Source: Chitinophagaceae bacterium (GTDB lineage Bacteria; Bacteroidota; Bacteroidia; Chitinophagales; UBA10324). From it: a DNA stretch of 64,000 bases. Shown here one piece after another: positions 1 to 64,000 of the stretch (within the stretch, counting starts at the first letter, position 1; every line of letters starts with the position of its first letter). A program made the position numbers and the translations under genes. Below the pieces are notes generated by a model that saw only the letters and a program-made list of their open reading frames with translations, made no database searches and was not told where the DNA came from. The stretch is from NCBI GenBank assembly GCA_947469485.1, contig CANIPU010000015.1:1-64000 (forward strand). Reading direction: 5' to 3'.

Positions 1-2112
1 GTTGAAATTGGAAAAGAAGGTAAAGAGATACCGGTTGTTGGGGCAAATGTTTTTTTTCCTGGAACTGCAATAGGTACAATTACTGATGTTACTGGGATGT
101 TCCATATTGATAAACCAAATGAGAATGTTTTAAGTATTGTTATTTCATATATTGGATATATAAATGATACAATAAATGCAGCTGGGACTGATAATAAAAT
201 TATTCTTAAAAAATCAGTAACTCTAAATGAAGTAATAGTGAATGGTCAAAAAGCCGATTCGTATATAAGTTCGATGAATCCTTTAAAGACGGAGGTGCTG
301 ACTTCAACTGAACTTCGAAAAAATGCATGCTGTAATCTTGCAGAAAGTTTTGAATCAAACCCAACAGTAGATGTATCATTTACTGATGCAGTAACGGGGG
401 CAAAAAAAATTCAAATGCTTGGTTTGTCAGGGATATATGTTCAAACCATGACTGATGTATTACCAACTATTCGTGGACTTGCAATCAATAATGGTATGAA
501 CTGGATTCCTGGACCCTGGGTGGAGTCGATTCAATTGAATAAAGGGACAGGAAGTGTTGCGAATGGCTTTGAATCAATAACAGGACAAATAAATGTTGAA
601 TTAAAAAAACCGGAAACTGCTGAAAGATTTTTTATAAATCTTTATGGAAATACAGAGGAGAGGGGTGAGATTAATTTGCAATTCGCCCATAGGTTCAATA
701 AAAAATTGAGTACAATATTATTAGCAAGTGGAAGCCAAATGCAAAACTCACACGATGGAAATGGTGATTCTTTTATGGATCAACCAGACTTTAAACAATT
801 GCAGTTGATGAATAGATGGAAGTTTTTGGCAGGTAAGCATTTAGAGGGAATGTTTGGGGTTAAATTGGTTTTTGATTCTAGAAACGGTGGTCAAATGCCT
901 GGTCATATTCATAACGGCGGCATACTATATAAAACTGAAATGGAAGTTAATCGCCAGGAAGTGTTTTATAAAACCAGTTATAATCCAAAAAAAGAATATC
1001 AGAGCCTCGGATTGCAATTGTCAGGAATTAATCATGAACAAACGGGATTTTTCGGACTGAAAAATTATTCCGGGACTGAAAAAAATCTTTATGTAAATCT
1101 TATTTGGCAATCAATCATTGGCAATACAAAACATAAATATAGAACCGGCACTACTTTTTTTTCTGACCATACATCAGAAGTTTTTGAAACAATTTATGCT
1201 GGATATAAAAACAATATTCCAGGAGCATTTTTTGAATACACTTTTGATGATTTAAAAAATTTCTCAATGGTGATTGGATTGAGAAGTGATTATGTAAATG
1301 AGAATTTGCAGATCACTCCTCGTTTGCATATTAGATATAAAATTTTGAAAAACACAACGCTACGAATGTCTGCCGGTAGAGGATTCAGGTTTTCAAACTT
1401 ATTTGCAGAAAATCCGGCAATAATGGCTACATCAAGAAAAATTGTTTTCTTAGAAAAACTTAAGGAAGAAAGTGCATGGAACGGAGGTGTAAATGCTACT
1501 CAAAATTTTTATATCAATAATCGGGAGGCAAGTTTTAGTTTGGATTTTTACAGAACGCAATTTAAGAATCAGAGTGTTTTAGATTATGACCAATCACCTC
1601 AGATTATTTATATAAGCAACCTTCATGGACAGTCTTTTGCAAACAGTTTTCAGGCATCATTTAACTTTTTTCTGATTGAAAAATTTGAAATAAGATTGAC
1701 ATATAAATTTAATGATGTGCAACAGACTTTAAATAAGCAGATAATTCAAAAACCATTAACGCCTAAGCATCGAGCATTGTTTAATGCCGCGTATTCTTTA
1801 AAAAACCACTGGAAATTTGATGCAACACTGCAGTGGGTAGGAAAGCAACGAATACCTTCAACATTAAGTAATCCTGAGCAATATCAATTACAATTAAATT
1901 CGCCTTCATATTTCAGAGTATTGGGACAAATTACATATATAAAGCATCGATGGGAATTTTATGTTGGAGGTGAAAATCTTAACGATTTCAGCCAGAAAGA
2001 TGCAATTATTAGCGCTGATGTACCTTTTGGTCCTTATTTTGATTCATCATTAGTGTGGGGGCCACTTACTGGCAGAACAATTTATGCAGGAATTAGATTT
2101 ACAATGAAATAG
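1..2112 (+). CDS. TonB-dependent outer-membrane receptor, 5' end outside the window
   Basis: The reading frame is open from the first base, so the gene starts upstream; the first ATG at 97 is internal. The first ~70 residues resemble the end of a carboxypeptidase-D-regulatory-like domain (I-P-V-V-G-A-N-V-F, then G-T-I-T-D-V-T-G-M-F). A plug domain follows (IRGLAINNG, then GPWVESIQLNKGTGSVANG), and then a long beta-barrel rich in aromatic strands ending GRTIYAGIRFTMK. Such receptors import chelated metals, cofactors or glycans using TonB energy. The substrate cannot be read from the sequence. The downstream secreted CxxC metal-binding gene, 38 nt away, suggests a metal such as copper (inference). 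The family call is secure; the substrate is a guess. Confidence 0.9.
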   Translation, partial: VEIGKEGKEIPVVGANVFFPGTAIGTITDVTGMFHIDKPNENVLSIVISYIGYINDTINAAGTDNKIILKKSVTLNEVIVNGQKADSYISSMNPLKTEVLTSTELRKNACCNLAESFESNPTVDVSFTDAVTGAKKIQMLGLSGIYVQTMTDVLPTIRGLAINNGMNWIPGPWVESIQLNKGTGSVANGFESITGQINVELKKPETAERFFINLYGNTEERGEINLQFAHRFNKKLSTILLASGSQMQNSHDGNGDSFMDQPDFKQLQLMNRWKFLAGKHLEGMFGVKLVFDSRNGGQMPGHIHNGGILYKTEMEVNRQEVFYKTSYNPKKEYQSLGLQLSGINHEQTGFFGLKNYSGTEKNLYVNLIWQSIIGNTKHKYRTGTTFFSDHTSEVFETIYAGYKNNIPGAFFEYTFDDLKNFSMVIGLRSDYVNENLQITPRLHIRYKILKNTTLRMSAGRGFRFSNLFAENPAIMATSRKIVFLEKLKEESAWNGGVNATQNFYINNREASFSLDFYRTQFKNQSVLDYDQSPQIIYISNLHGQSFANSFQASFNFFLIEKFEIRLTYKFNDVQQTLNKQIIQKPLTPKHRALFNAAYSLKNHWKFDATLQWVGKQRIPSTLSNPEQYQLQLNSPSYFRVLGQITYIKHRWEFYVGGENLNDFSQKDAIISADVPFGPYFDSSLVWGPLTGRTIYAGIRFTMK

Positions 2113-2150
2113 AAACAATAATTAAATTCAATAAACCAAAAATTAAAAAC

Positions 2151-2507
2151 ATGAAAAGCAAATTAATGATTTTAGCACTTTTGCTTACTGGCTTTGTAAG
2201 CACCCTTACAAGTAATTCAATTGCTGCTAGTAAAGGAGGAAAAGAAAAAGCTGTTATTCAAACATCTGCCCAATGCGGCGAATGCAAAGAAAAAATTGAA
2301 GCCTCCCTGAATAAATTAGATGGGATTAAATCACACGATTTGAACCTTGATAATAAAAAATTAACTGTGGTTTTCAACCCAGCAATTATAACTCTTGAGC
2401 AAATTAAAACAGCTGTCAGTAATACTGGTTATGATGCGGATGATATGAAAGCAAATGAAGAAGCGTATAATAATCTACCGAAGTGTTGCCAGAAAGGCGG
2501 ACACTGA
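2151..2507 (+). CDS. Secreted heavy-metal-associated (HMA) domain protein
   Basis: A 118-residue protein with a signal peptide (about residues 1-26, ending SNSIAA) and one HMA-type ferredoxin-like fold. The metal-binding loop is QCGEC, with Cys42 and Cys45 in CxxC arrangement. It is followed by helix CKEKIEASLNKLDGI and the typical closing segment LEQIKTAVSNTGYDAD. A second thiol and His site sits at the very C-terminus (KCCQKGGH). The family carries Cu(I) or other soft metals; export would place this member in the periplasm. It lies 38 nt after the TonB receptor, probably in the same transcript, and ends at a strong hairpin terminator. The role could be a periplasmic metal chaperone for the receptor's cargo (inference). 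Confidence 0.85.
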   Translation: MKSKLMILALLLTGFVSTLTSNSIAASKGGKEKAVIQTSAQCGECKEKIEASLNKLDGIKSHDLNLDNKKLTVVFNPAIITLEQIKTAVSNTGYDADDMKANEEAYNNLPKCCQKGGH

Positions 2508-2556
2508 TTATTGAGGTATAGTTTTTTGCGGTTTCTAAGTGGTCTAAAAACAAAAA

Positions 2557-2586
2557 AGTCCTTCGAATTTTCGAAGGACTTTTTTT
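2557..2586. terminator. Bidirectional hairpin terminator
   Basis: A perfect 10-bp stem (AGTCCTTCGA / TCGAAGGACT) around loop ATTT, with a run of A before it and a run of T after it. It therefore works on both strands, for the HMA gene on + and rplS on -. Confidence 0.85.
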
Positions 2587-2604
2587 ATTTAAATCTGATA
2601 TAAT

Positions 2605-2976
2605 TTATGCTTTAGCGGCGTCTCCAGTCAATACCATTTTCTCCTTAATACGCGCCTTTTTACCTTTCAAATCTCTAAGGTAATAAATACGAGCACGGCG
2701 AACTTTTCCTTTTTTATTTACTTCAATGCTTTCAATATTTGGCGAGTAAAAAGGGAAAACGCGGTCAACACCTACACCTGAAGCGATTTTGCGAACTGTA
2801 AAAGTTGCGGTTTCGCCATGACCTTTTTTCTGAATCACATCACCACGGAAGGCCTGAATTCTTTCTTTTACTCCTTCAATGATTTTATAATTTACGGTAA
2901 TATTATCACCGGCCTTAAAATCTGGGAATGTTTTCTTTGGGGTTAATTGTTCGTGAACAAATTTTATCGCGTCCAT
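2605..2976 (-). CDS. rplS: 50S ribosomal protein L19
   Basis: 123 residues, the usual L19 length. Characteristic segments are visible: [16 protein letters not shown] near the N-terminus, [14 protein letters not shown], the turn [17 protein letters not shown], and the basic C-terminal part [21 protein letters not shown]19 sits at the 30S-50S interface of the ribosome. The gene appears to be transcribed alone, from the promoter just upstream, and ends at the hairpin it shares with the convergent HMA gene. The short C-terminal LTGDAAKA is not conserved in the family. Confidence 0.97.
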
Positions 2977-3004
2977 TACTATGAGGTTTAAAAAAATTGA
3001 GGCG

Positions 3005-3035
3005 CAAATATAGAATTATCAATCGAATATCGAAA
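3005..3035 (-). promoter_or_regulatory. Bacteroidota-type promoter of rplS
   Basis: On the minus strand a -7 box TATATTTG (3005-3012) is preceded by a 19-nt spacer and TTTC at 3032-3035, one base off the usual TTTG -33 box. The predicted transcript start leaves a short leader before the rplS ATG. Confidence 0.5.
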
Positions 3036-3100
3036 TCTATGTTTAATTTAAATGGAAAGTTAAATGTTAGTAATTCTCTAAATATAAAATAGACATTCGA

Positions 3101-4069
3101 TTAATTCTCAATAAGACCTCTTCCTTCCTTTTTCAACAGACCCTGATCCTTGAGTTCTTTCATGATTTTATCTAATAAACCATTGATAAATTCCCCGCTT
3201 TTAGGAGTACTGTAGTTTTTTGCTATATCAATGTACTCGTTTATTGTTGCTTTTAATGGGATGTTTGGAAAATACAACATTTCTGCCAAAGCCATTTTCA
3301 TTAACAATAAATCAATTTGTGCTAATCGCTCTTTATCCCAATTTTCTAATTTGGGGGTAACTAATCCCCCCAAATATTCTTCATTATAAAAAGCACGATT
3401 AAGTAATTCATTAGCAAACTCGTGTTCTTCACTCATTCCTTCAGGAAATTTAATGAATTTTTCGTTCCCCTTCGCTATTTCTTTTTCAACTTGAGTGGCA
3501 ATTTTATCAATCAGCAGCACTAATTGATTTTCAATTATGGCAGAATCATCATTCCAGGTTGTAAACGAATCTTCAACATTTTGGGTAAATACCTCACTGA
3601 GCAATAAAACTTTTCGATATAAGTAAAGAATTAATCTTTTATCGTCTTCAATAGGTGGATTTTTAATCTGTATATAGTTTTTGTAGGCAGATGTGTCTTC
3701 AAGTGCTTTAAACCAGGTCCGGAAATAATCTGAATCAGGAAGGTAAGATAACTTTTGCTCTCGAATGATTCGCTTAAAATTTTCATCTAAAACCAATTTT
3801 TGTATAATCGGATTATGAAAAATGCGAACCGAAACTTTTTTGTCTGCAGCTGTGGGTAAATGTTTTGAAGATTTATGACCTGCATCTTCAACAGAATATT
3901 CAGCAGTTTTGGTAATTAAATACAGATTGTAAATAAGAAGTCGGAATGAATTATTAATTCTTTCTCGTAAGGATTTTTCTAATGTTGTAAACGGAATATC
4001 AAGGCTTTGTTCATGAGTGTAAAGCACCTGCATAACTTTGACTCTAACATTTCTTCTGCTTAACAACAT
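3101..4069 (-). CDS. nusB: Transcription antitermination factor NusB, long Bacteroidota form
   Basis: NusB binds boxA RNA with NusE (S10) to support rRNA antitermination. This 322-residue protein starts like NusB (MLLSRRNVRVKVMQVLY). Its true NusB core lies in the C-terminal third, with the diagnostic segment IPLKATINEYIDIAKNYSTPKSGEFINGLLDKI at about residues 265-300. Between them lies an extension of some 150 residues that the E. coli protein (about 139 residues) lacks. Long NusB proteins are normal in Bacteroidota, so this is not a fusion artefact. It lies 57 nt downstream of the leucine dehydrogenase-like gene on the same strand and may be co-transcribed with it. Confidence 0.92.
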   Translation of the reverse strand: MLLSRRNVRVKVMQVLYTHEQSLDIPFTTLEKSLRERINNSFRLLIYNLYLITKTAEYSVEDAGHKSSKHLPTAADKKVSVRIFHNPIIQKLVLDENFKRIIREQKLSYLPDSDYFRTWFKALEDTSAYKNYIQIKNPPIEDDKRLILYLYRKVLLLSEVFTQNVEDSFTTWNDDSAIIENQLVLLIDKIATQVEKEIAKGNEKFIKFPEGMSEEHEFANELLNRAFYNEEYLGGLVTPKLENWDKERLAQIDLLLMKMALAEMLYFPNIPLKATINEYIDIAKNYSTPKSGEFINGLLDKIMKELKDQGLLKKEGRGLIEN

Positions 4070-4126
4070 GTAAACTATATTTAAAAAGAACTATGAAATA
4101 CTAATCTTAATCAAAAAAATGCAAAA

Positions 4127-5233
4127 TCAAAGTCGCGCATTTAATGCCGCAATATCCTTTAATCGAGCGTTTGCCATTTGCATAGCTGCTTGCTGCGTTG
4201 TAATATTATTAGCCTTTGCCAACCCGAATATTTCCAGTAATCGTTCGTAAATTCTTTCGGTTTGGCTCATTACCCGTTCCCGGTTATATCCTTCTAATTC
4301 TCCTGAAACATTTATTAAACCGCCTGCATTAATTACAAAATCAGGTGCATATAAAATTCCTTTTTCAATCAATAGATTTCCATGAACTACTTCATCAGCT
4401 AATTGATTGTTTGCTGCTCCAGCTACAATATTGCACTTCAACCTTTCGATGTTTTCATCATTAAGAGTCGCACCAAGGGCACAAGGAGCATATATGTCCA
4501 TATCAACATCATAAATAGCTTCCGGTTCAATTCCTGCAACTTTATATGTTTTAATCATGTATTGAATACGATCGGCATGAATATCTGTGACAGTAACTTT
4601 TGCTCCAGCTTCAACAAGGTGTTTAACTAATACTTCTCCAACATGACCTGTTCCTTGAACTGCAACTTTTCTTCCGCTTAAATCATCGTTGCCATACATT
4701 TCTTTAACTGAAGCCTTTACACCTAAAAAAGTTCCATAAGCTGTAAAAGGTGAGGGGTCACCACTTCCACCCATATTTTCGGGAATTCCAGTTACATGTT
4801 CCGTTTCCAGACTTATCCATTCCATGTCGCGGGTACTGGTGCCTACATCTTCAGCAGTTATGTATTTACCTCCAAGGCTTTCAATGAATTTCCCATACCG
4901 GCGCATCATTGCTTCCGACTTATCTGTTCGGGAATTTCCAATAATTACAGCTTTACCTCCTCCAAGATTTAAACCTGCAGCTGCAGCCTTAAATGTCATT
5001 CCTCTGCTCAATCGAAGCACATCATTAATGGCTTCAGCTTCGTTGTTATAATTCCAGAATCTTGTGCCGCCTAAAGCAGGTCCAAGTACTGTATTGTGAA
5101 TAGCAACAATGGATTTTAGCCCGCTTGCCTTGTCGTTAAAGAACACAACCTGTTCATGTTCATATCCACTAATCTGTTCAAATATTCCTGGATTTTGAAT
5201 AGCTGCTTCCACTTTACTTTTTACCACTGTCAT
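4127..5233 (-). CDS. Glu/Leu/Phe/Val dehydrogenase, most like leucine dehydrogenase
   Basis: NAD-dependent oxidative deamination of a branched-chain amino acid to its 2-oxo acid and ammonia. The 368-residue length fits leucine dehydrogenase rather than the longer glutamate dehydrogenases. The substrate-domain motif GLNLGGGKAVI contains the catalytic-site lysine. ITAEDVGTSTRDMEW supplies the second catalytic region. The dinucleotide-binding motif is VQGTGHVGEVL, followed by acidic VTDI (about residues 190-220). AGAANNQLA and APDFVINAGGLINVSGE are also typical. The exact substrate (Leu, Val or Phe) is not fixed by these motifs. It has its own promoter, divergent from the ABC exporter. Confidence 0.88.
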   Translation of the reverse strand: MTVVKSKVEAAIQNPGIFEQISGYEHEQVVFFNDKASGLKSIVAIHNTVLGPALGGTRFWNYNNEAEAINDVLRLSRGMTFKAAAAGLNLGGGKAVIIGNSRTDKSEAMMRRYGKFIESLGGKYITAEDVGTSTRDMEWISLETEHVTGIPENMGGSGDPSPFTAYGTFLGVKASVKEMYGNDDLSGRKVAVQGTGHVGEVLVKHLVEAGAKVTVTDIHADRIQYMIKTYKVAGIEPEAIYDVDMDIYAPCALGATLNDENIERLKCNIVAGAANNQLADEVVHGNLLIEKGILYAPDFVINAGGLINVSGELEGYNRERVMSQTERIYERLLEIFGLAKANNITTQQAAMQMANARLKDIAALNARL

Positions 5234-5275
5234 GCAGTCCGAATTTTATGTTTAGAATTGTGCCCTAAGATGGGT

Positions 5276-5309
5276 CGCAAATCTATGTTTATTTTCCAAG
5301 TTGCAAAAA
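5276..5309 (-). promoter_or_regulatory. Bacteroidota-type promoter of the leucine dehydrogenase-like gene
   Basis: Minus strand: TTTTTG (-33 box, 5304-5309), an 18-nt spacer, then TAGATTTG (-7 box, 5278-5285) followed by CG. It lies about 45 nt before the ATG at 5233. Confidence 0.6.
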
Positions 5310-5322
5310 GAAGGGGTTTTAA

Positions 5323-7104
5323 GTGAAAAATTTAATAAGTTTAAACAAGTATTTCTGGAAATACAGGTGGAGGCTTGCGTTAGGAGTGATTTTTATATTT
5401 CTCAGCAATTTATTTGCTGTTATGTCTCCTGAGGTAGTTCGATATGCAATTGATTTTACGATTAGTCAAGTAAAATTTGCTGCTTTGCTGAATGAATTTA
5501 GTATTAAAGGCATATTTGGAACTCATCTAACACAAAGTATTGTTGCTTTTTCAGTTATTATATTGGTATTCGCTTTATTAAGAGGCTTATTTCTGTTTTT
5601 CATGCGCCAAACTCTAATTGTTATGTCGCGGTATATTGAGTATGATCAAAAGAACGAACTTTATAATCATTACCAAAAGCTTGATCAAACATTTTATAAG
5701 AATAACAATACGGGCGACCTAATGTCAAGAATTACAGAAGATGTTTCTAGAGTTCGGAATTATACAGGGCCTGCAATCATGTATATTATTAATACAATAA
5801 TTTTATTTGCAATGGTTTCATTTACTATGTATAGAGTAAATGAAGAACTCACTTTGTATGCTTTGATCCCTCTGCCGGTTTTGGCGGTGTGTATTTTTTT
5901 TGTTAATAGTATTATTGAAAAAAGAAGCGAAGCAATTCAATCGCAATTAAGTGTATTAACAACAACTGCTCAGGAAACATATTCAGGAATCAGGGTTGTT
6001 AAAGCATATGTTCAGGAAAAATTAGCTGCAGAGCATTTTAATATTGAAAGTATAGAATACAAGAATCGTCAATTGAAACTTGCTAGAGTTGAATCGTTTT
6101 TTTTTCCAACCATTTTTATGTTGGTTGGATTCAGTACCCTTTCTGTGATTTTTATAGGAGGAAATAAAGTAATAAACGGTCAGATAACAGCAGGAAATAT
6201 CGCCGAATTTTTTATGTATATTAATATGCTTACATGGCCTATAGCTTCTATGGGTTGGGTAATGGCTTTAATTCAGCGTGCTTCTGCTTCACAAAAAAGA
6301 CTTGACGAATTTCTTTCTCTTCAGCCCAAAATCATTAATCCAAATAACGAAAAGCATGCAATTGTTGGTGATGTTGAATTTCACAATGTCTCATTTGCTT
6401 TTTCAAATACCGGAATTACTGCTCTAAAAAATATTTCATTTCATTTAAAAGCAGGAGAGAAGATGGCGGTAATCGGAAGAACAGGCGCAGGAAAATCCAC
6501 CATTGCAAATTTATTTACCCGTGTTTTTGATGTAACAGAGGGTAGTATTCTTTTGGATGGAATCGATATTCGATCAATTAACCTCCATGAGTTACGAGAA
6601 CAAGTAGGAGTGGTGCCTCAGGATGTTTTACTTTTTTCAGATACTGTTACAAACAATATTGCTTTTGGAAATAATACTATAGATCCAATACTTGCAAAAG
6701 AATTTGCAGATCGGGCATCCGTTGGTGATGAAATATTAAGATTGCAACATGGATATGATACTATGGTTGGAGAAAGAGGAGTAATGCTTTCGGGAGGACA
6801 AAAACAAAGAATATCAATTGCAAGGGCACTTATTAAATCTCCTTCTGTTTTAGTGCTTGATGATTGTTTGTCTGCAGTTGATGCACGAACAGAACATAAA
6901 ATCTTACAGCAGTTCAACGAAGTGCTAAAAGAAAAAACTGCGATTGTTATTACTCATAGGATTTTTACTTTGATTCATTTCGACAAAATCATTGTACTTG
7001 ATAAAGGAAAAATAGTTGAAGAAGGAACGCATGACCAATTGATTTTGAAAAAAGGTTTGTATTACCAACTTTTCGAATTGCAACAATCAGAAGAAAAAAA
7101 CTAA
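5323..7104 (+). CDS. ABC exporter half-transporter (MsbA/MDR type)
   Basis: 593 residues. The N-terminal half is a six-helix ABC exporter membrane domain (first helix near residue 18, last near 300); the C-terminal half is the ATPase. Walker A is GRTGAGKST (residues 385-393), the Q-loop VVPQD, the signature LSGGQKQR, Walker B VLVLDD, the D-loop SAVD and the H-loop ITHR. The residue after Walker B, normally the catalytic Glu, is Asp514. That is typical of the degenerate subunit in heterodimeric exporters, but no partner gene is nearby. The start is GTG, preceded by a clear purine-rich GAAGGGG ribosome-binding site. The substrate (lipid or drug) is unknown. Confidence 0.92.
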   Translation: MKNLISLNKYFWKYRWRLALGVIFIFLSNLFAVMSPEVVRYAIDFTISQVKFAALLNEFSIKGIFGTHLTQSIVAFSVIILVFALLRGLFLFFMRQTLIVMSRYIEYDQKNELYNHYQKLDQTFYKNNNTGDLMSRITEDVSRVRNYTGPAIMYIINTIILFAMVSFTMYRVNEELTLYALIPLPVLAVCIFFVNSIIEKRSEAIQSQLSVLTTTAQETYSGIRVVKAYVQEKLAAEHFNIESIEYKNRQLKLARVESFFFPTIFMLVGFSTLSVIFIGGNKVINGQITAGNIAEFFMYINMLTWPIASMGWVMALIQRASASQKRLDEFLSLQPKIINPNNEKHAIVGDVEFHNVSFAFSNTGITALKNISFHLKAGEKMAVIGRTGAGKSTIANLFTRVFDVTEGSILLDGIDIRSINLHELREQVGVVPQDVLLFSDTVTNNIAFGNNTIDPILAKEFADRASVGDEILRLQHGYDTMVGERGVMLSGGQKQRISIARALIKSPSVLVLDDCLSAVDARTEHKILQQFNEVLKEKTAIVITHRIFTLIHFDKIIVLDKGKIVEEGTHDQLILKKGLYYQLFELQQSEEKN

Positions 7105-7110
7105 GAATGT

Positions 7111-7140
7111 TTTGGCAGATAGCTGAAAAATCTATATTTG
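7111..7140 (+). promoter_or_regulatory. Bacteroidota-type promoter of the PUR-domain gene
   Basis: TTTG (7111-7114), an 18-nt spacer, then TATATTTG (7133-7140). The predicted transcript start is about 40 nt before the GTG start at 7186. Confidence 0.6.
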
Positions 7141-7185
7141 CCTAACACATACGAGAATATTTAATCATTTACTAAAAGAAATCAA

Positions 7186-7725
7186 GTGGAAGAAAACAAT
7201 TTTAAAGGACAAAGAGAAGAGCCGGTTTATACAATTAAAATGAGAGCTGGCCGCAGGCGCACTTATTTTTTAGATGTAAGAGAAACCAAAGGGAATGACT
7301 TTTATATCACAATTACTGAGAGTAAGAAGCGTCAGGATGGAGGATATGATCGACATAAAATCTATTTGTATAAAGAAGATTTCAACAAGTTTATGGAGTC
7401 AATGAACGATGTTGTTAATCATGTAAAAACCGAAAGAATGCCTGAGTATGATTACGATGAGTTTACTAAAAAACAAGAAGAGTACGATCGTATGAAAGCT
7501 GAACAGGCACTAAATCCGGGTAGCGAAGCAGGATATACATCAGAAAATATTTCAGATTCAAAAAATAATGATGACAACTCCGGTCGAATCATTGAGAATT
7601 CTAATTCAGGTAATATCAATACCGGTAACGCTAATGAAGATGTAAAACTTCATGATGAAAAACCAATTGAAAGTAATAAATCTTCATCGGCTCCTACAGG
7701 TAATGATGATGATTTAAAATGGTAA
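7186..7725 (+). CDS. PUR family (DUF3276) nucleic-acid-binding protein
   Basis: Residues 10-85 form a single PUR-alpha-like repeat: VYTIKMRAGRRRTYFLDVRETKG, then FYITITESKKR, then HKIYLYKEDFNKFMESMNDVVNHV. This is the DUF3276 family, related to the Borrelia BpuR protein, which binds DNA and RNA. The remaining ~90 residues are acidic and rich in Asn, Ser and Gly, probably disordered, ending in DDDLKW. Start codon is GTG; the next in-frame ATG would cut into the domain. The gene stands alone with its own promoter and terminator. A regulatory or RNA-binding role is known for relatives only; no target is visible here. Confidence 0.85.
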   Translation: MEENNFKGQREEPVYTIKMRAGRRRTYFLDVRETKGNDFYITITESKKRQDGGYDRHKIYLYKEDFNKFMESMNDVVNHVKTERMPEYDYDEFTKKQEEYDRMKAEQALNPGSEAGYTSENISDSKNNDDNSGRIIENSNSGNINTGNANEDVKLHDEKPIESNKSSSAPTGNDDDLKW

Positions 7726-7745
7726 ATATTTTTTTGTAAAATTTT

Positions 7746-7776
7746 AAAACCACATCAGAAATGATGTGGTTTTTTA
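7746..7776 (+). terminator. Hairpin terminator after the PUR-domain gene
   Basis: A 12-bp stem (AAAACCACATCA / TGATGTGGTTTT) closed by loop GAAA and followed by T residues. Confidence 0.85.
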
Positions 7777-7803
7777 GTTTAAATAATAAGGGTGTGATTT
7801 TTA

Positions 7804-9012
7804 TTATCGTTCCTGAAAAGTAATTCGGGTTGTATAGAGGTCTTCAACAGAGGTTGCAAAATGGAAATACCCGCTTAAATTATTTTGAATTTCGTCGTAA
7901 GATAAATTGCTGAACCAATATTTTATATTGTCAGAATTAAGTATCGAATTGAAATTTATTTGTAAAGGAATTTGAATTGAAAAATTATGTCCTTCAAAAA
8001 CAACCTCAGTATATTTTGATTCGTTATTAATGGTTTTATCAGGAATAGAATACTTTCTAAACTCACTGGTCTCGAATTTTCCATAAACAAGATGTTCTAT
8101 TAATATTACTTGAGGCGAATTATACGCAATTGCATTATTTATAACGAAAGGAATTGAAATGCTGCCAGTCATTGGATTGCGACTCCAGCTTTTCATCCGT
8201 TTACTACTTTCATGAAACAACCCAATCATCCATGTCTTTGCTGTTGAAGTATCGTTTTGAGTTGCTTTTAGCCACCATGCCCACTCATAAGGGTGAAGTT
8301 CAGGATGACAACTATGATTACAATCCAAACAGGTAGTTCCATAAAATCCCATAGATGGAAATTGAACTTGAAAGTTGCGATGATCAATTAACCCTTTCCC
8401 ATCTGGTATGGTTGGATAAAATAAATTATTTAATTCAATACGAAATTTATCAGGCGGTGTTAGTTCACAATGCAAACGATACAGAGTTATATCAATATTG
8501 TTGGTGTCACGGACAAAGGGTGACTTTGCATAATCTTTTAAATGAATTCCCCTCCGGTAATCCTGACGGCCAATTTTTTTTTGCAGGTCATATGCCACAA
8601 ACTGTTTTGATAGATATTTTTCTAAATGAAAATTCAAATCAAAGTTTATATCGTATTCCGAATATCGTTCCTTACTGCTGCGAGTATTTCTTGTTACAGT
8701 GCCGGCAAATTTTTGCTTTGTCATACTTTCAGCTCTCCAGTTATATCCGCCAATTACATTAATTAGCCAACCTAGTGCAAACACGCTTAAGTGAGCTTTT
8801 CTTTTTTCAATTGTTGAGTCTAAAAGTATTGGATTAACCAGGTCGATAATGATTTCGTTGATCGTATCGTTATCTTCTATTTTATTGTTCGGTAGCAACA
8901 AATAACTAAACGACTCCGTTATTGGTTTAAACTCTGTTATTTTATAAATAGTCTGTGCAAAACTTGAAATCGATATAGTTGTTATAAATAATAAAGTCAG
9001 ATAAAATTTCAT
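7804..9012 (-). CDS. Secreted protein of unknown function with a Cys/His-rich motif
   Basis: I do not recognise this family. The frame is open up to 9063, but the ATG at 9012 gives a clean signal peptide (MKFYLTLLFITTISISSFAQ) and avoids overlap with the gene upstream, so I chose it. The mature ~380 residues have mixed alpha/beta character and no T9SS tail or lipobox. The striking element is the central segment CLDCNHSCHPELHPYEWAWW: three Cys and three His within 16 residues, which would suit a bound metal. It starts 30 nt after the stop of the choice-of-anchor L gene on the same strand, so the two are probably co-transcribed. Confidence 0.75.
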   Translation of the reverse strand: MKFYLTLLFITTISISSFAQTIYKITEFKPITESFSYLLLPNNKIEDNDTINEIIIDLVNPILLDSTIEKRKAHLSVFALGWLINVIGGYNWRAESMTKQKFAGTVTRNTRSSKERYSEYDINFDLNFHLEKYLSKQFVAYDLQKKIGRQDYRRGIHLKDYAKSPFVRDTNNIDITLYRLHCELTPPDKFRIELNNLFYPTIPDGKGLIDHRNFQVQFPSMGFYGTTCLDCNHSCHPELHPYEWAWWLKATQNDTSTAKTWMIGLFHESSKRMKSWSRNPMTGSISIPFVINNAIAYNSPQVILIEHLVYGKFETSEFRKYSIPDKTINNESKYTEVVFEGHNFSIQIPLQINFNSILNSDNIKYWFSNLSYDEIQNNLSGYFHFATSVEDLYTTRITFQER

Positions 9013-9041
9013 TACACTAATAAAATAATAGTCGAATTTGC

Positions 9042-10052
9042 TTAGAGTACAATTAGCTTGCAAATTGAATAATTATCAGAAGATATTGACTCAACAAAAT
9101 AAACGCCAGATGAAAGGTCGTTAGTTGATATTTGAAAGTATTTTTCTTCTGTTAAATATTCGTGAATTAAATCTCCGGTCAAATTAATTATACGAATCTG
9201 ATTTAGTGGTTGAGCTGATGTAAGTGTAAAATGATCTGACGCAGGATTAGGGAAAATTTTAATTAATGAATTATCAATTGATTTTATCCCACTTCCACCT
9301 CCTTCATTGCTTCTGAAGCTGAAAGCTTCAAGAAAAACTCCACTGTCATAAACACCATCACCAGCATCTGCAAGTGCAATTTTAAAATGATAGGTTGCTG
9401 AAGGAACAACAACTGCAAATGCAGTTAAATTAAGAGTTAATCCATCAAATGAAATAAACTGTCCTGCCGGATTCTCATTATCATAAAAATAATTTGAGTT
9501 TGAAACAGCATTTACATTGTTTGTTGCAACAGGAATTGTACCACCGGGTAATGCAGCCGAATTGAATTCTCCGGTAATGCCTGGACCTGAAATTAAAATT
9601 GCAAAAACATCGTTGAATGAACTACCAACAAATTCAGGATATTCCTCTGAACCAAATGCAAAATTAAATTCAAGTGTATCGCCTGTTGGGATACAATCAA
9701 ATTCCATTATACAGGCATCATAAGTAGTAATTCCGGCAAGTGTTGTTAAATCAGAATCTCCGGGAAGGGAAAAAGAAGTTGATGTTGATGAATTCGTATT
9801 TGAAGCTCCAAGATCATTAACATTACCTGTGCTTATAACTACTCCATTTGTAATTGACAATTCTGATGAGCCGTTAAAATGCCCATAAGCCTGATTGCTG
9901 CAGTTAATTGAAAGATTTGAAATTGTTACACCTAAACCTTCGAGAAGATTCGCCATCGATGTATCACTTAAACCTGCTTGAATAGTTAATTGAGCGTTCG
10001 AAAATTGGAAGCTCAGGAGAAAGGCAATTACAAGTGTAAATTTTGTTTTCAT
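9042..10052 (-). CDS. Choice-of-anchor L domain protein with T9SS sorting tail
   Basis: A secreted surface or extracellular protein of 336 residues. The signal peptide is residues 1-20 (ending QFSNAQ). Residues ~25-245 form a choice-of-anchor L domain, recognisable from FAFGSEEYPEFVGSSFNDVF followed by LISGPG. The last ~75 residues are a type A T9SS sorting domain (IKIFPNPASDHFTL ... DLSSGVYFVES), which directs passage through the type IX pore and attachment or release at the surface. Choice-of-anchor L domains occur next to varied anchors; their ligand is unknown. It is the first gene of a probable two-gene operon with the Cys/His-rich secreted protein. Confidence 0.88.
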   Translation of the reverse strand: MKTKFTLVIAFLLSFQFSNAQLTIQAGLSDTSMANLLEGLGVTISNLSINCSNQAYGHFNGSSELSITNGVVISTGNVNDLGASNTNSSTSTSFSLPGDSDLTTLAGITTYDACIMEFDCIPTGDTLEFNFAFGSEEYPEFVGSSFNDVFAILISGPGITGEFNSAALPGGTIPVATNNVNAVSNSNYFYDNENPAGQFISFDGLTLNLTAFAVVVPSATYHFKIALADAGDGVYDSGVFLEAFSFRSNEGGGSGIKSIDNSLIKIFPNPASDHFTLTSAQPLNQIRIINLTGDLIHEYLTEEKYFQISTNDLSSGVYFVESISSDNYSICKLIVL

Positions 10053-10131
10053 TTTTCCAGATTGTTTATCAAATATAATAAGTAGGCAACATTTAATTAG
10101 AATATTTTTTTATCATTTTATCTGTTTAATA

Positions 10132-10807
10132 TTAGTTTTTCGTAAATGAATAATCAGAAACTACTTCATTAACTTCATATAAGTTGATGACTTTCCCATC
10201 ATGGGTTTCATAGAAATAATATGATGAATAGGCAATTTTTCCGATTCGCTGATTGTAAAATTCAAGCATCTTGAGTTTTAAATCATAGTCTTTATGTTTT
10301 TCAATTAATGCAATTGTCTGAATGCAAAAAGCATCAATGTTTCCTTCAGGAGTAGCAACAAAAGTATTTAATGAAATTACTGAACATGTTGCTTTACAAC
10401 CCTCAAGAATTGTATTCCAGGTTTTCCCCGAAGTAAGTGGAAGTGAAATTGCATGTACAATGTATTTTTTCTTTATTTTGTTTTTTCCTGGTGAATTATA
10501 AAACATTCCATTTTCATTTATAGATAGTGGGGAATTAAGAATTCGAACAGAATCACTGATTAATTTTAAATGGAAATTAACCCAGTGTTTTCCCTTAAAG
10601 TCTGATTCTTTATCAATATTGTAATAAGTGAATGACGAATCGGTTTGCTTAGATCCATCACTTTTATAGGTAATTGCAGTACCTTTTAAACTTAAGCGAA
10701 TAACCAACTTTATAGGGAAAATTAAGCGAGGAGATAACTTGCGCTTTCAAAGATTCAGGTGTAAAGTAACACGATATAAAAAGCACGAATAGTATTTTGA
10801 ATTTCAT
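10132..10807 (-). pseudogene. Secreted protein of unknown function with an apparent single-base frameshift
   Basis: The intact part (10132 to ~10690) encodes ~185 residues with no recognised domain (GTAITYKSDGSK ... LPLTSGKTWNTILEGC ... GKIAYSSYYFYETHDG), resembling small Bacteroidota envelope proteins. In its own frame it has only a poor TTG start at 10707 and no export signal. One frame over, an ATG at 10807 begins MKFKILFVLFISCYF...SLKAQ, a good signal peptide. That frame continues through NFPYKVGYSLKFK and then hits a stop. The two frames join exactly at the four-T run 10684-10687 (AAAA on the coding strand); removing one base restores a continuous protein. A -7 box TATGTTTG (10826-10833) supports the ATG. 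It is either a real mutation or a homopolymer sequencing error. Confidence 0.72.
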
Positions 10808-10927
10808 AATTTAAGTTTCTATTCGCAAACATAAATTAATTCATAGCTGTTTGGCTTTTCTGTTAATTCATGCCTTTTCTTGATTATATTTTAGAAGAAG
10901 TTATGTGAAAACATTTATTCATTTACC

Positions 10928-11644
10928 TTGCAGTCACTAAAACTTCTTACAATCAAAAAAAATATTCTTATAAAATTCACCTTGGTATTGATCGTATTCT
11001 TTTCAACCTCATTTAGAATTTGCAGCGTTTCGCCAGGCGAAGATTTACCCAATGGGCCAGTTGGTACTACCAGTTTATATGGACAAAAAATAGTTTTCGT
11101 TATGACTACTCCTGTTCAGGCATATACTGTTGTTGATGAAGGAAAGCCTAATGAAGATGCCGGCACAATGACTTCTCAAATTACTCAGGCAATAGATGCA
11201 GCTGTTAAGAAAGAGTCTAAAGGGAAAATGAAAAATTTTGATGCAGTAATTGTTTACGGTGAATTCAAAAATATGGAATATATTAAATTTAATAACGGGC
11301 TCGGCGCAGTAAATGAAAATGGTGCGGCTTATCCTTACATATACAATACAAAAAAAACAGGACCGAAGTATGTTTATTTTGCTGCAGTACCTAATAAACC
11401 ATATGATGTGCTTGATACATTTGAGAAAGGTTCGTTGGGGCAAACAGGTATTGGTGTTGCTAACAATGCCGGAGACCCGTATAAAGTTCGAATAAATTCA
11501 TTTTGCGAAAAAGCGGTGAATATTGCTAAAGATAAGTCCTTAGAGTTTGACGCAATTATTGTAGTTCAAAACACCGATTTAACTCAGGATGTTGTTTTAG
11601 GTAACGACTTCGGGAAAAACATTCAGATTATTAAATTCAAATAA
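10928..11644 (+). CDS. Secreted protein of unknown function
   Basis: Not recognised. 238 residues with an N-terminal hydrophobic stretch (FTLVLIVFFSTSF, about residues 17-29) that reads as a signal peptide. The body contains GQKIVFVMTTPVQAYTVVDEG and a repeated layout: FDAVIVYGEF near residue 105 and FDAIIVVQNT near residue 215, which suggests an internal alpha/beta duplication. No ATG exists before the signal sequence; TTG at 10928 is the most upstream usable start, so the exact N-terminus is uncertain. It ends 2 nt before the stop of the convergent methyltransferase gene. No lipobox or T9SS tail. Confidence 0.68.
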   Translation: MQSLKLLTIKKNILIKFTLVLIVFFSTSFRICSVSPGEDLPNGPVGTTSLYGQKIVFVMTTPVQAYTVVDEGKPNEDAGTMTSQITQAIDAAVKKESKGKMKNFDAVIVYGEFKNMEYIKFNNGLGAVNENGAAYPYIYNTKKTGPKYVYFAAVPNKPYDVLDTFEKGSLGQTGIGVANNAGDPYKVRINSFCEKAVNIAKDKSLEFDAIIVVQNTDLTQDVVLGNDFGKNIQIIKFK

Positions 11645-11646
11645 TC

Positions 11647-12825
11647 TTAATCCTGTTCATTTTTTGTTTCCTGGTATTTTTTTCCGGCATATAAATCATA
11701 GCCAAAAAGTTTGCAGTCAATCTGAGCATTCATAAATCTTATTTTGCGTTTTGGTTTCAGACCTATGAATTTTGCAGCTTCTAAATTTCCAGTGAAAACA
11801 AATCCTTTATAACCACTGCATTTTCTTTTCATGAAATTTCCAATGGTTTTATATAATTCAATCAATTCGTCATCACCTCCACCCATTCTGTCACCATATG
11901 GAGGATTCATAATTACAATTCCTTTTTCGTCAGGCACAGGTGTTTCTTCAACAGCACATTCAACAAAATCAATGAACTCACTTACTCCTGCAGCCTCTGC
12001 ATTTAACTTTGCATCTTTAATCGCATCAGGATGTATATCAGTGGCTATAATTTTAAAATCAAGATGGCTTTTTGCTTTTAAAGTATTTTCATTATCCAAT
12101 TCGCGATAATATTCTTCTTCGTTATAATCTTTAAAATGCTGGAACGAAAATTCTTTTCTCAAATAACCGGGATATCGATTCAAAGCCATAAGCGCAGCTT
12201 CAATTGCAAATGTTCCACTGCCACACATTGGGTTAACAAAAGTTGAATTCATATCCCACTCAGCTGCCATAATTACTCCTGCAGCTAAATTTTCCTGCAT
12301 TGGTGCAGCGAAAGGATACTTGCGATATCCACGCTTATTCAAAGAAACACCTGAAGTATCGAGGTACAATGAAACATCATTGTTATCCCAAAATACAAAT
12401 ACAACTGCCCCTGTACGCTCGCTTCCACTATCCGGGCGATAGCCGATTTTGCGACGGAAACGATCAACAATTGCATCCTTGCATTTCAGGTTGGTGTAAA
12501 GAGTTGTATTGATAGTGCCATTGCGGGTGAATGAGGTAACAGCAAATTGTTCATCCTTACGCAAATAATTTTCCCATGGAACTTCTGATACTTTATTGAA
12601 TAACTCGTTTGCATCAGCAGCTTTTACTTTCTTTATCATCCACAAAACTTTACTGGCGCTTCGCAAAAAATAATTAAGCCGAATACAATCATTCATGGTT
12701 CCTTTTATTTCCACTCCGTTAGGGTGCTCCCATGTAATGGTGTAACCAAGAGCTTCCACTTCGGTTTTTAAATAAGGAGTAACATAAAGCGGACAGTTGA
12801 TAAGTATGATGGAGGGTTGTTGCAT
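11647..12825 (-). CDS. THUMP-domain rRNA methyltransferase (RlmL/YpsC-like)
   Basis: A SAM-dependent N2-guanine methyltransferase acting on 23S rRNA or a similar RNA. Residues ~1-55 are the N-terminal ferredoxin-like part, ~60-155 a THUMP RNA-binding domain, and ~165-380 a Rossmann methyltransferase. The SAM-binding motif is FVNPMCGSGTFAIEAA, the ribose-binding acidic end IIATDIHPDAI, and the catalytic motif MNPPYGDR, typical of exocyclic amino N-methylation of guanine. The 392-residue length matches the single-domain YpsC form, not the long E. coli RlmKL fusion. The precise target base is inferred from family only. Confidence 0.9.
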   Translation of the reverse strand: MQQPSIILINCPLYVTPYLKTEVEALGYTITWEHPNGVEIKGTMNDCIRLNYFLRSASKVLWMIKKVKAADANELFNKVSEVPWENYLRKDEQFAVTSFTRNGTINTTLYTNLKCKDAIVDRFRRKIGYRPDSGSERTGAVVFVFWDNNDVSLYLDTSGVSLNKRGYRKYPFAAPMQENLAAGVIMAAEWDMNSTFVNPMCGSGTFAIEAALMALNRYPGYLRKEFSFQHFKDYNEEEYYRELDNENTLKAKSHLDFKIIATDIHPDAIKDAKLNAEAAGVSEFIDFVECAVEETPVPDEKGIVIMNPPYGDRMGGGDDELIELYKTIGNFMKRKCSGYKGFVFTGNLEAAKFIGLKPKRKIRFMNAQIDCKLFGYDLYAGKKYQETKNEQD

Positions 12826-12926
12826 GTGCGGCGAAAGTAAGCACTTGTGATTTAAGCTTAAGCACTTATAACATTTATTATAAAAACACTAACCATACAA
12901 TTTTAAATTTGTAGTAATTGAATAAA

Positions 12927-14168
12927 ATGAATTCGAAGAAATTAGTAGTGATTGGGGGAGGTGCTGCAGGTTTTTTTTGCGCAGTAAATGCAGCCAGAAT
13001 GAACCCCTTTCTGAATGTTATTATAGTTGAAAAGGGTGGAAGTGTTTTACAAAAGGTAAAAGTAAGCGGAGGTGGAAGATGCAATGTTACCCATGCTTGT
13101 TTTGATATTGATGAAATGGCAAAGTGTTATCCGCGTGGTGACCGCTTTGTGCGCAAAGCTTTTCATCAGTTTTTTACAAACGATACAATTGAATGGTTTG
13201 AAAGCAGGGGAGTGCCTTTGAAAACTGAAGACGATTATCGAATGTTTCCCCAATCAAACAACTCTCAAACAATTATTGATTGCCTGATGAAGGAAATGGA
13301 TGATTATAAAGTTGAGTTACAACTTCACCATTCAGTTGAAAAAATTGAACCTTATGAAAATGGATTCGAAGTAAGTTTTACGAATGGAGAAATAATTCAC
13401 CCTGAGTTTGTGATGATTGCCTGTGGCGGTTTTCAAAAAATAAATCAGTTTGATTGGTTAAAGAATCTGGATTTGAAAATAGTGACACCTGTTCCTTCTT
13501 TATTCACTTTCAATTTTCCAAAGCATCCATTGAATAATTTAATGGGAATAACTGCTCCTAATTCATCAATTAAAATTGCCGGAACAAAACTTTCATCTGA
13601 AGGACCAATCCTCATTACTCATTGGGGATTAAGTGGCCCGGCAGTACTTAGGTTATCAGCATTTGCGGCAAGAGATTTAGAAAAGATAAACTATAAATTT
13701 TCAGTAATGGTAAACTGGTGTTCTGAATTTAATGAGCAAACTTTTGTAAAACAGATTCACGAGCAACGAAAATTATTTCCGGCAAAGAAACCCTCGAACG
13801 GAAATTTTACCGGACTTGCATCACGACTTTGGGAGTTTATGTTATTAGAATCTGGAATAGATGATGCAAAAAAATGGAGCGATTTAACAAGCATATCTAT
13901 TAATAAACTCGCTAAAAACTGTTGCGCTTATGAAATGAATGCTGAAGGTAAAACAACTTTCAAAGAGGAGTTTGTAAGTGCAGGAGGAATTGCTTTAAGC
14001 GAAATTGATGCAAATACCATGATGAGTAAAAAATATCAGGGATTATATTTTGGTGGAGAGATATTGGATGTGGATGGTATTACCGGCGGATTTAATTTCC
14101 AACATGCATGGACTAGCGGATTTGTTGCAGCGAAAAGTATTGTGAAGCTAATTAAAAATGAAAAGTAA
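12927..14168 (+). CDS. HI0933/BaiN-type NAD(P)/FAD-dependent oxidoreductase
   Basis: A flavoprotein of the HI0933 family. The N-terminal Rossmann motif is VVIGGGAAGFFCA, followed by SGGGRCNVTH, the family signature. The C-terminal FAD site is GLYFGGEILDVDGITGGFNFQHAWTSG. A TTG lies three codons upstream at 12918, but ATG at 12927 sits right before the first beta strand and is preferred. The HI0933 family is widespread and mostly uncharacterised; BaiN reduces a bile-acid intermediate in clostridia, so the substrate here should not be assumed. Single gene, divergent from the methyltransferase. A -7-like TAAATTTG is at 12904-12911, without a good -33 box. Confidence 0.88.
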   Translation: MNSKKLVVIGGGAAGFFCAVNAARMNPFLNVIIVEKGGSVLQKVKVSGGGRCNVTHACFDIDEMAKCYPRGDRFVRKAFHQFFTNDTIEWFESRGVPLKTEDDYRMFPQSNNSQTIIDCLMKEMDDYKVELQLHHSVEKIEPYENGFEVSFTNGEIIHPEFVMIACGGFQKINQFDWLKNLDLKIVTPVPSLFTFNFPKHPLNNLMGITAPNSSIKIAGTKLSSEGPILITHWGLSGPAVLRLSAFAARDLEKINYKFSVMVNWCSEFNEQTFVKQIHEQRKLFPAKKPSNGNFTGLASRLWEFMLLESGIDDAKKWSDLTSISINKLAKNCCAYEMNAEGKTTFKEEFVSAGGIALSEIDANTMMSKKYQGLYFGGEILDVDGITGGFNFQHAWTSGFVAAKSIVKLIKNEK

Positions 14169-14265
14169 CCCGTTAATGATTTTTACCATAATGATTACAA
14201 TACCTAAAATCATGTTTTTCTAATCTTCAATTTGGCATACATTCACCACCCCAAACACAAACTAC

Positions 14266-15531
14266 ATGAATAAATTTCTTTTCGCATTACTATCCATTTC
14301 AGTTTTTCAATTTTCATTTTTCACTCTTAATTTATCTGCACAAAACCGCCACGATAAAGCCATCTTTAAAGACTACAAGGCCGGTTATTACCAGAACACG
14401 ATTATGCGAGGAATAAATGAACAGACCGAAAAAAAGGAGCCACCTAAAACACAGAAATATTTCAAGATGGATCCAACCGGAATTGATATTCCAACTTCAC
14501 CATCGCAATTCACTTCAGTATTTCGTAATACGCCGATTTCGCAAGGCAATACCGGAACCTGCTGGAGTTTTTCTTCTACTTCATATTATGAAACTGAAAT
14601 AAATAGGCTGACTAAACAAAATATTTTGCTCTCGCAGTTATTTACTGTTTACTGGGAATATGTACAGAAAGCAAAAGGTTTTGTTGATACCCGTGGCGAA
14701 AGCAATTTCGACGAAGGCAGTGAAGCCAATGCCGTGAAAAGAGTTTACAAAGAATATGGATGTGTGCCTTACGAAGATTTTCCTGGCTATACAGGCGATA
14801 TAAAAATTTACAATCACAACGCAATGGTTGCTGAGATGAAAAATTATCTCACAAGTGTGAAAGCATCTAACGCGTGGAATGAAGAAGAAGTAATTGCAAC
14901 CATTAAATCTATTTTGAATCATTACATCGGAACACCACCAACTAGTGTAACCTGGCAGAAAAAAGTTTACACACCAAAAGATTTTCTGTCTCAGGTATGC
15001 AAACTTAATATGGATGATTATGTAGATGTGATTTCGCTGATGGAAAAACCTTATTGGACTCAAATGGAATACAAAGTTCCTGACAATTGGTGGCACGACA
15101 GCACTTACTACAATGTACCTCTTGATACTTTTTTGGCTATTGTAAAAAGAGGCATTCGTGCAGGTTATAGCATTACAATTGGTGGTGATGTAAGTGAACC
15201 GGGGTTCAATATGAGTAATGTTTGCATGGTTCCGAGTTTTGATATTCCATCAGATTTCATTGATGAGAATGCCCGCCAGTTCCGATTCAATAATCAGACA
15301 ACAACCGATGATCATGGCATGCACTTAGTTGGTTACATGGAAAAAAATGGAAAGGATTGGTACCTGATTAAGGATAGTGGTGCAGGTTCACGAAATGTTG
15401 GAAATAGCAATGAAAGTTTCGGATACTATTATTTTCACGAAGATTATTTGAAGCTCAAAATTGTTGACATTACCGTGCACAAAGATTTAATTAAAAATCT
15501 TTGGAATCAATTTCCGACACATAGAGGATAA
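14266..15531 (+). CDS. Secreted C1 (papain-fold) cysteine peptidase, bleomycin-hydrolase-like
   Basis: 421 residues with a signal peptide ending NLSAQ (about residues 1-26). The active-site region is ISQGNTGTCWSFSSTSYYE, with nucleophile Cys99 and oxyanion Gln91, followed by a papain-type helix. The catalytic His lies in TTDDHGMHLVGYM (His353). The third catalytic position, normally Asn in NSWG, reads LIKDSGAGSRN, so Asp370 takes its place and the following Trp is missing. The long insertion between the Cys and His resembles aminopeptidase C/bleomycin hydrolase, but export is unusual for that cytosolic enzyme. Peptide degradation outside the cytoplasm is likely. Confidence 0.85.
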   Translation: MNKFLFALLSISVFQFSFFTLNLSAQNRHDKAIFKDYKAGYYQNTIMRGINEQTEKKEPPKTQKYFKMDPTGIDIPTSPSQFTSVFRNTPISQGNTGTCWSFSSTSYYETEINRLTKQNILLSQLFTVYWEYVQKAKGFVDTRGESNFDEGSEANAVKRVYKEYGCVPYEDFPGYTGDIKIYNHNAMVAEMKNYLTSVKASNAWNEEEVIATIKSILNHYIGTPPTSVTWQKKVYTPKDFLSQVCKLNMDDYVDVISLMEKPYWTQMEYKVPDNWWHDSTYYNVPLDTFLAIVKRGIRAGYSITIGGDVSEPGFNMSNVCMVPSFDIPSDFIDENARQFRFNNQTTTDDHGMHLVGYMEKNGKDWYLIKDSGAGSRNVGNSNESFGYYYFHEDYLKLKIVDITVHKDLIKNLWNQFPTHRG

Positions 15532-15567
15532 GTAATTTTTGTATTTAAAATTTTATTTTAAAATGAA

Positions 15568-16086
15568 TTAATAGCTAATATTAATTCCATTTAAAACTTT
15601 TTGTGCTCTTGATTTAAAACCAGCACTTGCATTTTCGAGCTGGTCTTCCAGAACCAATTTTAATTCGTTTTTTAATTCGGGTTCGTATATACAAATGTTG
15701 CTTAAAACGGTCATTGCAAAAACTTTGACTGCAATTGGTTCGTCAGCATCTATCAAAAAACGAAAACAAATATTTGCCGTTTTACCCCATAATTTTTTTG
15801 GTAATTCAATTGACTGAAAAATCCGAAGTGTATTTCGCTTCACAGCATCATGAACTTCACGCTCCAGATTATTCACCATCTTCGATAGAAATGGTTCAAT
15901 CAAAAACGGATTTCGTTCCGTACATATACTGACTATCCATGCTGCACGCTGTGTAACACGATAAGTGTTTCCAAAAAACAACTTCATCAATTCAGCAAAT
16001 CGAATTTCATTCTCACCAATATATGAAGCAATTTTTTCTGCTTGAGTGCGCGAATGCTCTTTTAAAATCTCTTCACGAATTTTCAC
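15568..16086 (-). CDS. HEAT-repeat-like helical protein
   Basis: A 172-residue cytosolic protein made of paired helices: FAELMKLFFGNTYRVTQRAAWIVS, FLSKMVNNLEREVHDAVKRNTLRIF, and AVKVFAMTVLSNICIYEPELKNEL. The spacing looks like HEAT or adaptin-like repeats used for protein binding. There is no catalytic motif, signal peptide or membrane segment. Such small helical proteins are common but uncharacterised in Bacteroidota. It lies 36 nt from the GT2 gene on the same strand, possibly in one transcript. Function unknown. Confidence 0.75.
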   Translation of the reverse strand: MKIREEILKEHSRTQAEKIASYIGENEIRFAELMKLFFGNTYRVTQRAAWIVSICTERNPFLIEPFLSKMVNNLEREVHDAVKRNTLRIFQSIELPKKLWGKTANICFRFLIDADEPIAVKVFAMTVLSNICIYEPELKNELKLVLEDQLENASAGFKSRAQKVLNGINISY

Positions 16087-16122
16087 TTAATAAAATATAT
16101 TTAAATAATATATAGGAGATTT

Positions 16123-16857
16123 CTATTTTCTGTATGCATTTTTCTGAGACAAACTTTTCCATTTCATCTTCAGTACACCAAGAATGGCTTCTTTGAAAAT
16201 TCCTTTGCTCATTTTGGATGCGCCTTCTATTCTGTCTGTAAAAGTGATTGGAATTTCTTTTAACTTAAAACCTAAACGCCAGGCAGCAAATTTCATTTCA
16301 ATCTGAAATGCATATCCAATGAAAGTGATTTTACTGAAATCCAGTTTTTCTAAAAATTCTTTTCTGTAACAAACAAATCCGGCAGTGGTATCAGTAACAG
16401 GCATCCAGGTAATTAGCCGCACATACACACTTGCAAAATACGACATTAGAATTCTGCCAATTGGCCAATTCTTTACTTTTCCGCCCTTACAATACCTTGA
16501 ACCAACTACAACAGCAGTTCCTTTTGTTGCTTCTTCATAAAGCCGAAGCAAATCTTTCGGAGGATGCGAAAAATCACAATCCATTTCAAATATGAATTGG
16601 TAATTTCTATCAAGGGCCCATTTAAACCCTAAAATATAAGCAGTGCCTAACCCCAGTTTTCCACTTCGCTCAATTAGAAACAAGCGGGATGAGTTTTGGA
16701 TTTGTAAATCTTTAATTATTGCTGCAGTACCATCAGGTGATCCGTCATCAATTATTAATATATGAATATCAGGTGAAAGAGAAAATACTTCGCTCACCAT
16801 TCGAGCTATATTTTCTTTCTCGTTGTAAGTTGGAATAATTACAAGACTTTCTTTCAA
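16123..16857 (-). CDS. Polyprenol-phosphate mannosyltransferase-type GT2 glycosyltransferase
   Basis: 244 residues, similar in length to DPM1-type dolichol-phosphate mannose synthase without membrane anchor. The GT2 nucleotide-sugar motifs are IIPTYNEKENI at the N-terminus, IIDDGSPDGTAAI with Asp37-Asp38, and FEMDCDFSHPP as the DxD metal-binding loop. Downstream, VVGSRYCKGGKVKNWP and TDTTAGFVCYRKEFL match the family. The enzyme would transfer a sugar (mannose or glucose) from a nucleotide donor to a polyprenyl phosphate on the inner membrane, feeding glycan or lipid modification. Sugar identity is inferred. The next gene on this strand is the DnaQ-like exonuclease, 30 nt upstream. Confidence 0.9.
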   Translation of the reverse strand: MKESLVIIPTYNEKENIARMVSEVFSLSPDIHILIIDDGSPDGTAAIIKDLQIQNSSRLFLIERSGKLGLGTAYILGFKWALDRNYQFIFEMDCDFSHPPKDLLRLYEEATKGTAVVVGSRYCKGGKVKNWPIGRILMSYFASVYVRLITWMPVTDTTAGFVCYRKEFLEKLDFSKITFIGYAFQIEMKFAAWRLGFKLKEIPITFTDRIEGASKMSKGIFKEAILGVLKMKWKSLSQKNAYRK

Positions 16858-16887
16858 CTGAATTTGAATTTTTAAATTAGGACGAAT

Positions 16888-17646
16888 TTAATTACGCTCT
16901 TTAATTGATTTTATCTTTTCCTTAAAATCAAGAGGAAAGTCGCTCTTCATAATCCAATCATAATAATTTGGTTCCTTTTTAAAAACTTCCTTCACAGGTA
17001 CACCTTTGTGCTTTCCGAAATTGAATGTCTCAATACCTTTGTTAAAATACATTTTTCGCCCCATATCAACAAAGTCGCCATCCTTCGTGAATTTGTGTAA
17101 GAAGTCAATGTCGTTTTTAATTTTATCGCTATAACGGTCAAGTTGCGATTCAAGTATTTGAAAAGTTGCACGGGTATCCGCCAATGCGCTGTGAGCGTTT
17201 TCTAAATTTTTCTCGCAGTAATATTTGTAAGCTGCTGAAAGATTCCGCGGCTCCATTAAATGAAAAATCCGTTGAACATCCACCATTCTTCGATTTGTGT
17301 TATCAAAAACAAATCCTGCACGACCGAATTCTTCAGTCATAAATGGAAAATCAAAGCGGCTGCTGTTGTAGCCACTCCAATCGCTGTCATTAATAATGTC
17401 GAAATACTTTTGGGCGACCTGTGGAAACGATGGGCAATCTTTTACTGCCTCGTTTGTGATTCCATGAATTGCAACTACCTCTGCTGGAATTGGAATCTGA
17501 GGGTTTATCCGTTCACAATATTCTAATACTTCACCTGATGGTAGAACTTTTACAACGGCAATTTCAACAATGCGATCCTTGGAAAAATCCATACCTGTTG
17601 TTTCCAGATCAATAAAAGCGAGAGGCTTTGTTAAATTTAAATTCAT
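16888..17646 (-). CDS. DnaQ-like 3'-5' exonuclease (DEDDh)
   Basis: 252 residues. Exo I motif FIDLETTGMD gives Asp13 and Glu15; Exo II is YNSSRFDFPFM; Exo III is HSALADTRAT with the DEDDh His and Asp. IHGITNEAVKDCPSF between them is typical of DnaQ exonucleases. After the nuclease domain, the C-terminal ~50 residues (NFGKHKGVPVKEVFKKEPNYYDWIM) match the small domain found at the end of exonuclease X-like proteins. It probably acts in DNA repair or as a proofreading-type nuclease rather than as the polymerase III epsilon subunit, since no polymerase-binding tail is seen. Confidence 0.88.
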   Translation of the reverse strand: MNLNLTKPLAFIDLETTGMDFSKDRIVEIAVVKVLPSGEVLEYCERINPQIPIPAEVVAIHGITNEAVKDCPSFPQVAQKYFDIINDSDWSGYNSSRFDFPFMTEEFGRAGFVFDNTNRRMVDVQRIFHLMEPRNLSAAYKYYCEKNLENAHSALADTRATFQILESQLDRYSDKIKNDIDFLHKFTKDGDFVDMGRKMYFNKGIETFNFGKHKGVPVKEVFKKEPNYYDWIMKSDFPLDFKEKIKSIKERN

Positions 17647-17732
17647 AATTTTTTTTGCGACGCAAACCTAAACGAATTTGCTGTATAGCTGAACAGTAAA
17701 ATATTTATAGTGGAAAAATGTGGATAGAAAAA

Positions 17733-19100
17733 TTACGCAGTCTGTTTTAACACAAACTGAATCATTTCAGGCAAATTCATTCCATCAAAAGTTCCACTGC
17801 TCATAAGTAATAAAACTGAATTTGTAAAATACTGCTGATGTAGAAAATGCTCAATCTCATCTTTTTTATTCAGCACTACTAAATCATCATGCCCGAATAG
17901 TTTTTTCACTTCTTCGTTGGTGATTTTCTCTAATCGTTTTAATTCAATGGTGTGCGGATTGAAGAATACCACTTTCACATCAGCACCATCCATGCAGTTT
18001 TTATATTCAGCAATGAACTCTTTATTCAAACTGCTGTAAGTATGTAATTCCATGCAGGCAATAATTTTTCTTCCTTCAAATTGTTCTTTCACAGCCGATA
18101 TGGTTGCTTTCAATTTAGAAGGAGAGTGGGCGAAATCTTTAAAAACAGTAACCTGTTTATTGCTCGCAATTTTCTCCAACCTATTTGCGGCTCCCGTGAA
18201 AGTTTTAATTGCGGATAAAAATTCAGTTTCTGTTACATCTAACTGTTTACAAACTTCAAAAGCCCCGGCCATGTTCGATAAATTGTGTTTACCAAAAACC
18301 TGCAATGAAGTTTTATTGCCATTATGTAAATAATAAGTTGTTCCATTCTCAATAACATATTCGGGAGTTCTGTAAGGAATTTTAATTGAACCCGAAGAGG
18401 TTTTATCAGCCACTTTTTCCACTTCGGCATCTTCAATATTGTAAATAATTTTTCCATGTGCAGGAACCATGTCAATAAAAAATTGAAACTGCTCGCAATA
18501 TTTTTCAAAAGTCGGAAACACATTTATATGGTCCCACGCAATGCCACTTATGAAGGCAATTTCAGGTTTGTATAGTAAGAATTTAGGTGTTTTGTTTAAC
18601 GCAGAATCAGGATATTCATCACCTTCTAAAATGATAACAGGAGCAGAGTCAGTCAGTTTTACCATCAATTCAAACCCTTCGAGTTTCGAACCAACCATGT
18701 AATCAAAGTCTTTTCCGGTTGCTTGCAACACATGCATAATCATTGAGGTGATAGTTGTCTTTCCATGACTACCCCCAATAACCACTCTTTTTTTGTTCTT
18801 GCTTTGTTCATATATGTATTCAGGAAAAGAGTATATTCTTAGTCCCAGTTCCTTCGCTTTTGCGAGTTCTGGATTATCAGCATGGGCATGCATTCCTAGT
18901 ATTATTGCATCAATTGATGAGTTTATTTTCTCAGGATACCAACCCAAATTCTGTGGAAGAATTCCTGCTTTTTTTAATCTGGATAAAGCCGGGTCAAATA
19001 CTTCGTCATCAGATCCTGTAACTTTGTGTCCTTGTGTGTGAAGTGCTAAAGCCAAATTGTGCATTACTGCTCCTCCAATTGCAATAAAATGTATGTACAT
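17733..19100 (-). CDS. mpl: UDP-MurNAc tripeptide ligase-type peptidoglycan recycling enzyme (Mpl)
   Basis: A Mur ligase of 455 residues. The N-terminal Rossmann motif is FIAIGGAVMHNLALAL; the AVMHNLA wording is characteristic of Mpl rather than MurC. The P-loop is GGSHGKTTITSM. ILEGDEYPDSA and AWDHINVFPTFEKY are the central-domain metal and ATP motifs. FKDFAHSPSKLKATI is the Mpl form of the C-terminal domain. Mpl attaches recycled L-Ala-D-Glu-meso-DAP peptide to UDP-MurNAc in the cytoplasm. No amidase or permease for recycling is next to it. Ends 87 nt from the exonuclease gene. Confidence 0.9.
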   Translation of the reverse strand: MYIHFIAIGGAVMHNLALALHTQGHKVTGSDDEVFDPALSRLKKAGILPQNLGWYPEKINSSIDAIILGMHAHADNPELAKAKELGLRIYSFPEYIYEQSKNKKRVVIGGSHGKTTITSMIMHVLQATGKDFDYMVGSKLEGFELMVKLTDSAPVIILEGDEYPDSALNKTPKFLLYKPEIAFISGIAWDHINVFPTFEKYCEQFQFFIDMVPAHGKIIYNIEDAEVEKVADKTSSGSIKIPYRTPEYVIENGTTYYLHNGNKTSLQVFGKHNLSNMAGAFEVCKQLDVTETEFLSAIKTFTGAANRLEKIASNKQVTVFKDFAHSPSKLKATISAVKEQFEGRKIIACMELHTYSSLNKEFIAEYKNCMDGADVKVVFFNPHTIELKRLEKITNEEVKKLFGHDDLVVLNKKDEIEHFLHQQYFTNSVLLLMSSGTFDGMNLPEMIQFVLKQTA

Positions 19101-19163
19101 TCGTTGAACCTTTAAAGAAATTTAATCGTAATAATGTTAGAATTAGTAAAAACACCAATCTTC

Positions 19164-19313
19164 ATGAAGCATCAAATCTTAAAAGTTAAAACCATTATAT
19201 TATTAGTTGTTTTAACAGTAGGAGTGTTGGCATTATCATCTTGTGGCCGTAGAAGCGGTTGTCCAGGTATGATTTCCAAAACTCAACCTGTAGAGAATAC
19301 CGTGAGATCCTGA
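19164..19313 (+). CDS. Small lipoprotein, 49 residues
   Basis: A short gene: ATG at 19164, TGA at 19311-19313. The peptide starts MKHQILKVKTIILLVVLTVG with a positive n-region and a hydrophobic core. It ends its signal in the lipobox LSSC (Cys27), followed by GRRSGCPGMISK. It would be a lipid-anchored peptide of only ~23 residues after processing. The gene is closed by a 13-bp hairpin terminator at 19351, which supports it being expressed as its own unit. Function unknown. The basic, Cys- and Gly-containing short tail resembles other tiny Bacteroidota lipoproteins. Confidence 0.72.
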   Translation: MKHQILKVKTIILLVVLTVGVLALSSCGRRSGCPGMISKTQPVENTVRS

Positions 19314-19350
19314 TAATTCAGGAATTTAAAGTTATTTAGAATAAAATGCG

Positions 19351-19388
19351 AAGTCTCGGTTTGCCAACAAATCGGGACTTCTTTATTT
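19351..19388 (+). terminator. Hairpin terminator after the small lipoprotein gene
   Basis: A 13-bp stem including two G-U pairs (AAGTCTCGGTTTG / CAAATCGGGACTT) with loop CCAA, followed by CTTTATTT. It lies between the small lipoprotein and marC-type genes. Confidence 0.7.
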
Positions 19389-19428
19389 GGTTTCGTCTCA
19401 AAAACTAATTTTGTAAAAAAATTAACTT

Positions 19429-19992
19429 ATGGAAATTGATTTCAGAGCCGTTGCTACTATAACAATGATATTGTTTGCTGTTATTGATGTCATTGGATCG
19501 CTTCCAGTTATTGTAGATTTAAGGAGCAAGGTTGGCGAAATTCATCCATTAAGAATTACAATTGTTTCTGGGGCTATAATGATTGTTTTCTTGTTTTTAG
19601 GTAATTCTATTCTTGATTTGATTGGAATTGATATTGAGTCTTTTGCAATAGCCGGTTCATTTATTTTATTCATTCTCGCTTTTGAAATGATTCTTGGTTG
19701 GAAATTCAGTAAAGATGATTCTCCTAAAACGGCCTCAATTGTACCTATAGCGTTTCCATTAATTGCCGGAGCAGGTACACTAACTACTTTGCTTTCATTA
19801 CGGGCTGAATACAAACATGTTGAGAATATTATTATCGCAATTCTTATCAATTTGTTTTTTGTTTATGTGGTATTGCGTAAGGTATACAGGTTAGAGAAAA
19901 TACTAGGTCCTAGTGGTATATCTATTTTAAGAAAAGTATTTGGGGTAATATTGCTAGCACTTGCTGTTAAACTTTTTAAAACAAATGCATAA
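19429..19992 (+). CDS. MarC family integral membrane protein
   Basis: 187 residues with six predicted membrane helices in two groups of three. Conserved MarC features are AVIDVIGSLPVIVDL in helix 1 and PIAFPLIAGAGTLTTLLSL in helix 4, the second half-repeat opening. The family sits in the inner membrane, and its transport function is still undefined; the early link to multiple antibiotic resistance was not upheld. The gene is a single unit, bounded by hairpin terminators on both sides. Confidence 0.9.
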   Translation: MEIDFRAVATITMILFAVIDVIGSLPVIVDLRSKVGEIHPLRITIVSGAIMIVFLFLGNSILDLIGIDIESFAIAGSFILFILAFEMILGWKFSKDDSPKTASIVPIAFPLIAGAGTLTTLLSLRAEYKHVENIIIAILINLFFVYVVLRKVYRLEKILGPSGISILRKVFGVILLALAVKLFKTNA

Positions 19993-20023
19993 AAAAAGGC
20001 TCTGAAACTCAGAGCCTTTTTTA
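19991..20023. terminator. Bidirectional hairpin terminator
   Basis: Stem GGCTCTGA / TCAGAGCC with loop AAC, flanked by seven A on one side and six T on the other. It serves the MarC gene (+) and the DUF4397 gene (-). Confidence 0.85.
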
Positions 20024-20043
20024 TTAGCAATTAGTTCAAAAAA

Positions 20044-22419
20044 TTATAGAACTGAAATTGTTTTAATCACTGTTTCATTATTTGAAATTATTTTAAAAAT
20101 GTATTGTCCAGAAGTGAAATCTGATAAATTAATTTTTAAGTTTTCAGTTGAAGAATTTGTATTTTTAACCAATTGTCCAACAGAATTGTAAACTTCAATT
20201 GTGCAATTATTTACACCATTAATGTTTATTAAACCACTTGTTGGATTTGGGAAAATACTTACTTCATTTAATTCAGATGTTTCATTTATGCCAGAATAAA
20301 CCGAGAAAGGAACAACTGTACCATTTGCAAGAGCTGCAAATAATCCAAATGGTAAACCGTTCTGATTCATTGAAGGGTCAAGGAATCCTGAAGCAAATAC
20401 TGTTGCAGAGCCACCGCCTAAACCGGTTAAATCAGCAACATATTTTGCAACGCTTGAAGAATTATTATTGCCCGGAGTGATGTTTAAAATATAACTAGTT
20501 GGAGGCACTGAAAGGTAAGAAGTAATATCACCATACTTAGCATTATCAACTAAAGGAGTAGCTGTTCCATCTACCAATACATCAACTGTTGGAGCATCAC
20601 TTGAACCATGTATTACACAAAAATCAACCATTGTTCCACTCATTGCAGAAGTTTGAGCATTTGCTTTTATGAATAATGTAAACGCAGTACTAACGCCATC
20701 AGGATTGGAAGCAAAAGAAGCTGGAGCCAAAACACCATTTGCAATCGCTACATAATTTGTATTTCCTGCAAGGGTAACTGAAAAATTAACTAATGTATCG
20801 TTAACAGAAGTACTGTTACCTGGAGCTACACCTACATTAAGCAAATAGTCACCTGGAAGACTTAGAAAAGATGTTGCTGTTCTGAATTGGAAATTATCTG
20901 CTTTAAGTTGACCATTAATATAAATGTCAACTGATGCAGCTGCTGGGTCAGCAGCATTATGTATTACTTGAAGTTGAGATGTAGTATTTACTACTTCAGG
21001 TAAAGTAATTACAGTTCCGTCAGATAAAATTGCTATTAAGGCAAATGCTTCTCCATTCAAATTTGCAGATGGATTAAAAAATCCTGAAGCAACTATCGTA
21101 GCAGATCCACCTGATAAAGAAGTAATATCAGCTTGATAAGATTTAACTAAATTCAAATTGTCGTTTCCTGGAGTGATATCTATAATATAATTGGCTGCCG
21201 GAACTGACAAGTAATTTGAAATAGCACCATAAGGAACATCATTTAATAAAGTTCCAACATTTCTAGCTAAAACATCAACTGTAGGAGCATCTGTTGAACC
21301 ATGAATTACTCTTAAATCTACTGAGTTTCCATTCCATGACTCTTCGTGCATATCATTTTGAAGTAATGTAGTAAAGGCTATTGGTAAGCCATCAGGATTT
21401 ATTGCGTAATTTGAAGGAACTGTAACACCACTTGCCACAGCAAAATAACTTTGCCCTGAAATTAAATTTACCGGAAAGCTTACTATAATATCTGAAGGCA
21501 TTGTGCTGTTAGATAATGCAAATCCTACTGTATGAGCTCCTGAATTTAAAGTCAAGTATGGAGTTGCGTTTCTGAATTGAAAATTATCTAATGTTAGAAC
21601 ATTATCTACCCAAACATCTACTGTTTGTACTGTAACATCCGGACTATTATGCAAAATTTGAATTCTTGATTTTGCAGGCAAAATTGCCACCGTTCCATCA
21701 GCCAGAACTGCAATTAAATTAAATGCTGATCCGTTTAGGTTCATTGAAGGGTCTAAAAATCCGGAAGCTAGAATTACAGCAGAACCATTTGAAAGACCGG
21801 TTAAATCGGCTCCAAAAGTTGCAACTATAGGATAAGTAGTACCAGCAGCTGAAATATCAATTAAGTAGTCTGATGCTGGAACAGAGATATAGTTGCTTAT
21901 AGCTCCGTAACTAGCGTTATTTAAGAGTTGTGCTACTCCTTTAGCAGCAACTGCTACTGACGGGGCATCGGTTGCACCGTGTACAATAACAAAATCAACT
22001 TCACCTGTATTCATTGCCATGTTTTGAATTCCATCTTGAACCCAAATATTGAAAGCAGTTGAAATTCCATTTGGATTTGAAGCAAATGATGAAGGGTTTA
22101 AAACGCCATTTGCAACAGCTATATATCTTTCACCGGAAACAAGTGTTACAGGAAATGTAGCAATAATATCGGAAGCAGAAGAACTGTTAGGAGGTGCAAC
22201 GCCAACATTAATAGTTCCAGATGGCAATGAAAGAAAAGGGGTTGCTTCTCTGAAAGCAAAATTATCTAATGTTAAATTGCCATCAACATAGATGTCAACT
22301 AATGCTGCACCAGGATCAGCAGCATTATGAATGATTTGAATTTCAGCATTTTGTGCAAATACAAAATTACTTGAAAGAATCGCCGTCAGGCCGATTAAGA
22401 GTGTTTTTAGTTTTTTCAT
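20044..22419 (-). CDS. DUF4397 repeat protein with T9SS sorting tail
   Basis: The longer frame begins at 22449, but ATG at 22419 opens a clear signal peptide (MKKLKTLLIGLTAILSSNFV, cleavage after VFAQ). After it come three tandem ~225-residue units (about residues 24-250, 251-477 and 478-705). Each unit has two DUF4397-like halves: one begins IQIIHNAADP..VDIYVDG, the other VDFVIVHGATDAPSVAV. The last ~75 residues are a type A T9SS sorting domain (VSIFPNPTSGLININGV). The protein is therefore a large secreted beta-sandwich repeat, probably adhesive or structural at the cell surface. The units are diverged, so the duplication is not recent. Ligand unknown. Confidence 0.88.
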   Translation of the reverse strand: MKKLKTLLIGLTAILSSNFVFAQNAEIQIIHNAADPGAALVDIYVDGNLTLDNFAFREATPFLSLPSGTINVGVAPPNSSSASDIIATFPVTLVSGERYIAVANGVLNPSSFASNPNGISTAFNIWVQDGIQNMAMNTGEVDFVIVHGATDAPSVAVAAKGVAQLLNNASYGAISNYISVPASDYLIDISAAGTTYPIVATFGADLTGLSNGSAVILASGFLDPSMNLNGSAFNLIAVLADGTVAILPAKSRIQILHNSPDVTVQTVDVWVDNVLTLDNFQFRNATPYLTLNSGAHTVGFALSNSTMPSDIIVSFPVNLISGQSYFAVASGVTVPSNYAINPDGLPIAFTTLLQNDMHEESWNGNSVDLRVIHGSTDAPTVDVLARNVGTLLNDVPYGAISNYLSVPAANYIIDITPGNDNLNLVKSYQADITSLSGGSATIVASGFFNPSANLNGEAFALIAILSDGTVITLPEVVNTTSQLQVIHNAADPAAASVDIYINGQLKADNFQFRTATSFLSLPGDYLLNVGVAPGNSTSVNDTLVNFSVTLAGNTNYVAIANGVLAPASFASNPDGVSTAFTLFIKANAQTSAMSGTMVDFCVIHGSSDAPTVDVLVDGTATPLVDNAKYGDITSYLSVPPTSYILNITPGNNNSSSVAKYVADLTGLGGGSATVFASGFLDPSMNQNGLPFGLFAALANGTVVPFSVYSGINETSELNEVSIFPNPTSGLININGVNNCTIEVYNSVGQLVKNTNSSTENLKINLSDFTSGQYIFKIISNNETVIKTISVL

Positions 22420-22591
22420 TTTTTTATGGTTTTGTATATGAATAACCAATAAAATAATAAATTGTTTAACAAATTATAAAAATAATTAAACAAAATAAGT
22501 AAATAGTTAAATTCCAGTCTAAAAAACAATAAAACAATTCTCATTTAATAGCGTAACACCCGCCGATTTAGAATTTTTAAACACTGCGTGC

Positions 22592-24244
22592 ATGAGAAGA
22601 ATTCGACTACTTTTTTTAGTAAAAACACGACAATCGGTGCGCGTAAGAACCACCCGTGCTATAATGATTGGCACATTTTGCCTTGCTTTAATTGCAGGGC
22701 TTGTGATTTTTATATTTCAGTTTTCACGCTCTCCAAATACAATTGCCTCTGGTAACGATATTACTTTTCGATCTTACCAAGGTTTGAATTTTCAAAAATT
22801 GGTTCGAACGCAGGATGGGAATATTGTTGTATCCGATGGAAAAAATTTTATTAAATCAGATTCTGCAGGAAATATAATCTGGTCGAGAGGTATAACCCAA
22901 ACAACAAATTTGATAATTTCCGGAATGTGCGAAACAACGAATGGAGATATAGTTGCGGCATGTCAATCAACAGATACCTCTGGCGGGGTGGCGCAAATTG
23001 CACTAATCAGAATGTCATCAGATGGTGCATTGGAGTGGTTTAAGTTTTTGCATAAACAAGGTTCCGATTTTATTTATGGAATTTCAGCTGATAATGATAA
23101 CGGGGTAATATTAACCGGTGGAGGTTGCTCAACAAACCATTTGATTCTAAAAGCAGATGCACAAGGAAGTTTACTATGGATGAAAGATTATTCACTGAAT
23201 GGATCAACAGGATCTGCAAACAAAATTATTGTGAATTCTGATGGAAGCATGTTCGTTTCAGGTAGATTGAATGAAATTTCTTCAAATTATATTTCATTGT
23301 TTATGACTGATGCGGGAGGTAATATTCTTTGGGGAAAAAAGTTTTCAGATTCTCAACAACCCGTTATCAAATCTTTCATTAGAACTTCTGATAATTGTTT
23401 AATGATTGCAGGAACATATATAGGTGGGGCTTCAGCTTCCAATAATCCTTTTATTCTAAAAACAGATTTGAATGGAAATCTTTTGTGGTTTAAGAGGTAT
23501 GGCACAAATGGAATTGAGTCAATTAACGATATGTCACCAACCAGTGATGGAGGTGCTATTGTTACCGGCAATATATATCTGAATCAGGATGAGAATGTAA
23601 ATGCATTATTGTTTCGTGTTGATGCTGGTGGTACCTTAGTTTGGCAAAAATCAACAGGTAATAATGAGTTTAATGGAGCCGGATATGATGATGCTTATGA
23701 TATATGCCATATAACCGAACATACTTATGCAATTTCAGGTATGGCTTACTGGGCTTATCTGTGTACAATTGATGAAAACGGAAATGGATTTTGTCATGAA
23801 TCTCCTGTTTCATTAACAGTTTCAAATGTTACTACTCAAACGATAAATGCAGTTTATTCTCCGGTACTTTCTAATATGTTTGATGTTACCGATGGCATAG
23901 CTTCCTCAACCAATATTTTTATCGGAACCCCTCATACATGTGCTTCTTTTAACCCAACAGGAATTAATTATCAGTCAGAATCAGGTAGCGATAATTCAGA
24001 AGTAAGTTTATTTCCGAATCCAAGTGATGGAAATTTCAATGTCAATTACTTTTTGCCATATGAAGGAAGCGGATGGCTGGAACTTTATGATTTGGGAGGC
24101 AGAAAACTTTCTGCGATTGAATTACCAATTTACAATCGTTCTGTTTCGTTACATTATTCTGATTTACCAAGCGGTATTTATTTATATCAGGTAATTGCAG
24201 GAGGGAAAATTTTTAAGCGAGAAAAATTTGTGATTTCAAAATAA
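22592..24244 (+). CDS. Secreted beta-propeller-like protein with T9SS sorting tail
   Basis: 550 residues. Residues ~60-400 are repeated units of ~45-50 residues with the pattern T-x-D-G-x-I/V...G, ending in lines such as LIRMSSDGALEWFKF, LILKADAQGSLLWMKD and LFRVDAGGTLVWQKS. These are typical of SBBP-like beta-propellers. The C-terminus is a type A T9SS tail (EVSLFPNPSDGNFNVNYFLP ... DLPSGIYLYQV). The N-terminus is odd: about 24 basic residues before a hydrophobic segment (IGTFCLALIAGLVIFIFQF). An internal ATG at 22664 would give a normal signal, so the start is uncertain. Function unknown; secreted and surface-exposed. Confidence 0.82.
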   Translation: MRRIRLLFLVKTRQSVRVRTTRAIMIGTFCLALIAGLVIFIFQFSRSPNTIASGNDITFRSYQGLNFQKLVRTQDGNIVVSDGKNFIKSDSAGNIIWSRGITQTTNLIISGMCETTNGDIVAACQSTDTSGGVAQIALIRMSSDGALEWFKFLHKQGSDFIYGISADNDNGVILTGGGCSTNHLILKADAQGSLLWMKDYSLNGSTGSANKIIVNSDGSMFVSGRLNEISSNYISLFMTDAGGNILWGKKFSDSQQPVIKSFIRTSDNCLMIAGTYIGGASASNNPFILKTDLNGNLLWFKRYGTNGIESINDMSPTSDGGAIVTGNIYLNQDENVNALLFRVDAGGTLVWQKSTGNNEFNGAGYDDAYDICHITEHTYAISGMAYWAYLCTIDENGNGFCHESPVSLTVSNVTTQTINAVYSPVLSNMFDVTDGIASSTNIFIGTPHTCASFNPTGINYQSESGSDNSEVSLFPNPSDGNFNVNYFLPYEGSGWLELYDLGGRKLSAIELPIYNRSVSLHYSDLPSGIYLYQVIAGGKIFKREKFVISK

Positions 24245-24261
24245 TTAATTTTCAAAAAAAT

Positions 24262-24297
24262 AAAAAATCCACATTCAGAAATGAATGTGGATTTTTT
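24262..24297. terminator. Bidirectional hairpin terminator
   Basis: A stem of at least 12 bp (AATCCACATTCA / TGAATGTGGATT) with loop GAAA, flanked by A and T runs. It lies between the propeller gene (+) and rnhA (-). Confidence 0.88.
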
Positions 24298-24320
24298 ATT
24301 TTAAAGAGTTTATTTCGTTT

Positions 24321-24773
24321 TCAAGATTGATATCCACTGTCAATTAGTAAATCAAAACCATCAGCCGCTTCTGTTGCTAATACATCACATCTTTCGTTTT
24401 CAGGATGAGCATTATGTCCTTTAATCCAATGAAATTTAACTTTGTGTTTTGCATATATAGCTAAAAATCGTTTCCATAAATCAGGATTTTTTTTGTCTTT
24501 AAATCCTTTTTTCTCCCAGCCAAACACCCATTTTTTTTCTACTGATTCTACAACATATTTCGAATCAGAATAAATATCAATAACATTATCATGGTTTTTT
24601 ATTGCCTCCAATCCAACTATCACAGCAAGCAATTCCATTCTGTTGTTAGTAGTTAGCTTAAACCCTTTCGATATTTCTTTTCGATGGTCTCCGGATATAA
24701 GAATAACGCCAAACCCGCCGGGCCCTGGATTTCCTCTTGAAGAACCATCAGTATAAATTTTTATGTGATGCAA
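24321..24773 (-). CDS. rnhA: Ribonuclease HI
   Basis: 150 residues, the standard length. It degrades the RNA strand of RNA-DNA hybrids in the cytoplasm. The four acidic active-site residues are all present in order: YTDGSSRGNPGPGGFG (Asp9), NNRMELLAVI (Glu), IYSDSKYVV (Asp) and HPENERCDVLA (Asp). The basic substrate-handle region WVFGWEKKGFKDKKNPDLWK matches the E. coli form. WIKGHNAHPEN carries the catalytic-loop His. Single gene closed by the shared terminator. Confidence 0.96.
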   Translation of the reverse strand: MHHIKIYTDGSSRGNPGPGGFGVILISGDHRKEISKGFKLTTNNRMELLAVIVGLEAIKNHDNVIDIYSDSKYVVESVEKKWVFGWEKKGFKDKKNPDLWKRFLAIYAKHKVKFHWIKGHNAHPENERCDVLATEAADGFDLLIDSGYQS

Positions 24774-24849
24774 TTGCCGTAATAATATTTAGTTTGAATT
24801 GCCGAAAATAATTTTTTCACTTTTACCATTTCATTTTTAATTTCAAACT

Positions 24850-25617
24850 ATGCACATCACTCTTCAAAATAAGAGCACCAAAGTTTTTATGATGTTAAGC
24901 TCATTCTTTGTAGCTAATGCATTAATAGCAGAATGTATTGGGGTGAAAATTTTTTCATTGGAAAAAACATTTGGATTTAATCCCCTGAATGCCACAATAT
25001 TTAATCAACCTGGAATATCGTTTACCTTGACTTGCGGTGTTTTATTATGGCCTTTGGAATTTATTATGACAGATATTATAAATGAATATTTTGGACCAAA
25101 AGGGGTAAGGCGTGTTTCATACATCGCGGTTAGTTTAATTTTATATGCATTTATGATGTTTTATTTTGCTATGCAACTTGCACCTGCTGACTTTTGGATT
25201 GGAGTGAATTCTGATAAAGGTGTTCCTGATATGCCTTCAGCATTTAATGCAATTTTTGGCCAAGGAATGTGGATTATTTTTGGATCACTTACAGCCTTTC
25301 TTGTAAGTCAGGTTGTGGATGTTACAGTATTTCATTGGGTGAAAAGAAAAACCGGTGAAAAAAAAATGTGGCTCCGAGCAACCGGAAGCACTTTTGTATC
25401 ACAGCTTGTAGATAGTTTTATTGTTTTATTTATTGCATTTTATATTGGACAGGGTTGGAGCATGAATTTAGTTCTGGCAATATGCTTATTCAATTACACA
25501 TATAAATTTTTTGCGGCAATTGTTCTTACTCCTGTAATGTACCTGGTTCATAATGTTATTGATAAATATCTTGGAGCTGAATTAGCCAATGAAATGAAAG
25601 TGGCTGCAATGAAATAA
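24850..25617 (+). CDS. Queuosine precursor transporter (YhhQ/VUT family)
   Basis: 255 residues with about six to seven membrane helices. Family features are FVANALIAECIGVKIFSL in helix 1, WPLEFIMTDIINEYFGPKGVRR after helix 2 (the conserved acidic DIINEYFG), and ATGSTFVSQLVDSFIVLFIAF late in the protein. Members import queuine or preQ1-type bases used to modify tRNA wobble positions. The substrate is inferred from family. It ends just before the cobalamin riboswitch, which belongs to the next gene, not this one. Confidence 0.88.
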   Translation: MHITLQNKSTKVFMMLSSFFVANALIAECIGVKIFSLEKTFGFNPLNATIFNQPGISFTLTCGVLLWPLEFIMTDIINEYFGPKGVRRVSYIAVSLILYAFMMFYFAMQLAPADFWIGVNSDKGVPDMPSAFNAIFGQGMWIIFGSLTAFLVSQVVDVTVFHWVKRKTGEKKMWLRATGSTFVSQLVDSFIVLFIAFYIGQGWSMNLVLAICLFNYTYKFFAAIVLTPVMYLVHNVIDKYLGAELANEMKVAAMK

Positions 25618-25629
25618 ATTGCAAAATGC

Positions 25630-25815
25630 TGATTACTTTCGTCCCGTCGTGGTTTCCTGAAAGATGAAGGGAATGAAAAGGGAATGAGGTTTAAAACCTC
25701 AACAGTCCCCGCTGCTGTGAATCTTGAAATTGCAAACAATAAGTCGCCACTGAAAAATCGGGAAGGCAGTTTGCAAATAAGATAAGTCAGAAGACCTGCC
25801 ATGACAAAAGAATCA
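25630..25815 (+). promoter_or_regulatory. Cobalamin (B12) riboswitch
   Basis: The conserved core is present in order: TGAAAAGGGAA, then GGT...AAAACC, then ACAGTCCCCGCTGCTGTGA. These are followed by GTCGCCACTG, CGGGAAGGC and the B12 box AAGTCAGAAGACCTGCC (25784-25800). The closing P1 helix can be paired between 25630-25643 and 25803-25815. The box has A where the usual sequence has G (CAGAAG versus CAGGAG). It senses adenosyl- or related cobalamin and normally represses downstream uptake genes when B12 is plentiful. The gene controlled is the beta-propeller at 25928. No clear Rho-independent terminator lies between them, so control may be translational. Confidence 0.93.
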
Positions 25816-25817
25816 AA

Positions 25818-25907
25818 ATGCCTTCGGAGGAAAGGTTGCTCAGATTACAAGTGAAATTTATTTCGCTGTTAGCTGTTGCAACTATTTTCTCGCAACTAAA
25901 AATTTAA
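25818..25907 (+). other. Short leader ORF between riboswitch and propeller gene
   Basis: A 29-codon frame from ATG at 25818, or 18 codons from GTG at 25851 (stop 25905-25907). From the GTG it reads MKFISLLAVATIFSQLKI, which looks like a lipid-free signal peptide followed at once by a stop. A GGAGG motif lies at 25826-25830. It could be chance, a leader peptide, or the remnant of a lost gene such as a receptor. No evidence of translation. Confidence 0.25.
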
Positions 25908-25927
25908 ATTCAAAACATAAATCCGAT

Positions 25928-27235
25928 ATGAAAAACAAATTGACAAAAAGATTTCTAATTGTTGCAATACTTTTTTGCAGTATTGTTGCTAATGCACAGC
26001 AAACCCTTAATCAGGTAATTATACTTAACGAAGGCAGATATGACTATTCTCTTCAGCAAATAGATAAGCCTGTTACTGTGGGCACTTACAATCCAACAAC
26101 AAATACATATTTTGTTTTTGATACAATAGAAAATGCCCGATTTGCATCTGATGTTGTTGTTGATGATGCAAATATTTTTGTTTCAGCAGATAATGTTTTA
26201 TTGAAATATGATTTGAATACGCTTCAGTTAGTTTCTACACAAAGTGTTAATGGCATTCGTAAGCTGGCATTATGGAATGATAAAATTTTAGTGACGAGAG
26301 GAGAATACTTGACAACTTATGATTCATACTTTCAGGTTTATAATAAATCTGATTTAAGTTTTGATTACCAACTTGATACTTTGAATGGCCCTCATTATGC
26401 CTCAGATGGTATTGTTATTAAAGACAATATTGCATACATAGCAATCAATAATGGTTTTGTTTGGGGAGGAGCTGTTGGAATTGTAGGTCAAGTTGATTTG
26501 TTAAATCAAAATTATTTACCTGAAATTTCACTTGGTGCTGATGGAATAAATCCTGAAAATATTTTGATTGATAATAACAAAATTTATACTGTAAATAACA
26601 GAGATTATTCATTTGCATCAATTAGCAGTATTGATATTTCAAATTTAAATGTTGTAACTACCAATCTAAACAATGCCGGTGGTTGTCAGGGCTCTGCATT
26701 TATAAATTCAAAAATTGCTTACCAGACTTATAGCGAGAATTTTATCGGACAATTTGATGTGAATGCACAAAGCATAAGCGACTCCCTTTTTATTAATCGA
26801 AGTATTTACGCTATGGAAGCTGATTTGCTAAATCAGCGCTTATATGCCTCAGAAACTGATTTCAGTTCCTATGGTTTGGTTTTGATTTATTCGACAAATG
26901 GAAGTTTACTAAATGCCTTTGTTGCAGGAGTTACACCAGGAAAATTTGCATTCGATTACCGAAATGCAAGTGGAATTAACAAGGCAACCAGCGATTTTCA
27001 GTTTTTGGTTTTCCCTAATCCTGCAAGAAATGAATTAACTGTAGCATGCACCGATTCAGATGAAAATTCTTCTTTCACACTTACATCTATTGATGGAAAA
27101 ATTCTTTTCCGGAATACTATAAGTGGAAAAAACTTTGTTCAACATATTGATATTTCAAAATATGAATCAGGAACTTACTTGCTTACTCTTCAATCGAGAA
27201 ACAAAACCTTGGTACAGAAGGTTGTTAAATATTAA
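25928..27235 (+). CDS. B12-riboswitch-controlled T9SS-sorted beta-propeller, BtuG-like
   Basis: 435 residues: signal peptide (ending NAQQ, ~residues 1-24), a ~310-residue beta-propeller, and a type A T9SS tail (FLVFPNPARNELTV ... YESGTYLLTLQSR). The propeller opens VIILNEGRYDYSL, then TYNPTTNTYFVFD and SDVVVDDANIFV. This layout resembles the LNEG...YNP...NG start of BtuG, the Bacteroides surface propeller that captures cobalamin beside the TonB receptor BtuB. Blade units such as GINPENILIDNNKIYTVNNRD also match YncE-like propellers. Regulation by a B12 riboswitch strongly supports a cobalamin role. Unlike BtuG it has no lipobox and should be placed by T9SS. BtuB is not adjacent. The function is inferred. 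Confidence 0.8.
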   Translation: MKNKLTKRFLIVAILFCSIVANAQQTLNQVIILNEGRYDYSLQQIDKPVTVGTYNPTTNTYFVFDTIENARFASDVVVDDANIFVSADNVLLKYDLNTLQLVSTQSVNGIRKLALWNDKILVTRGEYLTTYDSYFQVYNKSDLSFDYQLDTLNGPHYASDGIVIKDNIAYIAINNGFVWGGAVGIVGQVDLLNQNYLPEISLGADGINPENILIDNNKIYTVNNRDYSFASISSIDISNLNVVTTNLNNAGGCQGSAFINSKIAYQTYSENFIGQFDVNAQSISDSLFINRSIYAMEADLLNQRLYASETDFSSYGLVLIYSTNGSLLNAFVAGVTPGKFAFDYRNASGINKATSDFQFLVFPNPARNELTVACTDSDENSSFTLTSIDGKILFRNTISGKNFVQHIDISKYESGTYLLTLQSRNKTLVQKVVKY

Positions 27236-27252
27236 ATGATAAATACAAATAG

Positions 27253-27292
27253 AAATGCCGCTTCAGAATTTTTGAAGCGGCATTTTTTATTT
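27253..27292. terminator. Bidirectional hairpin terminator
   Basis: A 13-bp stem (AAATGCCGCTTCA / TGAAGCGGCATTT) with loop GAATTTT, followed by T residues. It closes the riboswitch-controlled gene and the convergent methyltransferase. Confidence 0.85.
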
Positions 27293-27315
27293 TACAATTT
27301 CATTTGGAATAAGAA

Positions 27316-28221
27316 TCAGATTTTTTCAAATACCAAACGATAATGGTCCATGATTTCTTGTTCGAAGCAAACCCTGTTAGGACTTACTCTGAAGATTGCT
27401 ACCTGATGTCGGAACTCTTTATTGAAAACATATTTCGGCACTAATGACAAGTACAAAAAATATTTTTTCAGATTGAACTGTCGGAATTTTTTTCTCCATT
27501 GTCCAATGGTTTCAATGTAATCCAACCGGCCACTGCTTTGTGAAATCAGCTTGAAATGTGGCTCAGCATTTCTGATTACCATTTCAGGACCATAAGGCAA
27601 CCATGAATTTGGAAACTCCTTTTCCATTAAAGCACAGATATAAGCTGCAGAATTTTTATCGGCAGAAATATTAAACTGATCATACGGAATCATGTTTTTG
27701 CTGAAAGTCATGGTCTGCATATAGTACCTTCCGCCTACTGGTAATAAGTCGTAAATTTTTTTAAAAAAGTCTTTATAAATTTCTTCCTGTTTTCCGGCTT
27801 TCCATTCTTCAGCTGAAACAAAATGTTCCAATCCTCCAATACAAGTGACTGCATCAAAAGTTCCGAAATCTTTTGGTGTAATGTATCTACAATCTTTCAC
27901 CATCACATTTAAACCATTAGCATTGCATGCATCAGCCTGACCTTGTGAAAGTGTTAAGCCCAAACTTTTAGCTCCTCGGTCTTTCGTAATGTAATTTGAA
28001 AAAGGCCCCCATCCGCACGCCATGTCTAAAACTTTGCTGCCATTTGAAATATTTAAACTGTCCGCAATGAATTTGTGTTTTGCTTTTTGCGCGGCTTCCA
28101 GAGTCATAGAAAAATCGCCATCGTATTTTGCTCCTGAGTAATCACCGGTTTCGCCCATACTTAAGCGGAATATTTTATCAATTGTAGTGTAGGTAAAATC
28201 TAAATCTTTGTTATCAGCCAT
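27316..28221 (-). CDS. Cyclopropane-fatty-acid-synthase-like SAM methyltransferase
   Basis: 301 residues. The SAM-binding motif is KVLDMACGWGPFSNYI (CGWG is typical of the cyclopropane synthase/mycolic acid methyltransferase group), followed by LGLTLSQGQADAC. GGLEHFVSAEEW corresponds to the post-II motif with the active-site-proximal acidic residue. GGRYYMQTMTFSKN is beta strand 5. The N-terminal ~55 residues (YTTIDKIFRLSMGETGDYSGAKYDGD) match the substrate-domain lead seen in CFA synthases. The acceptor may be a membrane lipid or another hydrophobic compound, and this is not settled by the sequence. Single gene on this strand. Confidence 0.82.
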   Translation of the reverse strand: MADNKDLDFTYTTIDKIFRLSMGETGDYSGAKYDGDFSMTLEAAQKAKHKFIADSLNISNGSKVLDMACGWGPFSNYITKDRGAKSLGLTLSQGQADACNANGLNVMVKDCRYITPKDFGTFDAVTCIGGLEHFVSAEEWKAGKQEEIYKDFFKKIYDLLPVGGRYYMQTMTFSKNMIPYDQFNISADKNSAAYICALMEKEFPNSWLPYGPEMVIRNAEPHFKLISQSSGRLDYIETIGQWRKKFRQFNLKKYFLYLSLVPKYVFNKEFRHQVAIFRVSPNRVCFEQEIMDHYRLVFEKI

Positions 28222-28305
28222 TTTATTTTCTGGGTTTTTGCCGAAAATAAAATTATTTAATCAATAAGTATAACCAAGTAGAGAATTGAAGATAGTAATA
28301 TGTAT

Positions 28306-29664
28306 TTATCTGGTAAATTCTAATCGCTTTCCTAAATTGTTTTCATTAAATAATCCGTTGTTATATACTAAATGTCCATTCACAAATGTGTGAGATATTT
28401 TACTTTTGAATTTATAACCTTCGAGAGGAGACCAGCCACATTTATAATAAATATTTTCACTTCCAACTTCCCATTCACTTTCCGGATTCACTAATACTAA
28501 ATCTGCATAATAACCCTCCCTGATAAATCCTCTGTCTTTTATTCCAAAACAAATTGCCGGATTGTGGGCAGCCTTCTCAGCTATTTCAACTAATCTTATT
28601 TGTTTGTTATTCCAAAAATCCAATAACATATAAAGTGAATGTTGAACCAATGGCAAACCACTTGGTGCTTTAAAGTAATTGATACTTCCATCGGGAGTGC
28701 GAGTCATTTTTTCCTGCATGGTGTGTGGCGCATGGTCAGTAGCCAACACATCAATGAATCCATCCTTTAGGGCCTGCAATAATTTTGGTTTATGCTCAGG
28801 ACCTTTAATTGCTGGATTGCATTTTATTAATGAACCAAGCGTAGCATAATCGTTGCTGTCAAACCACAAGTGATGTACACAAACTTCGGCGGTGATTCTT
28901 TTTTCCGCTAATGGAGTTGAGTTTTCTAATAACGCAATTTCATCCAGAGTAGAAAGATGGAAAATGTGTAAACGACTGTTATGTTTTTTTGCCAGCTCAA
29001 CTGCATATTTCGATGAATCAAAGCAAGCTTTCTCATCGCGGATAATTGGATGATAACGCATGGGTATAGCATCGCCATACTGCATGCGAAGCGGCACTGT
29101 ATTTTCCTTAATTCTTATGTCATCTTCGCAATGAGTTGCAATAAGGATAGGAGAGTGCTTAAAAATATTTTCTAAAGAAGCGGCATTGTCAACAACCAAA
29201 TCACCGGTTGATGAACCCATAAATATTTTAATACCACAGATTTTTAACGGATCAACCTTTTTTATTTCTTCTAAATTGGAATTAGAAGTGCCGAGATAAA
29301 ATGAATAATTAGCCAACGAATGGTTTCTGGCAATTTCATATTTCTGTTCCAGCAATTCATGAGTAGTTGCCGGCGGAATGGTATTAGGCATTTCCATAAA
29401 TGAAGTAATACCCCCTGCTACGGCAGCTTTTGCTTCAGTATATATAGTTGCTTTCTGAGTCATTCCTGGTTCACGAAAGTGAACCTGATCATCAATCAAT
29501 CCGGGAAATAAATAACTTCCTGTTGCATCAATTTCTCTGTGCAATGATTTTATAGAAATGTTTTCACAAATTTTTTCAATTCTTTCTCCATTAATTAAAA
29601 GGTCTTGAGTTTTTATCTTTCCTTCATTTACAATCTGTGCATTTCTTATAATAGTGTAGCTCAT
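28306..29664 (-). CDS. pyrC: Dihydroorotase (class I amidohydrolase type)
   Basis: 452 residues. Converts N-carbamoyl-aspartate to dihydroorotate in pyrimidine synthesis. Metal and catalytic motifs are GLIDDQVHFREPG (the family HxH, here with Gln before Val), GIKIFMGSSTGDL (the carboxylated Lys position), ATHCEDD and FHLSTLDE (metal His residues), and LATDHAPHT (catalytic Asp). DQVHFREPG has D-x-V-H where the usual is D-x-H-x-H-x-R; the first His of the pair is therefore Gln, a common Bacteroidota variant of the allantoinase-like dihydroorotases. It follows pfkA with a 2-nt gap, so the two are one operon. Confidence 0.88.
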   Translation of the reverse strand: MSYTIIRNAQIVNEGKIKTQDLLINGERIEKICENISIKSLHREIDATGSYLFPGLIDDQVHFREPGMTQKATIYTEAKAAVAGGITSFMEMPNTIPPATTHELLEQKYEIARNHSLANYSFYLGTSNSNLEEIKKVDPLKICGIKIFMGSSTGDLVVDNAASLENIFKHSPILIATHCEDDIRIKENTVPLRMQYGDAIPMRYHPIIRDEKACFDSSKYAVELAKKHNSRLHIFHLSTLDEIALLENSTPLAEKRITAEVCVHHLWFDSNDYATLGSLIKCNPAIKGPEHKPKLLQALKDGFIDVLATDHAPHTMQEKMTRTPDGSINYFKAPSGLPLVQHSLYMLLDFWNNKQIRLVEIAEKAAHNPAICFGIKDRGFIREGYYADLVLVNPESEWEVGSENIYYKCGWSPLEGYKFKSKISHTFVNGHLVYNNGLFNENNLGKRLEFTR

Positions 29665-29666
29665 AA

Positions 29667-30647
29667 CTATGTTGCAAGAATTTCCTGAATTCGTAACAGG
29701 TTTAAATTAATATCTAAATTATGCTTGGTAGCTTTTTCGAATGGAGTGAATTCAATATCTCGGTGAATTACTCCTACCATTTCATTTTCTCTTCCGGCAA
29801 TTAAAGCCTCAACTGCAGCAACACCTAATCTGCTTGCAAGCACTCTGTCCATACAAGTAGGGTTGCCACCACGCTGCATATGCCCAAGTATTGAAACTCT
29901 AGTGTCATAATAATCAAAATGCTCCTTCACCTGTTTTGCTATATCATAAGCACCGCCTGATTCATCTCCTTCTGCAACAACAACAATGCAACTTGATTTA
30001 TTTCTGTTCCATCCTTTTTCAAGTATTGAAATCAAATGAGGAATGTCTGTTTTTGTTTCGGGAACCAGAATAGCTTCAGCTCCTCCTCCAATTCCACTTC
30101 TCAAGGCAATAAATCCGGCATCTCTACCCATTACTTCAATAAAAAATAAACGATTGTGAGAATCGGCAGTATCTCGGATTTTATCAATTGCTTCCATTGC
30201 AGTATTAATTGCGGTGTCATAGCCTATTGTAAAATCAGTTCCAAATAAATCATTATCAATTGTACAAGGAACGCCAATACTTGAAATATTATGTCGCATT
30301 CTGAATTCGAAGCAACCACGAAATGTTCCGTCGCCACCAAGTGCCACCAAACCTTCAATGTTTTGCTTCTTTAAATTTTCAGCAGCCATATTCATTCCTT
30401 CTTCTGTAATAAACTTTTTGCTGCGAGCGGTTTTTAAAATAGTTCCGCCCCTCTGAATAATATTGCTAACTGATTGAGAATTCATTTCAATCATATCATT
30501 ATCTATCATCCCTTCGAATCCCCGTTTAATTCCAATAACTTCTAGATTATTGAAAATGGCTGTTCGAACAACAGCACGAATAGCTGCATTCATGCCTGGT
30601 GAATCTCCTCCTGATGTAAATACTCCTATTCTTTTGTTTTTTATCAT
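29667..30647 (-). CDS. pfkA: ATP-dependent 6-phosphofructokinase
   Basis: 326 residues, typical of the bacterial ATP-PFK subunit. GVFTSGGDSPGMNAAIRAVVR begins the protein with the phosphate-binding loop. GGDGTFRGCFEF has Gly after GGD, which is the ATP-type signature (PPi-type enzymes have a second Asp). GVPCTIDNDLFGTDFTIGYDTA carries the catalytic TIDND. MGRDAGFIALRSGIGGGAE and GHMQRGGNPTCMDR are the fructose-6-phosphate and effector regions. Commits glucose to glycolysis in the cytoplasm. First gene of a two-gene operon with dihydroorotase (2-nt gap). Confidence 0.94.
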   Translation of the reverse strand: MIKNKRIGVFTSGGDSPGMNAAIRAVVRTAIFNNLEVIGIKRGFEGMIDNDMIEMNSQSVSNIIQRGGTILKTARSKKFITEEGMNMAAENLKKQNIEGLVALGGDGTFRGCFEFRMRHNISSIGVPCTIDNDLFGTDFTIGYDTAINTAMEAIDKIRDTADSHNRLFFIEVMGRDAGFIALRSGIGGGAEAILVPETKTDIPHLISILEKGWNRNKSSCIVVVAEGDESGGAYDIAKQVKEHFDYYDTRVSILGHMQRGGNPTCMDRVLASRLGVAAVEALIAGRENEMVGVIHRDIEFTPFEKATKHNLDINLNLLRIQEILAT

Positions 30648-30728
30648 TCAGTTTTTTCTTGATGGGAAAGTCTCAACTCTTTTTGTTAACTAAAATTGCT
30701 TTTTAATTAATGATTTCCATCGCAGGAA

Positions 30729-31139
30729 TTATTGTTTCGCTTTTTCATATTGATACTTTGTATGAATTAAATCGGGAGTTTGAAAATCTAATACCAATTT
30801 TCCATTTAAAGAGGATTTGACAGTATACATTTTTGTTTTCTTGGTTGAATTACTTGTAAAGTAAATTTGTTTGTAATCTGCGACTAATTTATAAGCCCCG
30901 GTTTCTTCTTTTCCATTTGTTACCATCATATAATTTCCGTCGGCTGTTATTTCTACATAATCATTTTTCTGAGTTGAGTCGGCTGGAGTAAGCACCGCAA
31001 ATTCTTCGGTGCCTTTATATATCCATTTGCCAACTATTCTGTCTTTTAAAGGTGGAGCAGGAGTTTGAGTTGTTTCTGTTTGTGCAATTGCATTAGCTGA
31101 AATAAAAAAGATTGCAAGAAAAAACACTAGCTGTTTCAT
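30729..31139 (-). CDS. Secreted lipocalin-like small protein
   Basis: 136 residues with a signal peptide (MKQLVFFLAIFFISANAIAQ). The mature part has the pattern KDRIVGKWIYKGTEEF...YVEITADGNYMMVTNGKEETGAYKLVADYKQIYFTS, which resembles the short lipocalin-like domains common in Bacteroidota envelope proteins: GKW opening, a D-G turn, then an alternating beta barrel. No lipobox and no T9SS tail, so it is expected in the periplasm. Ligand unknown. Diverges from prmC. Confidence 0.75.
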   Translation of the reverse strand: MKQLVFFLAIFFISANAIAQTETTQTPAPPLKDRIVGKWIYKGTEEFAVLTPADSTQKNDYVEITADGNYMMVTNGKEETGAYKLVADYKQIYFTSNSTKKTKMYTVKSSLNGKLVLDFQTPDLIHTKYQYEKAKQ

Positions 31140-31225
31140 GATTTTTGTATTTGTTCAAATGTAAAAATGCAAATTGTAAAATATTTAACAGAAAGAAATT
31201 TTTTATTTGTACTCACATTTTAATT

Positions 31226-32071
31226 ATGACAATAAATAGTGCTTTTCAGATCTTACTAGATTCAATAGGTAGTTTATATGAAAGAGATGAAGTGGAAGCA
31301 ATTGCCAGAATTGTTTTTGAAGATGTTTTTGGATTACTGCCTTCAAATATTGTTATGGAAGGGGATAAAGAATTTTCTGAAGAAAACGCGAATAGCTTAT
31401 TTAAAATTATTGAACGACTAAAATCCTGGGAGCCTGTACAATATGTAACTGGTAAGTCGTATTTTTTCGGTAATATTTTTCATGTAAATTCTTCGGTTTT
31501 AATTCCGAGACCTGAAACAGAAGAGCTTGTTCAATGGGTATTGGAAGGTACAGGAAATAAGCAGCAAAACATTTTGGATATTGGAACCGGAAGTGGATGC
31601 ATTGCAATTTCTTTAAAAGAGAATTTGCCACTGGCAGAATTGTATGCAACTGATATAAGTAAAGATGCATTAAAAGTTGCTGAAATCAATTCTGAAAAAC
31701 TGAATAAAAAAATTCATTTTGCAAATTCTGACATTCTAGAATTAGAAAACACTTTCAATATAAAATTTGATATAATAATAAGTAATCCTCCATATATAGC
31801 TGAATCAGAAAAATCATCACTCGATAATAATGTTATTGATTTCGAACCATACACTGCCTTATTTGCTAAAGGAGATGATGCATTGATTTTTTATAAAAAA
31901 ATAATTCAATTCTGTAATCAATACTTAAATGAAAGCGGTCGGTTGTTTTTCGAGATAAATCAGCAATATGGAGATGAGGTTAAAAAACTATTAGCAGATA
32001 ATTATTTTTCGCAAGTAGAATTGAAAAAAGACATTAACGGTAATAACCGAATGATTAAAGCAATGCGATAA
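31226..32071 (+). CDS. prmC: Release factor N5-glutamine methyltransferase PrmC
   Basis: Methylates the GGQ glutamine of release factors 1 and 2 using SAM. The frame is open from 31145, but the first 27 codons are basic and Cys-rich without homology; ATG at 31226 gives the normal 281-residue length starting MTINSAFQILLDS. Conserved elements are WEPVQYVTGKSYFFGNIFHV and VLIPRPETEELVQW at the substrate-binding N-terminal domain, ILDIGTGSGCIAISL for SAM, and the catalytic IIISNPPYIAESE. GGQ-type release factor genes are not in this window apart from prfC (RF3), which is not a substrate. Confidence 0.93.
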   Translation: MTINSAFQILLDSIGSLYERDEVEAIARIVFEDVFGLLPSNIVMEGDKEFSEENANSLFKIIERLKSWEPVQYVTGKSYFFGNIFHVNSSVLIPRPETEELVQWVLEGTGNKQQNILDIGTGSGCIAISLKENLPLAELYATDISKDALKVAEINSEKLNKKIHFANSDILELENTFNIKFDIIISNPPYIAESEKSSLDNNVIDFEPYTALFAKGDDALIFYKKIIQFCNQYLNESGRLFFEINQQYGDEVKKLLADNYFSQVELKKDINGNNRMIKAMR

Positions 32072-32087
32072 TAAATTATTTTAACAA

Positions 32088-32363
32088 TTATGCTTCAACT
32101 GAAGTCATTAAATCAATCTCTTCTAAAACAGCACTTATAAAGAGGCAATCTTCCATGGTACCAGAATAAACTTTTGCCTTTCCTTTTGTATGAATTTCAA
32201 TTGCAAATGCTTCAGCTTGTTGAGTTGAGCAATGAATAGCTCTTTTCAATTGCCTTATAACTTCTTCAAATGTGTGCCAGTCATCATTTAACACAATAAC
32301 ACTTGAACCATCAACATCAATATTATAATCTTCTATGAGTTCTAACTCCTGAGTCTTAGTCAT
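32088..32363 (-). CDS. clpS: ATP-dependent Clp protease adaptor ClpS
   Basis: With ATG at 32363 the protein is 91 residues (MTKTQELELIEDYN...); the open frame extends to 32414 but the extra 17 residues are unlike the family. The core VIVLNDDWHTFEEVIRQLKRAIHCSTQQAEAFAIEIHTKGKAKVY is a clear ClpS domain: NDDxH(T/S)F is the substrate-pocket signature and the later His-Thr-x-G-K segment contacts ClpA/ClpC. ClpS delivers N-degron substrates to ClpAP/ClpCP in the cytoplasm. It converges on prmC with a 16-nt gap. Confidence 0.92.
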   Translation of the reverse strand: MTKTQELELIEDYNIDVDGSSVIVLNDDWHTFEEVIRQLKRAIHCSTQQAEAFAIEIHTKGKAKVYSGTMEDCLFISAVLEEIDLMTSVEA

Positions 32364-32454
32364 AATTTTTTCAGGTTTTTTCCAAATATAAGCGGTGAAA
32401 TAATTAATAAACAAATTTTTCGATAAGATGATTTTATTAATCTGAAATCTATTC

Positions 32455-32485
32455 TTTGGATTTGAGGTGTGTAAAGTTATTTTTG
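32455..32485 (+). promoter_or_regulatory. Bacteroidota-type promoter of the pyrophosphatase gene
   Basis: TTTG (32455-32458), a 19-nt spacer, then TATTTTTG (32478-32485), followed by CC. The transcript would begin about 15 nt before the ATG at 32507. Confidence 0.65.
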
Positions 32486-32506
32486 CCGACCAAAATTTAA
32501 AAGAAA

Positions 32507-35005
32507 ATGAGTCCTTATTTCTACCTGATACCGTGTTTCGGAATTGTTGCCTTGTTGTTTACTGCCTGGAAATCTGCTTGGGTTTCAAAACAAGACGCAG
32601 GAAATGATAGAATGAAAGAAATTTCAACTTACATTGCTGAGGGTGCAATGGCATTTTTAAAAGCCGAATGGAAAGTTTTAGGCTATTTTGTTGTAATAGC
32701 TGCAATACTTTTAGCCATTCTCGGTTATTCAAATCCTGAGTCAAGTTGGCTAATTGCTATTGCATTTATTATTGGCGCAGTATTTTCTGCTACTGCAGGT
32801 TATATAGGTATGAATATCGCTACAAAAGCAAATGTTCGTACCGCTCATGCAGCCCGTACAAGTTTATCAAAAGCACTTAATGTCTCATTCACCGGTGGTT
32901 CTGTTATGGGAATGGGAGTAACCGGAATGGCAGTTCTTGGTTTGGGGTCTTTATTTATTGGTCTGTATTACATGTTTGCTGAGGGAAATGGTCCTGCTGG
33001 ATTACAAACAGCACTTGAAGTACTAACTGGTTTTTCGCTTGGCGCCGAAAGTATTGCACTTTTTGCGCGCGTAGGGGGTGGAATTTATACGAAGGCTGCA
33101 GATGTGGGAGCTGATTTGGTAGGAAAGGTAGAAGCAGGCATTCCGGAAGATGATCCACGCAACCCTGCAACAATCGCTGATAATGTTGGTGATAATGTTG
33201 GAGATGTTGCCGGAATGGGAGCCGATCTTTTCGGGTCTTTTGTTGCAACTATCCTTGCAACAATGGTTCTGGGAAGAGAAATTACAGTTGTAGATAATTT
33301 TGGTGGATTATCTCCAATACTTCTGCCAATGATGCTTTGTGGAATGGGAATAATATTTTCAATGATTGCAACATTCTTCGTGAAAATTAAAGATACAGCT
33401 GAAGCATCTACATCTATTGTACAAGCAGCATTAAATAAAGGGAATTGGGGAGCGATTATTCTAACTGCTATATCAAGTTATTTTTTAATTAATTGGTTGT
33501 TACCAGATACAATGGATTTGCGTGGTCATGAATTTACTAAAATGGGAGTGTTCGGTGCTGTGATTCTTGGTTTGGTGGTTGGAACATTAATGAGTTTAAT
33601 TACTGAATATTATACTTCGATGGGAAAGCGACCAGTTAATTCCATAATTCGTCAATCATCAACTGGACATGCAACAAATATTATTGCTGGTCTTGCTGTT
33701 GGAATGGAGTCAACTGTTGCTCCTATTATTGTTTTAGCGGCAGGTATTTATGGCTCTTTCATGTTCGCTGGATTATATGGAGTTGCAATCGCAGCTGCCG
33801 GAATGATGGCAACTACAGCTATGCAATTAGCAATTGATGCTTTCGGACCCATTGCTGATAATGCTGGTGGTATAGCGGAAATGAGTGAATTGGAAAAAGA
33901 AGTTCGCGAAAAAACTGATACCCTTGATGCCGTTGGAAATACTACAGCTGCAACAGGAAAAGGATTTGCAATTGCTTCTGCTGCATTAACTTCTCTTGCC
34001 TTGTTTGCTGCATTTGTTGGAATAGCCGGAATTAATAAAATTGACATTTACCAGGCTGATGTACTTGCAGGGTTATTTATCGGAGCGATGATTCCGTTTA
34101 TCTTTTCATCATTAGCAATTGCAGCTGTTGGTCGTGCAGCAATGGCAATGGTTGAAGAGGTTCGTCGTCAGTTTCGTGAGATTCCTGGAATTATGGAAGG
34201 TACAGGCAAACCGGAATATGATAAATGTGTGGCAATTTCAACTAAAGCATCAATTCGTGAAATGATGGCTCCTGGTGCAATTGCTATTATTGTACCGGTA
34301 GTGGTTGGGTTCACTTTTGGTGCTGAAGTTTTAGGCGGAATGTTAGCCGGAGTAACTGTTTCAGGTGTATTGATGGGAATGTTTCAATCAAACGCAGGTG
34401 GCGCATGGGATAATGCTAAAAAAAGTTTTGAAAAAGGGGCAGTAATTAATGGTGAAACATTCTACAAAAAATCAGAGCCACATAAAGCTTCAGTAACAGG
34501 TGATACTGTTGGAGATCCGTTTAAAGATACCAGTGGACCTTCCATGAATATATTAATTAAGTTAATGTCTATTGTTAGTTTGGTTATTGCTCCATCAATA
34601 GGTCATCCTTTTATTAATTCAAGTGTTGAAAACAGTGGTCAAGATGGTTGTATGCATAAAATGGAATGTTGTGATCATGGAATGATGAATAGTGAGGGAT
34701 GTTCTGAAGGAAAAGAAAATTGCGGAGGTCATATGGGCATGAATTGTTGCAAAGGTGGAATGACTGAAGGGGATTCTTCAAATTGCAAACATGGAATGGA
34801 GCATTGTAAAGGTGAAATGGGTAATTGTGAAGGGCATAATAATATGGAATGCAACATGAAGGGTTCTGATATGCATTCAGGAGCTTGTTGCGGAGAATGC
34901 AAGGATAAATGCAAATCTGATTGCAGTAATAATGGAAAATGCAAAGAAGAGGGAAACAAAGGATGTTGCACTGAAGGAAAAAAAGAATGTTGCAGTAAGA
35001 AGTAA
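32507..35005 (+). CDS. hppA: Ion-translocating membrane pyrophosphatase with Cys/Met/His-rich C-terminal tail
   Basis: Residues 1 to ~705 are a 16-helix membrane-bound pyrophosphatase, which couples pyrophosphate hydrolysis to H+ or Na+ export. Diagnostic segments are [20 protein letters not shown] and [20 protein letters not shown] (substrate and Mg sites) and the last cytosolic loop [14 protein letters not shown]...[23 protein letters not shown] (Ala481) is the potassium-dependent subtype; H+ versus Na+ specificity is not decided. After the last helix ([18 protein letters not shown]), residues 715-832 form a hydrophilic tail with 21 Cys, 12 Met and 7 His, absent from standard members (~700-750 residues). 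The tail would face the periplasm and probably binds soft metals. Confidence 0.95.
34649..35002 (+). other. Coding segment for the metal-binding-like tail of the pyrophosphatase
   Basis: 118 codons in frame with hppA, starting at the first tail Cys and ending at the last residue before the stop. Dense CC pairs (ECCDHG, MNCCKG, ACCGEC, GCCTEG, ECCSKK) and M/H-rich linkers (CMHKME, GGHMGM, KHGMEH) alternate every 5-10 residues, like a metallothionein or copper-binding low-complexity domain. Confidence 0.85.
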
Positions 35006-35026
35006 ATCCTTAAAATATTTATTTTG

Positions 35027-35056
35027 AAAAGCCGCTACAAGAGTTAGCGGCTTTTT
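35027..35056. terminator. Bidirectional hairpin terminator
   Basis: An 11-bp stem (AAAAGCCGCTA / TAGCGGCTTTT) with loop CAAGAGT. It lies between hppA (+) and tilS (-); the 3' arm overlaps the end of tilS. Confidence 0.85.
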
Positions 35057-36372
35057 GTTTTTAGGGATAAATAATTTTTAGTGGAATTGGTTATAGCAAA
35101 TCTTTCATCTCCTCGTAATCCAACGACACAAATAATTTTATCAGTTTTATCTTGAAGAATTAATTGCTTTTCCTTCAGATGTATAGGAAGTTTTAAATCC
35201 ACAAAAAAATTACTCAGCTTTTTCTTTTTCATTTTCATCCCGGCAGGGTAGAAGTAATCTCCTGCTTTCCACTGTCGCAGAAAAAGCGGGAATTGGATTT
35301 TATCTGCATCTAATTCAATCAATCCTGTCCGATTACGCGATGATGCTTTCTTTATTTTTATTTCAATATCGCCTTCCAGGATTGGAATTATTTGTGACTT
35401 CTTTTCTTCGATTAAATAAATAATCGAAGCCGAAACTTCTTTTTCAAGTATGAATAATTTTTTTCTGTCTTTAATAATTCGGTGGGTATTTGAAAGAAAT
35501 TCTTTTCCGCTCTCGCTTATTAAAGAATAAAAAATCTTTTCAATTGTTTTTTCTTCAAAACCAAAACTCTTTAGCAATTCAAACAATATTGTTTTTGGAG
35601 CAGGAGTATTGATCAAAGAAGGTATATCAATTGAAAAGCCGCTTCCCTCTTGATTCAATAATTTTTTCTTAAAATTTGTAATGCTGAAATCATATAAAAT
35701 TTCAGTATCTTGGAAATGCTTAATGCTAGAATCAAACGATTCTTTAAATGAAGGGTTTATTTCTTCTAGTATTGGAATTATTTTATGGCGAATAAAATTT
35801 CTTTGGTAATCAGATTTTCTATTTGAACTATCTTCCCGGAAGCTTATTTTATTTTCTTCAGCATATTTCCTGATTTCTTTTTTGCTGGAAAACAAAAGAG
35901 GGCGAATTATTTTTCCTTGTTTTGGTAAAATTCCATGCAATCCTCGAATACCTGTCCCTTTAATTAGGTTCATTAAAACTGTTTCAATTGAATCATCTTT
36001 ATGGTGTGCTGTAGCAATAAAATGAAACCCGTTTTTTTTCCTAACTTCTTCAAACCAGTTGTATCTGATTTGCCTGGCGGCCATTTGAATAGAAATTTTT
36101 TCATCCTTTGCAACTTCTTTGGTGGAAAATCGCTCTGTAAAACATTCAACTTTTAATGTTGAGGCTAGTTCTTTTACAAATTGTTCATCTTTTTCTGATT
36201 CAATTCCTCGTAGCTGGAAATTACAATGTGTAATTGCAAACGGCTGATTAATTGTTTTAAATAAATTTACTAAAACAACCGAATCAATTCCACCGCTTAC
36301 TGCAAGCAAAACCGGAACATTCTTTGAAAATAATTGATTAGACTCAATAAAATCCTGAAATTGATTAATCAT
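35044..36372 (-). CDS. tilS: tRNA(Ile)-lysidine synthetase TilS
   Basis: Adds lysine to the wobble cytidine of tRNA-Ile(CAU), an essential step for AUA decoding. The PP-loop ATP pyrophosphatase motif SGGIDS is at residues 26-31. Further family segments are THCNFQLRGIESEKDEQFV, IQMAARQIRYNWFEEV, and TAHHKDDSIETVLMNLIKGTGIRGLHGI (the catalytic HHxDDxxET region). LSNFFVDLKLPIHLKEKQLIL at the end is the C-terminal tRNA-binding domain. Its 442 residues equal the full-length form with both extra domains. Confidence 0.95.
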   Translation of the reverse strand: MINQFQDFIESNQLFSKNVPVLLAVSGGIDSVVLVNLFKTINQPFAITHCNFQLRGIESEKDEQFVKELASTLKVECFTERFSTKEVAKDEKISIQMAARQIRYNWFEEVRKKNGFHFIATAHHKDDSIETVLMNLIKGTGIRGLHGILPKQGKIIRPLLFSSKKEIRKYAEENKISFREDSSNRKSDYQRNFIRHKIIPILEEINPSFKESFDSSIKHFQDTEILYDFSITNFKKKLLNQEGSGFSIDIPSLINTPAPKTILFELLKSFGFEEKTIEKIFYSLISESGKEFLSNTHRIIKDRKKLFILEKEVSASIIYLIEEKKSQIIPILEGDIEIKIKKASSRNRTGLIELDADKIQFPLFLRQWKAGDYFYPAGMKMKKKKLSNFFVDLKLPIHLKEKQLILQDKTDKIICVVGLRGDERFAITNSTKNYLSLKTKSR

Positions 36373-36426
36373 TAGAACGAAGGTAAATCACATGTGAGTA
36401 AAATCTTAATTTAGATTTTACAAATA

Positions 36427-36457
36427 TTTGAATGGTTCAAATGAAAAAATATCTTTG
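36427..36457 (+). promoter_or_regulatory. Bacteroidota-type promoter of the EGF-like lipoprotein gene
   Basis: TTTG (36427-36430), a 19-nt spacer, then TATCTTTG (36450-36457). This is a near-ideal match, about 36 nt ahead of the ATG at 36494. Confidence 0.65.
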
Positions 36458-36493
36458 CAACTAAATTTTAAACCAAAAACAAACAAATAAAAA

Positions 36494-37000
36494 ATGAAAA
36501 AATTAAGCATTTTAACAGCAGGCATCTTAATGGTGTTCTCTTTAGCAATTGTAACTTTCTACACATCTTGTACTGATCCATGTAAGGATGTATCTTGTTT
36601 AAATGCAGGAACCTGCGTTGACGGAACCTGTAATTGCGCTTCAGGATTCGAAGGTGATGATTGTGGAACTGAAATCAGAGCTAAATTTAAAGGTCCTTGG
36701 ACAGCAGCTGATGGTTGCAGCCTTTCTGGTTCAGCTTCTTATGGTGTTAGTGTTTCTTCAGGCACTGGTATTTTTGATGTGAAAATCACTAATGTTTGGA
36801 ACAGTTTTGTTAATTCAGTTAACGCAAGTGTTAGTGGAACTACTATTACCATCTTAACCCAGGAGCCAGATAATGATGGATTTACTGTTAGTGGAACTGG
36901 TACAATCAATGCAGCTGGAAACTCAATTACTTGGAGTTACACAGTTACTGACACTGGTTCTGGTATTTCTGATGTTTGTACTTCAACATGGACTAACTAA
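36494..37000 (+). CDS. Lipoprotein with one EGF-like domain
   Basis: 168 residues. The signal sequence ends in lipobox FYTSC (Cys26). Residues 30-57 are an EGF-like module with the six-Cys spacing C-x4-C-x5-C-x4-C-x-C-x8-C (KDVSCLNAGTCVDG...). The remaining ~110 residues form a beta-rich domain (ITNVWNSFVNSVNASVSGTTITI ... TVSGTGTINAAGNSITWSY), similar to the small beta-sandwich domains of other Bacteroidota lipoproteins. It is expected on the outer membrane. Function unknown. Strong promoter and its own terminator suggest an abundant single-gene transcript. Confidence 0.85.
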   Translation: MKKLSILTAGILMVFSLAIVTFYTSCTDPCKDVSCLNAGTCVDGTCNCASGFEGDDCGTEIRAKFKGPWTAADGCSLSGSASYGVSVSSGTGIFDVKITNVWNSFVNSVNASVSGTTITILTQEPDNDGFTVSGTGTINAAGNSITWSYTVTDTGSGISDVCTSTWTN

Positions 37001-37020
37001 TATTCCAAAGAAATTAAAAT

Positions 37021-37056
37021 AAAAAAACCCGTTCAGTTATGAACGGGTTTTTTTAT
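37021..37056. terminator. Bidirectional hairpin terminator
   Basis: A stem of up to 15 bp (core ACCCGTTCA / TGAACGGGT) with loop GTTA and A/T flanks. It separates the EGF-like lipoprotein (+) from the Pro-rich lipoprotein (-). Confidence 0.88.
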
Positions 37057-37077
37057 TTTAATTAATTACGAAATTAA

Positions 37078-37488
37078 TTATTTAGGCTTACCACCCATTT
37101 TATCTTTTTTCGCATCGGTGGTGGTTTTTGAATCTCCACTCATCTTATCAGTCTTTGTCTGAGTATTTGAATTCCCACCCATTTTGTCTTTCTTAGGATC
37201 AGCTGGAGGAGGTGGCGGTGGAGGAGGAGGAGTAACTTTTGGTGTTGTTTTCTTTCCACCTTTTTTAGCTGCATTCATCATAGAATCAGCAAGGTACATT
37301 CCCTTTTCTGTTGCAGCTTTCATGCATTCCATGTTTAATGAATCAGAAAAAGCTGTGACCTTTAAATTTGAAATGCTGTCAATAGCTACAAGATCTTTAG
37401 CGGCTTGTGCACCGTTGTCGCCTGATTGGCAAGACTGGAAACTGATTGCAAATGCAATAGCTCCGGTAAGTATGATTGATTTTTTCAT
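37078..37488 (-). CDS. Small lipoprotein with Pro run and KDKMGG repeats
   Basis: 136 residues; lipobox SFQSC (Cys20). Residues ~30-75 are a helical segment (SISNLKVTAFSDSLNMECMKAATEKG), similar in layout to its neighbour at 37519, so the two look like diverged paralogues. Then come a run of nine Pro (after KVT) and a hydrophilic tail with the recurring unit DKMGG or DKMSG four times. The tail is low-complexity and probably disordered. It may pass through or bind the peptidoglycan or stick out from the membrane (inference). Located 30 nt downstream of the paralogue on the same strand. Confidence 0.8.
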   Translation of the reverse strand: MKKSIILTGAIAFAISFQSCQSGDNGAQAAKDLVAIDSISNLKVTAFSDSLNMECMKAATEKGMYLADSMMNAAKKGGKKTTPKVTPPPPPPPPPADPKKDKMGGNSNTQTKTDKMSGDSKTTTDAKKDKMGGKPK

Positions 37489-37518
37489 TTTTGTTTCGTT
37501 TTCTGTTTTAATTATAGT

Positions 37519-37758
37519 TTACATTTTAACCCCGTTAGCTTCACAAACTGAATCGCAAACAGCTTTAGTTTTAGCAGCTCCGGCAGTCATACATGCATTA
37601 TTTGCAGCATCAACCAGGCTTTGTTTTTTCGAATTAAAAACTGAATCAGCTTTTGCAGTAATTGCAGCTGCATCCATAGGTTTTGGTGCTTGATTGCAAC
37701 TTGCAACTGCGAGCGAAATAAGCCCGGCACCACACAGAATTAAAAATGTTTTTTTCAT
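37519..37758 (-). CDS. Small lipoprotein
   Basis: The frame opens at 37836, but ATG at 37758 begins a normal lipoprotein signal (MKKTFLILCGAGLISLAVAS) with lipobox VASC, Cys21. That start also sits just after a good promoter. The mature ~58 residues are one Ala-rich helical stretch (DAAAITAKADSVFNSKKQSLVDAANNACM) with three more Cys near the end (CDSVCEANGVKM). The pattern D-S-x(7)-L...N-x-C-M-x-A matches the following Pro-rich lipoprotein. Function unknown; first gene of a probable two-gene unit. Confidence 0.78.
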   Translation of the reverse strand: MKKTFLILCGAGLISLAVASCNQAPKPMDAAAITAKADSVFNSKKQSLVDAANNACMTAGAAKTKAVCDSVCEANGVKM

Positions 37759-37788
37759 AAATAGTTTTTGTGAGATTTTTTTGTGCGC

Positions 37789-37820
37789 CAAAGTTATGAG
37801 TTTTAGCCTATCCTTTGCAA
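37789..37820 (-). promoter_or_regulatory. Bacteroidota-type promoter of the lipoprotein pair
   Basis: Minus strand: TTG (37818-37820), a 21-nt spacer, then TAACTTTG (37789-37796). It precedes the ATG at 37758 by about 30 nt. Confidence 0.6.
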
Positions 37821-37890
37821 CTAAAATTAAAAACAAGTTTTTAACATAACATACTCATAAATGTAGCGTTAAATGATTTTGGCTTGTGAA

Positions 37891-37919
37891 TTGAATTAGG
37901 TAGGATAAGCTTAAATTTG
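37891..37919 (+). promoter_or_regulatory. Bacteroidota-type promoter touching the DUF4294 start codon
   Basis: TTG (37891-37893), an 18-nt spacer, then TAAATTTG (37912-37919). The expected transcript start, 5-7 nt after the box, coincides with the ATG at 37925, so the mRNA could lack a leader. Confidence 0.45.
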
Positions 37920-37924
37920 TTAAT

Positions 37925-38512
37925 ATGAATTTTCTTAGAAAAATCAATTTGCTTTTTGCTTTGGTTCTTTGTTGTAACTTTCATTTAAAAGCCCAAACAG
38001 ATGGCAGTGCATATGTTCCTGTAATTGTTGTAAATAACGACTCATTTCCTATTCTAACTCTTCCTGAAATAGTTGTTGTTTCAAAGCGGATATTTGCCTC
38101 TTCATTTGAACAAAACAAGTTTAATTCGTTAAAAAAAAATATACTAATCGTTTACCCATATGCAAAAAAAGCTGGGGAAATTTTCAGAGAAGTGCAGTTG
38201 GAATTAACTGCCAAAGACAGTAAACACGACAGAAAAAAATTCCTGAAACAAAAAGAAAAAGAATTGGATGAACAGTTTCAGGATAAATTAAAAAATCTCA
38301 CTACAACTCAGGGCGATATACTTGTGAAGTTAATTGCGCGAGAAACAGGTCAGAATTGTTATGAATTGATTAAAGAATTTAAAAACCCCATGTCAGCATT
38401 TTTCTGGCAAAGCGCCGGAAGTTTATGGGGATATGATTTAAAAATTACTTATGACCCGCAGATGGATAAGGATATAGAATTAATTGTTCGTGGAATAGAA
38501 AACAACTTTTAA
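37925..38512 (+). CDS. DUF4294 domain secreted protein
   Basis: 195 residues. Signal peptide MNFLRKINLLFALVLCCNFH... ends in LKAQ (~residue 24). The DUF4294 signature follows: LPEIVVVSKRIFASSFEQNKFNSLKKNILIVYPYAKKAGEIF, a middle coiled region (KKFLKQKEKELDEQFQDKLKNLT), and a Gly-Asp rich segment TTQGDILVKLIARETGQNCYELIKEF. The family is restricted to Bacteroidota and has no known function. It abuts the convergent GT9 gene, with stop codons back to back and no terminator hairpin between. Confidence 0.88.
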   Translation: MNFLRKINLLFALVLCCNFHLKAQTDGSAYVPVIVVNNDSFPILTLPEIVVVSKRIFASSFEQNKFNSLKKNILIVYPYAKKAGEIFREVQLELTAKDSKHDRKKFLKQKEKELDEQFQDKLKNLTTTQGDILVKLIARETGQNCYELIKEFKNPMSAFFWQSAGSLWGYDLKITYDPQMDKDIELIVRGIENNF

Positions 38513-39523
38513 TTAATTCTTAGGTAATTCATTTAACAAAGTGTCAAAATTCTGTTTCATCATACAATCAAAATGACCTTTCGGACATTTTTGAAATCCT
38601 ATCTTTGAACAAGGCCGACAATTAACATTTTTTGCTTCGTGTAAAAATGAATTGCTTTTGTAAAGTGACTGATATTTTGTATTACTGCCGAAATAGGGTT
38701 GCATTCCGAATATAGGAACAGTATTTCCCCAAAATGAATGAATAATCTTTTTAAAGGCAGCAGCAATATGCATCATTGAAGTGTCATTTGTAATTACAAT
38801 TTTTGACTGACGGATTATTGATGCTGATTGGTTAAGGTTAAACTTTCCGCATGCGTTAAAAACCTTATATGGAAAAAGTTTTTCTAATTCATTTCCTGTT
38901 ACAGAATCTTCTATTCCACCAATAACAATTACTGGAATCTGAATTTTTTCGCATAGTTCTTTAAGTTTTATTAAAGGTAGTTTTTTAGTGTAATGTTGAG
39001 CACCAATTACAAGCGCTGCATAACCATGTAAATGAGTAAGGGGGAAATCGCTCAGTTTTATTTCATCTTTTTGAGGTATGAAATAATCAAGTCCTTCACC
39101 ATCATCAAAAACTTTTAATCTTCTTGCTGCTTCGAGATATCGTTGAACAATATGTTTTTCAGGAAGAATATTTAACTTGAAATTAACTAGTAGCCATTTT
39201 CTGATATTTATTTTATTAAAAGAACGAACCGGTTTTTCTAAATGCCATTTAATTTTAAATGTTCTGATATTATTATGTAGATCTATAATGAAATCAAAGT
39301 TTTCGCTTTCAAGATCCTTAAGTGTTTTAGAAAGGTTATCATCCAATAAATGTATTTTATCTATGTACGGATTTGATTCTACTAAAATCGAAAAGGATTT
39401 CTTAGTTAAATAATGTATTTCTGTTTCGGGCATTTGTTTTTTTATGCACCGGATGACAGGACTTGTAAGTACAATATCACCAATTGAGCTAAATCGAATT
39501 ATTAATATTTTTTTTATCTGCAC
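38513..39523 (-). CDS. GT9-family heptosyltransferase-like glycosyltransferase
   Basis: 336 residues in the GT-B fold of the ADP-heptose:LPS heptosyltransferases. The N-terminal motif is KILIIRFSSIGDIVLTSPVIRCIKK. The C-terminal nucleotide-sugar site carries VITNDTSMMHIAAAFKK followed by FWGNTVPIFGMQPY, typical of GT9. Near the end, VNCRPCSKIGFQKCPKGHFDCM is a Cys-rich segment present in many Bacteroidota members. It would add a sugar to lipopolysaccharide core at the inner membrane. Which heptose or other sugar is not determined. Single gene. Confidence 0.88.
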   Translation of the reverse strand: MQIKKILIIRFSSIGDIVLTSPVIRCIKKQMPETEIHYLTKKSFSILVESNPYIDKIHLLDDNLSKTLKDLESENFDFIIDLHNNIRTFKIKWHLEKPVRSFNKINIRKWLLVNFKLNILPEKHIVQRYLEAARRLKVFDDGEGLDYFIPQKDEIKLSDFPLTHLHGYAALVIGAQHYTKKLPLIKLKELCEKIQIPVIVIGGIEDSVTGNELEKLFPYKVFNACGKFNLNQSASIIRQSKIVITNDTSMMHIAAAFKKIIHSFWGNTVPIFGMQPYFGSNTKYQSLYKSNSFLHEAKNVNCRPCSKIGFQKCPKGHFDCMMKQNFDTLLNELPKN

Positions 39524-39606
39524 TTTAAAAGTTGCAATATTTAAGTTGTTTTCTGAAATTCAATTTTCAAATATGCTTTAAATCTCGTTATATTGCCAAC
39601 AGTCTT

Positions 39607-40686
39607 ATGAATCTCATTCGAAAAAAAATTAATTTTTACTTAAAATGCAGTTCAGTAGTAGTTTTTCTGATCAATGTTTCATTTGTATCGAAAGCTCAAG
39701 ACCCAACATTTTCCCAGTTTTATTTTAACCAGTTATATGTTAATCCGGCTTTTACAGGAATTAATTCTGGTTTTCGCGCAGGATTGAATTACAGGGATTT
39801 ATGGCCAAGAATACCAAGTAAATTTCCAACTTATTCACTTGCTTTAGATGCACAGGATTTGAGTTTAAGTAGTGGAATTGGATTAAATGCCTGGAGCGAT
39901 ACTGAAGGTGAAGGTTATCTGAGAACTCAGTGCATAAGTGGTTTGTATTCATATAGAGTTATTCTTTCACCAAAAAATTGGATTTTTCAAGCTGGATTTA
40001 ACACTTCAATAATTAATAAAAAGATTGATTGGTCTAAATTAGTTTTTAGCGATCAGCTTCATCCTTTATTTGGAATTACAAATCCAACAAGTAACCCAAC
40101 GCCTTATCAACAAGCAAGAACTTTTGTTGATTTTACAGCCGGCGCTCTTATTAAAGGTAATCAAAGAAGCCGGTTGAAAAACCTTATTGCTACTTACACT
40201 TTTGGAGCTGCTCTTCATCACTTAACTCAACCTGATGAAAGTATTACCGGCCAAGTTTCAAGATTGCCTCAGAAGTTGGTTTTGCATGCAGGTGCTGTAA
40301 TTCCGGTTCGATATGAAGTGAAAAAATATAAGATATTACTGGCTCCTTCTGTAATGTGGGAGAGCCAGACAACAATGAAGGCATTTATTTTTTCATTTAA
40401 TGTATTAATGAAACCATTGTTTGCTGGCTTGGCTTATAGAAATCAAACTCCTCTTGTTACCTATATAAAAAGAGCTGATGCAATAATTGTAAATTTTGGC
40501 TTAGCAGGAGATCAGAATAAAGAGTCTGTAGTATATAAGATTGGATATAGTTACGATTTAACTATTAGCGATTTAAGATCTAACACCCAAGGAACTCATG
40601 AATTGGTATTGATTCTTGAGTTAAGGAATTTCAAGTTTAACAACAACGCAAATCCTAAAAAGAAACTTGAGTGTCCTAATTTTTGA
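39607..40686 (+). CDS. PorP/SprF family type IX secretion outer-membrane protein
   Basis: The frame starts at 39532, but ATG at 39607 gives the usual signal peptide (to about VSKAQ). Immediately after it, DPTFSQFYFNQLYVNPAFTGI is the PorP/SprF hallmark, followed by a ~14-strand barrel ending with paired YKIGYSYDLTISDL and THELVLILELRNF. PorP/SprF proteins anchor T9SS adhesins such as SprB, or assist their secretion, in the outer membrane. No SprB or PorK-N gene is adjacent. The last ~20 residues (NNNANPKKKLECPNF) are a short tail with a Cys. Single gene. Confidence 0.9.
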   Translation: MNLIRKKINFYLKCSSVVVFLINVSFVSKAQDPTFSQFYFNQLYVNPAFTGINSGFRAGLNYRDLWPRIPSKFPTYSLALDAQDLSLSSGIGLNAWSDTEGEGYLRTQCISGLYSYRVILSPKNWIFQAGFNTSIINKKIDWSKLVFSDQLHPLFGITNPTSNPTPYQQARTFVDFTAGALIKGNQRSRLKNLIATYTFGAALHHLTQPDESITGQVSRLPQKLVLHAGAVIPVRYEVKKYKILLAPSVMWESQTTMKAFIFSFNVLMKPLFAGLAYRNQTPLVTYIKRADAIIVNFGLAGDQNKESVVYKIGYSYDLTISDLRSNTQGTHELVLILELRNFKFNNNANPKKKLECPNF

Positions 40687-40837
40687 GGTGTATACTTTGA
40701 TAGAAAATATCTATTCAAACTATAAATTCTAATTTGTCTGATTTGTAATTTAAGAAGTTTCAACAGAATATTTTATATCGAAAGGTTATATTAATACAAT
40801 TAAAAATAGCTTCAAGTAGATTAGATAGGAGTAAAAT

Positions 40838-40873
40838 AAAAAAGCCGCTCAATCAAATTGAGCGGCTTTTTTA
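40838..40873. terminator. Bidirectional hairpin terminator
   Basis: A 16-bp stem (AAAAAAGCCGCTCAAT / ATTGAGCGGCTTTTTT) with loop CAA. It lies between the PorP/SprF gene (+) and secDF (-). Confidence 0.9.
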
Positions 40874-40891
40874 TTTTACTAATCTTTAAAA

Positions 40892-43800
40892 TTACTTTGC
40901 TCTAGCCATTGCTTCATGAGCCTTTTTCTTGGCATCAACATCTTCAAATTTCAACTTGTTTGCATCCTTAGTAAAGTCAATAACCAATGGGGTTGCAACA
41001 AATATTGATGAATAGGTTCCAAATCCAACCCCAATCATCATGGCAAAGGCAAATCCTTTAATAGCGTCACCACCAAAAATAAACAGAATAAGCACCACAA
41101 TCATTACGGTAACTGATGTCATAATTGTTCTGTTCAAGGTGCTGTTGATAGCATTATTAATTACATGTTTCATATCGGAAGCAGGATGCTCCTTTAAATA
41201 CTCACGAATTCTGTCAAACACAATAACCGTATCATTAACAGAATAACCCATTACAGTTAATGCAGCGGCAATAAATGTTTCATCGACATCTAATGAAAAC
41301 GGTAACAATCCTTTTAACAAAGAGAAGAAGCCCATTACCATTAATACATCATGAGCAAGTGCAACAATTACTCCTGCTGAATATTGCCATTTTCTGAACC
41401 GAACAAGCACATACAAGCCAATTCCTAATAGCGAAAGAAGAACTGCTTTATAAGCACTGTTTCTTATGTCATCAGAAATTGTAGCTCCGATAATTGATGA
41501 GCTCATTACATACTTTGCCATAAATTCCTTTTCTGAAACATCTTTGCCAATAAACTTTTTTAAGCTAGCATATAATCCAGCTTCAGCTGAACTATCTTTT
41601 GCTTCAAGCATATATTGAGTGGTAATTTTAACCTGATTATCACTTCCGTAAGTTTTAACGACTGGAGTAGAGCCAGTTATTTTAATCATTTCATCTCTTA
41701 CTTCTGAAGTATTAACATTTTGGTCAAAGCGAACAACATAACTTCTTCCACCGGTAAAATCAACTCCATAATCAAACCCACGGGTGAATATTGAAATCAA
41801 CCCAATCAGTGCTAAAGCGCCTGAAAATATATATGCATATTTTCTTTTCTCAACAAATTGAATATTCATGTTGTTGAAATTATTCTTACTGATAGCTGTA
41901 GTGAATTTTAATTCCTTTCCCTTTTTTGAATACCAATCAAACATGATATGGGCAACAAAAACAGCGGTGAATAAAGTGAAAATGATTCCAATGTTAAGTG
42001 TAGTAGCATATCCGAGTACAGGCCCCAATCCATAATACGCAAGAATTAAACCTGTTAAAAGGGTAGTTATGTTTGAGTCAAAAATTGCTGAATATGATTT
42101 TGTATGACCATCAGCAACTGCTTTAATGTAAGTTTTTCCTTTTGAGAGTTCTTCCTTTATTCTCTCATGAATGATAACATTCGCATCAACAGCCATTCCC
42201 ATTGTTAAAACGATACCTGCGATTCCAGAAAGTGTAAGAGTTGCTCCTAAAGAAGCCAACACACCAACAATGAAAAAGAGGTTGAGTATTAACGCAAGGT
42301 TTGAAATTACACCTGAAGTGCTGTAATACAATACCATAAAAGCCATAACAGCAATGAAAGCAAAAACCATTGATTGAATTCCTTTTGCAATTGACTCTTT
42401 TCCAAGCGATGGTCCAACCACATCTTCACCAATAATAACAGCAGGAGCCGGAAGCTTACCTGCTTGAAGAATATTTGCCAAATCTTTTGCTTCTTCAATA
42501 CTAAAGCCTCCAGAAATAGAAGAGCGACCACCACCAATTTCCCCTAATACATTTGGAGCAGATTGAACATAATCATCTAAAACAATAGCAATTGATCGGT
42601 CTACATTTTTGCCTGTTAATAGTTTCCAAATTCTTGCACCTTCATCATTCATGTTCATTGCGACTTCAGGGCGATTATTTTGGTCGTAATCCTGACGGGC
42701 ATTTATAACAGCTGATCCATCTAAAGGTGGATTATCATCGCCTATTTGCTTTTTAATAGCATATAAAGAATAGGTTGATTGAGTACCTTCTTCTGATTTA
42801 GCACCCCATAAGAATTTTACATCACGAGGCATTATAGCTTGTATGTAATCAAGCTTAAGGTATTTATTAACTTTCGCGGTATCTTTTCCTAATGCCAATC
42901 CACAAACCGGACCAGGCGAAACCATTTGCTTTCCGGTTGATTCATCTTTATAATTAGGAATATAAAGTATGGTGAACAATGGATTTGATGCTGCTTGATT
43001 TTTAGCAATTTCTGAAGAGTCGGTTTTTGATCCGGCAGAATCTAGATTTGAAGTAAGCGCATTTGAAGAAGAATCCTTTTTTGTTGAATCAGTTGATGTT
43101 AAAAGAGCTGATTCATTTGAATTGCTTTGAGAAGAAGAATCACCAATAATTGTTGCGCTGTCTTTTACAGTCTGACGGGCAGCAAGTGTATTGTTTACTT
43201 GCTCAAGAAACTGATAAATTTCAACAGCCTTATAAGTTTCCCAAAACTCCAATTTTGCTGCTGCCTGTAACAATTTTCTTACACGGTTAGGATTGTCAAC
43301 TCCAGGTAATTCAACAACTATTCTACCTGTTGACGGTTGTGGTGTTATGCTTGGTTGTGCTACTCCGAATTTATTAATACGAGCGCTCAATATGTTAAAA
43401 GTGCGGTTAAAAGCATTATCAGCTTCTTTTTTAATAACCGCTAATACTTCTTCGTTAGTAGAGTTATATTTTATACGGTCCGCGTTTTCTTTAGTACTGA
43501 ATATTGAAGATAATTTTCCATTTGGAGAAATCTCGTTAAATGCTTCTCCGAAAAGTGTTACATAGTCTTTTTGAGATTCAGTTTTAACTTTTTCATCTGC
43601 TCTTAAAAGCGATTTTAAAAAAGCAGGATCAGTATTGTTTCCAGAAAGAGACTTGATTAAGTCTTTCATGGAAACCTGAAGAACAACACTCATTCCACCT
43701 TGTAAATCCAACCCGAGATTTAATTGCTGCTCTTTACATTTTAAATAAGTAAATGAAACAATTCCAAGGTTAAAAACTTTTTCATTGCCTATAGAATCCA

Positions 43801-44014
43801 AATACACCTGACGGTATTCACGAATAACTCCATTCATTGAATCTTTTTGGTTCGCAGGAACTGCATCCAATGATTTACCCATCATTACCTTCGCTTCTGC
43901 ATAATTATCCGCGCGACTTTCAACGCGACTTGTTACAATGTTAAATGACAGTTGATAGATACAAACAAGTATAAGTGCTATTGCAAAAAACTGTACTAAT
44001 CCTTTTCCGCGCAT
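40892..44014 (-). CDS. secDF: Fused protein-export membrane protein SecDF
   Basis: Uses the proton gradient to pull preproteins through SecYEG at the periplasmic side. The open frame reaches 44098, but ATG at 44014 starts the normal MRGKGLVQFFAIALILVCIY with the first SecD helix; the longer start is unlike the family. The SecD half carries LNLGLDLQGGMSVVLQV (family D1 motif), RINKFGVAQPSI, and a periplasmic domain with a Ser- and Asp-rich insert (~residues 260-340). The SecF half begins NIQFVEKRKYAYIFSG, with DYGVDFTGGRSYVVRF and VMGYSVNDTVIVFDRIREYL. Together they have twelve helices; fusion is normal in Bacteroidota. Confidence 0.95.
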   Translation of the reverse strand: MRGKGLVQFFAIALILVCIYQLSFNIVTSRVESRADNYAEAKVMMGKSLDAVPANQKDSMNGVIREYRQVYLDSIGNEKVFNLGIVSFTYLKCKEQQLNLGLDLQGGMSVVLQVSMKDLIKSLSGNNTDPAFLKSLLRADEKVKTESQKDYVTLFGEAFNEISPNGKLSSIFSTKENADRIKYNSTNEEVLAVIKKEADNAFNRTFNILSARINKFGVAQPSITPQPSTGRIVVELPGVDNPNRVRKLLQAAAKLEFWETYKAVEIYQFLEQVNNTLAARQTVKDSATIIGDSSSQSNSNESALLTSTDSTKKDSSSNALTSNLDSAGSKTDSSEIAKNQAASNPLFTILYIPNYKDESTGKQMVSPGPVCGLALGKDTAKVNKYLKLDYIQAIMPRDVKFLWGAKSEEGTQSTYSLYAIKKQIGDDNPPLDGSAVINARQDYDQNNRPEVAMNMNDEGARIWKLLTGKNVDRSIAIVLDDYVQSAPNVLGEIGGGRSSISGGFSIEEAKDLANILQAGKLPAPAVIIGEDVVGPSLGKESIAKGIQSMVFAFIAVMAFMVLYYSTSGVISNLALILNLFFIVGVLASLGATLTLSGIAGIVLTMGMAVDANVIIHERIKEELSKGKTYIKAVADGHTKSYSAIFDSNITTLLTGLILAYYGLGPVLGYATTLNIGIIFTLFTAVFVAHIMFDWYSKKGKELKFTTAISKNNFNNMNIQFVEKRKYAYIFSGALALIGLISIFTRGFDYGVDFTGGRSYVVRFDQNVNTSEVRDEMIKITGSTPVVKTYGSDNQVKITTQYMLEAKDSSAEAGLYASLKKFIGKDVSEKEFMAKYVMSSSIIGATISDDIRNSAYKAVLLSLLGIGLYVLVRFRKWQYSAGVIVALAHDVLMVMGFFSLLKGLLPFSLDVDETFIAAALTVMGYSVNDTVIVFDRIREYLKEHPASDMKHVINNAINSTLNRTIMTSVTVMIVVLILFIFGGDAIKGFAFAMMIGVGFGTYSSIFVATPLVIDFTKDANKLKFEDVDAKKKAHEAMARAK

Positions 44015-44125
44015 ATTAAATTTTAATTGAAGTTTTGGTTTTAAAAAAGAGGTGCAAATATATAAGGATTGAGCAGATAATATAATTATGGAAAACACAT
44101 CTTTTCAAGAAATAAAAATTATAAA

Positions 44126-44151
44126 AAAAGGGCAAAGTTATTTGCCCTTTT
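44126..44151 (-). terminator. Hairpin terminator after the Omp28/SprB-repeat gene
   Basis: Stem AAAAGGGCAAA / TTTGCCCTTTT with loop GTTA; on the minus strand it ends in a T run. It separates this gene from downstream secDF. Confidence 0.75.
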
Positions 44152-44174
44152 AAATGACTTATTAATGTTCGAAA

Positions 44175-45977
44175 TTATTTTTGAATTAATAATCTTGATG
44201 CGAGTTTTTCCTTGTTGTTAGAAATCACGCTGAGAAAATAAATTCCATTAATAATTTGAGGGTTTAATTCAATTGACTTTTCAAAAATTCCGGTCTCAAG
44301 CAATATAGTCTCTTGATAAACTATTTCTCCCAAAACATTTGAAATGAATAGTTCGGCATTTATAGCTGTTTTATCAAAAAATCCCGATATTTTGAATTGA
44401 GATGAAGTAGGATTAGGATATAAAACAAGATTAGTATAGACATTAGATTCTACTTGCTCTTCTAATCTCTGTGCAGGGGTTGTAAAACTTGCTAATGTAC
44501 TCCAATCAGTAACATTTGGCGCTGCACCGCATCTGTTTCTAATTCTATATTCATAAGTCGTATTTGGTAGTAAATTATTTATTGTTACGCTGTTTGATCC
44601 ATAAAATCCATCAGTCCAGGCAGTTACACCCTGTTTTCTATAAATAAATCTATACCCAACTGAAGAACAAGGTGCAACCCATGAAATTGTTGCACTTGTA
44701 CTTGAGTTCGGAGCGGCAGATGAATTTGTAACCATTTGACAAGGACCGGTTAGTCCTGCTGTTCCTGCAAATCCATTATTATATCCTGATATACATGAAG
44801 CAGCGAGCTCGAAATCATAATTAGTACCTGCGTTGATTCCATTAAATATATAACTTGTTGTATTTCCTATATTAATATCAGAACTCCAGATTGAAGCAGT
44901 TGATTCTTTATATCTGGCAGTATATGTCTGTGCTCCATTTACTAAATTCCAATTCATTTTAACTGAACATGAAGTAATATCGCTTAACGATGTAATTGTA
45001 GGAAGACCAAGTGTATTTGAAACTGCATAACTTGCCGTTGAATTAGATGTTCCACCCGTTACTGTTACTGAATAAGTTCCTTCGGCCAAACCGGAAATAT
45101 CTTCTGAAGTAGCGCCGTTTGACCATAAATATGTGTATGGAGTTGTACCTCCGCTAACATTTATGTTAATTGAACCAGTTGCACTGCATGATGTATTGTT
45201 CAAAGTGTTTAATGCAATTGTAGGAGGAGTAGATGGTGCAACTGAAGTAGCAGTTGGAGCATATGCAGCCTGTTTTACATTTTTATTTACATTATCCTGT
45301 ACAAAACCTACAACGGCAAGTTGGTTTATATTAAAAACATTAGCTAATAACCATCCAACATTTATAACAACTGAATCACCTGGGTACATAGTAGAAGGAA
45401 GTGTAGTTCCGTTTTCAGAAGGGAGCATTTTCTTCATAACCATTGGAAAAGCCATTTCACCATTACTGCCCGGAGGAGTTGATAATGAAATCATTTTTTC
45501 AACTACGACAATTTGTGCTCTTAAGGTACCTGTTATATAGCTTAAAGCCTTAACGGTTGCAGTTGCATATAATGAATCATTATCATTAGAAATGTGATAA
45601 TTTAGTTTAATGTTGTAAAAAGGAGCAATTGCATATTCGGCATCTATTGTTGATTGAGTTATATCACTGAGTAAACTTCCTGAGCCATCCATTTTACCGA
45701 TTGGGGCGTTTGTTACCTGATAATATATAGTTCTTGCCTGATTTTGAAAAGAATTTTGAGCATAAAATGGATCATATCCTGGAAAACTAGTGTGATTTCT
45801 AATTGCAACCACTTTAGTTGAATTGGCACTCATTAATGCATTGAATGCAGGATTAGATACTGCACAAGGACCACTAGAAGCATTTGTAAATTCTTCAACA
45901 AGAATTAACCTTTGAGTTTGCGAGTAGCTTTCGAAACTGATGAAACTCAAAGCTAAAATGTAGAGTATTTTTTTCAT
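44175..45977 (-). CDS. Omp28-related T9SS-sorted protein with SprB and fibronectin type III repeats
   Basis: 600 residues in a mosaic. A signal peptide (ending YSQTQ) is followed at ~25-240 by an Omp28-like thioredoxin-fold domain ([20 protein letters not shown]), normally a carrier of outer-membrane or surface function. Next is an SprB repeat (~265-310, [25 protein letters not shown] ... [16 protein letters not shown]), found in gliding adhesins. Two fibronectin type III domains follow ([18 protein letters not shown] and [18 protein letters not shown]). The C-terminus is a T9SS type A tail ([15 protein letters not shown] ... [11 protein letters not shown]). The protein is secreted and surface-associated; the Omp28 Cys (Cys-Ala-Val) could act in redox or disulfide exchange. 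Confidence 0.87.
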
Positions 45978-46097
45978 TTCGTATTATTTTGGTGTTACCT
46001 ATTTATGGCTACCTATTTACGAAACAAAAGCACTGATGTTACATTTAGATTAAAGTGGATGTGAAAATGAGTATAAAACAGCTTTTTCCTTGATATT

Positions 46098-47402
46098 TTA
46101 AGTAATAGCGGCTTTTTCTGTGAGAATAGTTTTAATAATTTCTGCGGGTGGATTAAAGTATCCATAGTATAAATGGGGAAACTCTGCTTTTAATAACTTC
46201 ATCATTTTGCTAATACCAATTGTTTTTTCTGATGGAGTATATTTAATTTTTTCAAGGTACCAATCCGGGTCGATATTAAAATTTCGCCATTGTATCATGT
46301 TTAAGCCTGTTTCCTTGATAAATTTCCTGAGTTCTTCATACTCTTCAATTTCATCGGTTACTCCAGGGAATACAAAGTAATTAAGCGACGCCCATCCTCC
46401 ATGGTTTCTTATGACCTTAATGCTTTCTTTCAAAGCACTGAATTTATAGTTATTTGGAAGATAGTAGGAGTTATATATGCTTTCACGAACACTATTTAAA
46501 CTAACTCTAATACTATTTAATCCGGCATTACATAATTCTTCTACCGCCTTGGGCATACTGCCGTTGGTATTTATATTGATGCTTCCTTTTTCTGTGTGTT
46601 TTCTGATTTCAATAATTGACTCCTTAATGGTTTCCCACATCAATAATGGTTCGCCTTCGCAGCCTTGGCCAAAACTTACTATTGCTGATTTAACATTTTG
46701 TAGATGCGGAATTGTGTATTCGGTAATTTCTTTAACTGTTGGTTTAAAAGTTAATCGCTCCTGTGTACTGGTAATATTTTCGGTGGTAGGTTGAAATGAA
46801 ATACAACCAATACAATTGCTGTTACAAGCTGGGGAAGTTGGAATTGGGGCTTCAAACCGATGCATGAAATGATTGCGTGCTGCAGGACAACAATAAGTCA
46901 GAGCGCAAGTTTCTCCAATGTGTTTGAGTAATCGGTTATCAGGAAATTCTTTAATCATTGAATGAACATTTCGTTCAATCAACTGGCGGTCAAAATCCCT
47001 TGGCTCTTGTCTTTTATCATTGTCAATTCGAACAGCTGGAACATAAAATTTTCCTTTGTGCCAACCAACTGCGGTATAGGCAAAAAGGGGAAGGGTTGGA
47101 GCATCTTCATTAGTTTCAAAAGCCGATAAATAAAACATGGTATGAGCTGGAGCCATTTGTGCTCCAACTGCAAATCCATCTTTATAAACAATTGGATCAC
47201 CTGTCTCTTTATCAAAGCCAATTGGATGTCTTCCTTCAAGTGTATATAAATCGCTTCCATCCGGAAGTTCAATAAAATCTTCAGGAGTCATTGCGACAAA
47301 ATCATTACCACTTCTGCCACTCATCCATAAACCAGGTGCATCAAAAATATTTCCTTGTGAATCAGAATAAACAAGATTAGGGATTTGAGTGAGATTAGAC
47401 AT
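46098..47402 (-). CDS. Radical SAM protein paired with a ureohydrolase
   Basis: 434 residues. The radical SAM cluster is PACNSNCIGCISF, the C-x3-C-x2-C loop, near residue 195. FGQGCEGEPLLMWETI and NTNGSMPKAVEELCNAGLNSIRVSLNS are the following SAM-barrel strands. Upstream is a ~180-residue N-terminal domain of unknown fold that includes YCCPAARNHF, a possible second Cys site. The substrate is unknown; no radical SAM subfamily is certain from the motifs. ATG at 47402 follows the ureohydrolase stop after only 2 nt, so the two are translationally coupled and probably act in the same pathway. Confidence 0.85.
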   Translation of the reverse strand: MSNLTQIPNLVYSDSQGNIFDAPGLWMSGRSGNDFVAMTPEDFIELPDGSDLYTLEGRHPIGFDKETGDPIVYKDGFAVGAQMAPAHTMFYLSAFETNEDAPTLPLFAYTAVGWHKGKFYVPAVRIDNDKRQEPRDFDRQLIERNVHSMIKEFPDNRLLKHIGETCALTYCCPAARNHFMHRFEAPIPTSPACNSNCIGCISFQPTTENITSTQERLTFKPTVKEITEYTIPHLQNVKSAIVSFGQGCEGEPLLMWETIKESIIEIRKHTEKGSININTNGSMPKAVEELCNAGLNSIRVSLNSVRESIYNSYYLPNNYKFSALKESIKVIRNHGGWASLNYFVFPGVTDEIEEYEELRKFIKETGLNMIQWRNFNIDPDWYLEKIKYTPSEKTIGISKMMKLLKAEFPHLYYGYFNPPAEIIKTILTEKAAIT

Positions 47403-47404
47403 GA

Positions 47405-48523
47405 TTAATCTGCTTGTTCCTTTTCAACTTCCCACTTTTTATCATTTGAGGATTTTACACTTTTCTTTTGAGTTTGACTCAAAGCCATTAAGTTGCAAAG
47501 CTTGTAGAGTAATCGTGCACCAACATTTGCATCCCATTCATCTTTTCCAGGGGCTACCTCATTCAAATCGAACCCTATAATAGTTTTTCCTGATATGGCT
47601 AATTTCCAAAGGAGATAAACTGCCTGTTCATATTGTAAACCTCCGGCAACCGGAGTTCCAGTGTTTGGGCATAGTGATGCTTCTAATCCATCAATATCAA
47701 AACTCACATATACCTTTTCAGGCAGAGAATTAATAATAGCATCGCAAATATCTTTCCAATTGAAGCCTTCGAACATGCTGCGTTTTATATCACGATCAAA
47801 GAATATTTTCACTCTTTCCCCTTCAGCTTTTGCCACATCCATTTCCTGTTGACAAAAATCTCTTATACCAACCTGCACCAATTTGCTTACCTGTTTTATT
47901 TGCAAAGCATTATACATGATTGATGCATGAGAATAAGTAAAACCTTCATAAGCTTTTCTCAAATCACAATGCGCATCAATCTGTAAAATTCCAAACGATG
48001 AATTTTTTTCAGCCAAAGCCTCAATGAAGCCAAGTGGAGTGCTATGATCACCGCCAAGCAGTCCGGGCAGTTTTCCATTATTTATTTGACTCAGAATTTC
48101 GTTTTTTATCCAGTTCTTTAATTTTACTCCTGAATCAGAAACTTCTTTAGTTAAATTCTTTATTTCTTTATTCTTTTCAGATACACCTTTCTCCAGCAAT
48201 TCAATAACCCGCTCAGCTTTTTTTCTAAGTTGCTTACTAGTTTGTTTCCATTTTTTATTAATTGGAAGAAGATAAATGCCGTTTTTCCAGGCATCAGCTA
48301 CATCTGCGTCAAATAAATCAACCTGCAAACTCGCTTTCTTTATTGCTTCCGGCGCTTTAGCAGTTCCTCCCCGATAAGAAACAGTAACTTCCCATGGAAC
48401 AGGAAGAATAACAATTTCAGATTCCTTTTCTGTAAAAGGTAATCCGAATAAATTTGCCTCTGCAGATGCAGGAGCGTTTATGTCAAATTCTTTAATCTTT
48501 TGTTCTTTTGTCAACTGATCCAT
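47405..48523 (-). CDS. Arginase/agmatinase-family ureohydrolase with helical insertion
   Basis: 372 residues. Mn ligands are present: LGGDHSTPLG, LQIDAHCDLRKAYEG (DAHxD) and VSFDIDGLEASLCPNTGTPVAGG (SxDxD; the usual Asp of DP is Glu-Ala, and PGTGT reads PNTGT). A helical insertion (about residues 90-150, KKAERVIELLEKGVSEKNKEI) sits before the first motif; this long type is seen in Bacteroidota ureohydrolases. It would hydrolyse a guanidino or formimino group to release urea or formamide. The substrate (arginine, agmatine, formimidoylglutamate or another) cannot be set by motif. The first gene of a two-gene operon with a radical SAM protein. Confidence 0.85.
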   Translation of the reverse strand: MDQLTKEQKIKEFDINAPASAEANLFGLPFTEKESEIVILPVPWEVTVSYRGGTAKAPEAIKKASLQVDLFDADVADAWKNGIYLLPINKKWKQTSKQLRKKAERVIELLEKGVSEKNKEIKNLTKEVSDSGVKLKNWIKNEILSQINNGKLPGLLGGDHSTPLGFIEALAEKNSSFGILQIDAHCDLRKAYEGFTYSHASIMYNALQIKQVSKLVQVGIRDFCQQEMDVAKAEGERVKIFFDRDIKRSMFEGFNWKDICDAIINSLPEKVYVSFDIDGLEASLCPNTGTPVAGGLQYEQAVYLLWKLAISGKTIIGFDLNEVAPGKDEWDANVGARLLYKLCNLMALSQTQKKSVKSSNDKKWEVEKEQAD

Positions 48524-48705
48524 TTGAAAGGTAATATAATGGCAAAAGTAAGTGAAGAATACAATTTGAAACTCTCAAAGGATTTTAATTTTTCTTTATC
48601 AGGAATTTTGTTCAGTAATTTTCATTTTCTCGTTAATAAAAGACTAATTCAAATTCGGTTTCTTTCACCTAGTTTTGAAGCCGTAAAAAAGTGTAATTTA
48701 GAAAA

Positions 48706-49125
48706 ATGAAGAAGGTTCATATAATTGGTTTAGGAATAATAGCTGTTGCAATTGGAATAATAATTTCAATGGCAAGTGATTACAGCAGTTATGAAACTTT
48801 TTCTTCAGCTAAATTGAAAACAGGAAAAGATTTTCAGATAGTAGGTACTTTGGATAAGACACATGAATTGGAATATGATGCTGAAAAGGATCCAAACTAT
48901 TTTTCATTTGTTTTAAAAGATAAGAATAGTGAAGCATGCAAAGTCGTTTTTCATGGTGCAAAGCCTCAGGACTTTGAGCGATCTGAATCAATAGTGCTTA
49001 CAGGCAGAATGAATGGAGATTTTTTTGATGCTTCTCATATTTTAATGAAGTGTCCGAGTAAGTATAAAAATGATAAACTTGATATTAATAATTATCAAGA
49101 AGTTGATGCCACACCAAAGAGCTAA
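48706..49125 (+). CDS. ccmE: Cytochrome c maturation heme chaperone CcmE, CxxxY type
   Basis: 139 residues: one N-terminal membrane anchor (IIGLGIIAVAIGIIISMAS) and the periplasmic OB-fold domain (FQIVGTLDKTHELEYDAEKDPNYFSFVLKD ... ESIVLTGRMNGDFFDASHILMKCPSKYKN). Classical CcmE holds heme by a His in HDENY; here that position reads CPSKY, so Cys116 and Tyr120 form the CxxxY motif known from the divergent CcmE of sulfate reducers and archaea. The protein passes heme to CcmF. It is followed 104 nt later by ccmF. Confidence 0.88.
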   Translation: MKKVHIIGLGIIAVAIGIIISMASDYSSYETFSSAKLKTGKDFQIVGTLDKTHELEYDAEKDPNYFSFVLKDKNSEACKVVFHGAKPQDFERSESIVLTGRMNGDFFDASHILMKCPSKYKNDKLDINNYQEVDATPKS

Positions 49126-49229
49126 TCAATTTATCGATCAAGCTGATTCAAATAAATGAAGGCCAAAAAATAATAAATAGTCTCTTGTATTAGTTGCTAA
49201 TATTGCCGAATAAAGACAAATGATAGATA

Positions 49230-51677
49230 ATGGTATTTGAGAATGAATTAAGATGGCCAGGCATAATCGGACAGTTGTTTGTTTTAACTGTTTTTGTTTC
49301 ATCAATATTATCGGCGATAACTTATTTTATTTCAGCTCAATCAAAAAATGAAATCATTCAAATTTCCTGGAAGAAGGTTGCACGAATGTTATTTGGTGTT
49401 CAGGCAATTTCTGTTTTAGGAATTGTTATTACCCTCTATTATATCATTCATGAACACAGGTTTGAATATCATTATGCCTGGGAGCATAGCAGCATGCAAC
49501 TGCCAATGCAGTATCTTTTAGCATGTTTTTGGGAGGGACAAGAGGGTAGTTTTTTATTGTGGATGTTCTGGAACATGGTGTTAGGCGCATTTCTGATATT
49601 CAGAGCGGGTAATAAATGGGAAGCTCCGGTTCTTTCAATCTTCATGGGGGTTCAGTGTTTTCTCTCATCAATGTTGCTGGGCATTTATTTCTGGGATTAC
49701 AAAGTAGGAAGTACACCTTTTAGTTTGTTGAGAGAGGTAATGGTCGGCGCACCAATTTTTCAACGAGTTGATTATTTAAGTTTTATTAAAGATGGAAACG
49801 GACTTAATCCTTTATTGCAGAATTACTGGATGGTTATTCATCCACCAATTTTGTTTTTAGGTTTTGCAAGCACATTGGTTCCTTTTGCTTATGCAATGGC
49901 TGCACTTTGGAAAAAAGATTATGGTGGTTGGATTGATTCGGTTACACCATGGACTTTGTTTTCTGGTGCAATACTGGGAACAGGTATTATGATGGGTGGA
50001 GCATGGGCATATGAATCATTAACTTTTGGAGGATATTGGGCCTGGGACCCGGTTGAAAATGCTTCCTTGGTTCCTTGGTTAATTTTAGTTGGAGGAATTC
50101 ATACCATGCTGGCCTACAAAAAAACGGGTCATTCATTGCGCTCAACTTTTTTATTTTATCTGCTTTCTTTCATTCTGGTTTTGTATTCAACTTTTTTAAC
50201 AAGAAGCGGAATTCTTGGTAATAGCAGTGTTCACGCATTTACCGATTTAGGAATGAGCGGGCACCTTGTATTTTATCTTATTGCATTAGCAGTCCCTGCA
50301 ATAATTCTATTGATTTTAAACTGGAAAAAAATCCCTGCACCTGTAAAAGAAGAAGCAATGGCATCCCGTGAATTCTGGATTTTCGTTGGAGCAGGAATAC
50401 TTTTCATTTCGGCATTTCAAATAACACTTTATACTTCCATTCCTGTTTATAAAGGATTAATACATTCATTAACAGGAGTTGAAATTGCTCCGCCAACAGA
50501 GCCAATACAAACTTACAACTCATACCAACTTCCGGTAGCGGTATTAATTTTATTGCTTTCATCATTCGCTTTATATCTGAAATTCAAAAAGAGTGAAATG
50601 AAACAGTTTTATCGCCGGATGATTTTTATATCTGTAATCACAATATTTTCTACTATAGCAATTGCCTGGATTGGCGATTTAACCTATCCAACTTATTTTG
50701 CTTTACTGTTTGCATCTGTTTTTTCAATTGTATCGAACCTGTATTATATGGGTATCATTTTAAAAGGCAAACATCGCTTGTATGGCCCTGCATTGGCTCA
50801 CTTTGGGTTTGGGATTTTTTTATTAGGAGTTTTAATTTCATCGGCCAACAAGCATACTATTAGTTTAAATTACAGGGGAGTTGATTATGGCGAACGCATG
50901 AATAACCTTGAGTTGCATACGAACCAGTTTATGCCAAAGAATAGTCGTGAGAAAATGGGAAGTTATTATGCAACTTATATAGGTGATTCAACTTCAGAAC
51001 CCAATCATTATTACAAAGTGCTTTTTGAGTTGATGGATACTACTTCAAATGAAGTGAAAGAAAAATTTGTATTGCATCCGAATGCGCAGATTAACCCTAA
51101 AATGGGTTTAATTTCAAACCCTGCAACTCGCCACTATTGGGACCGTGATGTTTACACACATGTAACTACAGTTCCTGAAAAAAATAATGATGCTAAAACT
51201 GAAGAAGAAAAATTTACAGAGCACCAGATTGCAAAAGGCGACACCATTTTTACCAGCAAGAGTTATGTAATATTAGAAAGCGTTGAAAAGGTTGACAAAA
51301 CTGAAAAGGTAAAATTGGTTGAAGGAGATTTGTGTGTAGGAGCAAAGCTACATGTTTACCCAATGGATGGAAATGATTATGTGGCGGAACCGTTATATCT
51401 TATTCAAGGGGGTGTTGCAACTCCCATTAATGATAAAGTTGATGAGTTAGGATTAATTTTTCGTTTAACAAAAATTCTTCCAGACCAAAACAAAGTTCAA
51501 ATTGATATTGCCGAAGTAAAACCTGAACAGGATTACATTGTAATGAAGGCCATTGTATTTCCATTTATAAATTTAGTGTGGCTTGGAATTATTTTATGTG
51601 TAGCTGGATTTCTGGTAAGTCTTCTTCGGGTATTTCAAAAGAAAAAACCAGCAATTAAGAATGTTGAATCAGTTTAA
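49230..51677 (+). CDS. ccmF: Cytochrome c heme lyase CcmF
   Basis: 815 residues with ~14-15 membrane helices; family member of the heme-handling proteins. HEHRFEYHYAWEHSSMQLPMQYLLACFWEGQEGSFLLW is the first conserved His region. MVIHPPILFLGFASTLVPF carries the P-His1 type ligand, and TFGGYWAWDPVENASLVPWL is the tryptophan-rich WWD domain that binds heme. The large periplasmic domain near residues 555-770 (MDTTSNEVKEKF...KLHVYPM) ends in a final helix. CcmF takes heme from CcmE and attaches it to apocytochromes. Its 3' end overlaps the next gene by 17 nt. Confidence 0.93.
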   Translation: MVFENELRWPGIIGQLFVLTVFVSSILSAITYFISAQSKNEIIQISWKKVARMLFGVQAISVLGIVITLYYIIHEHRFEYHYAWEHSSMQLPMQYLLACFWEGQEGSFLLWMFWNMVLGAFLIFRAGNKWEAPVLSIFMGVQCFLSSMLLGIYFWDYKVGSTPFSLLREVMVGAPIFQRVDYLSFIKDGNGLNPLLQNYWMVIHPPILFLGFASTLVPFAYAMAALWKKDYGGWIDSVTPWTLFSGAILGTGIMMGGAWAYESLTFGGYWAWDPVENASLVPWLILVGGIHTMLAYKKTGHSLRSTFLFYLLSFILVLYSTFLTRSGILGNSSVHAFTDLGMSGHLVFYLIALAVPAIILLILNWKKIPAPVKEEAMASREFWIFVGAGILFISAFQITLYTSIPVYKGLIHSLTGVEIAPPTEPIQTYNSYQLPVAVLILLLSSFALYLKFKKSEMKQFYRRMIFISVITIFSTIAIAWIGDLTYPTYFALLFASVFSIVSNLYYMGIILKGKHRLYGPALAHFGFGIFLLGVLISSANKHTISLNYRGVDYGERMNNLELHTNQFMPKNSREKMGSYYATYIGDSTSEPNHYYKVLFELMDTTSNEVKEKFVLHPNAQINPKMGLISNPATRHYWDRDVYTHVTTVPEKNNDAKTEEEKFTEHQIAKGDTIFTSKSYVILESVEKVDKTEKVKLVEGDLCVGAKLHVYPMDGNDYVAEPLYLIQGGVATPINDKVDELGLIFRLTKILPDQNKVQIDIAEVKPEQDYIVMKAIVFPFINLVWLGIILCVAGFLVSLLRVFQKKKPAIKNVESV

Positions 51678-52428
51678 GATTGCAATAATTGGCTATGGTA
51701 ATCTTGGTTTTCATTTAGTAAACCATTTGTCAAAGGCAGGGTATACAGTTACACAGGTTTTTACGAGAGATAAATCCAAAACACGCATATCAAAATATAA
51801 AATTGATTTTATTGATGAGTTGAATCTGATAAATGAAGATTCAGATATTTACTTTTTACCTGTGAAAGACGATGCATTGGAAGAAGTCGCAAATCAACTA
51901 TCTTTAAGAGGAAAAATAGTCGCACACTGTTCGGCAAGTGTGGATATGAATTTGTTAAAAAATTGCTCTGAAAATATTGGAGTGTTTTATCCGCTTCAAT
52001 CTTTTTCGAGGGAAGTGGAAGTTGATTTTAATAATATTCCAATTCTTATAGAAGGTAACAACCCAAGTACAATTTCAATTTTAAAACAAGTTGCATCTTC
52101 ACTTTCAAATGAGGTGCTGGAGGTAAATCAACAACAACGGCTTGCTGTTCATGTTGCCGCTGTCTTTGCAAATAATTTCTCTAACTATTTATTTACTGTT
52201 GCCGAAGAAATATTGAATAAAGAAAATATTTCGTATAAAATTTTGTTGCCTTTAATTGAGGAGACGATTCGAAAAGTAAAGGAAAATCCTCCTTCAAAAA
52301 GCCAAACAGGCCCAGCAAAAAGAGAGGATGATAAAACCATTCAAAAACATTTGAAATATCTTTCTGATGCAGCTGATTTGAAAAATTTATATTCGATCAT
52401 TACTCAACAAATAAAATTGAAAAAATAA
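51661..52428 (+). CDS. Rossmann-like DUF2520 domain protein
   Basis: 255 residues. The N-terminal dinucleotide-binding motif is KIAIIGYGNLGFHLVNHLSKAG. GKIVAHCSASVDMNLLKN and IGVFYPLQSFSREVEVDFNNIPI are DUF2520 signatures, followed by the helical C-terminal domain (VHVAAVFANNFSNYLFTVAEEIL). The fold resembles coenzyme F420 or ketopantoate-type reductases, but no enzyme activity is assigned to the family. It overlaps the 3' end of ccmF by 17 nt, and kdsC starts one base after its stop, indicating translational coupling in one operon. Confidence 0.88.
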   Translation: MLNQFKIAIIGYGNLGFHLVNHLSKAGYTVTQVFTRDKSKTRISKYKIDFIDELNLINEDSDIYFLPVKDDALEEVANQLSLRGKIVAHCSASVDMNLLKNCSENIGVFYPLQSFSREVEVDFNNIPILIEGNNPSTISILKQVASSLSNEVLEVNQQQRLAVHVAAVFANNFSNYLFTVAEEILNKENISYKILLPLIEETIRKVKENPPSKSQTGPAKREDDKTIQKHLKYLSDAADLKNLYSIITQQIKLKK

Positions 52429-52935
52429 ATGGCAAGCCATCCGTTACTCTCAAAGCTTAAATCAATTAAAGCAATTGCCATGGATGTGGATGGAGTACTT
52501 ACTGATAGTTCATTATTGGTTCACGAAGATGGAACAGAATTGCGCACCATGAATATCCGTGATGGATATGCAATTCAATTAGCAGTTAAGAAAGGACTTG
52601 AACTTTGTGTTATAACAGGAGCAGATTCCGAAGGAGTAAAAATCCGTTTACATAAACTTGGAGTACAAACTATTTACACAGGTGTCAAAAACAAAAAGGA
52701 AACTTTTCTTCACTGGCTACAGATAAAAAACCTGAAACCTGAAGAAGTGATTTATATAGGTGATGATATGATTGATGTCGAAGCAATGAAGCTTGCCGGT
52801 ATTAAATGTTGCCCTTCTGATGCCTGCAGTGAAATTTTATTTATAAGTGAATATATATCAACATTTGGAGGAGGTAAGGGGTGTGTGCGTGATGTTATTG
52901 AAAAAGTGTTGAAATTGCAGACAAAATGGGAGTGA
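52429..52935 (+). CDS. kdsC: KdsC-type 3-deoxy-D-manno-octulosonate 8-phosphate phosphatase
   Basis: A HAD-superfamily phosphatase of 168 residues without a cap domain, the size of KdsC. HAD motif I is AIAMDVDGVLTDSSLLV (nucleophile Asp19), motif II VITGADSEGV, motif III the Lys in TIYTGVKNKKETF, and motif IV VIYIGDDMIDVEAMKLAG. Removes the phosphate from KDO-8-P in the cytoplasm to supply KDO for the lipopolysaccharide inner core. Its start codon directly follows the DUF2520 stop, an arrangement common in Bacteroidota. It converges with the LpxL-like acyltransferase gene, another LPS function. Confidence 0.92.
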   Translation: MASHPLLSKLKSIKAIAMDVDGVLTDSSLLVHEDGTELRTMNIRDGYAIQLAVKKGLELCVITGADSEGVKIRLHKLGVQTIYTGVKNKKETFLHWLQIKNLKPEEVIYIGDDMIDVEAMKLAGIKCCPSDACSEILFISEYISTFGGGKGCVRDVIEKVLKLQTKWE

Positions 52936-52980
52936 AAACAGAAATTGACGAATTGCTCTCCTACTGACTTTTATAATTAT

Positions 52981-53826
52981 TTAAAGTAATTTCTTTTTCC
53001 ACCTTTTATGGCTCCACAACCAGTTCCATGGTTGATTCTTGATATCCCGTTCTAATTTTTCTGCAAAGGTCTGCATAATATAATTCTCCGGAGTTGAGGC
53101 AGGGTCATCAGTAATAATTTCAAAACGATATAAATAATAACCCCGCTTCAATTTTCGGGTGCTTGCATATAATACCGGAAGGTTTAACTTTCTGGATAAT
53201 TTTTCAGCTCCATTGAAAAAATAGGTCTCCTGATTTAAAAAGGTTGTTTTATAGGCTTGCTTATTCGATGGGGTTTGGTCAGCAATAAAAGCTGTGGCAG
53301 TTTGCTCAAGTTTTTTAGAAATTAAATTTCTCGCTATGTTTTTTTCACTGATTGGCTTACAACCAAAACGACTCCGTAAATCGAATACAAGACGATCTAT
53401 GTTTTTATTGCTTAATTGACGGTATACAACCTGTGCACTGAAGTTAGCTGTTAATCCCATCATCAATCCGTTCCATTCCCAATTGCTGGTATGACCCAGC
53501 AACACAATTACACTTTGTCTTTCATCAGCATAACGGTTAAAATCAGGAAGGTTTACAATTCGTATTCGCCGCTTCAAATCCTGCTTTTTTATTCTGAAAC
53601 CTTTTATACTTTCCACAATAAGGTCGCTCATATGTTTATAATATTCAGTCCTTATTGTTTGCAGCTCATCTCCGGTTTTTTCCGGAAATGAGTTCTTCAT
53701 GTTTTCTAATATAACCTGCCTCCTGTACCTGAAAATATATTGTAACAGAAAAGCAATAACATTCGACTTCACATATAAAATACCAAGTGGCAACCTCGAT
53801 GCAAGTGAAAAATAAAATCGCAGCAA
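52981..53826 (-). CDS. LpxL/HtrB-type lipid A acyltransferase
   Basis: 281 residues with an N-terminal membrane anchor. FRYRRQVILENMKNSFPEKT is the typical family lead. The catalytic H(x4)E box is GHTSNWEW. VFIADQTP-type segment reads AFIADQTPSNKQAYKTTFLNQE. NWLWSHKRWK near the C-terminus is a further hallmark. These enzymes add a secondary acyl chain to lipid A at the inner membrane. No ATG fits; the TTG at 53826 gives MLRFYFSLASRLPLG, matching the expected N-terminus, with an in-frame stop only ~13 codons upstream. The chain length and acceptor position are unknown. Confidence 0.86.
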   Translation of the reverse strand: MLRFYFSLASRLPLGILYVKSNVIAFLLQYIFRYRRQVILENMKNSFPEKTGDELQTIRTEYYKHMSDLIVESIKGFRIKKQDLKRRIRIVNLPDFNRYADERQSVIVLLGHTSNWEWNGLMMGLTANFSAQVVYRQLSNKNIDRLVFDLRSRFGCKPISEKNIARNLISKKLEQTATAFIADQTPSNKQAYKTTFLNQETYFFNGAEKLSRKLNLPVLYASTRKLKRGYYLYRFEIITDDPASTPENYIMQTFAEKLERDIKNQPWNWLWSHKRWKKKLL

Positions 53827-53905
53827 ATGTTTTTTATTTCTTGTAAGTGTAAATGTAATTACTCATTTTAAATGATTAAGAACTTCGGTAAAATCCATTT
53901 TTGAC

Positions 53906-53938
53906 TTGGAAATTAAGTGGTGAGTTGAATTACATTTG
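53906..53938 (+). promoter_or_regulatory. Possible promoter of prfC
   Basis: TTG (53906-53908) and TACATTTG (53931-53938) followed by CG. The spacer is 22 nt, a little longer than usual, so this is tentative. Confidence 0.4.
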
Positions 53939-53955
53939 CGCCACCAAAAAATAAA

Positions 53956-55554
53956 ATGACATTAGAGGAGGAAATTGCCAAGCGCCGTACATTCGCCATT
54001 ATCAGTCACCCCGATGCCGGAAAAACTACTTTAACTGAAAAGTTTTTGTTATTCGGAGGTGCTATTCAAACTGCTGGAGCGGTTAAAAGCAATAAAATTA
54101 AAAAGGCTGCGACTTCAGATTTTATGGATATTGAAAGGCAGCGTGGTATATCAGTAGCTACTTCGGTTATGACTTTTGAATACAACGATAAAATCATAAA
54201 CCTGTTAGATACTCCCGGTCACAAAGACTTTGCTGAAGATACTTACCGTACACTAACTGCAGTTGATAGTGTGATACTTGTAATAGATTGTGTAAAGGGA
54301 GTGGAGGCACAAACGGAAAAGCTTATGGAGGTTTGTCGAATGCGCGATGCACCTGTAATTATTTTCATAAACAAAATGGATCGTGAAGGTCGTGATCCGT
54401 TTGATTTATTAGATGAACTGGAAGAAAAATTGAATATAAAAGTTCGCCCGTTAAGTTGGCCAATAAGCATTGGTCAGTCATTCAAGGGAGTTTATAATCT
54501 CTACGAAAAGTCGTTGAACATTTTTAATCCAAGCCAAACTCGGTTAACTGATGATATTGTTAACATCAGTTCATTGAATGACGATTCATTGGATGATTAC
54601 ATAGCACCTTTCACCAATCAGTTAAGGGAAGATGTGAGCTTAATAGAAGGAGTTTATGATTCTTTTGATCACAAAGCTTATCTCGCAGGAAAATTAGCCC
54701 CTGTGTTTTTCGGCAGTGCCGTAAATAATTTTGGTGTTCGTGAATTGTTAAATGCCTTTACTTCTATTGCTCCTCCACCAATTCCTCGCGGAACCGATTT
54801 ACGGGAAGTAAAACCAGAAGAAAAACTTTTCACCGGATTTGTATTTAAAATTCACGCCAACCTCGATCCTCGCCATCGTGACCGAATAGCATTTGTAAGA
54901 ATCTGTTCCGGAAAATTCGAAAGAAATAAGTTTTATACGCACACACGCTTACAAAAAGAATTAAGATTCAGTAGTCCTGCATCATTCATGGCTTCAGCAA
55001 AAAGTATAGTTGAAGAAGCCTTTCCGGGAGATGTAATTGGATTGTATGATTCAGGTAATTTTAAAATTGGCGATACTCTGACCGAAGGTGAGCACATTCA
55101 TTACAAAGGAATACCAAGTTTTTCACCTGAAATTTTTAAAGAGTTAGTTAATACCGACCCAATGAAAACAAAACAATTGGATAAAGGTATCAGGCAATTG
55201 ACAGATGAAGGAGTAGCACAACTGTTTACACAACAACCAGGCAATCGTAAAATTGTTGGAACAGTAGGAGAGTTGCAGTTTGAAGTAATTCAGTATCGTT
55301 TGCAAAATGAATATGGTGCATCCTGTTCATGGAGACCGTTGCAATTACACAAGGCTTGTTGGGTAACTGCTGACGATAAAATTGAACTTCAAGAATTCGT
55401 TCGTTTGCGTGGGCAGCAAATTTGTTTGGATAAAGATGACCATTTCGTTTACATGGCTGAAACCAGATACATGCTCGACACTTTAATTCAAAACCATCCT
55501 AAAGTTAAATTTCATTTTACCTCAGAGTTTAAAAAAGATTTTGTAGCGGGATAA
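53956..55554 (+). CDS. prfC: Peptide chain release factor 3
   Basis: 532 residues. A translational GTPase that recycles RF1 and RF2 from the ribosome. The G domain shows [13 protein letters not shown] (residues 17-25, G1), RGISVATSV (G2), [14 protein letters not shown] (G3) and [20 protein letters not shown] (G4). [18 protein letters not shown] and [25 protein letters not shown] are the RF3-specific domain II features, and [17 protein letters not shown] belongs to domain III. The N-terminal [17 protein letters not shown] is standard. Preceded by a -7-like box; followed 11 nt later by the methyltransferase gene. Confidence 0.96.
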
Positions 55555-55565
55555 AATTTTTTGAA

Positions 55566-56150
55566 ATGATAATACCGGATAAAAAATTTTGGAGTAACCG
55601 ATATACCGAAAACGAAACCGGATGGGATACAGGGGCCATTACCACTCCATTAAAAGAGTACATAGACCAGATAAAAGATAAATCGATTAATATATTAATT
55701 CCAGGAGCAGGAAACAGTTACGAAGCAGAATATTTATTTAAAAATGGTTTTAAAAATGTAACTGTTGTTGATATAACCAAAGAACCATTGCATAATATTC
55801 AAACCCGGATTCCAAAATTTCCAAAGCAACAATTGATTTGTACCGATTTCTTTCAACACTCTGGTAAATATGATTTAATAATTGAGCAAACTTTTTTCTG
55901 CGCTATTCATCCATCGCTTAGAAAAGAATATGCTCAACATATGTATGAGTTGCTAAGGAAAAACGGAAAACTGATTGGCGTTTTATTTAATGATAAAATG
56001 AATGCTGATAAGCCTCCATTTGGTGGTGATTGGGATGAATACAAAAACTATTTTACTCCTTTTTTTAAATTTAATGTTTTTGAAACTTGTTATAATTCCA
56101 TAAAACCCCGAAATGGTAAGGAGTTATTTATTATTTTAGAAAAAAAGTAA
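55566..56150 (+). CDS. TPMT-like SAM methyltransferase
   Basis: 194 residues of the thiopurine S-methyltransferase-like family. The opening FWSNRYTENETGWDTGAITTPLKEYI is diagnostic (W-x-x-R-Y...GWD), followed by the SAM loop ILIPGAGNSYEAEYLF, the acidic turn VVDITKEPL, and YDLIIEQTFFCAIHPSLR. The late PFGGDWDEYKNYF with KPRNGKELFIILEKK completes it. Bacterial members detoxify tellurite, selenite or thiols by methylation, so the true substrate is unknown. It follows prfC after 11 nt and may be co-transcribed. Confidence 0.87.
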   Translation: MIIPDKKFWSNRYTENETGWDTGAITTPLKEYIDQIKDKSINILIPGAGNSYEAEYLFKNGFKNVTVVDITKEPLHNIQTRIPKFPKQQLICTDFFQHSGKYDLIIEQTFFCAIHPSLRKEYAQHMYELLRKNGKLIGVLFNDKMNADKPPFGGDWDEYKNYFTPFFKFNVFETCYNSIKPRNGKELFIILEKK

Positions 56151-56207
56151 AAACTTTGCTCCTTTAAAATTAAATTTTATGTTCATTAACAGAATAATTC
56201 CATTTTC

Positions 56208-58367
56208 ATGAAAAATATTTTTATAACTGCAGCGCTTTGTTTTTTGTCTTTTAATTCATTTGCTGATGAAGGTATGTGGTTACCATTTCTTCTAGAGCAA
56301 TCTACTATTAAAGATATGCAGGCAGCTGGATGCCGAATGAGTGCAGAAGACATATACTCAGTCAATCAAACCAGTTTGAAAGACGGAATATTGTTGTTTA
56401 ATGGAGGTTGTACCGGTGAAATGATTTCCGGTGAAGGATTGTTGCTGACTAATCACCATTGCGGATTTGGATATGTACAGGAACACAGTTCTATTGAAAA
56501 TGATTATGTAAAAAATGGTTTCTGGGCAATGAATAAGAAAGAAGAATTTGCATGTGCAGGTCTCTCTGTAACTTTTATCGTTCGAATGGAAGATGTGACT
56601 GATAAAATTTTAAAGTATATAAGTAAGGGTATTGATGAAATAAATAAAAACAGAATTATTGATTCTATTACTCAGGTTATAATAAAAGAATCAATTGCAG
56701 GAACAAAATATGCGGCTAATGTTCGACCAATTTATTATGGCAATCAATACATATTAATTATTTCGCAGGTTTATCGCGATGTTCGACTGGTCGGCGCTCC
56801 GCCGGAAAACATTGGCAATTTTGGTGGAGACGATGAAAATTGGATGTGGCCAAGGCATACAGGTGATTTTTCTTTGTTCAGAATTTATGCTGATAAAAAC
56901 AATGAGCCTGCTGAATATTCCGAAGAGAATATTCCATATAAACCAAAATATTTTTTCCCTATTTCAATTAAAGGAGTAAATGAAGGAGATTTTGCCATGG
57001 TTTATGGTTTCCCTGGAAGAACAACTGAATATATAACATCCTATGCAGTTGATTTTATAAAAAATGTATCAGACCCAGATAGGGTAAAGATTAGGACTGT
57101 TAAGCTCAATTTGTGGATGGATGAAATGCAACAAAATGATACTGTAAATATTCAATACGCAGCAAAATATTCAGGCATTGCAAATGGGTGGAAGAAATGG
57201 CAAGGTGAAATGCTGGGTTTGAAAAGATATAATGTTGCTGAAATGAAAAGGAAAAAGGAGGATAGTATTATGCAATACTTCAATTTTAAAAAAGAATTTA
57301 TTCCATATTCAAATGTTATTCAGGATCTGAAACTGGCTTATGATACATTAAGTGAATTGTATTTTCCAGCTGATTATTATGCTGAAGCACTTAACGGGAG
57401 TGAACTTATTTCATTTGCTCAAAAATGGCTTGATGCAATTGATGAAGCTCAAGGCGCTGAATCTATGAACGGGCTTGAAAAAAAGAAAAAAGATCTGTTA
57501 GTTGCTATCGAAGATTTCTATAAAGATTATAACCCTGAACTTGACAAACGCGTTACAGTAGCATTGTTTAAGTTATTTGTGACTGATGTGCCAGCAAAAT
57601 ATCATCCGGATCTTTTAACGCTAAACCTGAGCAAGTTTAAAAACAATATGAATGCTATGGTAGAAGCTCTTTACGACAAAAATTTTCTTTCCAATAAAAA
57701 CGATGCTTTGAAAGCCGCTAATGAAATTTCTGCAGGAAAGAATCAGAAGATTGCAGGGAGTATGGTAATTCAACTTGCTCGCAATATCCGCGACCACTAT
57801 ACCAATGATTTTGTAAAACCTATTTCGCGAATTAATTCTCGTGTAAATAGTCTTAACCAGAAATTCATGCATATTCAGTTAATGATGAATAATGCTTCAA
57901 AAAAGTTCTATCCTGATGCTAACAGTACCTTGCGTGTTGCTTATGGCAATGTGAAAGAGTACTATCCGGTTGATGCTGTTAAGTATAAGTGGTTTACAAC
58001 TGCCGATGGAATTATTCAAAAGAACAATCCAAATTCACTTTTGTATGCTGTTCCTGAGAAATTATTGTATCTGATTAAGCAAAAGGACTTTGGTCAATAT
58101 GCTAGTGCAGATGGGAATTTAAATTCATGTTTTATTACTACCTGCCATACAACAGGAGGAAACAGCGGTAGCCCTGTTATTGATGCAGATGGTAATTTAA
58201 TCGGAACAAACTTTGACCGTGTTTGGGAAGGAACCATGAGTGATATTTACTATAATCCGGATATTTGCCGAAATGTTTCAGTTGATATTCGTTATACTCT
58301 GTTTCTGATTGATAAATTTGCCGGAGCAGGATATCTGATAAACGAAATGAATATTATTCGGCAATAA
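56208..58367 (+). CDS. S46 family dipeptidyl-peptidase, DPP11 type
   Basis: 719 residues, exported (signal peptide ending NSFADEG). The serine protease triad comes from LLLTNHHCGFG (His83 or His84), the acidic WMWPRHTGDFSLFRIY, and TTGGNSGSPVID (Ser653). The residue controlling S1 specificity reads NFDRVWEG: Arg671 aligns with the Arg of Porphyromonas DPP11, while DPP7 has Gly. It should therefore release dipeptides with Asp or Glu at the second position. It works in the periplasm, feeding amino-acid uptake. It starts 57 nt after the methyltransferase gene. Confidence 0.9.
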   Translation: MKNIFITAALCFLSFNSFADEGMWLPFLLEQSTIKDMQAAGCRMSAEDIYSVNQTSLKDGILLFNGGCTGEMISGEGLLLTNHHCGFGYVQEHSSIENDYVKNGFWAMNKKEEFACAGLSVTFIVRMEDVTDKILKYISKGIDEINKNRIIDSITQVIIKESIAGTKYAANVRPIYYGNQYILIISQVYRDVRLVGAPPENIGNFGGDDENWMWPRHTGDFSLFRIYADKNNEPAEYSEENIPYKPKYFFPISIKGVNEGDFAMVYGFPGRTTEYITSYAVDFIKNVSDPDRVKIRTVKLNLWMDEMQQNDTVNIQYAAKYSGIANGWKKWQGEMLGLKRYNVAEMKRKKEDSIMQYFNFKKEFIPYSNVIQDLKLAYDTLSELYFPADYYAEALNGSELISFAQKWLDAIDEAQGAESMNGLEKKKKDLLVAIEDFYKDYNPELDKRVTVALFKLFVTDVPAKYHPDLLTLNLSKFKNNMNAMVEALYDKNFLSNKNDALKAANEISAGKNQKIAGSMVIQLARNIRDHYTNDFVKPISRINSRVNSLNQKFMHIQLMMNNASKKFYPDANSTLRVAYGNVKEYYPVDAVKYKWFTTADGIIQKNNPNSLLYAVPEKLLYLIKQKDFGQYASADGNLNSCFITTCHTTGGNSGSPVIDADGNLIGTNFDRVWEGTMSDIYYNPDICRNVSVDIRYTLFLIDKFAGAGYLINEMNIIRQ

Positions 58368-58416
58368 ATTTGCATAAAGAATTTTTCATAATTTTAATCT
58401 CAAATAAATTTTTAAA

Positions 58417-58830
58417 ATGAAAAAACAATTACTAACAGCATTCATTTTGTTTTTGACTTATTCGGCATCTTTTGGTCAAATAGAAGTTGGTGGTTCTAAA
58501 GATGCAACTCCATCATCAAAAGTATGGATAGAAACCAATGTATATAATTTTGGAAATGTTCCTTTAGGTACTCCTGTTTCAATAACTTTTGAAATTAAGA
58601 ATTCCGGAAACGCTCCACTATTAATTACAAAAGCTGATCCTTCATGCAATTGTACTTTAGTTGACTATACAAAAACCGAAATTGCACCGGGTGAAAAAGG
58701 TTTTGTTAAGGCAACATATGATGCTAAGATTATGGGTAAGTTTGATAAGCGAATATTCCTTTATACTAATGCTTTTGAAGGTGAGATGGATTTAATATTA
58801 AAAGGAGAAGTAATTTATGTTAAGGATTAA
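58417..58830 (+). CDS. DUF1573 domain secreted protein
   Basis: 137 residues with a signal peptide (ending SASFGQ). The DUF1573 signature is clear: YNFGNVPLGTPVSITFEIKNSGNAPLLITKADPSCNCTLVDY, then TEIAPGEKGFVKATYDAKIMGKFDKRIFLYTNA. The double Cys in SCNCT is the usual family feature. The fold is an Ig-like beta-sandwich (ASPM/SPD-2/Hydin type), found in the periplasm or surface of Bacteroidota. Function is unassigned. Follows the DPP11 gene by 49 nt and may be in its transcript. Confidence 0.9.
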   Translation: MKKQLLTAFILFLTYSASFGQIEVGGSKDATPSSKVWIETNVYNFGNVPLGTPVSITFEIKNSGNAPLLITKADPSCNCTLVDYTKTEIAPGEKGFVKATYDAKIMGKFDKRIFLYTNAFEGEMDLILKGEVIYVKD

Positions 58831-58879
58831 CTAACTCGTTTTTTTTATAGTCATTATACTTTATTTAAATTATTAAAGG

Positions 58880-59287
58880 ATGAATTACTGGCTTGTAAAA
58901 TCTGATCCTGAAACTTATGGGTGGAAGGAATTAGTAAAGGACAAAAAAACTGAATGGACAGGTGTTCGAAATTATGCCGCTCGTATTCATTTAAAAGGAA
59001 TGAAAAAAGGTGATTTGGTTTTATTTTATCACAGTAATGAAGGTTTAGCCGTAGTTGGAATTACAAAAGTTAAACGCGAGTTTTTTCAGGACCCAACAAC
59101 AAATGATGAAGCATGGGTTGCTGTTGAAATTGAAGCGTTAAAAGAATTTAAGAGACCTGTTACTTTGACTGAAATGAAAACCAAAACGGAATTGAAAAAT
59201 ATTGGATTGATAAAAATCGGAAGGTTATCAGTTATGCCACTTGTAAAATCAGAATATGATTTGATAAAATTAATGGGAGAGAAGTAG
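58880..59287 (+). CDS. EVE domain protein
   Basis: 135 residues. The EVE fold (PUA-related, found in modified-base readers) is seen from MNYWLVKSDPETYGWKELV, TEWTGVRNYAARIHLKGMKKGDLVLFYHS, GLAVVGITKV and AVEIEALKEFKRPVTLTEMK. Members bind modified cytosines or RNA bases; a single EVE domain without a partner nuclease is common as a housekeeping protein. Cytoplasmic. It ends 14 nt before the convergent histidine kinase gene. Confidence 0.9.
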   Translation: MNYWLVKSDPETYGWKELVKDKKTEWTGVRNYAARIHLKGMKKGDLVLFYHSNEGLAVVGITKVKREFFQDPTTNDEAWVAVEIEALKEFKRPVTLTEMKTKTELKNIGLIKIGRLSVMPLVKSEYDLIKLMGEK

Positions 59288-59301
59288 CGTTTTTTATTTT
59301 C

Positions 59302-60474
59302 CTATTTACTGCTTTGTTCATCCAGGATTATTCTGAAAGTTGTTCCTTTTCCAACAACTGATTCTTTAACAAAAAGTTTCCCCTTTAAATAATTTTCAAT
59401 AATTCGTTTGCTCAATGAAAGGCCTAATCCCCAGCCTCGCTGTTTTGTACTATAACCAGGTTTGAAAACTGTTTTGAAATTTGAAGAATGAATACCTTTT
59501 CCTGTGTCCTTAATATCAACAGTTGCATGAATATTATCTGAGCTTATATATATATCAATTTTGCCTTTTCCGTCCATGGCGTCAAGCGCATTCTTCAATA
59601 AATTCTCAAGAACCCAACCAAACAAAGGAACTGAAATCAAAGCACGGATATTGGCACCTTCAGATTGATGAATAACAAAATCAACTTTACCACTAGCGCG
59701 CTGCCTTATGTAATCTACCATCGTTTCAATTTCAGTATATAGATTTTCTTCAGTTAAAACCGGTTGACTTCCGATTTTGCTGAAACGATTAGTAATAGTT
59801 TCCAGTCGCTGAATATCTTTTGTTAATTCAGGAAGAAACTTTTCTTTAATGTTTTCAGGAAGTATGTTTTCCAAATAGTCTGCCCAGGCGCTAAGAGACG
59901 AAAGTGGTGTACCTAATTGATGTGCAGTTTCTTTTGCCATGCCAACCCAAACTCTGTTTTGTTCGGCCCGCCTTGAACTGCTAAATGCGAAATAAGCAAT
60001 AATCAAAAAGAAAACAATAATAGAAGATTGTATATAAGGGAAGTAAATTAATTGCCTGAGCAGATAAGAGTCATTGTAATAAATAAAATTTCTTGAGTTT
60101 TCCGAAAAGACAATCTGGATAGGTTCTTTTTCTTTTTTCATATCTTCAAGTGTTTGTTGAAGATAAACCTTGTCAGACTCTGCTCGAATAGAGTCAATGT
60201 TTTTAAAACCAATTATATTCCCTTTATCATCTGCAAGAATTAATGGAACAGTTGTGTTACTGCTTATTATTTCAAACATGAAACTGATATCAAGATTATC
60301 AGATGCGCTGTTTAATTTTTTGTAAACATTTGCTATTAATTCAATTTTCTTTCTCTCTTCACCAGCTAATTTTTGAGCTAAATAATTAGAGTATAAAATA
60401 GTTGTAATAACAATAAGCATTAACAAACCAATCAGTAAAATTTTCCAGTATTGAGTTTGCCTGTATAAGTTCAT
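59302..60474 (-). CDS. Membrane sensor histidine kinase
   Basis: 390 residues. Two membrane helices (~residues 12-33 and 147-165) enclose a small periplasmic domain (LIANVYKKLNSASDNLDISFMFEIIS...). The kinase core contains the H-box GMAKETAHQLGTPLSSLSAWA with the phosphoacceptor His, ENLLKNALDAMDGKG (N-box), DIKDTGKGIHSS (G1) and KQRGWGLGLSLSKRII (G2). There is no neighbouring response regulator. The gene overlaps the AsmA-like gene by 4 nt, so both are in one operon. The signal sensed is unknown; an envelope stress input is an inference from its partner. Confidence 0.9.
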   Translation of the reverse strand: MNLYRQTQYWKILLIGLLMLIVITTILYSNYLAQKLAGEERKKIELIANVYKKLNSASDNLDISFMFEIISSNTTVPLILADDKGNIIGFKNIDSIRAESDKVYLQQTLEDMKKEKEPIQIVFSENSRNFIYYNDSYLLRQLIYFPYIQSSIIVFFLIIAYFAFSSSRRAEQNRVWVGMAKETAHQLGTPLSSLSAWADYLENILPENIKEKFLPELTKDIQRLETITNRFSKIGSQPVLTEENLYTEIETMVDYIRQRASGKVDFVIHQSEGANIRALISVPLFGWVLENLLKNALDAMDGKGKIDIYISSDNIHATVDIKDTGKGIHSSNFKTVFKPGYSTKQRGWGLGLSLSKRIIENYLKGKLFVKESVVGKGTTFRIILDEQSSK

Positions 60475-63173
60475 TTTGGAGTTCCTTGCTTTTTCTGTAA
60501 TGACTTTTTGAACTGATTAAATGCTTCTTTTTGTTTTTGTTTTGTTATTGAATTTTCAGATTCAGAATTATCAATGATATTAAAATTTATTTCTTCCATA
60601 CTAGTTGTATCCTCGAATTTCATTATCTCAAACTCTTCAGGTGCTTTCCAATCTATAATTTCCTGCTGTTGATTTTGTTGATTGCTAAATTCCTGTTGTA
60701 AAATAGTTTTTAAATTTTGTTTTTCAAGTTGTACATCGGTTTTTATTTTTTCTTTTACTGATTTCTTATCATATTTTATTATAGGATTTGAGGCTGGTCC
60801 TTTCATAGTAATAAACAAAAACATTAAACCTTCAGAATTTTGTTCTATTGCATCCGAATCAAAATTGTTTTTTGTTTTGAATTTATTTGAGAGTAATTGA
60901 AGCAAGTTTAATTTGATTCTGTAATCAATAATGTTTTCGAATGTATGTGAGCCGGTTAATTCAAGATTTAAAGCATTTGTAGAAATATTCATTGTCGGAA
61001 TATTTATAGTACTATTTCTTATTTCAATTTGGTTTTTTAACTGAGTAAATCTTATGTTTTCTAATTCAGAAATTTTTATAAATGATGAAAGCGATTTCAT
61101 TGGTTCGAAATTATTCAATTCGCCTTTATCAATTGTAACATCAGCAACCACAACCAGCTTATTGTAATCAAACTCATTTTTATTCCAGCCGGCTTTTAAA
61201 ACCACATTTGCGGTTAAATTTCCTTTTAGATTTTTGTCGGTAATTTCGGTTTGTCCCCAGTTGTTAAACTCATAGAACATTTGATTGATGTCAATGTTGT
61301 TTCCTGTAAATGTTCCATCTAATGTTGGGCGATTCCAGTCTTGAAAATTCAGTTGAGCATTAATAATTGCTTTCCCTTTTTCAGCATTCATTGAAATATT
61401 ATTAAAAAATATCTTGTCACCGGTACATACAAGTGTCCCTTTAAAATCAGTTGCATTAAATCTATCATATTTAAAGTGATCTATAGTAAAATTTATATTT
61501 CCGGTAAATATCTCAAGCAGAGAAGCTATGGCAGTTGACCCTGCCATTCCAGTTTGTTCTGATGTGTGATTTTCACTGAATTCATTTGCAACAATTTTGG
61601 TAGAAGCAATTGTTAAATTAGTCCCGATTTTCAACGAGGTTTTACCTTTTTCTGAATTATTAAAAATGAAAGGAAGGAGATTTAAACAATTTCCATGTAT
61701 TATAAAATCTGATGATGTTGTTTTTGATTCAATTTTTTCAATCAATAAGTTGCCGTTTTGTAATTTGAGATTTGCGTTTATCGATTCAAAAGATGTTCCA
61801 TTGTAATTCATTTTCCCGTTTAACAGAATTATTTCCCCCCCGGATTTTATTGTTTTAAAATCAGGAGACAGAGTTAATTGACTTACCGGTCCAGAATAGA
61901 AACACTTGTTAAGCTGCAGTTCTCCGGAGGCATTCATTAATTCAGGTATTTTAAATAAAGGATAAATTTCAGATAAATCTAAAACAGTATTAAGCTGCAG
62001 ATCAAGATATGGTTTTATAAAATTCCGGATTTCTAAACTGAAACTTACTGTTTTACCATTAATTAATGCTGATGCATTTTTTAAAATAAGTTGGCTGCTG
62101 AATAAATTTCTCGAAGTACCGTTTGAGAATTGAGCATTAAAATTTACATGCTCAAATTTTTTTGAAATCTCTGTGTTACTTATTGTAGCATCTTTTACAG
62201 AAAATGCAATGCTTATATCAGGTTTTCGTTTTGTACTATAGTCTCCTTTTATTTTTCCATTTAAAATTAAATTTCCTATGGTGCTATACTTTTTTAAATA
62301 AACAGAATATTGGTCGGGCAAAATCCCGGCGAATGATTCAATTCCAATTTGTTTTCCAGTAAAAATGATATCAAGAAAAGTTAAATTTTTCTTTTGTTTT
62401 ATTTTCCCCGAAGTATTGAAAGCAAAATTTTCTATTTCAATATCTGTATTTAAAAAATCGTATTCCTCTTTTTTAAGATATAAATTTAAATCAGTCGAAA
62501 CGGATAATTCTTTGTTTTGTAAATAGTCATCAGAAGAAACAAACAGATGCTTACACAACAAGTTTGTTTTAAGCTTGAGTTTTAAAAAATCGGAGCTAAA
62601 CACTCCGTTTAATATTCCATCATGAATCTGGAATTCATATAGTTGTTGATTTTCATCATCAATAAATTTTGTTTCAAGATCGCTAAACTGAATTTTTTCG
62701 ATATTAACAGTTACTGAATCTGAAGTAGTATCTGTTCCGCTTTTAAAAATGAAATAGTTGCCGTCACCTTTTTCATTTATTACAACATTCAATTTTCCTT
62801 TTCCTATTATAATTTTCTTAATCGAATAATTTCCTTGCCAGATGTCAATCAGATTAAAAAGCAACGAAATAGTTTTTGATTCCAATAAATTTGATTTGCT
62901 GCCTTTAAAACTTTCTTTTATTTCAATTTCATTAAAAGTAACAGAAGCGTATGGAAAATTTCGGAGAACAGAAAAGTCAATTTCGCCGTTAACTTTCACC
63001 TCAACTGCAAGTTGCTTGTTTATTTCGGTGACAACTAATTGTTTAATATCATTTCCGAAAACTAGCCCAATAAAAACACCACTCAATATTGTCAATAGAA
63101 ATAAAACACCGATAATTTTTAATATCTTAATGTAGATTGATTGTTTGGTTTTTAATATAGGGTTATCGTTCAT
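60471..63173 (-). CDS. AsmA-like envelope protein
   Basis: 900 residues with one N-terminal membrane helix (IGVLFLLTILSGVFIGLVFG) and a very long beta-rich region. The opening LRNFPYASVTFNEIEIKES and SLLFNLIDIWQGNYSIKKIIIGKGKLNVVINEKGDGNYFIF match AsmA-like proteins. The C-terminal part (TIDKGELNNFEPMKSLSSFIKISELENIRFTQLKNQIEIRN) matches the AsmA-like C-terminal region. Such bridge-like proteins span the periplasm and are linked to lipid transport to the outer membrane. The last ~100 residues are Gln-, Lys- and Glu-rich. ATGA overlap with the downstream histidine kinase gene shows co-transcription. Confidence 0.88.
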   Translation of the reverse strand: MNDNPILKTKQSIYIKILKIIGVLFLLTILSGVFIGLVFGNDIKQLVVTEINKQLAVEVKVNGEIDFSVLRNFPYASVTFNEIEIKESFKGSKSNLLESKTISLLFNLIDIWQGNYSIKKIIIGKGKLNVVINEKGDGNYFIFKSGTDTTSDSVTVNIEKIQFSDLETKFIDDENQQLYEFQIHDGILNGVFSSDFLKLKLKTNLLCKHLFVSSDDYLQNKELSVSTDLNLYLKKEEYDFLNTDIEIENFAFNTSGKIKQKKNLTFLDIIFTGKQIGIESFAGILPDQYSVYLKKYSTIGNLILNGKIKGDYSTKRKPDISIAFSVKDATISNTEISKKFEHVNFNAQFSNGTSRNLFSSQLILKNASALINGKTVSFSLEIRNFIKPYLDLQLNTVLDLSEIYPLFKIPELMNASGELQLNKCFYSGPVSQLTLSPDFKTIKSGGEIILLNGKMNYNGTSFESINANLKLQNGNLLIEKIESKTTSSDFIIHGNCLNLLPFIFNNSEKGKTSLKIGTNLTIASTKIVANEFSENHTSEQTGMAGSTAIASLLEIFTGNINFTIDHFKYDRFNATDFKGTLVCTGDKIFFNNISMNAEKGKAIINAQLNFQDWNRPTLDGTFTGNNIDINQMFYEFNNWGQTEITDKNLKGNLTANVVLKAGWNKNEFDYNKLVVVADVTIDKGELNNFEPMKSLSSFIKISELENIRFTQLKNQIEIRNSTINIPTMNISTNALNLELTGSHTFENIIDYRIKLNLLQLLSNKFKTKNNFDSDAIEQNSEGLMFLFITMKGPASNPIIKYDKKSVKEKIKTDVQLEKQNLKTILQQEFSNQQNQQQEIIDWKAPEEFEIMKFEDTTSMEEINFNIIDNSESENSITKQKQKEAFNQFKKSLQKKQGTPK

Positions 63174-63638
63174 AAAGATTAGCTAAAATATATAACGACT
63201 AAATGCAAAATCTATTTGGATTGGATATTAATTTAACATGGCTTTTCGTAATGTCTTATTTTAATGAACCTAAATATGCTTAACGGTCTTTTGGATTTAT
63301 ATTTTTATTAATCATCATTCCTTTTATACCATCGGTTATAAATTCTTACTGCTCTAAATGAATCATTTTGTACTTAGAAGGTATTTTCTTACTATAAATT
63401 AGTATAAATCTTCTTTAAATTGTAAATAAATCTATATTTATTTAGAATAGTTTCATTTTATAAAATTAAGTGTATTACATGTTCAATAAATAGGCTAACA
63501 TTGAAAGGTTGACGAAAGTATTTGGATAAAGCACTTTTGAGTTTATCTTTCCACCTGAAAAGCAATTTGGTCTAATTTAATGGATTTGGTTTTAGTCGTT
63601 CGCTTGCTTTGTTTATTTAACTTTTAATAAAGAATTGA
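63174..63638. other. Intergenic region, no gene seen
   Basis: A 465-nt AT-rich stretch between two divergent genes, where their promoters should lie. I found no coding frame of any length with a start, no tRNA-like fold, and no convincing hairpin terminator or -33/-7 pair. Confidence 0.5.
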
Positions 63639-64000
63639 ATGATTAGATTTCTACAATTCAAGTTTCTGTTTTTATTTTTTTTATTATTGAGTCAAACTAG
63701 TTTAGCTCAAACAGTAGATAATTCTGAAAACCCTGAGAAAGAAAACACTATTCCGGGTTATAATGCTGAGTTTAAGACTCTATCTGGCGTAAATAATAGA
63801 ATTGATAAGGAGTCTCTAAACTCTATTCAATCAAATTCAGTAATTTCAAATAATGAAATTAGTTCTAGTAATAATGCCTCAATATTTTTGATTGAAGGCA
63901 ATAAAGAAAAAGAGGTTGGTTTATTTGATTATAACCAAATGCCATTTGATGTTCAGAAGAAAATTGATTTAAATAAAGCAACCCGAAAAATTTTATTAGA
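63639..64000 (+). CDS. Secreted protein, 3' end outside the window
   Basis: Runs off the end after 120 codons. ATG at 63639 starts a signal peptide (MIRFLQFKFLFLFFLLLSQT ... SLAQ, ~residues 1-24). The following residues are Asn- and Ser-rich (IQSNSVISNNEISSSNNAS) and then reach YNQMPFDVQKKIDLNKATRK. No domain is recognisable in this part. It diverges from the AsmA-like gene. It may be a large T9SS or adhesin-type protein, but this cannot be judged here. Confidence 0.75.
   Translation, partial: MIRFLQFKFLFLFFLLLSQTSLAQTVDNSENPEKENTIPGYNAEFKTLSGVNNRIDKESLNSIQSNSVISNNEISSSNNASIFLIEGNKEKEVGLFDYNQMPFDVQKKIDLNKATRKILL

Follow-up and report, generated by a model that had tools for sequence, protein, structure and literature searches.

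The riboswitch and the propeller gene

The window analysed here is a stretch of 64,000 nucleotides from a Chitinophagaceae bacterium, which belongs to an uncultured Bacteroidota lineage. It contains a cobalamin riboswitch, which is followed by a gene for a secreted beta-propeller protein and by a terminator. The features of this region are the following:

24850–25617, + strand: Vut_1/queuosine precursor transporter, upstream neighbour (PF02592 164 bits, TIGR00697 132.6 bits)
25633–25817, + strand: cobalamin riboswitch aptamer RF00174 (cmscan 110.6 bits, E 7.6e-27)
25818–25927, + strand: expression platform and 5' leader; the sequence is conserved in part between orthologues that have the riboswitch (six orthologous leaders aligned at the DNA level)
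25928–27235, + strand: secreted BtuG-like beta-propeller protein with a type A sorting domain of the type IX secretion system (T9SS), 435 aa (ORF with ATG at 25928 and stop at 27235)
25928–25999, + strand: signal peptide, residues 1–24, ending in VANAQ, no lipobox (sequence scan, cleavage site placed by eye)
26000–26968, + strand: beta-propeller domain, residues ~25–347 (AlphaFold2 pLDDT mostly 80–95; BtuG structures align with Z 31.4–34.5 over residues 25–349)
27008–27232, + strand: T9SS C-terminal sorting domain, type A, VFPNPARN..., residues 361–435 (TIGR04183, PF18962)
27251–27287, + strand: intrinsic terminator, a near-perfect hairpin with a 17-pair stem and a T-run

The match to RF00174 covers model positions 1–189 of 189, i.e. 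the aptamer is full-length, and its score is above the gathering score of 31.5. A search for other B12 riboswitches shows that it is the only copy in the genome, whose completeness is rated 100%. The distance from the aptamer to the ATG of the propeller gene is 111 nt. Folded as a single strand, aptamer and leader have a z-score of −2.7.

The N-terminus of the protein is MKNKLTKRFLIVAILFCSIVANAQ; an LNEG motif comes after the signal peptide. At the other end, residues 361–434 match PF18962 (Por_Secre_tail) with 46 bits (cut-off 27) and TIGR04183 with 41.7 bits (cut-off 23). The protein has both a Sec signal peptide and a C-terminal sorting domain, the combination which defines T9SS cargo. A lipobox of the SPII type is absent from it and from its orthologues in the genus, as judged by a sequence scan. 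The first-pass annotation had described a complete cobalamin riboswitch and a gene for a signal peptide, propeller and T9SS tail with a terminator at its end, the export signal standing in place of a lipid anchor. All these elements are found by the methods given above; the terminator lies just beyond the end coordinate proposed in that annotation.

The propeller gene is the only one in its riboswitch transcription unit. The queuosine precursor transporter gene is also the upstream neighbour in the rest of the genus and in genome G072, and it is probably not part of the unit. Downstream there is a methyltransferase gene in the opposite orientation. Elsewhere in the window a second protein with a T9SS tail is encoded at 22592–24244. 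By eye, the ORF at 32507–35005 resembles a membrane-bound pyrophosphatase; its C-terminal tail is long and rich in Cys, His and Met, which is suggestive of metal binding.

Conservation of the riboswitch-propeller pair

Of the 398 genomes of this order that were searched, 25 encode a relative of the propeller. Outside the family of the window, all ten propeller genomes with a riboswitch have it directly upstream of the propeller gene. In five genomes of the family the orthologous gene directly follows the riboswitch, and the same pairing appears in seven further named MAG loci, several of them labelled Flavobacteriales. An eighth MAG locus, L078, has been left out, since it is on the same contig as G078. 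Altogether the pair is found in 22 loci, the window included, in six GTDB families and in Flavobacteriales. The pairing in relatives on which the first-pass annotation had left a question is thus conserved, with protein identities of about 25–45%. The presence of the same layout in these 22 loci is far beyond chance. The T9SS tail itself is present in 20 of the 21 propeller homologues.

Some genomes have the propeller and no riboswitch. Six genomes of family f18 keep the gene, and they have no B12 riboswitch. In the genus of the window, G013 has also kept the gene without the aptamer: it is a natural case of a propeller gene freed from B12 control. A remnant aptamer in this genome is rejected, as there are no RF00174 matches even at a lax threshold. 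The leader of its propeller gene (L047, 7397–7700, − strand) lacks the aptamer and has kept some of the leader sequence downstream of it.

Relationship with BtuG

A phmmer search of the window protein against the PDB gives the BtuG structures as the best matches outside the tail, with E values from 5e-4 to 1e-3. With a profile of 21 homologues (hmmsearch) we find nine distinct BtuG chains, E 3e-8 to 4e-7; leaving aside proteins with T9SS tails, these are the best matches. Comparison by hhalign with the BtuG lipoproteins of related genomes has a probability of 98.0% and E 1.6e-13, and it spans the whole propeller.

The predicted structure agrees with these results. The AlphaFold2 model has a mean pLDDT of 84.6. 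When it is searched with Foldseek the top 13 rows are all BtuG, with E from 1e-17 to 2e-15 and a TM-score on the target of 0.77–0.83. In VIA-align eleven BtuG entries have Z values of 31.4–34.5 and the best other propeller has 30.3, a difference of about one to four Z units in a fold as versatile as the beta-propeller. The BtuG likeness seen in the first-pass annotation is therefore upheld in sequence and in predicted fold, with BtuG ranking first in both structural comparisons.

The identity to BtuG is low, 15–19%. None of the 21 propeller members has a match with the Pfam model DUF5074, whereas the lipoprotein BtuGs of relatives score 67–84 bits. The window protein is a separate branch of the BtuG kind, with low identity, no lipid anchor and a place outside DUF5074.

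Compared with BtuG1/2/3 of Bacteroides thetaiotaomicron (PDB 3dsm, 8bmy, 8okv, 8bmx), the window protein has the same type of beta-propeller with an NEG opening, a common C-terminal motif D-F/Y...G...G...PG, an acidic character, control by a cobalamin riboswitch and an implied surface location. It differs by its T9SS tail in place of a lipoprotein anchor; also, no BtuB gene is adjacent in its genus and the protein is alone in its unit. The surface B12-binding lipoproteins BtuH, BtuJ and BtuK of B. thetaiotaomicron are likewise extra riboswitch-controlled proteins for B12 capture at the surface, which is the role predicted for the window protein. Unlike it, they are mostly lipid-anchored, and the domains described for them so far are unrelated to it (BtuJ, for instance, is a DUF4465 jelly roll; PMC13398666).

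The putative B12-binding face can be compared in BtuG2, where the pocket for the upper ligand is lined by Trp194, Trp272, Tyr316 and Tyr335 (PMC10404256). In the HMM alignments Trp194, Tyr316 and Tyr335 correspond to Phe177, Tyr294 and Phe312 of the window protein, positions which are aromatic in at least 20 of the 21 homologues. Trp272 has no aromatic counterpart: it aligns with Gln254 in the window protein, mostly with a small residue in the homologues. The coincidence of three of the four aromatic residues hints at a binding site like that of BtuG2; it is suggestive only, because it is based on sequence-profile alignment. The propeller is acidic, with a pI of 4.24, which agrees with the negative charge of the B12-binding face in BtuG2 (PMC10404256, PMC6143338).

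Operons with the propeller and other genes behind the riboswitch

In four genomes the propeller is the first gene of an operon: the riboswitch is followed by the propeller, a BtuF-like substrate-binding protein, a permease and an ABC ATPase. The best NCBIfam match of the permease is BtuC, with 203 bits. G127 and G023, which are distant relatives, have a different arrangement, a single run of riboswitch, propeller, SUMF1-like protein, small protein, BtuB-like TonB receptor and BtuG-like lipoprotein. In G001 the riboswitch is followed by a BtuB3-like receptor, to which the TonB receptor of the G127 operon is related, and by a BtuG lipoprotein. Since the run in G127 and G023 includes a lipoprotein BtuG, the T9SS protein supplements BtuG there and does not replace it. 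A SUMF1-like protein and a small secreted protein are encoded in the operons with propeller, TonB receptor and BtuG-like genes at L128:4663–6551, L133 and L139.

These operons bear on an alternative: the propeller might be regulated by B12 without binding it, acting as a surface adhesin or an enzyme for times of B12 scarcity, for example in reaching B12-producing partners. Its low identity to BtuG and the many functions served by propellers would allow it. However, BtuG is the best match both by sequence profile and by structure, and relatives place the propeller in operons with BtuFCD-like or BtuB/BtuG-like genes, so that we find this alternative quite improbable.

Other genera of the family have a single riboswitch which precedes a BtuB-like receptor; their genomes have no propeller. 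In two of them the riboswitch-receptor locus adjoins the gene for RNase HI, as it does in the window. The slot beside RNase HI (L039, L042 and 24321–25817 in the window) is occupied, depending on the lineage, by riboswitch and propeller or by riboswitch and BtuB-like receptor. This common slot suggests gene exchange or loss behind one riboswitch.

The claim that the propeller is regulated apart from its transporter is thus correct in part. In relatives the propeller shares its control with BtuFCD-like or BtuB/BtuG genes, and in the genus of the window the analysis assigned no receptor to it.

The outer-membrane receptor

We found no TonB receptor gene near the window locus, in agreement with the absence of BtuB from the locus reported in the first-pass annotation. 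In the rest of the genome the BtuB model TIGR01779 has weak matches only (96.5 bits, with a cut-off of 599.7), and two BtuB-like queries from sister genera retrieve no full-length relative. As far as sequence comparison can tell, the genus of the window has no recognisable BtuB. Its genome does contain several TonB-dependent receptors without an assigned substrate. The receptor with the best TIGR01779 score, in C6, has been discarded as BtuB: it is flanked by HmuY-like proteins and looks like a heme receptor.

The propeller could be the lid of one specific TonB-dependent receptor encoded elsewhere, which has diverged beyond recognition as BtuB and is possibly of the widespread type found at C2:196979–199318 in the same genome. 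The several receptors of unassigned substrate would offer candidates for such a partner, and homologues of the C2 type immediately precede the riboswitch-propeller pair in L077 and L082, and in L131 and L132 they lie a short way upstream of it. However, 193 of the order's 398 genomes have this type, among them those of all sister genera; most of these sister genera have their own riboswitch-controlled receptor and no propeller. The family model which the C2 type matches best is one for heme receptors. We regard this possibility as rather doubtful. As a dedicated B12 receptor the C2 type has been rejected, as it occurs in about half of the order, also in genomes with another riboswitch-controlled receptor. 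The positions of its homologues upstream of the unit are L077:1730–4186, L082:6674–9130, L131:3722–6079 and L132:3311–5686, in two unrelated lineages.

Use of B12 and its import through the inner membrane

The genome of the window codes for MetH (1549.6 bits) and for a B12-binding domain of the methylmalonyl-CoA mutase (MCM) type, and a full IcmF is found in a sister genome. Since these proteins are encoded, B12 is used by this lineage. The MetH gene is split at L184:4364–8632 (C28 of the same genome) into ORFs of 338 and 901 aa; an unrelated short ORF separates them.

None of the 16 family genomes has a member of the FecCD/BtuC family, for which 13 of 14 control genomes are positive. An importer of the BtuCD type in the family has been rejected on this ground. 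A short membrane protein, DUF6580, is present as one copy in 15 of the 16 genomes, that of the window included. In six sister genomes its neighbour is the locus of riboswitch and BtuB-like receptor; L083 and L087 have it next to the propeller. Loci noted for it are:

G000:C30:8349–8846 (L202:8337–8852, − strand): DUF6580
L039:8114–8653, − strand: DUF6580
L083:11374–11622: DUF6580
L087:1483–2040, − strand: DUF6580

The DUF6580 profile has no match in the PDB, and we found no mention of this family in the open-licence literature. We consider it a candidate for the inner-membrane B12 importer. A tentative scheme would have B12 uptake without either BtuB or BtuCD: the T9SS BtuG-like protein would be its only riboswitch-controlled part, working with an unrelated TonB receptor and with import through DUF6580.

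Proposed role

BtuG has been described so far as a lipid-anchored lid which acts on BtuB in gut Bacteroides. The window protein is probably a cobamide-capture protein under riboswitch control, delivered to the cell surface as a T9SS branch of the BtuG kind, and it would work with an outer-membrane receptor that this riboswitch does not control. At low cobamide levels in the cell the riboswitch would permit expression of the single gene, if B12 represses it as expected. Sec and, after it, the type IX system would carry the product to the cell surface, and there it would presumably be anchored. It would work like BtuG, with T9SS delivery replacing the lipid anchor: the propeller may capture cobamides at the surface and hand them over to a TonB-dependent outer-membrane receptor encoded elsewhere. 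The inner membrane would then be crossed by a route other than BtuCD, perhaps DUF6580. A similar capture of a cofactor at the surface for a TonB-dependent receptor is known for heme in proteins of the HmuY type, which have an unrelated fold and ligand.

Alternatively, the cells might secrete the protein as a soluble trap which binds cobamides with high affinity, one of the possibilities named in the first-pass annotation; it would then be a protein "cobalophore", later recaptured by the cells. The T9SS tail in place of a lipid anchor and the absence of an adjacent BtuB to cap would agree with it. However, proteins with a type A T9SS tail usually lose it and become attached to surface lipopolysaccharide; a free trap would be lost in dilute water and would still require a receptor for its re-uptake. 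Release is thus unlikely, and surface capture is the reading that we prefer.

In the open-licence literature we have found no description of a T9SS-exported BtuG, and the single paper there that mentions both BtuG and T9SS makes no connection between them; an earlier account may exist elsewhere. In this genus, without a recognisable BtuB, a propeller of the BtuG kind is marked for another secretion system and is found as a lone gene under a B12 riboswitch. Two points can now be put to a direct test, namely the identity of the receptor for B12 and the putative part of DUF6580 as the inner-membrane importer that is missing. From the conserved linkage of riboswitch and propeller we would expect this branch of B12 scavenging to be widespread in Chitinophagales and Flavobacteriales.
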